Positions 1-33,366 of a stretch of DNA of 33,366 bases are shown in pieces; position 1 is the first letter of the stretch, and each line of letters begins with the position of its first letter. The notes below the pieces were generated by a model. That model saw only the letters and a program-made list of their open reading frames with translations. It was not told the DNA's origin and ran no database searches. The stretch spans positions 1-33,366 of the forward strand of contig JAKSCL010000313.1 in NCBI GenBank assembly GCA_022360615.1. The letters run 5' to 3'. Made by a program: the position numbers and the translations under genes. Source of the DNA: Hyphomicrobiales bacterium (GTDB taxonomy: Bacteria; Pseudomonadota; Alphaproteobacteria; Rhizobiales; JAKSCL01).

Positions 1-56
1 AGCGCGAGCACCTGTGCGAGGCCACTGCTTGAAATCGGGGCAATGGGATCCGGCAT
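1..56 (-). CDS. possible start of an unidentified minus-strand gene (partial)
   Basis: A short open frame begins with ATG at position 56, seven bases after the nth stop codon, and runs off the window edge (reads MPDPIAPISSSGLAQVLA). It could be the next gene of an nth-led transcript, with GAGG very close to the ATG. A plus-strand frame ending with TAA at 64-66 is equally open and would fit the terminator-like hairpin at 100-130. Only 18 codons are visible, so neither reading can be proved and no function is assigned. Confidence 0.25.
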   Translation of the reverse strand, partial: MPDPIAPISSSGLAQVLA

Positions 57-62
57 GCCTCG

Positions 63-842
63 TTAAGCAGCCTTGTTGGACCGCGTTTTCGCTTTTGCCG
101 CCGGAGCCGTCCCAGGCTCCGGCGTTTTTTCTGGGAACCGGCATATTTCGGTAATCGGACAACGCCAGCATTCGGGTTTGCGCGCCTTGCAGATATACCG
201 GCCATGCAGGATGAGCCAATGGTGAGCGTGGCGCTTGAAATCATCCGGTACGATGCGTTCAAGCATCAATTCGACCTGGAGCACGTCTTTACCAGGTGCG
301 AGCCCCGTGCGGTTGGAGACACGGAAGATATGCGTATCGACAGCAATCGTCTCATGGCCGAATGCGATATTCAGAACGACATTGGCCGTTTTGCGGCCCA
401 CCCCCGGCAGCGTTTCCAGAACTTCACGATCTTCCGGCACCCTTGAACCGAACTCCTCCATCAGTGTTTGCGAGAGCGCGATCACGTTCTTGGCCTTGTT
501 CCGGTAAAGGCCGATGGTTTTGATGTGGTCGCGCACTTTGTCTTCGCCGAGCGCCACCATCTTTTCGGGCGTGTCGGCAATGGCAAAAAGCGCCCTTGTG
601 GCCTTGTTTACTCCCACATCGGTTGCCTGGGCCGACAAAACGACAGCCACAAGCAGGGTATAAGGATTGATGTACTCCAACTCACCCTGCGGTTCGGGAT
701 TGATGGCGGAGAGGCGGGCAAAAAGCGCTTGGATCTCTTGCTTGGTCAAACGGCTGCGGGGAAGGCGTTTTTTCGGCGTCCGCATCTTTGCCCCCTGCGG
801 CGGATCGCCTTTTCCTTTCGCCGTCGTCTGTTCCTTCGCCAT
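63..842 (-). CDS. nth: endonuclease III (DNA glycosylase/AP lyase)
   Basis: Base-excision-repair enzyme that removes oxidised pyrimidines and cleaves the abasic site by beta-elimination. Counting from the chosen start (259 residues), the helix-hairpin-helix LPGVGRKTA carries the catalytic lysine at about 151, and the VDTHIFR segment supplies the conserved aspartate at about 169. The C-terminal iron-sulphur cluster has the canonical C-x6-C-x2-C-x5-C spacing at about residues 218-234. The frame is open to 893, but that would overlap the divergent DUF2244 start at 865. The ATG at 842 (or 845 just before it) is therefore preferred, although its ribosome-binding site is weak. The N-terminal 30 residues are basic and low in complexity, as in many rhizobial homologues, and the C-terminal tail is rich in Lys/Ala/Pro. 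The family assignment is firm; the exact start is less so. Confidence 0.95.
   Translation of the reverse strand: MAKEQTTAKGKGDPPQGAKMRTPKKRLPRSRLTKQEIQALFARLSAINPEPQGELEYINPYTLLVAVVLSAQATDVGVNKATRALFAIADTPEKMVALGEDKVRDHIKTIGLYRNKAKNVIALSQTLMEEFGSRVPEDREVLETLPGVGRKTANVVLNIAFGHETIAVDTHIFRVSNRTGLAPGKDVLQVELMLERIVPDDFKRHAHHWLILHGRYICKARKPECWRCPITEICRFPEKTPEPGTAPAAKAKTRSNKAA
100..130 (+). terminator. terminator-like hairpin inside the 3' end of nth
   Basis: A perfect 9-bp inverted repeat (GCCGGAGCC and GGCTCCGGC, 6-base loop) is followed at once by G and six T on the plus strand, the classic form of an intrinsic terminator. It lies inside the last codons of nth and reads in the opposite direction. 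It could stop a plus-strand transcript entering from the left of the window. It may instead be an accident of a GC-rich coding sequence. Confidence 0.45.
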
Positions 843-864
843 CATCTGTCTATAATTCAGCGGC

Positions 865-1359
865 ATGACGACAGAAACAGCCGACGGCCACAATCAACAG
901 CCCTTTTTCTCCGCGACGCTAATGCCCCACCGTTCACTTGGGCGGCGAGGGTTTCTCATTGTGATGTCGCTTGTTGCGGGTGTGAGCTTCGTCGCCGGTC
1001 TCGCTTTCCTGGCGATCGGCGCTTGGCCTGTGTTCGGCTTTTTCGGGCTCGACATTCTCCTCATTTTTCTTGCTTTCCGCATGAGCTACCGCTCCGCGCG
1101 TGCCTATGAAACGGTGGAGCTGTCCAAGGACGCGCTCGTGATCCGCCGCGTTTCGGAACGCGGCGATGTCACCGAAGTGCGCATGAACCCATATTGGGCA
1201 CGCTTTCACATGGACTGCGATGAAGATGTGGTCACGGGTCTGCGTGTCGCCGCCGAAGGGCGCACGATAGCGGTCGGTTCCTTCCTTCCGCCCTGCGAAA
1301 AGCGGGATTTCGGCCGCGCCTTCGGAAAAGCGCTCAAGAGCGTATCGGTTTTCGCTTAA
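865..1359 (+). CDS. DUF2244 integral membrane protein
   Basis: A 164-residue protein of the DUF2244 family, common beside nth or cytochrome-oxidase genes in alphaproteobacteria; its biochemical role is unknown. Two closely spaced hydrophobic helices lie at about residues 28-75 ([20 protein letters not shown], then a Trp/Phe/Leu-rich segment). They are followed by a soluble domain with the family's [12 protein letters not shown] region and a C-terminal [18 protein letters not shown] segment. The gene diverges from nth. A TATAAT at 851-856 lies only nine bases before the ATG and there is no clear Shine-Dalgarno, so a leaderless or near-leaderless transcript is possible. Its stop overlaps the convergent gpmA stop by a few bases. 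Confidence 0.85.
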
Positions 1360-1994
1360 GGCGCGGTGGCAGCTAAAACGGCCAGGTCTTCTTTCGAAGC
1401 TATACCGCCATCCTCGGCCAGCCGGTAGATGATCGGCACGCCGGTCGCCAGTTCCCGTTTGAGGATTTCCTCGCCCGACAGGCCTTCAAGGTCCATGATG
1501 AGCGCGCGCAGCGAATTGCCGTGAGCCGAAACAAGCACCCGCTCGCCGTTCAGAACGCGCGGCAGGATATGCGCGCGGTAATAGGGCAGGACCCGGTCAG
1601 CGGTATCTTTCAGACTTTCGCCGCCGGGCGGCGGAACATCGAAGGAACGGCGCCAGATGTGAACCTGCTCATCACCCCATTTCTTGCGCGCACCGTCCTT
1701 GTTCAGCCCGGTGAGGTCGCCGTAATCGCGCTCATTCAGCGCCTGATCCCGGACGATGTCCAGACCGCTCTGATCAAGCTCCTTGAGCATCAGATCGAGC
1801 GTGCGTTGGGCACGGATCAAATCCGAGGTAAAGGCGATATCGAAGCGGAGTTTCAGATCGTTCAGGGATTTGCCGGCGGTGATTGCCTCCGCCACGCCTT
1901 TTTCGGTGAGATCGACGTCTTTCCAGCCGGTGAAAAGGTTCTTTTTGTTCCACTCGCTTTGGCCGTGCCGGACAAGGACGAGAAGGCGCTCCAT
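1356..1994 (-). CDS. gpmA: 2,3-bisphosphoglycerate-dependent phosphoglycerate mutase
   Basis: Glycolytic/gluconeogenic enzyme interconverting 3- and 2-phosphoglycerate through a phosphohistidine. The N-terminus reads [18 protein letters not shown], with the phosphorylated histidine at residue 10. The acid/base region [15 protein letters not shown], the [11 protein letters not shown] substrate segment and the second catalytic histidine in [11 protein letters not shown] are all present. At 212 residues it matches the shorter alphaproteobacterial form of the family, which lacks part of the C-terminal extension of the E. coli enzyme. It lies 78 bases downstream of dapB on the same strand, a pairing frequent in rhizobial genomes, so cotranscription is likely. 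Confidence 0.95.
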
Positions 1995-2072
1995 GTCACT
2001 TCCTCAAATCGTTTACAGGCTTCAGATGATGCGCGGGCGCGCAAATGAAAGGGTGCTTGCTTTTAAGCGGGT

Positions 2073-2882
2073 TCAGCCGCCGCCGCCAAGCCCCAGCACG
2101 TCGGCCATGTTATAGAGGCCGGGTTTCTTGCCCCGGCCCCAAAGCGCGGCCTTTACCGCACCGTGCGCGAAGATGGCGCGGTCGCCCGCCCGATGCGTCA
2201 GTTCGACACGCTCACCCTCGCCCGCGAAGATGACGGAGTGCTCGCCAATGACCGACCCGCCCCGCAGGGTCGCAAATCCGATGGTTCCCTTTTGCCGCGC
2301 GCCCGTATAGCCGTCGCGCACGCGGACGGAGTTTTCGGCCAGGTCGAGGCCGCGGCCTTCGGCGGCCGCCTCGCCCAGAAGAAGGGCCGTGCCGGAGGGT
2401 GCATCCACCTTGTGACGGTGATGCATCTCGACAACCTCGATGTCGAAATCCGCGTCGAGCGCTTGCGCCACCTGTTTGGTGATTGCCGCAAGAAGGTTGA
2501 CCCCTAAGCTCATATTGCCGGAACGGATGATCGTTGCATGCCGGCCGGCGGCCTTGAGCGCTGTCAAATGGCTTTCTTCAAAGCCCGTCGTGCCGATCAC
2601 GTGAACGATCCGGGCCTGGGCGGAGAACTCAGAGGTGGCGACGGTCGCATTCGGCGTCGTGAAATCGAGAATGCCCTCCGCTTCGACAATGGCCGAGAGC
2701 AAATCATCGCTCACAGCGATACCGATCGGCTCAAGTCCCGCAAGCGTGCCCGCATCTGTGCCGATGGCCTCGTTGCCGTCCCTTTCGATTGCAGCGTGAA
2801 GGACCGTATTGGGATTCTCCGATACAGAGCGGATGAGCGCACGGCCCATCCGCCCAGCGGCGCCGGTGACGACAAGCTTCAT
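2073..2882 (-). CDS. dapB: 4-hydroxy-tetrahydrodipicolinate reductase
   Basis: NAD(P)H-dependent reductase of the diaminopimelate/lysine pathway, cytosolic and usually tetrameric. The protein (269 residues from the chosen start) opens with the dinucleotide-binding motif VTGAAGRMG. The catalytic signature [15 protein letters not shown] holds the proton-donor histidine and lysine at about residues 154-158. The C-terminal part carries [15 protein letters not shown] and ELTHRAGDR, which shape the substrate site. The frame is open eight codons further upstream, but the internal ATG giving [13 protein letters not shown] matches the usual family N-terminus. It sits between the DUF1330 gene and gpmA. 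Confidence 0.96.
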
Positions 2883-2984
2883 GGGCCCTTTAAGCGGATC
2901 TTGCATGGGACGGCTTTTTATTACGGGTGCGAAACAAGAGGAGTTGCAGGATTGGCGGTCGGGCGCAGGGAATCGCTTTTTCGG

Positions 2985-3275
2985 TCACTCATGGCCTTCG
3001 ACAAGAACCAAATCGATCTCCGAAACAGGCAAACGGTGCTGCCGCGCCGCCTGATATTCCGGATCGTTGAAACAGGCGCGTGCTTTATCCATGGATGCAA
3101 ACTCAATCACCACATTTCTGGCTCTTGCATTCCCTTCAAGCGGCTCAACAGCCCCGCCACGCACCAGAAATCTCGCCCCATGGCGCGCGAATGCGCCTTT
3201 CGCACCTTCAACGTAGTTTTTATAGGCTTCAGGGTCCTGAACATCGACCCGAGCGATCCAATAGGCTTTAGGCAT
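2985..3275 (-). CDS. DUF1330 family protein
   Basis: A 96-residue ferredoxin-like alpha/beta protein of the DUF1330 family (dimeric alpha-beta barrel fold). Its function is not established. Recognisable features are the N-terminus PKAYWIARVDVQDPEAYKNY, the RHGARFLVRGG segment, and the C-terminal EFASMDKARACFNDPEYQAA helix typical of the family. The frame extends 16 codons upstream, but the ATG at 3275 gives the standard family start. It stands between pyrF and dapB on the same strand, a conserved arrangement in Hyphomicrobiales, which suggests a shared transcript rather than a functional link. Confidence 0.88.
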   Translation of the reverse strand: MPKAYWIARVDVQDPEAYKNYVEGAKGAFARHGARFLVRGGAVEPLEGNARARNVVIEFASMDKARACFNDPEYQAARQHRLPVSEIDLVLVEGHE

Positions 3276-3362
3276 TGGGCTTTTCCCTCTCAGAGTCTTT
3301 TGCAAAACAGGCGCGAGAATCACTTTGTGACAGCTTTATGACGTTACGGTCAGCTAGTTTTC

Positions 3363-4079
3363 CTATTTTCCGTCCTGAATCTCCGCGATAATCGCATTGG
3401 CGGCGGATTTAGGGTTCGAGGCGGCCGTGATGGGCCGGCCAACCACAATGAAATCGGCCCCTGCCGCAATCGCGTCAGCCGGTGTCGTCACTCTTTTCTG
3501 ATCGTCAGGCGAGGTTCCGGCGGGCCGGACCCCCGGGGTGATAAGTAAAAGCCCCTCGCCGACGGATCGGCGGATCATCGTCACCTCTTGGGCGGAACAG
3601 ACCAGACCCGGCACGCCATTGCGCGCGGCAAAAACGGTGCGCTTGAAAACGAGATCCTTCGGCGGCAGGGCGTAACCGGCATCATGGGCATCGTCATCGC
3701 TCATACTGGTGAGCACGGTTACAGCGAGCACGGTGAGTCCCGTGTTTTCGGCGGCTTCGACGGCCGCCTTCATGGTCTGCGGATAAGCGTGCACGGTAAC
3801 GAAAGCCGCGCCCATCTCGGCGATGGCTTTCACCCCTGCGGCGACCGTATTGGGAATGTCGTGCAGTTTGGCATCGAGAAAGACGCGCTTACCCTCGCTT
3901 GCCAATTCGCGGGCCAAATCTATCCCGCCCTTATACAGCAGGTGATGGCCGATCTTGTATACCCCGGCGCTTCGCCCGAGCACGTTGATCAAGGCGCGTG
4001 CCTTTTCGACGCTGTCGACGTCAAGAGCGACGATCAGCCGTTCGGCGGGAGAGAGATTGGCCAGGGCAGTGCGAAGCAT
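3363..4079 (-). CDS. pyrF: orotidine 5'-phosphate decarboxylase
   Basis: Final step of de novo UMP synthesis, decarboxylating OMP without a cofactor. The 238-residue sequence is the normal length for bacterial PyrF. It has the first barrel strand LIVALDVDS, the catalytic FLDAKLHDIPNTV with the alternating Asp-Lys-Asp triad at about residues 67-77, and the phosphate-binding end ITPGVRP...VVGRPI. TIM-barrel elements are in the expected order. It is the first gene of the minus-strand pyrF-DUF1330-dapB-gpmA series; its own promoter should lie in the 85-base gap before position 4165. Confidence 0.96.
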   Translation of the reverse strand: MLRTALANLSPAERLIVALDVDSVEKARALINVLGRSAGVYKIGHHLLYKGGIDLARELASEGKRVFLDAKLHDIPNTVAAGVKAIAEMGAAFVTVHAYPQTMKAAVEAAENTGLTVLAVTVLTSMSDDDAHDAGYALPPKDLVFKRTVFAARNGVPGLVCSAQEVTMIRRSVGEGLLLITPGVRPAGTSPDDQKRVTTPADAIAAGADFIVVGRPITAASNPKSAANAIIAEIQDGK

Positions 4080-4164
4080 GGCGCGCTTTTACCGCGAGAA
4101 AAGAGTGGCGTCACCCCGCACCAGGGGGTCGGGGTAGGGATGATGACTGGTGTCTGATTCGTTC

Positions 4165-4947
4165 TCACGCCGCACTGTCGAAGCCGGGTGCGCAGACGCG
4201 GGTACCGTCCGAAAGAATTTCGACACGCACATCAACGCCATAAACGGCGCTCAGGAGCGCTGGCGTCAACACATCCACGGGCGGGCCCGAGGCTTTTGTG
4301 CGCCCGGCCTCCATGGCGATCACGGATGTACCGCAGATAAAGACATGGTCCGGATTGTGCGTCGATAGGATGATGCCGAGGCCGGCGGCGGCGAGTTTCT
4401 TAACCTGACGCAGTACGAGTACTTGATTGCCGAAGTCGAGGCTAGCAGTCGGCTCGTCCATGACGATAAGCGGTGTCTCCTGCGCAAGCGCGCGGGCAAT
4501 GAGGGCCAATTGCCGTTGGCCGCCGGAGATCCGGGTGTAATCGCGTGGTCCGAGATGGGCGATGCCGAGCGTTTCAAGCGCCCGGTCGGCAATCTCGCCA
4601 TCGCTTTGCATCGGGCTTGCAAAAAGGCCGCGATGAGCCGTGCGTCCCATCAACACCATATCGCGCACCGAGTAGGGAAAGACGGCGGTATGCGCCTGCG
4701 GCACATAGGCAATCTGACGTGCGATCTCCGAGCGCGCCAGCCGCTTGATATCCGTGCCGTCCAGCGTGATCCGCCCGGCATGGCGCGGTATGAGACCGAG
4801 AAGTGTTTTGAAAAGCGTGGTCTTGCCGCAGCCATTCGGCCCCAGAAGACAAAGCACTTCGCCTGGCGCAAGTGATAAGTCCACATCGCGTCCCACCGGG
4901 AAACTCGGATAGCCGAAGCCGACCTCGTTCGCTTCAAGCACCGTCAC
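4165..4947 (-). CDS. ABC transporter ATPase, FecE/BtuD type
   Basis: ATP-hydrolysing subunit of a FecBCD-type importer. From a GTG start (260 residues) it has Walker A GPNGCGKTTL at about 36, the signature ISGGQRQ at about 140, Walker B LIVMDEPTASLD at about 160, and the switch histidine in STHNPDH. The frame is open ten codons further upstream, but the GTG at 4947 overlaps the permease stop as GTGA with GGAG just before it, the usual sign of translational coupling. Family members carry ferric siderophores, haem, cobalamin or, in the MolBC branch, molybdate/tungstate. The sequence does not choose between them, though Mo/W genes lie just upstream. Confidence 0.93.
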   Translation of the reverse strand: MTVLEANEVGFGYPSFPVGRDVDLSLAPGEVLCLLGPNGCGKTTLFKTLLGLIPRHAGRITLDGTDIKRLARSEIARQIAYVPQAHTAVFPYSVRDMVLMGRTAHRGLFASPMQSDGEIADRALETLGIAHLGPRDYTRISGGQRQLALIARALAQETPLIVMDEPTASLDFGNQVLVLRQVKKLAAAGLGIILSTHNPDHVFICGTSVIAMEAGRTKASGPPVDVLTPALLSAVYGVDVRVEILSDGTRVCAPGFDSAA

Positions 4948-6020
4948 CAGCTCCGTCTCCCCGTTGCCAGGAGCCAAAGAAAAACGGGTGCGCCGACGAA
5001 GGCCGTCAGGATGCCGAGCGGTGTCTCAATCTCGGCGATCGTGCGGGCGAGCGTATCGACGGCGAGGAGATAGCCCGCACCCATGAGCATTGCCGCCGGT
5101 AGGAGGCGGTTGAAATTGGGGCCGACGATCAGCCGGGCGATGTGCGGCATCACGAGACCGACCCAGCCGATGACGCCCGAAATCGAGACGACAGCTGCGG
5201 TCATTAGCGTCGCGCAGGCCACAAAGAGAATGCGCAAACGGCGCGGATCGATGCCAAGGGCAGCCGCTTCCTCATCGCCAAGCGCCATCAGGTTCATGCG
5301 CCAACGCAACAAGACGAGCGGAATTAGTCCGATCAAGACGGCGGGAATCGTGGTCCAGAGTTCGTCGGGCTTCACGCTCGCCAAGCTTCCCAGCAGCCAG
5401 AAGGTGATGGCCGGAAGCTGATCGTAGGGATCGGCCAGCACTTTGATGAGCGAGATGGTGGCGCCCGCAAGCGCGCCAAGCACGACGCCTGCAAGCACGA
5501 GCACAAGCGTCGGCTCATGCCCGCGCACGGCGGTCGCTACCATATAGACCAGCGCCACCGTCGCCATGCCGGTAACAAAGGCAAGGCCCTGAATGGCGAT
5601 AACGGGAAGCGAGAGAAAAATGCCGAGCGTCGCGCCAAGCCCGGCGCCGGTCGAGACACCTAGAATATCCGGCGAAACGAGCGGATTGCGGAAAAGTCCT
5701 TGATAAACCGTCCCTGCCGCTGCGAGGGCCGCACCCACCAGAAGCGCCGCGAGCACCCGTGGGATGCGTACCGAGAAAAGCACTGTATCGACTTGCGCGT
5801 GGGAAGGGTCCTGCGCGCCGGTAATGAGGCGGACGAGAGCGCTCAGGATTTCAGAAAGAGTTACGGGAAATGGGCCGATGGTAATTGCGGCCAAAGTGCC
5901 GGCAAGCACGGCCAAACCCATCGCGAAAAGAGCAGTGGCCCAGCTTGTTCCATCCCTGTTCCTGGCAGGCCTGTTGCTTACGTCCGTGATTCGTTCGGCG
6001 TCCGTTCGCCGCGCGTCCAT
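4944..6020 (-). CDS. ABC transporter permease, FecCD/BtuC family
   Basis: Inner-membrane permease of a metal-chelate type importer, 358 residues with about ten hydrophobic segments. The diagnostic region RIPRVLAALLVGAALAAAG followed by VYQGLFRNPLVSPDILGVS is the conserved FecCD core. Near the C-terminus GVIGWVGLVMPHIARLIVG contains the coupling-helix region that contacts the ATPase. It begins ten bases after the binding-protein gene and overlaps the ATPase start by four bases, so the three genes form one operon. The hydrophilic N-terminal 25 residues (many Arg/Asp) are longer than usual, and a later start is possible. Only one permease gene is present, so the channel should be a homodimer. 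Confidence 0.94.
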   Translation of the reverse strand: MDARRTDAERITDVSNRPARNRDGTSWATALFAMGLAVLAGTLAAITIGPFPVTLSEILSALVRLITGAQDPSHAQVDTVLFSVRIPRVLAALLVGAALAAAGTVYQGLFRNPLVSPDILGVSTGAGLGATLGIFLSLPVIAIQGLAFVTGMATVALVYMVATAVRGHEPTLVLVLAGVVLGALAGATISLIKVLADPYDQLPAITFWLLGSLASVKPDELWTTIPAVLIGLIPLVLLRWRMNLMALGDEEAAALGIDPRRLRILFVACATLMTAAVVSISGVIGWVGLVMPHIARLIVGPNFNRLLPAAMLMGAGYLLAVDTLARTIAEIETPLGILTAFVGAPVFLWLLATGRRSW

Positions 6021-6029
6021 CTCTCTTGC

Positions 6030-7112
6030 CTATTCGGGCCGTCCGCCCTTGGCGGCGGCGGTCAACCGGTTGAGGTCTTCATCCGGCAAATCGACGTGGT
6101 AAAAAAGGCTATAGAACTCACGTGTCGCGGCCTCAAGATCGAGCGGAAACCGGTCGGGAAAGAAAACGGCCGACAGCCATCTAAGCCCCATGATCCGGTT
6201 TAGAGACGGAGGCCGGTCAATCCAGCCAAAAGGCAAGGACGGCGCGAGATAAACCCTGCCGTTTTCAACTGCGTCGATGCCCTGCCAGATGGGAGTCTCC
6301 CACACGCTTTCAAAGAAGGTCGGATCCCAGGTCACGATGGTATCGGGATTGGCGATGATCACCTGTTCGGGCGAGGCGCGCACCAGCCCGCGCCGCACCG
6401 GGCTGTCAAGACCTGGATCGGCCACGTTGCGCCCGCCCGCCCGCTCGATGATTTCCGTGTTGATGGAACCCCTAAGCCCTGTCTCAAGCCCATCGGGCCC
6501 GCGCGCCAGGTAAACGCGGGGGCGTTTATCCAGCGGGATATCGGCAAGCGCCGCATCAATGTCGCCGAAAAGCATTTCAACATAGGCGGCAAGCTTTTCG
6601 GCGCGCTCTTCGACGCCAAGGATTTCGCCCATCAGACGCAGGGCGTCGGGCGTGTTCTCGAACCGTCCATTGATGAGCACGTAAGGAATGCCCGTTTGCG
6701 CCTGAACCCGGTCTGCGAGCGAGGAATACGTTTCGTTGACCGAGCCGAAATCGACGATGAGATCGGGATTCGCGCCGATGACCACTTCAAGGTTCGCCGT
6801 GTCGCCGCGTCCTGTCAGCCGCCCGGTTGCGGGCAGATCGCGATAAGCCTCGGCGATGTACGGCCGCTCCGCGTCGCGCAGAGCCCGCGGCCAGCCAGCC
6901 AGTTTTTCGGGTGCCAGCACATAAAGCATGATCGCGGCTGGCGGGCCCGAAGCATAAACCCGTGCGACTTGATCCGGCACATCGACAATGCGCCCAGCGG
7001 AATCGGTGATGGTGCGGGCATCGGCGCCCTCAGGAGAGAAAAGAAGTGCGGCAACGGCAATGAGTGCGAACAAACGCAAACGTACTGCCAGAAAGGCCAG
7101 ACCCTTCACCAT
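6030..7112 (-). CDS. periplasmic substrate-binding protein, FecB/BtuF type
   Basis: Binding component of the adjacent FecCD-type importer (Peripla_BP_2 family), about 360 residues. The chosen ATG (7112) has GGAGGA nine bases upstream and gives a signal peptide ending near SPEGADA-R; two earlier in-frame ATGs are badly spaced from that site. The mature start TITDSAGRIVDVPD, the IVDFGSVNETYSSLADRVQ hinge segment and ERAGGRNVAD are typical of cluster A-II proteins for iron chelates, cobalamin or molybdate. Cys is almost absent and no lipobox is seen, so it should be soluble in the periplasm. The substrate is unproven; neighbouring ModA and TupBCA genes make an oxyanion plausible, iron or cobalamin remain possible. 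Confidence 0.9.
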   Translation of the reverse strand: MVKGLAFLAVRLRLFALIAVAALLFSPEGADARTITDSAGRIVDVPDQVARVYASGPPAAIMLYVLAPEKLAGWPRALRDAERPYIAEAYRDLPATGRLTGRGDTANLEVVIGANPDLIVDFGSVNETYSSLADRVQAQTGIPYVLINGRFENTPDALRLMGEILGVEERAEKLAAYVEMLFGDIDAALADIPLDKRPRVYLARGPDGLETGLRGSINTEIIERAGGRNVADPGLDSPVRRGLVRASPEQVIIANPDTIVTWDPTFFESVWETPIWQGIDAVENGRVYLAPSLPFGWIDRPPSLNRIMGLRWLSAVFFPDRFPLDLEAATREFYSLFYHVDLPDEDLNRLTAAAKGGRPE

Positions 7113-7204
7113 TAACGGCATTCCTCCGCGTGTTTGGGCTTTTGAGCCAGACCTAGAGCAAAAGATCGGAGCGGGCACTCAATTCAAACTGGACCGATTT
7201 CGCT

Positions 7205-7624
7205 CTAAGCATCCTGCATAGGTTCGTCATAACCTGCGAACTGTGGTAGCCCGTCCTTGATGTCGTAGTAGTCCGCCTTGTCGTCGACAAATATGTGTTT
7301 GGTGACGGCAAGACCGGTTGGCTGATCGAGGCCGCCGGCGTTGATGCTGATCTCGTCGCCGCCATCGTCCCAGAAAAGCACAGAGCCGCATTCACCGCAA
7401 AAACCCCGCTTGGCGAAATCCGATGACCGGTACCATCTCAGCCCGCGGTCTTTTGCGAGGATGAAATCAGCGCGTCGCGCGCTCGTGGCCACAATGAAAT
7501 GGCCGCTTTGCCTGCGGCATTGGCCGCAATGACAGGCATGGGCCGGACTTAAAGGGCCGCGCACCTCATAGCGCACGGCCCCGCACAAACACCGGCCTGA
7601 AAAGCGTTTTGCGTCCGCGCCCAA
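7205..7624 (-). CDS. GFA family zinc protein (formaldehyde-activating-enzyme fold)
   Basis: A 139-residue protein of the GFA/CENP-V family, a zinc-binding beta fold whose members include S-hydroxymethylglutathione synthase (Gfa) but are mostly uncharacterised. The cysteine ligands are visible: CLCGAVRYEV at residues 12-21, CHCGQCRRQSG at about 32-42, and FCGECGSVLFW near residue 75. The C-terminal WFxxxK/LPQF-like region of the family is partly present as GLPQFAGYDE. It lies between the ModA-like gene and the FecB-type gene on the same strand with gaps of about 90-100 bases. Nothing in the sequence ties it to transport, and the name should not be read as proof of glutathione-formaldehyde chemistry. 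Confidence 0.88.
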   Translation of the reverse strand: MGADAKRFSGRCLCGAVRYEVRGPLSPAHACHCGQCRRQSGHFIVATSARRADFILAKDRGLRWYRSSDFAKRGFCGECGSVLFWDDGGDEISINAGGLDQPTGLAVTKHIFVDDKADYYDIKDGLPQFAGYDEPMQDA

Positions 7625-7723
7625 TGGCTTTACCCCCGCGTTGATCGAATGACCTCATGGACGTAGCGACGCCATTCTCTTCAAGCAACCGCAGTGTAGC
7701 GCTCTTCAGGAACGTGCAGGACC

Positions 7724-8545
7724 TTATTTCGCGGGCACGGCGTCGGCCTTGAAACCGTAGTCTCGCAGAATGTCCTGACCGCTTGGCGACAACACGAACA
7801 ACGCAAAGCGCCACGCCTCTAACGGTGCATCGTCGAGCACTATAATGCCGTAGTCCGCGCCGACCGCCAGAGCATCGGATATCGCGACGATCTGCAAATC
7901 CGGTTTATGACGCTTGGCGAGAACGGCGTTCGTGCAATAAGTGAGGAAGATGTCGGCCTCGTCCTTTTCCATAACCCAGGCATAAGGGTTCTGTCCCTCG
8001 GGTGCTTTTGCGCTGTCGGGACCTCCGGTGAGCTGCAGCGCCTTTGCCTTTAGCTTTTCCGTTGCGCCGGGCGAAAGGACTTCCGCCTTGTCGAACAGCG
8101 CAAAGGCGTAGTCACCGGCCGGATCGGCCTTTGGGGTCGACGTGCCGACGCGGATCGCCGGGTCGAGAAGCGCATCGAGAAGGTTTTCCGTGGTCACCGC
8201 GACGTTGTCCTGCGCGAGCGCGCAAAGCGTGTTCCGGGCAAACAGGGCAACCGGGCCGCCCCGGCCCGCCGCCTCAAGGCGTTTCGGATGCGCCATGTTG
8301 GCGGAAGCGAACACATGCGCCGCCTCACCCTCCTCGATTCTGCCGCGCATAAGCCCGGATGGGCCGAAAGCACGGTCAATTTCGACACCAGTGGCCTTTT
8401 CAAAGGCATTGGCAACGTCGCCAAGCGCCGATTTGAGGCTCCCAGCGGCGTAGAGGCTGATGGTCTCCGCATTGGCGGCTGTGGAGAAGACGGAGATGAT
8501 CGCCACCCCCAGGATATGCGTGATCCGGCGCGGGCGCCACGGCAT
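7724..8545 (-). CDS. ModA-like molybdate-family substrate-binding protein (orphan)
   Basis: Periplasmic oxyanion-binding protein of the ModA family (SBP_bac_11), about 273 residues. The ATG at 8545 is preferred because GGGAGG lies seven bases upstream; it is followed by basic residues and a signal peptide ending at TAANA-ET. The mature start ISLYAAGSLKSALGDVANAF is the ModA signature, with the conserved oxyanion-contacting Ser in AAGSL. FGPSGLMRGRIEEGEAAHVFASAN supplies the second ligand loop. No modB or modC lies next to it. It follows tupA on the same strand behind a terminator-like hairpin, so it could deliver substrate to TupBC or to a permease elsewhere. Confidence 0.88.
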   Translation of the reverse strand: MPWRPRRITHILGVAIISVFSTAANAETISLYAAGSLKSALGDVANAFEKATGVEIDRAFGPSGLMRGRIEEGEAAHVFASANMAHPKRLEAAGRGGPVALFARNTLCALAQDNVAVTTENLLDALLDPAIRVGTSTPKADPAGDYAFALFDKAEVLSPGATEKLKAKALQLTGGPDSAKAPEGQNPYAWVMEKDEADIFLTYCTNAVLAKRHKPDLQIVAISDALAVGADYGIIVLDDAPLEAWRFALFVLSPSGQDILRDYGFKADAVPAK

Positions 8546-8588
8546 GGCAGGGCCTCCCAAATTGCCTGATGGAAAAAGTCAGAAACGG

Positions 8589-8635
8589 AGGGCGGGACCG
8601 GCCATGGATCTTCCAAACCGTCCCGCCCGCCTTTT
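8589..8635 (-). terminator. terminator-like hairpin after tupA
   Basis: GGCGGGAC at 8591-8598 pairs with GTCCCGCC at 8620-8627, with further G:C pairs outside. On the minus strand it begins about a dozen bases after the tupA stop and is followed some ten bases later by a T-rich tract. The loop is large and the T tract is not immediately adjacent, so it may be an attenuator lowering expression of the following modA-like gene rather than a full stop. Confidence 0.55.
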
Positions 8636-8646
8636 GCTGCGTGAAA

Positions 8647-9495
8647 TCAGCTGCCTTCCTTGCCCGCATTCGGGAAAAAGAGCTGCTGGCCGTCGAGCTT
8701 GTATTCGGCGATCGCCTGTTGGCCTTCGGCGGACAGAATCCAATCGATAAAGGCTTGGCCTTCCTCGGCCTTCACATGGGCGTGCTTTTCAGGATTCACG
8801 AGGATGACGCCATACTGGTTGAAGAGTGCTTCGTCGCCCTCAACAACGATTTTGAAGTCGCCCTTGTTCTTAAACGCAATCCAAGTGCCCCGGTCGGTGA
8901 GCGCATAGGCATCCATACCGACGGCGGCATTCAAAGTCGCCCCCATGCCGGAGCCCGTTTCGCGGTACCAAGTGCCGCTCGCTTCGGAAGGATCGACGCC
9001 GGCGGCCGTCCAGAGCGCCTTTTCCTTCTTATGCGTACCGGAATCATCGCCGCGCGAAGTGAAAACCGCTTGGCTTTCCGCAATGGCTTTGAGCGCGGTC
9101 GCAACATCGCTCTTACCCGCAATACCAGCTGGATCGGACGCCGGGCCGACAATGATGAAATCGTTGTACATGACATCGAAACGCTTCACGCCGAAGCCAT
9201 CGGCCACGAATCTCTCCTCAGCCGGTTTGGCATGGACGAGAAGCACATCGCCATCGCCATTCTGCGCATTCTTAATGGCTTGGCCGGTACCGACCGCAAC
9301 GACATTCACGGTGATGCCCGTCTTTTCCGAAAACTTTGGCAGGAGGTGGTCGTAAAGCCCGGAATTAGCCGTCGATGTGGTCGATTGCAGGATGATCGAC
9401 GTGTCATCGGCCTGGGCTGGCAAGCTTAGGGCAAGCGTAAGCCCCCCCGCGAGAGCGGCAGCCAGGGCCAACGGGAAAATCCGCTTCATTTTCAT
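8647..9495 (-). CDS. tupA: tungstate ABC transporter substrate-binding protein
   Basis: High-affinity tungstate-binding protein of the TupA family, 282 residues. A signal peptide (MKMKRIFPLALAAALAGG) ends near SLPAQA-DD. The mature N-terminus has the diagnostic LQSTTSTANSGLYDHLLPKF, whose TTST/SG region holds the oxyanion. VVAVGTGQAI and GDGDVLLVHAKPAEE are further family hallmarks. GGAGGAG nine bases before the ATG fixes the start. TupA proteins discriminate strongly for tungstate over molybdate, but a few relatives take both. It is the last gene of the tupB-tupC-tupA set, transcribed in that order. Confidence 0.95.
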   Translation of the reverse strand: MKMKRIFPLALAAALAGGLTLALSLPAQADDTSIILQSTTSTANSGLYDHLLPKFSEKTGITVNVVAVGTGQAIKNAQNGDGDVLLVHAKPAEERFVADGFGVKRFDVMYNDFIIVGPASDPAGIAGKSDVATALKAIAESQAVFTSRGDDSGTHKKEKALWTAAGVDPSEASGTWYRETGSGMGATLNAAVGMDAYALTDRGTWIAFKNKGDFKIVVEGDEALFNQYGVILVNPEKHAHVKAEEGQAFIDWILSAEGQQAIAEYKLDGQQLFFPNAGKEGS

Positions 9496-9549
9496 GCTTG
9501 AAAACTCCTCCAGGTGTTTTTGTGTGCTTTTGGGTTGCTGAGCGGTTCG

Positions 9550-10332
9550 CTAGATGACGAGCCGCCCGTTCAAATAAGCATCGGCCTCTTTCGAGCGGGG
9601 TGCCGAGACGAAGGCGGGTACGGAAGTTTGCTCGGTGACGCGGCCCTTCGCCATGAAGACGACCTCGTCGCCCAGGCGCTTCACCTGGCCGATGTCGTGG
9701 GTGATGAAGATGATCTTCACGCCTTTCAGATGCGCTTCGGAAACGGCGTTCTCGATCATCAGGACGGAAGCCGGATCGAGACTTGCCGTCGGCTCATCGA
9801 GGAAGAGTACGCCGGGTTCGGAGGCAAGCGCCCGGATAAGGGCAAGGCGCTGCTGCTCACCGCCGGACAAAAGCCGTGCGGGCTGCTTGGCATGGTCGGA
9901 AAGGCCAACGGAATGAAGCAGCGCGTTGCGGCGTTCGATACGTTCCGTGCGGTTCCTTCCGTTTTTCAGCTTCAAGACGAAATCCACGTTGGCGGCGACA
10001 GAGCGGCGCAAAAGCACCGGTTTTTGGAAAACCATCGCCTGGCGTTTGCGGGTTCCGTCCCCGGCCTTTTCGCCGTTCCAGGACACGCTTCCGGAAGTCG
10101 GCGTCAAAAGACCGTGCAGAAGGCGCAGAAGCAGGCTTTTGCCTGCTCCGTTCGGGCCCATGATCATGGTGATTGGCCCCGGATTGATGGTGAGGTCGAC
10201 ACCATCGATCAGGCGCCTGCCACCCGCCTGAAAGACAAGGCCTTTAACATCTGCAGTTTGCAGATTGTCGGCATCGCCGGCTGGCCTGGGCCGCACAAGG
10301 CTGAGGGCTTCCGCCGCATCATGCATACGCAT
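9550..10332 (-). CDS. tupC: tungstate ABC transporter ATP-binding protein
   Basis: ATPase of the TupABC importer, 260 residues. Walker A GPNGAGKSLLL is at about residue 59, the signature LLSGGEQQRLALIRAL at about 155, Walker B VLFLDEPTASLD at about 175, followed by the switch histidine in FITHDIGQVKRLGDEV. No C-terminal regulatory (TOBE/MOP) domain is present, which separates it from ModC and fits TupC. Its start overlaps the tupB stop by 14 bases, so the two are translationally coupled. The first 30 residues before the ABC core are poorly conserved and the real start could be slightly downstream. Confidence 0.93.
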   Translation of the reverse strand: MRMHDAAEALSLVRPRPAGDADNLQTADVKGLVFQAGGRRLIDGVDLTINPGPITMIMGPNGAGKSLLLRLLHGLLTPTSGSVSWNGEKAGDGTRKRQAMVFQKPVLLRRSVAANVDFVLKLKNGRNRTERIERRNALLHSVGLSDHAKQPARLLSGGEQQRLALIRALASEPGVLFLDEPTASLDPASVLMIENAVSEAHLKGVKIIFITHDIGQVKRLGDEVVFMAKGRVTEQTSVPAFVSAPRSKEADAYLNGRLVI

Positions 10333-11026
10333 GGCGCACCGCTTGCGTTTTAAGCCCCATCACCGCCGCGTTCACGGCGAGCGCGATGCCGAGCAGGATG
10401 ATTCCAAGCGCCAGCGCTAAAGCGAGATCGCCCTTGGAGGTCTCAAGCGCAATCGCCGTGGTCATCACCCGGGTGAGATGATCGATATTGCCGCCGACGA
10501 TCATGACCGCGCCGACCTCCGCAACCGCCCGTCCGAATCCTGCGAGCGCGACCGTTAGCAGGCTGAAGCGCGCATCCCATAGAAGCGCCCACAGGCGGTC
10601 GGCCATGGGTACCGAGACGGACCGGAAGAAATCGGCGTATTCGCCATTCAAATCCTCGATTACCTGTCGCGAAAGAGCCGCGATAATGGGTGTGATCAGG
10701 ATCGTCTGTGCGATGATCATCGCCGTTGGCGTGTAGAGCAGTTGCATGACGCCAAGCGGTCCGGCGCGCGACAGCATCATGTAAACGAAAAGGCCGACAA
10801 CGACGGGTGGAAGACCCATGAGGGCATTTACAAGAACGAGTAGGGCGCCGCGTCCCGGAAAGCGCGCAATCGCTAGAAAAGCCCCCAGTGTCAGGCCGAT
10901 GGCGCAGGAGATTAGAAGTGCGGTGAAGCTGACGCGGAGCGACAGCACCACAATCTCGATGAGATCGGGATCAGCTGAGCCTACAAGCCCGAAAGCCAGT
11001 CGGAAAGCTTCTGCGAAATCCTGCAT
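10319..11026 (-). CDS. tupB: tungstate ABC transporter permease
   Basis: Inner-membrane permease of the tungstate importer (BPD_transp_1 family), 235 residues with about five to six membrane helices. Family signatures are VVVLSLRVSFTALLISCAIG near the N-terminus, LMGLPPVVVGLFVYMMLSR, and GRAVAEVGAVMIVGGNI, the EAA-like loop that docks on TupC. The ATG at 11026 gives the normal length but has no good Shine-Dalgarno. A better-placed ATG with CCGGAGA at 11055 is in the wrong frame, separated by a run of eight A residues (see findings). Poorly conserved codons open further upstream are excluded. Confidence 0.92.
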   Translation of the reverse strand: MQDFAEAFRLAFGLVGSADPDLIEIVVLSLRVSFTALLISCAIGLTLGAFLAIARFPGRGALLVLVNALMGLPPVVVGLFVYMMLSRAGPLGVMQLLYTPTAMIIAQTILITPIIAALSRQVIEDLNGEYADFFRSVSVPMADRLWALLWDARFSLLTVALAGFGRAVAEVGAVMIVGGNIDHLTRVMTTAIALETSKGDLALALALGIILLGIALAVNAAVMGLKTQAVRHAYA

Positions 11027-11298
11027 AATATTGTTTTTTTTACGAGCGTTTCCATTTTCTCCGGAAAGTATGCATTCAGGTGCGAAGCTTGCAAGAAAAA
11101 AGCGCAGAGGGGCATATGGGAAACGAGGATGAGGGAGAGCGGAACGGCCGCGCAGACCTTGCGGTCCCATGGTTTGGGATCCAAGGCTTCGCCCCGCTTC
11201 TCGCCACGGGGTGCGGTTATTGGCGGCCTCATATCACGAAGGGCGGTAGGTCCATGTTGAAGGATGGGCGGTATACGTCTTCCGGAAGAACTCTGGCG
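11027..11298. other. 272-base intergenic region between phnM and tupB
   Basis: No convincing gene is seen here. It should hold the tup promoter on the minus strand. The only feature I can point to is an ATG (11055-11053, minus) with CCGGAGA four to five bases upstream, followed by an A8 run that leads out of frame with tupB. No recognisable ModE-type operator was found by eye. Confidence 0.4.
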
Positions 11299-12438
11299 CT
11301 ACCCGGGCAGAAGAAACGCCGCGCCGGATGCCGCAAACACCGCTTTCAGTTCTGCGAGCCGCCCTCCTTCGGGCGCACGGAGCACAATCACATCGCCGCG
11401 TTGGCCGGTGCGAAGCGTCCCGCGGTCGGTCATACCCATGATGCGCGCGGGATGCTCGCTGACCATTGGCCATACCGCTTCGATCGGCTGCCCGAGTTCT
11501 TCGGCGAGGCGAAAGGGAGCGTTCAACAGCGATGGGTAGTGATAATCCGAGACGAGCACGTCGCACAGATCATCGGCCGCCATTTGAGCGGCGCCGACAA
11601 GGCCTTTGTGACTGCCGCCACGCATCACGTTCGGTGCTCCGAAAACCGTCGCCATCGCTTCGCGCTTTGCGGCTTCTGCCGCGCCCCGCGTCATGGGGAA
11701 CTCGGCAATCGTGATACCGAGCGCGCGGGCAGCCGCGATGTCGTCGGCATTGGCGGGGTCATGGCTGGCGACGGCAATGTCATGGGCGCGGGCGATTGCG
11801 GTAAGCCGGGCGATTCGCTCTTCCCGCTCCGCTTTCGGCTGGTCGGCGGTCTGAAGCATGGCTGCAAAGGCTTCGGCATCGAGGCCGGTGCGCTCAAGCG
11901 AACGCTGAAGCCGTTTTGAACCGGTTGCAAGCTGATCTTTCGAGTCTTCGAAGTGGTCGTTGAAAGCCAGGAGATCGCATGTCCCCTCCTCAAGGAGGCG
12001 TATGGTGTCTGCTTCGGCCGCGGCGGCGCGCACTTCGAAGCGCAGATGCAGGCGGTGATCGACGGCCAGGCCGCCGCGTATGGCGCGTATGGCCCGCGCA
12101 GTCGCGAGGCTGCTCCGCCAGTCGCGCAGCCCCGGCTCGAAGGAAAAGGTCAGACCGTGGAATGCCGTGGTAATACCGCTTGCAAGCAGCTGCCGGTCGA
12201 CCTCTTGAAAGGCGATTTCCGAGGGAACGTCCACACCGGGGCGGGGCAGGAGTGCGCGCTCGAAGGCGTCGCCATGGATATCGACAATCCCCGGCAGCAC
12301 GATACAGCCGCTGGCGTCGAGCGTTTGCGAGCCTGGTGTTGATTCGCCCGCAATGACGCCTTGGGAAACCGTAAGCGGTGCTTCAAGGAAGCCGTCTTCC
12401 GTTAGAACCCGGCCGCCTTCGATCCGCCAAGCTGTCAT
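11299..12438 (-). CDS. phnM: PhnM-family amidohydrolase (alpha-D-ribose 1-methylphosphonate 5-triphosphate diphosphatase-like)
   Basis: In the C-P lyase pathway PhnM removes pyrophosphate from ribose-1-phosphonate 5-triphosphate. The protein (379 residues from the internal ATG at 12438, giving MTAWRIEGGRVLTEDG) has the amidohydrolase metal-site strand LPGIVDIHGDAFER, the LLPRPGV loop, LAFNDHFEDS, and the C-terminal GAPNVMRGGSHKG and LVSDYHYPSLL segments that distinguish PhnM from other amidohydrolases. The usual HTD triad reads HGD here. It diverges from phnDCE across a 155-base region. No phnGHIJKLN genes are in the window, so either the lyase core is elsewhere or this enzyme has a different substrate. 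The family is fairly sure; the substrate is not. Confidence 0.88.
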   Translation of the reverse strand: MTAWRIEGGRVLTEDGFLEAPLTVSQGVIAGESTPGSQTLDASGCIVLPGIVDIHGDAFERALLPRPGVDVPSEIAFQEVDRQLLASGITTAFHGLTFSFEPGLRDWRSSLATARAIRAIRGGLAVDHRLHLRFEVRAAAAEADTIRLLEEGTCDLLAFNDHFEDSKDQLATGSKRLQRSLERTGLDAEAFAAMLQTADQPKAEREERIARLTAIARAHDIAVASHDPANADDIAAARALGITIAEFPMTRGAAEAAKREAMATVFGAPNVMRGGSHKGLVGAAQMAADDLCDVLVSDYHYPSLLNAPFRLAEELGQPIEAVWPMVSEHPARIMGMTDRGTLRTGQRGDVIVLRAPEGGRLAELKAVFAASGAAFLLPG

Positions 12439-12489
12439 GGATGCCCCCTTTTCCCCAAAACGCATTCTACCGTCGCTTAAGCGCGGGGT

Positions 12490-12506
12490 ATGTCACGTCA
12501 ATGACA
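12490..12506. promoter_or_regulatory. Pho-box-like repeat / palindrome in the phnM-phnD divergent region
   Basis: On the minus strand TGTCAT and TGACAT are spaced with an 11-base period, close to the paired half-site layout of a PhoB box. The same bases also form the inverted repeat ATGTCA-N6-TGACAT, a layout used by GntR-type regulators such as PhnF. It lies about 90 bases before phnD and 50 before phnM. One half-site departs from the Pho consensus by a base, so this is a candidate only. Confidence 0.35.
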
Positions 12507-12593
12507 TCTAGACCAATTATCCCGCTGAAGGTGCAACTCGTTTGCAAAGCCATGGGCACGTAATGCGGGGCCCAGACCAGCTAGGGGCATATC

Positions 12594-13454
12594 ATGATCC
12601 GTACACTGCTTGCCGCAGCGGCCATTTTTGCTGCGTCCACAACGGCCCAAGCGGCCGATCCTATCCGTTTTGCCGTCACCGATATCGAAGGGCTCGAAGC
12701 ACTCCAGCAGGAGTTCAGCGCCTTTGAAAAAGCGCTTGAGGAGACAACCGGCCTTGAAGTCGAACTGTTTCCGGTGAATTCGCGCACGGCGGCTGTCGAA
12801 GCCATGAAGGCCGAGCAGATCGACTTCGTGCTCACCGGCCCGGCTGAATATGTTGTCATCAAGGAACTGACCGACGCGAAAATCGTTGTTGGCTGGCAAC
12901 GCCCCGATTACTTCTCGCAGATCGTTGCGTTGTCGGAGGGCTCGGTCAAGACGGTTGAGGATCTGAAAAACGAATCCGTCTCTTTCGGCGCGGTCGGCTC
13001 GACCTCGCAACACCTTGGCCCGGCACAGGCGCTTGCCGATCTCGGCCTTGATTATGCGAAGGACTACAACCCGCAGATCATTTCGCGCAACGTCGCGGTC
13101 GAAGCGCTCATCCGCGGGGATATCGCTGCTGTCGGGATGAATTTCGGTCATCTGCAGCGCATTCGTGCCGCTTTCCCCGACACCTCGTTCACGGTTGTCG
13201 GCCGGGGCCGCGATCTGCCGAACGACATTCTCGTCGCACGGGCCGGCGTCTCCGACGAGGCGTTCGAGAAGATCCGCAATGCGTTCTTGAATGACAGCGG
13301 CACGCTGATGGAAGCGATCCTTCAGGGCGAGGACAACCAGAAATACAAGGGCGGCTTCTTTCTGACCGAGATCGACGACAGCGACTACGATTACGTGCGC
13401 GAAATGTACCGCACGATCGGCGTCGATACCTTCAGCGCGTTCGTTGGCGACTAA
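12594..13454 (+). CDS. phnD: phosphonate ABC transporter substrate-binding protein
   Basis: Periplasmic binding protein of the PhnD family (phosphate/phosphite/phosphonate), 286 residues. A signal peptide (MIRTLLAAAAIFAASTTAQA-AD) precedes a mature domain starting DPIRFAVTDIEGLE. The ligand-loop region with DFVLTGPAEYVVI corresponds to the PhnD pocket, and VSFGAVGSTSQHLGP is the family's phosphonate-binding helix start (GSTS). GGGG seven bases before the ATG acts as ribosome-binding site. It is the first gene of phnD-phnC-phnE and diverges from phnM. The natural ligand could be an alkylphosphonate, phosphite or, given the neighbouring mtnA, a phosphorylated sugar; the sequence does not settle it. 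Confidence 0.92.
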   Translation: MIRTLLAAAAIFAASTTAQAADPIRFAVTDIEGLEALQQEFSAFEKALEETTGLEVELFPVNSRTAAVEAMKAEQIDFVLTGPAEYVVIKELTDAKIVVGWQRPDYFSQIVALSEGSVKTVEDLKNESVSFGAVGSTSQHLGPAQALADLGLDYAKDYNPQIISRNVAVEALIRGDIAAVGMNFGHLQRIRAAFPDTSFTVVGRGRDLPNDILVARAGVSDEAFEKIRNAFLNDSGTLMEAILQGEDNQKYKGGFFLTEIDDSDYDYVREMYRTIGVDTFSAFVGD

Positions 13455-13481
13455 GGCGGCTGACTGGGATCGCTCCACCGC

Positions 13482-13524
13482 GCACCGACAGGCTGCCTGT
13501 TCGCCAGCCTGTCGGTGCCCTTTT
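13482..13524 (+). terminator. 13-bp hairpin with short T tract between phnD and phnC
   Basis: GCACCGACAGGCT (13482-13494) and AGCCTGTCGGTGC (13506-13518) form a perfect 13-bp stem with an 11-base loop, followed by CCTTTTC. It sits 28 bases after the phnD stop and before phnC. This is the usual position for a partial terminator or mRNA-stabilising stem that keeps binding-protein levels above those of the membrane subunits. Confidence 0.75.
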
Positions 13525-13546
13525 CGCGAAAGAGACCGCCATCCGC

Positions 13547-14344
13547 ATGAATGCGACGCTCGATACCGCCGCAGCGTTCGCCGCGGCGGAGCCTGAAAAA
13601 AACCTCATCGTTACCGAGGCGCTCAAAAAGGCTTATGGATATGGTCAGCTTATCCTTGATGGCGTCGATCTCGCCGTCAACGAAGGCGAAGCGGTCGCCC
13701 TCATCGGCGCCAATGGCTCCGGCAAGTCCACGCTTCTCAAATGTCTGATTGGGCTTCATCCGATCACGGCCGGTGCGGTATCCACCTTCGGGATCCGTTT
13801 TGAAGGCACGCCGAAGACCCGTGAAAAAGCGAAAATCCGCCGCCAGGTGGGCTTTGTCTTCCAGAACCACGGCTTGGTTCGGCGCCTTTCGGCGCTCTCG
13901 AATGTGGTACAAGGCAGGCTTGGCCAGCCCGGCGGGTTAAGGGCGGTGCACCAAGCGATTGCGCCTGCCGAATGGCGCGAAGCGGCTTTTCAAGCGCTTG
14001 ATGAGGTTGGCCTGGCGGACAAGGCGGGGGCCCGGGCCGATCAGCTGTCAGGCGGCCAGGCGCAGAGGGTCGCAATCGCACGCGCGCTCACACGCCGCCC
14101 TCGTCTCATTATCGCCGACGAACCCGCAGCCAGCCTCGATCCCGCCGCGGGTCATGAGGTGATGGCGCTCTTCCGCCGTTTGGCGAAGGAGTCCGGCATC
14201 ACCTTGATTTTCACCTCGCACGACATGGAACATGCGCGCGACTATTCCGACCGGGTGATCGCCTTGAAAAACGGGTGCATCCATTTCGACAGGCGCTCCA
14301 AGGACGTTCGGGACGGCGCTCTCGAGGAGGTATTCCGTGACTGA
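13547..14344 (+). CDS. phnC: phosphonate ABC transporter ATP-binding protein
   Basis: ATPase partner of PhnE, 265 residues. Walker [12 protein letters not shown] is at about 54, the Q-loop at [15 protein letters not shown] (the PhnC-typical QxxxLVxRLS), the signature [15 protein letters not shown] at about 167, Walker [14 protein letters not shown] at about 187, and switch histidine FTSHDMEHA. The order and the [10 protein letters not shown] segment mark it as PhnC rather than a generic importer ATPase. The first 18 residues are non-conserved. It overlaps phnE by eight bases, indicating coupling. Confidence 0.93.
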
Positions 14345-15149
14345 GGCCAGCGCCCGCATGGTGAAATACGCGCCCGGGCGTATGCCTTCGCTGTCGCCCT
14401 TTCATTTCACGATGATTGTCGCCGCTGCGGCCCTGGTGTTGGTTTCCATCGGCAACGTCTCGCCGTCGCTTGAGCGGCTTTCCGACGGCCTGCCGCGTAT
14501 GGCCAATCTGGTTGGCCGGATGATGCCGCCCAACACCGATCCCGATTTCCTCTGGCGGGTCACGCTGCGGCTGGCGGAAACCTTCCAGATCGCGATTGCC
14601 GGAACCGCGATTGGCGTGATCCTGTCGCTCCCCATTGCCTGGCTTGCCGCGCGGGGGGTGACGCCCGCCGGCGTGTTTTATTGGTTCTTTAAAGCGCTTA
14701 TCTCCTTGTTCCGCACCATTCCCGATCTGATTTGGGCGCTTCTCTTCGTCTCCGCCGTCGGCCTTGGGGCGGTTGCCGGAACCATGACGATCATCGTCGA
14801 CACCATCGGATTTTGCGGCCGGTTTTTCGCGGAGGCCATGGAGGATTCCGATAAAGAGCCGCAGGAGGCGCTGGAAGCCATCGGCGCGAGCCGCTTTTCG
14901 ATCCTGTTCGGCGCGATCATCCCCGATGTTATGCCCTCCATGATCAACACAGCGCTTTTCGCGCTTGAAAAGGCGGTGCGCTCCTCGGTCGTGCTTGGGC
15001 TCGTGGGTGCGGGCGGCATAGGCCAGGAATTGAAGGTCGCCTTCGATTTGTTCCAATATCAAAACGCCGCCACCATCATCCTTGCCATCTTCATTATCGT
15101 GCTCGTGATGGAGCACATCACGGACCGGTTGCGCGCCAAGCTCGGTTGA
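14337..15149 (+). CDS. phnE: phosphonate ABC transporter permease
   Basis: Inner-membrane permease of the PhnCDE importer, 270 residues with about six hydrophobic segments. PhnE hallmarks are LAETFQIAIAGTAIGVILSLP, FRTIPDLIWALLFVSAVGLG, and the EAA loop EALEAIGASRFSILFGAIIP that contacts PhnC. The C-terminal LVGAGGIGQELKVAFDLFQY matches the family end. It starts inside the last codons of phnC. Only one phnE copy is present, so a homodimeric channel is expected. Confidence 0.93.
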   Translation: MTEASARMVKYAPGRMPSLSPFHFTMIVAAAALVLVSIGNVSPSLERLSDGLPRMANLVGRMMPPNTDPDFLWRVTLRLAETFQIAIAGTAIGVILSLPIAWLAARGVTPAGVFYWFFKALISLFRTIPDLIWALLFVSAVGLGAVAGTMTIIVDTIGFCGRFFAEAMEDSDKEPQEALEAIGASRFSILFGAIIPDVMPSMINTALFALEKAVRSSVVLGLVGAGGIGQELKVAFDLFQYQNAATIILAIFIIVLVMEHITDRLRAKLG

Positions 15150-15179
15150 GGTTGCTTTCAATGGGTATGGCCGGGTAGC

Positions 15180-15209
15180 GTCCGCTTTGTTTCTGACACG
15201 CAAGCGGAC
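15180..15209 (+). repeat. 8-bp perfect inverted repeat just upstream of mtnA
   Basis: GTCCGCTT (15180-15187) and AAGCGGAC (15202-15209) form a stem with a 14-base loop, ending eight bases before the mtnA ATG. There is no T tract and no obvious Shine-Dalgarno between hairpin and start codon. It could influence translation of mtnA or be a protein-binding palindrome. Confidence 0.45.
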
Positions 15210-15217
15210 CTGACCCC

Positions 15218-16318
15218 ATGAAAGTCGACGGTAAGTCCTATCGGACCATCTGGCTGAACGAAGACGGCTGGTCGGTCGAAATCATCGATCAGACGAAACT
15301 GCCGCACCGGTTTGAAACGGTCACGCTGAGAAATGTGGAGGATGCGGCAACCGCTATCCGGGATATGCTGGTACGCGGCGCGCCGCTCATCGGCGCGACG
15401 GCGGCTTACGGCGTCGCGCTCGCGATGCGTGAAGATCCCTTCGACGACGCTCTCGACCGAGCCTATGAGACCCTCCACGCGACACGGCCAACCGCGATCA
15501 ATCTGAAATGGGCACTTGACGGGATGCGGGCCACATTGCGGAACCGCCCGCATGGCGAACGGGTCGCTTTGGCCTATCGGCGGGCCGCGGAAATCTGCGA
15601 GGAGGATGTGGCGATCAATGCCTCGATCGGCGATCACGGGCTTGCGCTGATCAGGGCGGCAGCCGCCAGGAAGACGGATGGTGCGCCTGTCAATGTGCTC
15701 ACCCATTGCAATGCCGGCTGGCTTGCGACCGTCGATTGGGGGACGGCGACGGCGCCGATTTATAAAGCGCACGGCCAAGGCATCCCGGTTCACGTCTGGG
15801 TCGACGAGACCCGGCCGCGCAATCAGGGTGCCGCGCTGACCGCCTTCGAGCTTGGCCATCACGGCGTGCCGCACACGGTCATACCCGATAATACCGGGGG
15901 CCACCTGATGCAGCATGGCATGGTTGACTTGTGCATTACCGGGACGGACCGGACGACCGCGACCGGCGATGTCTGCAACAAGATCGGCACCTATTTGAAG
16001 GCGCTCGCGGCCCATGACAACGACGTGCCCTTTTATGTGGCGCTGCCCTCGCCCACCATCGATTTCACCGTCGCCGATGGGGTGAAGGAGATTCCGATTG
16101 AGCAGCGGGCAGGCGATGAGGTTGCCAAGATGACCGGAAAAACCGAAGACGGGCGCATCGAGACGGTATCGATCGTCGCTGACGGTTCACCGGTTGCCAA
16201 TTATGCCTTCGATGTGACGCCCGCACGCCTCGTGACGGGACTGATTACTGAGCGCGGCGTTGTTGAGCCGAACCGGGAAGCGATTGCCAGGACTTTTCCC
16301 GAACGCGTTGAAGACTGA
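15218..16318 (+). CDS. mtnA: S-methyl-5-thioribose-1-phosphate isomerase (aldose-ketose isomerase, eIF2B-like)
   Basis: Converts 5-methylthioribose-1-phosphate to the ribulose form in methionine salvage; relatives act on 5-deoxyribose-1-phosphate. The 366-residue protein shows the eIF2B-alpha-like fold signatures: [20 protein letters not shown] at about 51-70, the catalytic cysteine in [11 protein letters not shown] (C164), [18 protein letters not shown], and the catalytic aspartate in [19 protein letters not shown] (D244). It lies 68 bases after phnE and 17 bases before the aldolase, with which it probably forms a two-step module. No mtnK, mtnP or mtnN is in the window, nor the mtnB/C/D genes of the oxygen-dependent methionine salvage branch. 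Confidence 0.95.
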
Positions 16319-16335
16319 CGGCAAGGCATAAGACG

Positions 16336-16986
16336 ATGCCCGTCAGACACGAAGCGCTTCGAAAGGCCGTCATTGAAACGGCGCGCGCGATGAATGACTC
16401 CGGGCTCAATCGGGGCACGTCCGGCAATGTGAGCGCGCGAGCGGACGACGGCTTTTTGATCACGCCATCGGGGATTCCCTATGACGATCTGACGCCCGCG
16501 AAGATCGTGCCGGCCGATCTCGAAGGCACGTTTTCCGGGAAATGGAAACCGTCGTCCGAGTGGCGCATGCATGCCGACATCTATCGGGCGCGGCCCGAGG
16601 CAATGGCGGTTGTCCACACCCACTCGCCGCACGCAACCGCGCTTTCCTGCCTGCGCAAGAACATCCCGCCCTTCCACTATATGATCGCGGTTGCGGGTGG
16701 CAAAACCATCCGCTGCTCGGACTATGCCACCTTCGGCACCCAGGCCCTGTCGGACACGATGATCAAAGCACTGAAGGGGCGCTCCGCCTGCCTCCTCGCC
16801 AATCACGGCATGATCTGCTTCGGACCGACGCTGGAGAAGGCGCTGTGGCTCGCGGGAGAGGTGGAGGCGCTGTGCATGCAGTATTTTATTGCATCCCAGG
16901 CTGGGGAGGTTGTGCTGCTCGCCGACGCCGAAATGGATGAGGCGCTTGAACGCTTTGAGGGTTATGGCAAGCAGGAGGCAGTTTAG
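16336..16986 (+). CDS. class II aldolase (candidate 5-methylthioribulose-1-phosphate / 5-deoxyribulose-1-phosphate aldolase)
   Basis: Zinc-dependent class II aldolase/adducin family protein of 216 residues, the size of FucA. The expected ligands are visible: RGTSGNVSAR at 26-35 (phosphate site), the catalytic Glu in SSEWRMH (E75), zinc histidines in VHTHSPHATALS (H94, H96), and the third in LLANHGMICFG (H157). MtnB dehydratases share this fold, but adjacency to mtnA without mtnC or mtnD, and the FucA-like motifs, favour an aldolase. It would split the ketose phosphate into DHAP and (methylthio)acetaldehyde, as in the described DHAP shunt. Substrate identity is inferred from the neighbour. Confidence 0.85.
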   Translation: MPVRHEALRKAVIETARAMNDSGLNRGTSGNVSARADDGFLITPSGIPYDDLTPAKIVPADLEGTFSGKWKPSSEWRMHADIYRARPEAMAVVHTHSPHATALSCLRKNIPPFHYMIAVAGGKTIRCSDYATFGTQALSDTMIKALKGRSACLLANHGMICFGPTLEKALWLAGEVEALCMQYFIASQAGEVVLLADAEMDEALERFEGYGKQEAV

Positions 16987-17016
16987 CTGCGCTTCGCGGT
17001 CTCTCTGTCATTGGCT

Positions 17017-18045
17017 TCACCCCATCAGCCAAAGCAGTGCTGCAATCACCAGCCCCATGAGTATCACGGTTTCCGCCGTGACAAGCGCCACGGACCGGAA
17101 GCCGACGCTCGACAGCGCTTTTAAGGATGTGAGTATGCCAAGTGCGGCGATAGCCGTTATAAGGCACCAGCGCGAAAGACTGTTCAGTATCTCTTCAAAT
17201 CCTGCCGGCAGGACGCCGATGCTGTGAATGATCACAAAGATCGCAAAGGCAATCGCAAAGCCGGGCACTGGTAAGCGGCTTGCACTTGTCCGGGAGGGGT
17301 CGTTGCGGAACGCATAGGCGATGATGACCACAACCGGCACGAGGAGCGCCACCCGCAAGAGCTTGACGATTGTCGCAGTATCGCCAGCTTGGTCCGAAAC
17401 CGAATAGCCGGCGCCGACAACCTGGGCAACATCATGGATCGTGGCACCCAGAAAAATGCCCATCTGGACGTCGTCGAAGGCAAACAGCCCGCCAATGGCC
17501 GGATAGAACACCATCGCGATTGTGGAAAGCGTGGTGACCGCGATTACGGTGAAGAGCGTATTCGTTTCGTTTTTTCGCGATTGCGGCAGAACCGAGGAGA
17601 TGGCGAGCGCGGCGGATGCGCCGCAGATGGCGACGGCACCGCCCGTCAAGACGCCGAAAGCCCTGGACCGGCCGGCAAAATGGGCAAGAAGAATACCGAT
17701 GAAGATGGTTGAAACGACACCGCCAAGGATCAGTGCGGCCGTTTCCCAGCCAAGACCGATAATCTCTTCGATTGAAATCCGGAAACCCAAAAGCGCCACG
17801 CCAACGCGCAAAATCTTTTTGGCGCAGAATTGAATGCCCTCTGCGGTGCGCTGCCCTTCCTCGGAAAGGAAATGGAGCGCCATCCCCAAAAGGAGCGCAA
17901 ACAGCATGACCGGGCCGCCATAATGCTCTGAAAGATACACGGCGGCCATGGCCACGAGGAGGCAAACCGTCACACCAGGCGCAAGAGAACGCGCACTGTT
18001 TGCGAACTGCAAAGAACGCGCTTTCGACAAAACGTTTTTGGACAT
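17017..18045 (-). CDS. YeiH/UPF0324 family putative sulfate/sulfite exporter
   Basis: A polytopic membrane protein (342 residues from the ATG at 18045) of the YeiH family (Cons_hypoth698), with about ten hydrophobic segments. Family landmarks are LFALLLGMALHFLSEE, KKILRVGVALLGFRIS, LTGGAVAICGASAALAISS and IFLGATIHDVAQVVGAGYS. Homologues are called putative sulfate exporters and some are implicated in sulphonate metabolism, but transport is rarely shown. It lies 90 bases downstream of the metal-sensor gene on the same strand and may be the output of the ECF module. Codons further upstream (to 18126) are open but unlike the family. Confidence 0.88.
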   Translation of the reverse strand: MSKNVLSKARSLQFANSARSLAPGVTVCLLVAMAAVYLSEHYGGPVMLFALLLGMALHFLSEEGQRTAEGIQFCAKKILRVGVALLGFRISIEEIIGLGWETAALILGGVVSTIFIGILLAHFAGRSRAFGVLTGGAVAICGASAALAISSVLPQSRKNETNTLFTVIAVTTLSTIAMVFYPAIGGLFAFDDVQMGIFLGATIHDVAQVVGAGYSVSDQAGDTATIVKLLRVALLVPVVVIIAYAFRNDPSRTSASRLPVPGFAIAFAIFVIIHSIGVLPAGFEEILNSLSRWCLITAIAALGILTSLKALSSVGFRSVALVTAETVILMGLVIAALLWLMG

Positions 18046-18134
18046 GAAAAACGTCCGCTCCGCTAAACATCCAGGACTTGGGACAACCGCGGCGCTGACG
18101 CTATGGCCGAGCGGCATTGAAATCAATGCCGTGG

Positions 18135-18608
18135 TTATTTCTGCTGTTCGTGTGCCTTTTCGAGCAGTCCTTCAAGGTCCGGAAACTCCGGTGGTGCGAT
18201 CTTCTGCCGGGTTTCTTCACCGGCTTCAGCAAGAACGCGAATCAGCCGCGTCTGCGCAAGCTCCTGCACGACGGCGCCTTGCTCGCGGACGCGCATCATG
18301 GCTGCTGCGACGGCAGCTTCGTCGAAGGGCTCGGCTCGCATCACTGCGAACATGTTTTCCCGCGCCTCGCGCAAGTCTCCGATCGCGTCAATGAAGGTGT
18401 GACGGTCTTCGATGACCTGCCGCCGCAGGTCACGGCGCACTTCCTGCGGAAACGGTGCCATTATCACTGCCATGACACGGGCGATTCCTGGTGCTTCACG
18501 CTCAAAGGCATTGCGCGCAACGAAAACGCCCAGTCCGAAGAGATTGAGCGCCAGGGATAAGACCAGGAGCGTGAGGAAGGCAAATGCTGCGCGGCCCCGT
18601 ATGGTCAT
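18135..18608 (-). CDS. periplasmic heavy-metal-sensor-like protein (CnrX/Spy superfamily)
   Basis: A 157-residue membrane-anchored periplasmic protein. One N-terminal helix (about residues 8-30, FAFLTLLVLSLALNLFGLGV) is followed by a helical domain beginning around REAPGIARVMAVIMAPFPQE. The mid-section with DRHTFIDAIGDLREARENMF and FDEAAVAAAMMRVREQ fits the Metal_resist family that includes CnrX, ZraP and Spy relatives. A Met/Glu-rich segment (ENMFAVMRAE) could bind metal; few His residues are present. The start overlaps the anti-sigma stop (ATGA), so the two are co-translated. It is likely to sense periplasmic metal or protein stress and control the sigma factor through its neighbour. Confidence 0.82.
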   Translation of the reverse strand: MTIRGRAAFAFLTLLVLSLALNLFGLGVFVARNAFEREAPGIARVMAVIMAPFPQEVRRDLRRQVIEDRHTFIDAIGDLREARENMFAVMRAEPFDEAAVAAAMMRVREQGAVVQELAQTRLIRVLAEAGEETRQKIAPPEFPDLEGLLEKAHEQQK

Positions 18609-19030
18609 AGAAAGGCTCCAATGCCGAGTCCGAAGGCGGAAGCCGATGCTGCGTAATCGACCTCAGGCATCGCAGAAAAAAGACCGGGCGCCATCACCCC
18701 CAGCCAAACGCCAGCGGCAAAGGATGCACAAGCAGCCCCCGATGAAATGATGAAGAAACGGCGCAGAAAGGTCTTGAACGGTTTTCCGTTTTTCTCAAGG
18801 GCGATGCGTTCCATGATGCGGCCGATGTCCGCCGATCCGGCCCGCGGCGCGTCGGCCGCATCGCAGATAAGCCGATCGAAGGCTTGCGCGCGCCGCAGGA
18901 TCCACGCGGTCTCCAAATCGTCCGCCAAAAGGCGCTCCGCCCATTGGCGCTCGGCATCGGGCCAGGTCTCCGGATTGGCACCAAGGCGATCAAGCGCCTC
19001 CTGAAATTCGATATGTGACTGCTTTTCCAT
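18605..19030 (-). CDS. single-pass membrane protein, candidate anti-sigma factor
   Basis: A 141-residue protein from the ATG at 19030, 11 bases after the sigma gene stop; the frame runs much further upstream but there it only shadows the sigma gene. The N-terminal 85 residues are soluble and helical (EFQEALDRLGANPETWPDAE). One strong membrane segment lies at about 92-115 (FIISSGAACASFAAGVWLGV), and the C-terminus is short, Ala/Gly-rich and periplasmic. No zinc HxxxCxxC motif of ZAS anti-sigma factors is present. Position between an ECF sigma gene and a CnrX-like sensor, plus a cytosolic domain and single helix, make it a CnrY-like anti-sigma by inference. Confidence 0.72.
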   Translation of the reverse strand: MEKQSHIEFQEALDRLGANPETWPDAERQWAERLLADDLETAWILRRAQAFDRLICDAADAPRAGSADIGRIMERIALEKNGKPFKTFLRRFFIISSGAACASFAAGVWLGVMAPGLFSAMPEVDYAASASAFGLGIGAFL

Positions 19031-19040
19031 CTGTTTTGCC

Positions 19041-19637
19041 TCACACTTCCATTTCGGCGCCAAGCGCGATGCGCAATGTCCGGCGCGCGCGAACCAAAAG
19101 CTGTTCAACAGCCCCCGTCCCAGTCCCCAGGATGTCCGCGATATCCTTGTTGGACCGTCCGCCGTCGGCGGCCAGCAGGATGGCGGCCCTTTGCCGTGCA
19201 GGCAATTGAAGGATTGCATCCCGGGCCTTCTCCACCGCTTTAACCCAATGCAGCCGGTTTTCCTGATCGGGGCTCCTGTCATGCGGGTCCGGGCTGTCCT
19301 CGAAACTCACAGGACGCCAGCGTTTGATCCTGCGGGAGCGGTCGATGCAACGGTTCATCGCGACCCGGTAGAGCCACGTGGAGAGCTGCGCGCGCCCCGG
19401 TTTCCAATCGGGCGCAGCCCGCCATGCCGCCACAAATGTTTCCTGCACAACATCCTCCGCTTCGGCTTCGAAACCCGAAAAGCGTAAAGCCAGCGTCTTG
19501 AGGGGATCATAGTGCCGGCGGACGATCACAGCGAAGGCGCGTTCATCGCCAAAGCCAGCCTTTGCCATGAGATCGTCGTCGGTCCATTCCGCGGGTGCGG
19601 ATTCAGGATCGCGCAACTGCCTATGCTTTTCCGCCAT
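19041..19637 (-). CDS. ECF-type RNA polymerase sigma factor
   Basis: A group-4 (ECF) sigma-70 factor of 198 residues. Region 2 (about residues 38-103) includes RRHYDPLKTLALRFSG, the core-binding and -10 recognition segment EDVVQETFVAAWR, and LSTWLYRVAMNRCIDRSRR. An acidic linker (FEDSPDPHDRSPDQEN) leads to region 4 (about 135-190), with LPARQRAAILLAADGGRSNK and the helix-turn-helix IADILGTGTGAVEQLLVRAR. No C-terminal SnoaL extension is present. It is embedded between a small membrane protein and its putative anti-sigma. Its targets probably include this operon, but no promoter was identified with confidence. Confidence 0.95.
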   Translation of the reverse strand: MAEKHRQLRDPESAPAEWTDDDLMAKAGFGDERAFAVIVRRHYDPLKTLALRFSGFEAEAEDVVQETFVAAWRAAPDWKPGRAQLSTWLYRVAMNRCIDRSRRIKRWRPVSFEDSPDPHDRSPDQENRLHWVKAVEKARDAILQLPARQRAAILLAADGGRSNKDIADILGTGTGAVEQLLVRARRTLRIALGAEMEV

Positions 19638-19682
19638 TTACGCGACCCCATCCCTGCGCGGATTGCGCCGGCCGTGATCCGT

Positions 19683-19868
19683 TCAGTCCCTCAGCCGGTT
19701 CACGTAACCGCCGGCTGTTCCCGTCGCCGCCAATGTGTTCTCGGCTTTCCCGTGATGGGCATTCTTCTCACCTACGCCGCAACCATCGGCCAGGACCCGT
19801 CCCACCAGGCCGAAAAGAAGGAATATGGCGATCGCTGCGGCATTTCCGCTTTGTGTCCTGCTAATCAT
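19683..19868 (-). CDS. small single-pass membrane protein, unknown
   Basis: A 61-residue open frame starting MISRTQSGNAAAIAIFLLFG with one hydrophobic stretch (about 11-26) and a short polar C-terminal part containing one Cys and two His (ADGCGVGEKNAHHG). The ATG at 19868 has a purine-rich AGGGTGG upstream. It fits neatly between the EF-hand gene (30-base gap) and the sigma gene (45 bases), in the same direction. No family was recognised; it may be real because of its position and membrane segment, but coding evidence is limited. Confidence 0.45.
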   Translation of the reverse strand: MISRTQSGNAAAIAIFLLFGLVGRVLADGCGVGEKNAHHGKAENTLAATGTAGGYVNRLRD

Positions 19869-19897
19869 GATCCACCCTGCGGGATAAGGAAGAGGTT

Positions 19898-20386
19898 TCA
19901 TTGCTGCGTGAATGGCGAAAACGTTTGACCGCTCTGGATGAGATCGGAAACTTCCTGGCGATCGAGCCGTCCGTCGCTATTGGCGTCGCCGAGCGTCAGC
20001 ATCACCGGTTCAGGGTCGACGAACTCGCTGCGTGAAAGCAACCCGTCGCCATTGGCATCAAGCCTGACAAAAGCCTGCTTGCGTTCTTCATCCGAGGGCG
20101 GGCCGCTGCGCGCGCGTTGGGCAAGCCGCGCAGCGAAACCTTGGCGCATGTTGGTGCGTGCTTCGGCCATTTCCGTTGCGGTGACCTCGCCATCCGCATT
20201 TGCATCCATTTCGGTAAACATGCGGGTGCGCTGCGCTTGGAGTTCGCTGCGGTCGATGACATTGTCGCCGTTCTTGTCAAGCATCATGAACATAAATGAG
20301 GCTTTGCCGGCTTGCGCATTGGCGTCGGCGCCAACAGCGCACGCGGCCACAAGGGCAGCAAGCGTAAGTGTTGCAATGGATCGCAT
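19898..20386 (-). CDS. secreted EF-hand calcium-binding protein
   Basis: A 162-residue exported protein with a signal peptide (MRSIATLTLAALVAACAVGA, cleavage near ADANA-QA). Four canonical EF-hand loops are visible: DKNGDNVIDRSE, DANADGEVTATE, DANGDGLLSRSE and DANSDGRLDRQE, each with Asp at 1, 3 and 5, Gly at 6 and Glu at 12. The ATG at 20386 has AAAGGA well placed; twenty further codons open upstream are probably untranslated. It heads the minus-strand series ending in the ECF sigma module, an arrangement seen in other alphaproteobacteria. It may buffer or sense periplasmic calcium or another divalent ion; a mechanistic link to the sigma factor is inference. Confidence 0.92.
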   Translation of the reverse strand: MRSIATLTLAALVAACAVGADANAQAGKASFMFMMLDKNGDNVIDRSELQAQRTRMFTEMDANADGEVTATEMAEARTNMRQGFAARLAQRARSGPPSDEERKQAFVRLDANGDGLLSRSEFVDPEPVMLTLGDANSDGRLDRQEVSDLIQSGQTFSPFTQQ

Positions 20387-20518
20387 GGAATTTCCTTTCG
20401 TCTGGGCCGCCAAAAGAAAGCGCGTCAGCGCTTTCAAAGCCTTCAACGCAAGGCTCTTGCCGTCCCTACGCGGGCGGACGGGATTTTTTCGCCGCCGCCT
20501 GGCGGGTGAGTCATTTTG

Positions 20519-21682
20519 ATGGAGTCTTTTTTTGGCTTGTTAGGAAATATTGGGTATCGACTTATGGAAGCGCGCCGATTCCATGCCTTTAAAATCATAG
20601 GCGCCCCCAGGTCTGTGATGGAAGCAACGAACTTCGATTTTCAGGCGGAGAGCTCCAGCGAAAAGCGCCGCGAGCTGATGCGCAACATCTCCGATCTGTT
20701 CATTGTCGGAGCGAAACAGCTTGAAGACAAAGAAGCGGTTCTCTTGGAGGAAACCTTCACGGATCTGCTCTTTCGTCTGCCCATGGACGAACAAAGCGAG
20801 GTCGCGGAACGGGTGGCGGATTCCAAAGGCATGCCGAACCCCGTTGCCGTAAAGCTTGCCAATGCAGGGGTTCATATTGCTGCGCCGATCATCGAGCGCT
20901 CGCCCGTTCTGACCGACGACGATTTGGCCGATATCGCCGCCAGGCACGGGCAGGATCATTTGATGGCGCTCTCAAAGCGTCCGCACATCGGCAGCCGTCT
21001 GACGGATATTATCGTTGAACGCGCCAATAACGACGTCCTTGGTACGCTCGCAGGCAACCACACAGCTGAACTCTCCGCCCCGTCATTTTCAAAACTCGTC
21101 GAAAGAGCGAGTGACAGCGAGATGCTTCAAGATGCGCTGTCAAGACGGTCGGATATCCCGCCTGAGGCGGCTGCGAAGCTGGTTCCGCTTCTTTGCGAGG
21201 AAGCGCGGCACCGATTGGCGCAGCTGCTTCAAAAGGATGGAGAGCAGGTGTCCGTGCTCTTCCGCGAAGCGGAGGCGAAAGTCGCGCGGAACCGGTTCAA
21301 GAAAAGCGCACTCCGATTGGGCGCCAAGGCGCTTCTGGAGGACGTGCGCAATGGCGTGAAGACCATCGATGAAGTGATTGTACTTCTGGCTCAGCATGAC
21401 CGCGTGCTCGACGTCATCATGATTTTGACAAAGCTAGGGGATATCGCCGAAAGCCAGGGTCTTAACGCCTTCAGGCAAAAATATGCCGAACCCTTTGCGG
21501 TTTTATGCCGTTCGGCCAAGCTGAGCGAGGCAACGGTGCGCGGACTCCAAGAGATGCGGCGGCGGCGGCTGGGGCGTTCCGTCCAAGACATAGTGCCGTG
21601 CTGGAAAACCCTGACCCGCGAGGACGCACAACGCATCCTGCGTTTCACGCAGATGTCGAAAGGCATGCGCGAAGGCGGATAG
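20519..21682 (+). CDS. DUF2336 domain protein
   Basis: A 387-residue soluble protein of the DUF2336 family, restricted largely to alphaproteobacteria. It is helical and HEAT-like, with repeated short units such as RVADSKGMPNPVAVKLANAG, LADIAARHGQDHLMALSKRP and LVERASDSEMLQDALSRRSD. The family has no agreed enzyme activity; some members are studied as regulators. The ATG at 20519 follows a TTG in the same frame. An internal ATG at 20618 would give a shorter form closer to the conserved start, so the true N-terminus is uncertain. It diverges from the EF-hand gene, with about 130 bases for two promoters, and lies 230 bases before the ether-lipid-like operon. Confidence 0.88.
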   Translation: MESFFGLLGNIGYRLMEARRFHAFKIIGAPRSVMEATNFDFQAESSSEKRRELMRNISDLFIVGAKQLEDKEAVLLEETFTDLLFRLPMDEQSEVAERVADSKGMPNPVAVKLANAGVHIAAPIIERSPVLTDDDLADIAARHGQDHLMALSKRPHIGSRLTDIIVERANNDVLGTLAGNHTAELSAPSFSKLVERASDSEMLQDALSRRSDIPPEAAAKLVPLLCEEARHRLAQLLQKDGEQVSVLFREAEAKVARNRFKKSALRLGAKALLEDVRNGVKTIDEVIVLLAQHDRVLDVIMILTKLGDIAESQGLNAFRQKYAEPFAVLCRSAKLSEATVRGLQEMRRRRLGRSVQDIVPCWKTLTREDAQRILRFTQMSKGMREGG

Positions 21683-21912
21683 AACTGCCGCGTCCGGCTG
21701 GCGAAAACGCCACTTCATCAATCATCTAGCATTGTCGTCTGTTTTTCCCTTAGCTGTGGCAAGGGATATTTTCGTCATCGCCAAATGCCGGGGCGATCAG
21801 CTATATTTTCTTTCATCTTGGGGGCTCGATTGGCGGACCGCGAAGTCCCATATCGCTAGGGCGCGGTAAACGGGATCCATTCGCGGCACGCTCAAATGAT
21901 ACGGGGTCGATT
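21683..21912. other. 230-base region upstream of the ether-lipid-like operon
   Basis: No gene is seen. The region is somewhat richer in A/T than its surroundings around 21735-21815 and should carry the promoter for the four-gene operon starting at 21913. No operator or -35/-10 pair could be assigned with confidence. Confidence 0.4.
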
Positions 21913-23007
21913 GTGAGACTATTTGTAACAGGCGCGAGCGGATTTCTGGGTGGCTACTTCCTCCGCGATCTTATCCGCGATCCATCAAGCGAGATTTATG
22001 GTCTTATTCGCACCAGAAACGGAAACACGCTGGAAGATCGTGCCCGCTCGCTTGGACTCCTCCATCCGCGCATTCATTTTTTTCCAGGTGACCTCACGGA
22101 TCAGTCGGCGATTGATGCAGTCGATGCCGGTCCAATCGACGAGTTCTGGCATCTGGCGAGCCTGACGGAATTTACCGAAGACCGCCGCAGCGACCTCGTG
22201 CGCTCCAATGTTCTCGGCACGAAAAACGCCCTCCAATTGGCCAAACGCCTGGGCGCGCGCAAGTTTTTCCATATCAGCACCGCCTACGTTTCGGGGGTCT
22301 ATGACGACGGCCCTGTTCCGGAAGACGGTGTCTTGCCCTCACCGGAATTCCGCAATCCCTATGAGGAGACGAAACACGAAGCGGAAAAACTGGTTCATGA
22401 ATCGGGCCTTCCATACATCATTATCCGCCCAAGCACGGTCATTGGACATTCGCAAACGGGCGAAGTCGACAGCGACAAGATGATGTATGGGCTGATCAAG
22501 GCCTATCACACGGCGGATCGCCTCCGGCGCCGTCCGAACCGGAAAAGCAAAGACGCGGACGGGCCGCAGATGCTTTTCATGAATGCCGATCCCGGCGTTT
22601 CGTTGAATGCCATCTGCGTTGACGATGTGATCCGCGCCATGCAGGCCATACGCGAGCGGGGCGAACTGTCCAAGACCTATCATTGCACGCATTATCAGCC
22701 TGTGATCATCGGACGTTTGCACGATGAGGTCATGCGCTGCCTCGACATCAAGAATTTGACCATGACCTTGGACAGGCCGGCGACCCACCCGAAGACCGGG
22801 CTGCAAGCCGTTCTCGATCGTGCGTCCCGCGTTTACGAAGAATACATCACGGCCCATGATCCGGTGTTTGGACGTAACAATATCGACAAGCTGCTGAAGC
22901 CGAGCGAACAGCCCCGGCCTTTGTCGAAGGAAGTCTTGGCGCGTTGCATCACCTGGTATGCCAAAAATCGCCTTCGGGCCCGCCAGCCGGCTGCCGAAGC
23001 CGTCTAA
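21913..23007 (+). CDS. extended SDR, fatty-acyl-reductase-like (NAD_binding_4)
   Basis: A 364-residue extended short-chain dehydrogenase starting with GTG. The Rossmann motif VTGASGFLGGYFLRDL is at 5-20, the active-site STAYVSG at 122-128, and YEETKHEAE gives the catalytic Tyr150 and Lys154. The pattern DEFWHLASLTEFTEDRRSDL and IRPSTVIGHSQTGEV fits the NAD_binding_4 ('male sterility') group, which includes fatty acyl-CoA reductases of the FAR type, carboxylic acid reductase terminal domains and related enzymes. It heads a tight operon with acyltransferase, AGPS-like and SDR genes, so a role in making the fatty alcohol for ether-lipid synthesis is proposed. It is shorter than animal FAR (no sterile C-terminal domain), and the substrate is inferred. 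Confidence 0.82.
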   Translation: MRLFVTGASGFLGGYFLRDLIRDPSSEIYGLIRTRNGNTLEDRARSLGLLHPRIHFFPGDLTDQSAIDAVDAGPIDEFWHLASLTEFTEDRRSDLVRSNVLGTKNALQLAKRLGARKFFHISTAYVSGVYDDGPVPEDGVLPSPEFRNPYEETKHEAEKLVHESGLPYIIIRPSTVIGHSQTGEVDSDKMMYGLIKAYHTADRLRRRPNRKSKDADGPQMLFMNADPGVSLNAICVDDVIRAMQAIRERGELSKTYHCTHYQPVIIGRLHDEVMRCLDIKNLTMTLDRPATHPKTGLQAVLDRASRVYEEYITAHDPVFGRNNIDKLLKPSEQPRPLSKEVLARCITWYAKNRLRARQPAAEAV

Positions 23008-23008
23008 A

Positions 23009-23779
23009 ATGCCGGACGCGACACAAAAACCAGGCGCCCCGCAAACAACGTCGTTCGGCGACGCCGCGACGCATGGCGTGCTGTCGGTGTTCTTCGGCAC
23101 CTATTGCCGGCTGACGGCGCGCGGCATCGACCATATCCCCGACGGCCCCGTGCTGTTTTGCTCAAACCATTCAAGCCATTTGGACGGTCCAGCGCTTTTG
23201 ACGTCCTCGAAGCGGCGCTGCAGCCATATGGTCATCATCGTGGCCCGCGATTACTTCGTTGAAGGCAGCCCGATGGCCCGCGCTTGGTCGAGTATGGTGA
23301 ATGTGCTTCCGCTTGACCGCAGGGACCCCGCCAACTCCTTCCGCCATGTCATCAAGCAGGCTAGGCGCTGGACCGATGCGGGTGCCAGCCTCATCGCCTT
23401 TCCAGAAGGCACGCGTGCCCGCGATGGCCGCTACACCGGCGAAGTCAAACCGGGCGCTGCGCTATTGTCGGTTGCGCTCGGCATCCCTATCGTTCCGGCT
23501 TACATTGCCGGCGCCCATCAATGTCTTCCTCCCGGCCGGATGATGGCAATGCCTGGCCGTATTCATGTCGCTTACGGTCCGCCGATCGACCCGGCAGAGA
23601 TAAGCAGCCGGTATAATGGAAGCAAAGTTCTAAGGACGGAGATATCCGACCGTCTGGCCGAGGCAATCAGAGACTTGGAGGCGGAGATCCATGGCAGTGG
23701 CAGGAGTACAGAACCGCGGCCCAATCTTCCACAAACTGGCCGGGTGGGGACCAGAGTCGGCCAAGGGCTTCGACCCTGA
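23009..23779 (+). CDS. PlsC-type glycerolipid acyltransferase
   Basis: Acyltransferase of the PlsC/LPAAT superfamily, 256 residues from the ATG one base after the preceding stop. Block I NHSSHLD (residues 53-59) is the catalytic HX4D. A block II arginine lies in VLPLDRRDPANS, block III is FPEGTRARDG at 131-140, and block IV IVPAYIAG follows. Such enzymes acylate glycerol-3-phosphate, lysophosphatidate or, in the GNPAT branch, dihydroxyacetone phosphate. Followed directly by an AGPS-like gene, acylation of DHAP is attractive but unproved. The last 30 residues, rich in Pro/Gly/Arg, are encoded in the 89 bases that overlap the next gene and are probably not part of the fold. Confidence 0.87.
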   Translation: MPDATQKPGAPQTTSFGDAATHGVLSVFFGTYCRLTARGIDHIPDGPVLFCSNHSSHLDGPALLTSSKRRCSHMVIIVARDYFVEGSPMARAWSSMVNVLPLDRRDPANSFRHVIKQARRWTDAGASLIAFPEGTRARDGRYTGEVKPGAALLSVALGIPIVPAYIAGAHQCLPPGRMMAMPGRIHVAYGPPIDPAEISSRYNGSKVLRTEISDRLAEAIRDLEAEIHGSGRSTEPRPNLPQTGRVGTRVGQGLRP

Positions 23780-25427
23780 GAAACGCCCCTTTATCTGGCC
23801 GTTTTTGAAGAAAGAACTGGGGCTGACGGAGGATCCGAAGGTCGTACCTCCGGTCCCCATGGATGAGATCAGCCCGCCGCCGCAAAAGAATTGGGGCGCG
23901 TTCAGGGACAGCCTTGGAAGCAGCCTGAGATCCGACCAAGTCCAGGACGACAAGCTTGCCAGGCTTCTTCATGCCCACGGTAAGAGTTTTCGGGACCTCT
24001 GGAAAGCCCGCCGCGGGCGTTTCGATGCCGTGCCGGATGTGGTCGTTTTTCCCGAAAGCGAAAACGAGGTGGCCGCCATCGTCGATGCCGCCGCGAAAAC
24101 CGGTACCGTTCTCATTCCCTTCGGTGGAGGGACTAATGTGGCGGGCTGTCTCGATACGCCCTTGGGCGAAGCCCGTCCGGTCGCCGTGGTCAATCTCACC
24201 CGGCTGAATCGTGTCTTCCATATCGATCCCGAATCGCGGCTGGTCCGTTGTGAGGCCGGCATTTATGGCCCGGCGCTCGAGGAAGCCCTTGGCGAAGTGG
24301 GAATGACGCTCGGCCATTTCCCGGATTCGTTTCTGTATTCGACCGTTGGCGGCTGGGTCGCCACCCGGTCTTCGGGGATGCTCAGCGACGGTTACGGCAA
24401 TCTGGAGGACATGGTCGTCGGTCTTCACCTGGTCACGGCGAGAGGCGTGATGCGGGCCCGCCCGGTCCCGAAATCGGCGGCCGGTATCAACCTCAACCAT
24501 CTGTGCTGCGGCAGCGAGGGGACGCTCGGCATCATCACTGAAGTGACGTTGCGTATCAGGCCCGCGCCCGTGAAGCGTGTTTACAGAGGCACGCTCTTTC
24601 CCGATTTCTCCTCCGGCATCAGGGCGATCAAGTCCGTCGTCGACAGCGGTGAAGTCCCTGTGATGATGCGTCTCAACGACCCATTCAAGACGGCGCTGTC
24701 CTTTGCCTTTAAGGAAAAGCCGGACGGCGTGAAGAAACTGGCGGCTGACATCATGAAAGCGGGCATCAACCGCTTCACCAATGTCGATACCTCCAATTGC
24801 TGTTTGATGCTCACCGGCTACGAGGGCGACAAGGCCGATATCCGGCGCCAGACGCGGCGTGTGAACCGCCTTCTCGGAAAAGCAGGCGGCGTCGACATCG
24901 GCACGGGTGTGAGCGCCAGTTTCGATAAGTCGAAATTCGATTTCCCGCACTTGCGGGATTTCGCCATGGACCGCGGTCTTGTTGGTGACATCAGCGAAAC
25001 GGCGACCCACTGGGGTAATGTTGAGAACCTCTACGAAAAATGCCGGGAAGCGCTTTTCTCGGCTGGAGAACGGATCGGCAAGCGGATGGTCGCCGGATGC
25101 CATGTGAGCCATAGCTACGACACTGGATGCAGCCTTTATTTCACCTTCGGCTGGGCAGAAGACGCCGAACGCGGTTTTGAAGACTATTTGGAAATCAAAT
25201 CGGCCTTGCAGTCGGCTTTTGTCGAGCATGGCGGCACGCTTTCGCATCACCATGCGGTGGGAACCGATCACCTGCCCTGGCTGATGGAGGATGTCTCACC
25301 CGTCGGCGTTGAGGCCATGCGCGCGCTGAAGGCGGGGCTTGATGCAGAAAGGATCATGAACCCAGGCAAGCTCGATCCGGTCGACGATCAAATCGCGGTC
25401 TGGCGTCAGTTTCCGAAAGCCAGTTAG
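23691..25427 (+). CDS. alkylglycerone-phosphate synthase (AGPS)-like FAD enzyme
   Basis: A 578-residue flavoprotein of the VAO/PCMH superfamily (FAD_binding_4 then FAD-oxidase_C) with a strong resemblance to eukaryotic AGPS, which swaps the acyl chain of acyl-DHAP for a fatty alcohol to form the ether bond. FAD-site motifs are IPFGGGTNVAG (142-152), PDSFLYSTVGGWVATRSSG (211-229) and GSEGTLGIITEVTLRIRP (274-291). The C-terminal active-site strands include HVSHSYDTGCSLYFTFGW (471-488), carrying a Tyr where AGPS has its catalytic one, and GGTLSHHHAVGTDHLPWL (514-531), whose three consecutive His match AGPS. The N-terminal WGPESAKGFDPEKRP is the AGPS entry (W-G), not seen in D-lactate or glycolate oxidases. 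GGCGGAG precedes the ATG, supporting this start despite overlap. Confidence 0.9.
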   Translation: MAVAGVQNRGPIFHKLAGWGPESAKGFDPEKRPFIWPFLKKELGLTEDPKVVPPVPMDEISPPPQKNWGAFRDSLGSSLRSDQVQDDKLARLLHAHGKSFRDLWKARRGRFDAVPDVVVFPESENEVAAIVDAAAKTGTVLIPFGGGTNVAGCLDTPLGEARPVAVVNLTRLNRVFHIDPESRLVRCEAGIYGPALEEALGEVGMTLGHFPDSFLYSTVGGWVATRSSGMLSDGYGNLEDMVVGLHLVTARGVMRARPVPKSAAGINLNHLCCGSEGTLGIITEVTLRIRPAPVKRVYRGTLFPDFSSGIRAIKSVVDSGEVPVMMRLNDPFKTALSFAFKEKPDGVKKLAADIMKAGINRFTNVDTSNCCLMLTGYEGDKADIRRQTRRVNRLLGKAGGVDIGTGVSASFDKSKFDFPHLRDFAMDRGLVGDISETATHWGNVENLYEKCREALFSAGERIGKRMVAGCHVSHSYDTGCSLYFTFGWAEDAERGFEDYLEIKSALQSAFVEHGGTLSHHHAVGTDHLPWLMEDVSPVGVEAMRALKAGLDAERIMNPGKLDPVDDQIAVWRQFPKAS

Positions 25428-25433
25428 ACGGCT

Positions 25434-26237
25434 ATGCCGCGCAACTGGTCGCAATCGGTTGTCTGGATCACCGGAGCGTCGTCGGGCATTGGTGAACAGC
25501 TTGCCATTGGGCTTGCGCCAAGCGTTGCAGGCCTTGCCCTTTCGGGCCGGCACACCGAGGCGCTCGATACGGTTACAGCGAAATGCAGGGCGCTGTCCAA
25601 GCTGAACAGCGATGCGATAAGAGCCGTTCCGTTCGATATCGCGAGAACGGAAACCATAGAGAATATCGTCCGGAACGTGACTGCGCCGTTCGGGCGGATC
25701 GACGTTTTGGTCCTTTGCGCCGGGGTAAGCCAGCGCGCCCCCGCGGCTAAAACCAGCCGGGGAACGCTCGAAACGATCATGGCGACCAATTTCTTCGGTC
25801 CCGTGGAACTCGCCCGCCAGGTCTTGCCCCATATGCCGGAGACGGGAACGATTGCAGTCGTCACCAGCCCGTTCGGCAAGTTCGGCTATCCGGACCGCTC
25901 GGCTTACGCTGCGTCCAAACATGCGCTCCATGGCTATTTCGAAAGCCTTGAACTGGAGATGGCGAAAAGCGGTGGGCCGAAGATACTCTATTTTCTTCCC
26001 GGTTACGTGCGCACAAACATCGACCGCAATGCACTGACCGGGGATGGCCGGACCCTTGCGCGAACGGAAGAGCGCCACAAAAAAGCAGCGGAGCCCGGCC
26101 CTGTCGCTGAGGCGCTGAAGAAAGCGATCGAAACCGGGGTCCGGCAAGCCAGTACGGGCATTGTCGAAACGGGGGCGCTTGTTCTCAACCGGCTCTGTCC
26201 ATCATTGCTCCGCTCAATTCTGAAGCGGCGCGGATAA
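25434..26237 (+). CDS. classical SDR, candidate acyl/alkyl-DHAP reductase
   Basis: A 267-residue short-chain dehydrogenase. Cofactor motif WITGASSGIGEQ is at 11-22, with an Arg at position 39 after the second strand suggesting NADPH. NLxAG is replaced by LCAGVSQRAP. The active site comprises Ser145 in VVTSPFGKFGYPDRS, Tyr158 and Lys162 in YAASKHALHGYFESLELEM. PGYVRTNI follows. The GKFG-x-P-x-R-x-AYAASKHA context is characteristic of the DHRS7/DHRS7B group, and DHRS7B (PexRAP) reduces acyl/alkyl-DHAP in peroxisomes. It begins six bases after the AGPS-like stop and closes the operon. The role is inferred from motif and neighbours; generic SDR activity is the alternative. Confidence 0.85.
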   Translation: MPRNWSQSVVWITGASSGIGEQLAIGLAPSVAGLALSGRHTEALDTVTAKCRALSKLNSDAIRAVPFDIARTETIENIVRNVTAPFGRIDVLVLCAGVSQRAPAAKTSRGTLETIMATNFFGPVELARQVLPHMPETGTIAVVTSPFGKFGYPDRSAYAASKHALHGYFESLELEMAKSGGPKILYFLPGYVRTNIDRNALTGDGRTLARTEERHKKAAEPGPVAEALKKAIETGVRQASTGIVETGALVLNRLCPSLLRSILKRRG

Positions 26238-26453
26238 CGCACCCGACGATCCTTTCCAGCGCATCTGTAGGCTTTCACGGTGCCACCCGTATGGGTCCAT
26301 CCGAACGGACCACAAGCGGGGAAGATGCAATCGCATTCCGGAACCACCCGCTGTCATCAAGATGTTGGCATATCCGCCTAACGTAGAGGAACTGAGTGCG
26401 GTCTCCTTTTAGTTCACTTGTCATCATGCGTGATTGCTCAGGCCGAGGCAGCC
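26238..26453. other. 216-base intergenic region downstream of the operon
   Basis: No gene, clear terminator or repeat was recognised. It separates the intact four-gene operon from the decayed PAS/CPBP locus and may include remnants of that gene's promoter. Confidence 0.35.
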
Positions 26454-27062
26454 ATGTCCGAAACCATTGAGCGCTCCGGTGATTTCGGTTCAAGCAACCG
26501 TGAAGGTGGGACCACCCTGAAATTCAAGGGCGCGTAGCGCGCAACCGGTCTTACAAACCAGAAGGCGCTTGATACCGCGACGCTCGACAATATGCGCGAT
26601 GCGGTTATGAGCCTTGATCCGCAAGGGATTGTCACGGCCGTCACCCCGGCTTTTGAGGCGATCTTCGACGTCACGGCATCCGAACTTGTCGGCCGCTCCT
26701 TTGCGGAGACGATGATCGAACATCCCGAGCTTGAGGCGTTCAACGACACGGTTTTCGATGCCGTTACGGACCCAAGCAACACAGCGACGCATGACATCGT
26801 CGTTAAACGCGGCGGAGAACGTCGTTATCTCTCCGTCCGGACAAACCTCTTGAGAATGCCGGACACGAGCGCCAGGCACGGCCTGATCGCCGCAATTGTG
26901 TTCTCAGCGTTTCATGCGGCCTGGGGCTTCACGCTCGTCCTATTCACCTTCGTGCCGAGCTTCCTCTTCGGTTGGATGTATAACCGGCACGGAACGCTGA
27001 TCGGCGTGTCGATCCTCCATTTTCTATTGGGCACCGTGATTTTTGTCCTCGGCCTGAATTGA
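26454..27062 (+). pseudogene. broken PAS-domain gene fused to a CPBP/Abi membrane-protein tail
   Basis: An ATG at 26454 opens a frame (MSETIERSGDFGSSNREGG) interrupted by TAG at 26535-26537. The same frame then continues through 26592 as a clear PAS domain (MRDAVMSLDPQGIVTAVTPA, VTASELVGRSF, KRGGERRYLSVRTNLLRMPD), about 100 residues. At about 26865 it switches abruptly to a membrane segment ending AFHAAWGFT...SFLFGWMYNRHG...SILHFLLG, which resembles the C-terminal motifs of CPBP (CAAX-like) intramembrane proteases. The first catalytic Glu-Glu motif of CPBP is missing. Nonsense codon plus abrupt junction suggest deletion fused two unrelated genes. A short functional protein from the ATG at 26592 cannot be excluded. 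Confidence 0.7.
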
Positions 27063-27077
27063 CTGGCCCCGGGAAGG

Positions 27078-27145
27078 CCGCACAGCAAACGCTGTGCGGA
27101 CATCTGCCCTGTGTCTCATATCGCCCGCTGCCAGAAGCAGCGGGC
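27078..27145. terminator. two adjacent 9-bp hairpins between convergent units
   Basis: CCGCACAGC/GCTGTGCGG (27078-27099, 4-base loop) and GCCCGCTGC/GCAGCGGGC (27123-27145, 5-base loop) are both perfect stems. They lie between the end of the PAS/CPBP remnant (plus) and the dctM stop (minus). Neither has a T run, so they may act as 3'-end stabilisers or Rho-linked terminators for the TRAP operon. Confidence 0.5.
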
Positions 27146-27210
27146 CCAGGCATCGCTCCCGCCGGGTGCATGGATCAGGCCGTGACCTCGCCGCAGCCAG
27201 CCCCGCCGCA

Positions 27211-28770
27211 TCAGCCATAGACCAGTCTGGGCAGCCACAGCACCACTTCCGGAAACAGCACGCAGATGGTCAGCCCCACCACCTGAAGCCCGAGGAAAGG
27301 TAGCGACGCCTTGAAGATGGTTCCGGTCGATATCTCCTTCGGCGCCACGCCCCGCATGTAGAACAACGCATAGCCGAACGGCGGCGATAGGAAAGACATC
27401 TGCATATTGACGAGGTAGAGCACGCCGAACCACAATCCCACATCCTCTGGCGCGACGCCGGGCAGGCCGAACACGCCATCGAAGCTCAATATGGTGATGA
27501 TCGGAATGAAGATCGGCACCGCCAGAAGCAGGATGCCGACCCAGTCCAGGAACATGCCCAACAGGACCAGGATCAGCATCATCAGGATCAATACGGCGTA
27601 AGGCCCCAGACCGGTGCCTAGGATCAGGTCGGACACGAACTGCTGCCCGCCCTGCAGAATATAGAAACCGACAAAGATCGTAGCGCCGAAGATGATCCAA
27701 AGCACCATGGCGGTCGCCCGTACCGTGCCGATACACGCTTCCTTGACGCTTTGGAATGTCAGCCGGCCATGCAGCGCGGCCACGACCATGGCGCCGAAGC
27801 TGCCGATCGCCGCTGCCTCGACCGGCGTGGCCGCACCGCTGAAGATCACGCCGAGAACCAGGGCGATCAGGATCACCGGCGCCGCCATGCGCCGCAGCAG
27901 CAACAGCTTCTCCATCAAGTCAACCCGCTCTGCCTTGGGCAGCGCCGGCCCCAGGGACGGATTGATAAACGAACGAATGCCGATATAGAGGCAGTACATT
28001 CCCGAAAGGATGAGGCCGGGCAAAACCGCGCCGATATAGAGCTCGCCAACCGATTGCTGGGCGACGACGGCATAGATGATCGCCAGGATCGATGGCGGGA
28101 TGAGAATACCCAGCGTGCCGCCCGCCATGATCGAACCCAGCGCGATCTTGGGATCGTAGGCGCGCTTCAGCATCGCCGGCAGGGCGATGAGGCCCATGGT
28201 CACCACTGCCGCGCCGATGACGCCGACCATCGCGGCGAGGATCGTCGATGCAATCACGGTTGCCACCGCGAGCCCGCCGTGGATGCCCCCCATCCATTTG
28301 TAGAGGACGTCGAACATCTCGTCGATCAGACCGGCCCGCTCCAGCATCGAGGCCATGAAGATGAACAGCGGGATGGCGGAGAGCTGGTGGTTCGTCATCA
28401 GCGGGAAGATGCGGGTCGGGATGATGTTCAGCATCAACTGGTCGCCGACCAGATAGATGAACACCACGCCGAGGCTGCCGGTAACGAAGGCCAGCGGCAG
28501 TCCGACGAACAGCAGAACAAGCAGCGTTCCAAACATCAGGAACGACAGCGGCCCAATGGCGATGCCCGAAAGCGCGCCCTGGAAACTCCACAAGAAGCGC
28601 TCCTCGCCAAAGGGGTCGTAAAAAGCGACGTTCACCACCTCGACAAAGATCAGTGTGCCCAGAACGAGGCTGCACAACAAGACGAGCCAGCCCAGGCCGG
28701 TGGTTGGCAGCCAGGAGGATGACCGGCGTTCTTCCGGTCCCGTTGCCGGTGTGGGCGAGACCTCAGCCAT
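27211..28770 (-). CDS. dctM: TRAP transporter large permease
   Basis: Large membrane subunit of a tripartite ATP-independent periplasmic transporter, 519 residues, with twelve or so hydrophobic segments. Typical DctM features are GVVFIYLVGDQLMLNIIP, PLFIFMASMLERAGLIDEMF, GAAVVTMGLIALPAMLKRAY, GGTLGILIPPSILAIIYAVV and GVAPKEISTGTIFKASLPFL. The ATG at 28770 overlaps the dctQ stop by eight bases and gives the normal length; ten codons further upstream are open but overlap dctQ more. It uses the sodium or proton gradient with DctQ and DctP. Confidence 0.95.
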   Translation of the reverse strand: MAEVSPTPATGPEERRSSSWLPTTGLGWLVLLCSLVLGTLIFVEVVNVAFYDPFGEERFLWSFQGALSGIAIGPLSFLMFGTLLVLLFVGLPLAFVTGSLGVVFIYLVGDQLMLNIIPTRIFPLMTNHQLSAIPLFIFMASMLERAGLIDEMFDVLYKWMGGIHGGLAVATVIASTILAAMVGVIGAAVVTMGLIALPAMLKRAYDPKIALGSIMAGGTLGILIPPSILAIIYAVVAQQSVGELYIGAVLPGLILSGMYCLYIGIRSFINPSLGPALPKAERVDLMEKLLLLRRMAAPVILIALVLGVIFSGAATPVEAAAIGSFGAMVVAALHGRLTFQSVKEACIGTVRATAMVLWIIFGATIFVGFYILQGGQQFVSDLILGTGLGPYAVLILMMLILVLLGMFLDWVGILLLAVPIFIPIITILSFDGVFGLPGVAPEDVGLWFGVLYLVNMQMSFLSPPFGYALFYMRGVAPKEISTGTIFKASLPFLGLQVVGLTICVLFPEVVLWLPRLVYG

Positions 28771-29473
28771 AACTCTTGTCCTCCCGGCGCATGACCTCAA
28801 TGTCCTTCACAAGCCGGCTTAATCCCTGGATCAGCAACAGCACGCCGCCGAGCACCAGTGCGAATTTGACCGGATAATATGCGATAGCCCATTCGGTGAA
28901 GGACACCTCGTCCGAGAAGCCGGTGGCCCACGGCCACACCTGGCTGTTCATCGAGCTGGCGAAGAACGTCCACGCTGTCCAGATGAACGCCAAGGCGAAG
29001 ACCAGGAAGAAAAAGTGAGTGATGATGTCGATCGCAGCCCTGCCGCGCTCGCCGACCTTGGCGTAGAATATATCGACCCTGACATGGGCATCGTGCAGAT
29101 AGGCGTAGGCACCGGCGAGGATGTATTGCATGCCGAACATCAAAAACATGCTTTCATGAGCCCAATTGGTTGGCGAATTGAACAGGTACCGGGCCACCAC
29201 CTCGTAGAAGTAGACGACCACGGCGATAAGGGTCCAATAGGCAACGAAAACGCCGCCAAATTCCGACAGCCTGTCGGCGAACCGCGTGAATACATTGCCG
29301 GAAGCATGCACCTGTTGGGCTTCGTTGAGGTCCTCTGAGACATCGTCGGAGGTTGGCGGCCCGGCACGAACGCGTCCGCGCCAGTGTGTGATGGCCATAT
29401 AGACCAGGGGAAAAAACAGCAAACCACCCCAATACAGCCAATGGGGCAATTCGAACCTCAGATCGATGTCCAT
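28763..29473 (-). CDS. dctQ: TRAP transporter small permease
   Basis: Small membrane subunit of the TRAP transporter, 236 residues from ATG 29473, with four to five membrane helices. A first helix (LYWGGLLFFPLVYMAITHWRG) precedes a 40-residue hydrophilic loop, then the DctQ core with YFYEVVARYLFNSPTNWAHE and AYAYLHDAHVRVDIFYAKV, the conserved family segments. The extra N-terminal helix and loop are typical of DctQ from 2-oxoacid/mannitol-chloroaromatic TRAP systems. It sits between dctP and dctM and overlaps dctM. Confidence 0.92.
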   Translation of the reverse strand: MDIDLRFELPHWLYWGGLLFFPLVYMAITHWRGRVRAGPPTSDDVSEDLNEAQQVHASGNVFTRFADRLSEFGGVFVAYWTLIAVVVYFYEVVARYLFNSPTNWAHESMFLMFGMQYILAGAYAYLHDAHVRVDIFYAKVGERGRAAIDIITHFFFLVFALAFIWTAWTFFASSMNSQVWPWATGFSDEVSFTEWAIAYYPVKFALVLGGVLLLIQGLSRLVKDIEVMRREDKSYG

Positions 29474-29504
29474 CGGAACGCTCCAAACGCACGACACGGA
29501 ATGC

Positions 29505-29569
29505 GCCGGCAACGCTCGGTTGCCGGCCGACCGCTATGATCCCGGGCGGCACCGAAGCGCGGCCCGGGA
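29505..29569 (-). repeat. two GC-rich hairpins between dctP and dctQ
   Basis: GCCGGCAAC/GTTGCCGGC (29505-29527, 5-base loop) and TCCCGGGC/GCCCGGGA (29540-29569, 14-base loop) fill the gap after the dctP stop on the minus strand. Such stems between a binding-protein gene and its permease gene usually shield the upstream message or attenuate the downstream one. Confidence 0.6.
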
Positions 29570-29597
29570 CCACACAGGTCAAAGAACGAAACAAAAC

Positions 29598-30746
29598 CTA
29601 CAGATTCAATTCATGGTCGGCGATGTCGTCGGGCGTGATATAGGCTACGGTCGGATCCTGCATCACCTCAAGATGTAGCTGGAATAGACGCGCCGCGTTG
29701 GTGTCTCGATTGGCCCAGTCGAACCACAACGGTATGGCCACCTCCCGGAACCGGCTGACATCTTCTTCCGACAGCCTTGAGATCGTCGTTCCGGCTTCGG
29801 CATAACGCGGCCAGGCTGCACGGTTGGCTTCTTGGATGCCTGCATAATGGGTGCGTGAATAGGCAGCCACGAGCTGCGGCATCAGCGCCTTCATCCTGTC
29901 GGACAGGGAGTCCCACGTGCGGATCGAGAACGAGATATCCATGAGGTCGACTGGCTGGTGGAGACACGGGGTGGACGGCGGCCCCATGACGATGGTGTTG
30001 GTGACCTGATGGAAACCGAGGTCAAAGTTCACCGCCGGCCCGACGAAGTCGGCTGCCTCGATTGTCCCGCGCTCCAGGGCCGGAAACACCTCGGAACCGG
30101 GCAGTAGGGTCGTCCGGGCGCCGATTGCGGCGAAGCAGTCCGCGACGATGCCGCCGGGCACGCGCAGCAATAGGCCGTTGAAGTCGTCCAGCGAAGTGAT
30201 CGGCCGGGTGGAATGGATCAGGTTCATGTCGTGATGGACATGACCGACGAGATGCAGGCCTTGCTGCCGGTAGAATTCCTGGGCCAGCTCCAGGCCGCCA
30301 TAGGCGTTGAACAGCATGTCCCAGTGATGCGGATGGTTCAGGCCCATCGGGTAGGATGACAGAAACACGCCGGCAGGCATGCGGCCGGCCCAGTACACCG
30401 TGAACACGTTCATCGCGTCGAGGACGCCGTTACGCACCGCATCCATCAACTGGAAGTCGCCGGAAACCGCGCCGGCGGGGAAAGGCTGAAAGGCCAGTTC
30501 GCCATCCGTCAACTCGGCGATCTGCCCGCACCATTCCGAAAACAGACGATAGCCGGTCGTCCCCGGTTGCCAAGAACTCTGAATCCGGATGTTCCGGGTG
30601 TTGCCCTGGGCCTTGGCGACATGCGGTGCCGCCAAAGCGCCACCGACCGCAACCGCGCCACCGGCGGCGGCAAAGCCTTTCAGAAACCGGCGGCGCGCTG
30701 TAACAGTCTCCTTCACACCGTTCGAAGCGTTACGCTCGTTACTCAT
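29598..30746 (-). CDS. dctP: TRAP transporter substrate-binding protein, Tat-exported
   Basis: Periplasmic solute receptor of the DctP family, 382 residues from ATG 30746. A twin-arginine signal (RRRFLKGFAAAGGAVAVGGA, Arg18-Lys23) ends near HVAKA-QG, so export in folded form is expected. The mature protein has IRIQSSWQPGTTGYRLFSEW, GELAFQPFPAGAVSG, and the ligand-contacting LLLRVPGGIVADCFAAIGA with the conserved Arg. ALERGTIEAADFVGPAVNFD LGFHQ corresponds to the TakP/FcbT subgroup, which carries 2-oxo acids or aromatic/monocarboxylic acids rather than C4-dicarboxylates. The actual ligand is unknown. It is the promoter-proximal gene of dctPQM. Confidence 0.93.
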   Translation of the reverse strand: MSNERNASNGVKETVTARRRFLKGFAAAGGAVAVGGALAAPHVAKAQGNTRNIRIQSSWQPGTTGYRLFSEWCGQIAELTDGELAFQPFPAGAVSGDFQLMDAVRNGVLDAMNVFTVYWAGRMPAGVFLSSYPMGLNHPHHWDMLFNAYGGLELAQEFYRQQGLHLVGHVHHDMNLIHSTRPITSLDDFNGLLLRVPGGIVADCFAAIGARTTLLPGSEVFPALERGTIEAADFVGPAVNFDLGFHQVTNTIVMGPPSTPCLHQPVDLMDISFSIRTWDSLSDRMKALMPQLVAAYSRTHYAGIQEANRAAWPRYAEAGTTISRLSEEDVSRFREVAIPLWFDWANRDTNAARLFQLHLEVMQDPTVAYITPDDIADHELNL

Positions 30747-30846
30747 TGCAATCTTTCCTCCCGGAATTTTGAAATTATCTGTGCGCAAAACTGTATAGCT
30801 GAAATCGTCCCTGGACAATGACCGGGGGTAACGTTTCCGCGATGCA

Positions 30847-30957
30847 CTAAAACGCACGCTTGGTCGTTTCGTCATAGGTCGTCATGGCCTGCAACGTCTT
30901 CGTCGCGTCCGGCAAACCGACCGAGTTGACGCGGTTGCGGGCAGCGTTCGCCGCCAT
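30847..30957 (-). pseudogene. short open frame after the oppF remnant, probably a gene fragment
   Basis: Thirty-six codons from an ATG at 30957 ([20 protein letters not shown]) with GGGAAAGG just upstream, ten bases after the reconstructed stop of the oligopeptide ATPase remnant. The spacing looks like the next gene of a peptide-transport operon, cut short before the TRAP promoter region. No family was recognised; it may be a chance frame. Confidence 0.3.
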
Positions 30958-30967
30958 CCTTTCCCGG

Positions 30968-31482
30968 TTAGACGGCCCGGGCGGCGGCGAAATGGCCTGG
31001 CGTGTGTTCCAAGAGCGTTGAAGTCGCCGGAAACGGCAACGCTTTGAAGGGTGCGGGTGGCATGGACCGACGCGCCCGCCGTGGCAACGGGTCAGGCAGG
31101 GGGGCAGCGGCCAGAAGGCATCGGGTATAGGGTGCTGAGGGTCCTTGAGAACGGCTTGCGTCGGTCCGGTTTCGACGATTTGCCCCCGATACATGACCGC
31201 TACGCGATGACTGACGCGCTCCACCACCGCGATATCATGCGATATGAAGATAAAGGCGATGCCGTCTTGCTCCTGCAGTTCCAGCATCAGATCGGTGACC
31301 TGGCGCGCGCGGCGCAGGCGGCGGCGATCGGGCCTGTGGATCCGGGCGTCATCGAGCGTAATGGTTCCGGAGGTCGGTTCCACCGGACGAAGCAGGGTGC
31401 GAGCCAGTGTCGATTTTCCGCAGCCGGATTCGCCGACAAGACCCAGGGTCTCGTCCTTGCGTAGATCCAGCGATGTTGGGCG
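30968..31482 (-). pseudogene. remnant of an oligopeptide/dipeptide ABC transporter ATPase (OppF/DppF type)
   Basis: The minus strand reads [20 protein letters not shown] with an intact Walker A at 31434-31408, then [15 protein letters not shown]. It next jumps directly to [20 protein letters not shown] and [38 protein letters not shown]. The Q-loop, signature LSGGQ and Walker B are absent, so roughly 80-90 residues were deleted in frame. After DPQHP one base is missing; restoring it yields the OppF-like tail [20 protein letters not shown]...EHTPGHFA ending at TAA 30970-30968. The upstream side meets a stop at about 31485. The gene cannot make an active ATPase. No other peptide-transporter genes remain. 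Confidence 0.85.
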
Positions 31483-31498
31483 CTATGCCTTCGCGCTT

Positions 31499-31660
31499 CT
31501 ATTGGCTGACGCGCACTTTGCCGATGCCGCCACGACCGAGTTCTGCCATCGCGTGACGGAGCCATTGCCGGTAGCGCCGAAGCGCTCCCATCGTGTCCTT
31601 GATTGCGATTCGACAGTGACGCTGCCAGAGATTTGTTGCATCGATATGAAATAATTTCAT
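31499..31660 (-). CDS. small unidentified open frame
   Basis: A 53-codon frame from ATG 31660 ([20 protein letters not shown]), basic and Trp/Arg-rich, ending [15 protein letters not shown] just upstream of the oppF remnant. The ATG lies inside the palindromic AT-rich element. No family was recognised. It could be a fragment of a longer gene or non-coding. Confidence 0.2.
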
Positions 31661-31685
31661 TCGATAAAATAATAATAATGAAATT
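31647..31685. promoter_or_regulatory. AT-rich palindromes, candidate RpiR-type operator in a divergent promoter region
   Basis: TGAAATAATTTCA (31647-31659) is a perfect palindrome around a 3-base centre. AATTTCATT (31653-31661) and AATGAAATT (31677-31685) form a second, overlapping inverted repeat. The surrounding 31640-31870 is far more A/T-rich than the rest of the window and lies between divergently arranged oppF-remnant and HAD genes. TGAAAT/ATTTCA half-sites are used by several RpiR/MurR-family repressors, but no regulator gene is nearby. Confidence 0.4.
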
Positions 31686-31877
31686 CTGATATAGCCCAAT
31701 AAAGGTTTCTCAGTGCCACATACCGTCCTGTAGTGACATTTTGGGCTTTTATCGCAGTGAAGAGGGACCAATCACGCCATTGTCACGAATGGTTGTCGTC
31801 GCAATCTCGTATCTATGATGAGATAATTTTATTGATAGATAGAGTGATTCTGAAATTAAAATGGCAAACCCACACAC

Positions 31878-32711
31878 ATGATTGAACCTCGCAATGTCTC
31901 CGCGATCGCGCCATCGCGCTACAAAGCCGCCATCATCGATTTGGACGGGACACTGATCTACGGGCGATCGGTTCGTGCCGGCGCCAGGGAGCTGCTCGCG
32001 CGGTTTGCGCCGAACTATGTGATCGCATCGAACAACTCGACACATACGAGCGCTGAATTGTCGAGCATGCTTGCCCGGCTTGGACTTGAGGTTCCGAGTT
32101 CACGTATCATCCTGGCTGGAACCACGGCCATCGGGATGGTCGCTTGCCAATGGCCGGATGCGCGCGTTTTGTTGATTGCAAGCGCCAGCCTCCGCCGGCA
32201 AGCCGAAGCGTTTGAATTGCGTCTCACGGATGAGATGCCGGACCTGGTGCTATTGGCGCGCGACCCCGATTTCACCTACGCGAAGCTCGTATCGGCGGTC
32301 AATGCCGTCGCAAACGGCGCGCGATTGGTCGTGACGAATCCTGATTTGTCTCACCCCGGAAACGGTTCCACCATCGTCCCGGAGACAGGAAGCCTTTTGC
32401 AGGCTTTGCTTGCATGCGTTCAACCAAAGGATGGCGTGATCATCGGCAAGCCGGAGCCGCATCTCTTCACCGAGGCGCTTGGACGGTTGGGCGTGCCCGC
32501 ATCCGATTGCGTGGTGATCGGCGATAATCGCCACACCGATGGAGCTGGGGCGCAACGGCTGGGCATGGCGTTCATCGAGATCGAGCATGCGCATCATCAC
32601 ACGTTTGCTGCTTCTGATCCGGTCATGACAAACGATGGGTCGAAGGCGATAGACGACGCTGGACGCACAGGGCAAAGCACGTTCGATGTCTTGTCCGCCA
32701 AGCGATATTGA
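31878..32711 (+). CDS. NagD-like HAD-IIA phosphatase
   Basis: A 277-residue HAD-superfamily hydrolase of subfamily IIA (NagD/4-nitrophenylphosphatase group). Motif I is AIIDLDGTLIYG (residues 18-29) with the nucleophilic Asp, motif II is ASNNSTHT (50-57), the motif III Lys is in IGKPEPH (about 190-195), and motif IV is VIGDNRHTDGAGAQRLGM (213-230). The cap between motifs II and III is of C2 type. The substrate is unknown; family members dephosphorylate sugar phosphates, nucleotides or aromatic phosphates. No clear Shine-Dalgarno precedes the ATG, and the upstream DNA is AT-rich. It is flanked by a decayed peptide transporter on one side and an IS110 remnant on the other. Confidence 0.9.
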   Translation: MIEPRNVSAIAPSRYKAAIIDLDGTLIYGRSVRAGARELLARFAPNYVIASNNSTHTSAELSSMLARLGLEVPSSRIILAGTTAIGMVACQWPDARVLLIASASLRRQAEAFELRLTDEMPDLVLLARDPDFTYAKLVSAVNAVANGARLVVTNPDLSHPGNGSTIVPETGSLLQALLACVQPKDGVIIGKPEPHLFTEALGRLGVPASDCVVIGDNRHTDGAGAQRLGMAFIEIEHAHHHTFAASDPVMTNDGSKAIDDAGRTGQSTFDVLSAKRY

Positions 32712-32779
32712 AGCGGCGGCCGATTATCCCGGACCCCGTTCAGCGATCTTTTTGAAAGACAGTTCAGCTCAAGCAAAAA

Positions 32780-33000
32780 TGCGTAGTGGCGGAGAGGCGA
32801 GGACAAGGTCCGAACCGGACGCCAAGCGCCCAAGCGGGCGCCGGCCGGTCAGGCCGCGCCCGCGGAGCCAGCGAACGCAGTGAGTTTGGCGTGAGCGAAA
32901 CAATGGCGGGCCGTGCGAGATGAGAATGATGGGGTGGACGGCTTCTGCACCCCCGGCATTGGCGGTTCAAGGTGACCGTTGATGTCATTGGAGAGGAGGA
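32780..33000 (+). ncRNA. candidate IS110 bridge RNA in the non-coding left end
   Basis: In the IS110 group the region upstream of the transposase is known to encode a structured bridge RNA that guides target and donor recognition. Here a strong hairpin is visible: 32834-32846 pairs with 32852-32863 (twelve pairs, one bulged C, 5-base loop). The rest of the stretch is GC-rich and without an open frame of note. Guide loops were not identified, so the limits are approximate and the call rests on position and structure. Confidence 0.5.
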
Positions 33001-33008
33001 GCCACCTC

Positions 33009-33366
33009 ATGCAGATTTCCATTATCGGTCTTGATATCGCGAAGAACATGTTTCAGGCGCACGGTCTCGACGAGAAGGGAGAAGCGGTTCTTCGCCGCCG
33101 CATCCGGCGCGGCGACCTGCTGCGGTTCTTCTCAAGGCTCGATCCCTGCTTGATCGCCATGGAGGCATGCGCGACGGCGCACTATTGGGCGCGCGCACTC
33201 ACGGCGCTTGGACATGCGACGCGCTCAAGACCATTGCCGATCAGCTCGACAAGCTCGATCGTGTTTTGCGCGACATTGATCGACGCATTGTCCGCTGGTG
33301 TCGACAGAACGACGCCGCCCGTCGCCTCGCCACGATCCCGGGCGTCGGCCCGATCACGGCTTCGGC
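33009..33366 (+). pseudogene. IS110-family transposase, internally deleted fragment
   Basis: The N-terminus MQISIIGLDIAKNMFQAHGL with the first catalytic Asp of the RuvC-like DEDD domain is intact. It runs through FFSRLDPCLIAMEACATAHY (second acidic residue, Glu) to ALTALGH at about 33215. There the frame changes: from about 33218, two bases out of phase, the sequence reads LKTIADQLDKLDRVLRDIDR and then RLATIPGVGPITAS, the start of the C-terminal Transposase_20 domain. The rest of DEDD and the coiled-coil linker, well over 100 residues in normal members, are missing. A purine-rich GGAGAGGAGGAG precedes the ATG. The C-terminal catalytic Ser lies beyond the window. Confidence 0.85.

Follow-up and report, generated by a model that had tools for sequence, protein, structure and literature searches.

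Four closely spaced genes in the DNA of a Hyphomicrobiales bacterium quite probably form a biosynthetic operon for 1-O-alkyl-glycerol-3-phosphate (1-O-alkyl-G3P), the ether phospholipid precursor, as judged from homology and gene context. They lie at 21913-26237 of a contig of 33,366 nucleotides, the whole of which is referred to here as the window. The AGPS step of the pathway is well supported by homology, and we infer the substrates of all four enzymes and the production of ether lipids by the organism.

The four-gene cluster and its AGPS homologue

The preliminary description had reported four tightly packed plus-strand genes, and the open reading frames and their junctions (+1, -89 and +6 bases between genes 1-2, 2-3 and 3-4, respectively) bear this out. 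The first gene, at 21913-23007 (+), has a GTG start and encodes a FAR-like extended SDR of 364 aa (NAD_binding_4, PF07993, 1.9e-35), a putative reductase of acyl-CoA to fatty alcohol. It is followed at 23009-23779 (+) by a PlsC-type acyltransferase of 256 aa (PF01553, 1.8e-18), a putative acyl-CoA:dihydroxyacetone phosphate (DHAP) acyltransferase, and at 23691-25427 (+) by an AGPS homologue, a 578-aa FAD protein of the VAO/PCMH fold (FAD_binding_4, 2.3e-34; FAD-oxidase_C, 1.2e-37). Finally, 25434-26237 (+) encodes a classical SDR of 267 aa (adh_short, PF00106, 8.1e-41) with GASSGIG and YAASK motifs, a putative alkyl-DHAP reductase. A promoter scan at the cluster gave a signal near chance level. 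The host genome is a 3.9-Mb draft in 418 contigs (completeness 92.6%, contamination 4.7%). The window contig fits this genome, since its GC content (0.599) matches that of five other stretches of the same genome (0.596-0.623) and a DUF2336 gene upstream of the cluster has a 58% paralogue on a different contig.

The FAD protein had been proposed to be AGPS-like, and sequence comparison, phylogeny and structure prediction all point in the same direction. Against solved structures, it scored 378 bits with Dictyostelium ADPS and 281 bits with guinea pig AGPS, versus 117 bits with the nearest D-lactate dehydrogenase. The predicted model (pLDDT 85.4, pTM 0.87) matches AGPS in its overall fold, with a query TM-score of up to 0.86, and the first 37 Foldseek matches were all AGPS chains (E from 6.6e-52), with D-lactate dehydrogenase at 3.2e-32. 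In a maximum-likelihood tree of 38 proteins, the window protein grouped with eukaryotic AGPS and with relatives from similar gene cassettes; the branch that sets this side apart from other AGPS-like proteins had a bipartition support of 98/96, and the long eukaryotic branches fix the placement of the eukaryotes to group level, not inside the group. A quicker tree with paralogues from the window's own genome as outgroup agreed, the GlcD/D-LDH-type paralogues being distant outgroups. The protein did not fall within the lactate, glycolate or GlcD clades, which the preliminary description had named as the outcome that would speak against AGPS, and it is best assigned, by homology and predicted fold, to the AGPS branch.

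The motifs quoted earlier are all present, namely SHHH (residues 518-521), HVSHSYDTG and the N-terminal WG (GWG, residues 18-20) in the AGPS homologue, and GKFG...YAASKHA in the SDR. Mutagenesis has shown the importance of R352, R447 and Y508 in the Dictyostelium enzyme (PMC3509576), where the published numbering is offset from the PDB chain positions by 3 throughout (counted by hand from the alignment). The window protein keeps all three, as R327 (codon 24669-24671, +; guinea pig R419), R422 (24954-24956, +; guinea pig R515) and Y483, the proposed catalytic base (25137-25139, +; guinea pig Y578), together with the His triplet H519-H521 (25245-25253, +; guinea pig H615-H617).

Related cassettes and two kinds of AGPS-like protein

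The closest AGPS homologues (44-49% identical) come from Verrucomicrobia, Calditrichota, KSB1, Planctomycetota and Acidobacteriota, plus one alphaproteobacterium. In six genomes (L018, L019, L020, L021, L024 and L027, representing Verrucomicrobia, Planctomycetota, Calditrichota, KSB1 and one lineage without phylum assignment), the order is PF00368 protein (FcrA)-PlsC-AGPS, and an SDR follows in five of them (all except L024). These genes share a single strand with small gaps or overlaps, the exception being 205 bases ahead of the SDR in L019. The PF00368 proteins resemble HMG-CoA reductase and bear two marks of FcrA: Glu aligns with Ser684, and a bulky Phe aligns with Leu862 (both sites were located manually, starting from the catalytic Lys and His). 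None of the six genomes was found to have another PF00368 gene. In work published in 2025, FcrA was shown to reduce fatty acyl-CoA to fatty alcohol and to be inactive on HMG-CoA (PMC11948995). In L018 and L027, a second PlsC gene lies 3' of the SDR; it suits sn-2 acylation, which leaves the first PlsC for DHAP.

Other relatives carry further arrangements. Three acidobacterial loci (L022, L023 and L025) have PlsC-AGPS; in these genomes and a fourth acidobacterial relative, L031, no PF00368 gene was found, and strong NAD_binding_4 proteins are encoded elsewhere, away from AGPS. A second verrucomicrobial genome, L158, has a FAR (PF07993, 2e-60)-PlsC-HAD-AGPS cluster, the HAD gene being named by eye, and in Elusimicrobia (L026) a FAR(+Sterile)-PlsC-SDR triple fusion of 999 aa adjoins AGPS. 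The preliminary description had suggested looking for co-occurrence of the genes in other genomes. The PlsC-AGPS pair turns up in distant phyla, in most cases preceded by an acyl-CoA reductase and often followed by an SDR, which makes the gene set no chance neighbourhood. In the window, an unrelated NAD_binding_4 reductase occupies the first slot, held by FcrA in related cassettes, and the alcohol-making module appears to be exchangeable around a PlsC-AGPS core.

One exception is not explained by the pathway reading. In the nearest alphaproteobacterial AGPS relative (G629, 45% identical), a desaturase gene adjoins AGPS, no PlsC or SDR was found beside it, and no strong FAR or FcrA was found. 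The contig stops just 3' of AGPS, where the SDR would lie, so the lack of that gene says nothing here. Searches of the order and the phylum gave no further close relative. On plasmids, no AGPS-like protein exceeded 41% identity and there was no FAR-like or whole-cassette match, and 12 pattern matches on viral contigs included none confirmed as a relative.

The two remaining enzymes also resemble their cassette counterparts. The window PlsC scored 117-145 bits with its counterparts in the cassettes of nine other genomes, but 42-57 bits with paralogues in its own genome. It carries the HX4D and EGTR motifs (NHSSHLD, FPEGTR), its sole solved match is the bacterial PlsC 5kym, its NCBIfam matches are PlsC-type, and its Pfam match is PF01553 alone, with no GNPAT-specific relationship found. 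Judged by these matches, the enzyme is PlsC-type, as first described, and lies outside the GNPAT family to which its activity had been likened. The window SDR scored 90-123 bits with the SDRs that hold the same slot in five FcrA cassettes; in the same search, most SDRs from the neighbourhood of other AGPS-like genes reached no more than about 56 bits. It is a classical SDR with the expected YAASK site; its matches in the PDB are unspecific SDRs, and the suggested PexRAP identity cannot be assigned, nor the substrate predicted, from sequence alone. That the SDR is kept with either FcrA or FAR as the alcohol maker argues for a role in the alkyl-DHAP step. A role as FAR's partner in alcohol formation was considered and not adopted, since the SDR is kept where FcrA performs the whole reduction.

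A context survey of 80 AGPS-like loci comprised the 10 nearest relatives, three loci with incomplete gene sets that share their side of the tree (L026, L028 and L029), and 67 others from mycobacteria, streptomycetes, alphaproteobacteria, Chloroflexi and more, many of them actinobacterial near-relatives. Among the 10, PlsC was a neighbour in nine and FcrA in six, and a GlpD or lipid kinase gene was found near none. Among the 67, a GlpD-type oxidase lay nearby in 55 and a YegS-like lipid kinase in 52, and PlsC or FcrA in none. The difference in PlsC linkage (9/10 vs 0/67; Fisher p = 6e-11) ignores relatedness and is not used as a probability; because relatedness inflates the significance, the split is stated as a pattern. 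A single residue follows the same division. D212 (codon 24324-24326, +; guinea pig D303) is Asp in 17/17 proteins of the AGPS/cassette group, eukaryotes included, and Gln in 91/92 of the second, GlpD-linked set; the sole departure, L115, duplicates the gene entered in the first group as L102. In this sample, two AGPS-like branches are separated by residue 212 (Asp or Gln) and by their gene neighbours. Conservation of catalytic residues by itself was rejected as proof of synthesis, since the GlpD-linked branch likewise has R327, R422, Y483 and the His triplet. Most other bacterial AGPS-like proteins, represented by the 67 loci, are probably something other than AGPS, and the GlpD-linked group may degrade ether lipids.

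The proposed pathway and its alternatives

Based on family and context, the FAR-like reductase would convert a long-chain acyl thioester to a fatty alcohol, and the PlsC-type enzyme would acylate DHAP to acyl-DHAP. AGPS, with oxidised FAD as an electrophilic scaffold, would then put the fatty alcohol in place of the acyl chain, and the resulting alkyl-DHAP would be reduced by the SDR (again from family and context) to 1-O-alkyl-G3P, to be finished by ordinary phospholipid enzymes. The recurring cassettes and the triple fusion strengthen this four-step pathway, which the preliminary description had put forward as leading to the precursor of ether lipids and plasmalogens. Plasmalogen formation by the operon is not supported. 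A search for the PF10520 (CarF/PEDS1) desaturase gave no match in the window genome, of which the assembly is 92.6% complete, nor in any control genome.

The FAR assignment appears, from sequence comparison, to be the weakest link. The FAR-like character described earlier holds as far as the NAD_binding_4 domain and the motifs go (TGASGFLG and Y150-x3-K154, with Y150 and K154 invariant in the alignment). The Pfam search found no FAR_C/Sterile domain (PF03015) of animal FAR1, and the protein is therefore not classed as a FAR1 orthologue. Close relatives were not found among 385 genomes of the class. It is unlikely, though worth weighing, that AGPS, PlsC and the SDR make alkyl-G3P with an alcohol from elsewhere, and that the first gene encodes, for example, a sugar epimerase-like protein or another thioester reductase. 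Its similarity to characterised reductases is indeed weak and distant, NCBIfam cut-offs were not reached, the fold search with its model, itself of low confidence (pLDDT 66.8), ranks reductase domains and sugar epimerases at near-equal E-values and fails to part them, and relatives such as L031 carry FARs away from AGPS. Set against this, the gene takes the position that FcrA has in six other genomes, its own genome was found to encode no further strong PF07993 protein and no PF00368 (FcrA-type) protein, and its best solved match by sequence is the myxalamid thioester-reductase domain of MxaA (4u7w, 2.9e-18), with epimerases ranking below.

A reversal of the AGPS step, by which the operon would dismantle scavenged ether lipids, is improbable. 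Here the SDR would oxidise alkyl-G3P to alkyl-DHAP, which would yield acyl-DHAP or DHAP plus a fatty alcohol, and the extended SDR would oxidise the alcohol. The AGPS reaction exchanges one chain for another and is redox-neutral overall (PMC3509576), and the essential residues are common to a branch whose GlpD-type oxidase and YegS-like lipid kinase neighbours suggest catabolism; the lack of either neighbour at all 10 cassette-clade loci, the acyltransferase partner and, in relatives, FcrA, known from published work as an acyl-CoA reductase, and the grouping of the window protein with the biosynthetic eukaryotic AGPS all argue for synthesis instead. It is hardly credible that the operon is unrelated to lipids and its FAD protein a common oxidase of D-lactate, glycolate or 2-hydroxyacids: the fold family is shared and the top NCBIfam model is GlcD, far under its cut-off (142 of 568 bits), but AGPS ranks above D-LDH by sequence and by fold (E about 1e-52 vs 3e-32), the paralogues of GlcD/D-LDH type stand far outside in the tree, and such an identity is rejected on all three counts.

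Known systems and significance

The biosynthetic reading has a published counterpart in Myxococcus xanthus, where the three-gene MXAN_1676-MXAN_1674 operon encodes AGPS, a fusion of FAR and GNPAT, and a member of the epimerase/dehydratase family (PMC9131029). Loss of MXAN_1676 reduces ether lipids by a small amount, and the contribution of AGPS is minor (PMC9131029). AGPS-type synthesis had been noted as known mainly from myxobacteria, and this operon, likened here by its published description, already has the same proposed activities (PMC9131029). In Myxococcus, FAR is fused to the acyltransferase, and an epimerase/dehydratase completes the set; the alphaproteobacterial window instead encodes each protein in a gene of its own, four in all, with an acyltransferase of PlsC type and a classical SDR. 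The window operon is a variation on this published operon type. The same four activities make up the eukaryotic peroxisomal FAR1-GNPAT-AGPS-PexRAP route, whose AGPS shares both branch and catalytic residues with the window protein; unlike that route, the window genes form an operon with no organelle, and the acyltransferase and reductases are likened to it by proposed activity, not as orthologues.

Other systems offer partial likenesses. The authors of the FcrA work suggested a role in ether lipids and pointed to one bacterium in which AGPS is encoded nine genes away; the available part of their paper was found to hold no description of a tight FcrA-PlsC-AGPS operon (PMC11948995). The myxobacterial ElbD/ElbB ether-lipid cluster has FAR-like and PlsC-like domains (PMC9131029), and elbB is HAD-like, as is a gene of the L158 cluster, but ElbD combines several domains, among them an acyl-CoA synthetase and an acyl-carrier domain, and includes no AGPS. 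The anaerobic plasmalogen reductase PlsA/PlsR also makes bacterial ether lipids, as proposed for the window, but converts diacyl to alkenyl lipids directly (PMC9702350), without an AGPS step. A limited search of the open-access literature found no earlier description of the FcrA-PlsC-AGPS operon, the triple fusion or the context split.

The context split counsels caution in taking any AGPS-like match as an ether-lipid marker, given that 67/80 loci here lie outside the cassette context; a Black Sea survey, for example, used AGPS identity cut-offs from 30% (PMC11868695). Taken together, the data allow a tentative proposal, which we regard as possible rather than probable: that the bacterial alkyl-ether pathway is a modular, horizontally mobile operon with a PlsC-AGPS-SDR core and an interchangeable alcohol maker (FcrA, NAD_binding_4 FAR or fused FAR), that the eukaryotic peroxisomal pathway came from this bacterial branch, and that most other bacterial "AGPS" belongs to a GlpD/lipid-kinase system degrading ether lipids in reverse. 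If the biosynthetic reading of the operon is right, aerobic synthesis of alkyl-ether lipids from acyl-CoA would occur in self-contained operons in several phyla beyond the myxobacteria, environmental alkyl ethers of unknown origin would gain named candidate producers, and a pathway that leads to human disease when lost would have a bacterial counterpart.

AGPS operons and reductase fusions in other genomes

Tightly packed operons in the order FcrA-PlsC-AGPS(-SDR), in which FcrA is an HMG-CoA-reductase-type fatty acyl-CoA reductase, occur at six loci from other genomes (L018, L019, L020, L021, L024, and L027); the putative alcohol maker of their putative ether-lipid operon is an HMG-CoA-reductase homologue. 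In an elusimicrobial genome, AGPS is adjoined by a 999-aa FAR(+Sterile)-PlsC-SDR fusion (L026:7757-10756, -).

Other fusions involve FAR or FAR-like domains. At L131:730-3126 (+), from an acidobacterium, a HAD phosphatase domain and a FAR (NAD_binding_4 + Sterile) form one protein; the next gene, which overlaps this one, is a second NAD_binding_4 gene. At L159, a FAR-like domain is fused with a phosphatidylglycerol lysyltransferase C-terminal domain (704-2833, +), with a CarS-like gene of the CDP-archaeol synthase family downstream (5454-6000, +); the same genome also encodes an AGPS-like protein (L030).

The nearest alphaproteobacterial relative and the operon's 3' flank

The nearest alphaproteobacterial AGPS relative (45%), from genome G629, adjoins a divergent fatty acid desaturase (L115:1394-3211, +, and 227-1978, -), and the PlsC, SDR, and acyl-CoA reductase genes are absent beside it on a contig that ends just past the AGPS gene.

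Just 3' of the operon in the window, a short ORF (26592-27062, +) joins a PAS domain to a CAAX-protease-like domain tail; it resembles a gene that has been truncated or fused. At 32979-33365 (+), the contig end cuts off a further ORF whose start resembles, on visual inspection, that of an IS110-type transposase; nothing in Pfam matched it.

AGPS-like proteins and possible ether breakdown

AGPS-like matches of ~31% identity (H13-H17 and H21-H23) are plasmid-borne in Sphingopyxis macrogoltabida, Mycobacterium dioxanotrophicus, and Xanthobacter dioxanivorans, whose species names hint at polyether or cyclic-ether breakdown. Most bacterial AGPS-like proteins (about 80 loci; L032-L097, L103-L114, and L116-L123) have Gln, not Asp, at the position of D212 in the window's homologue (guinea pig D303), and their genes adjoin those of a GlpD/alpha-glycerophosphate-oxidase-type protein and a YegS-like lipid kinase. 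These GlpD/lipid-kinase-linked loci may constitute an ether-lipid degradation system running AGPS chemistry in reverse, and the plasmid proteins perhaps represent a third, ether-catabolic use.
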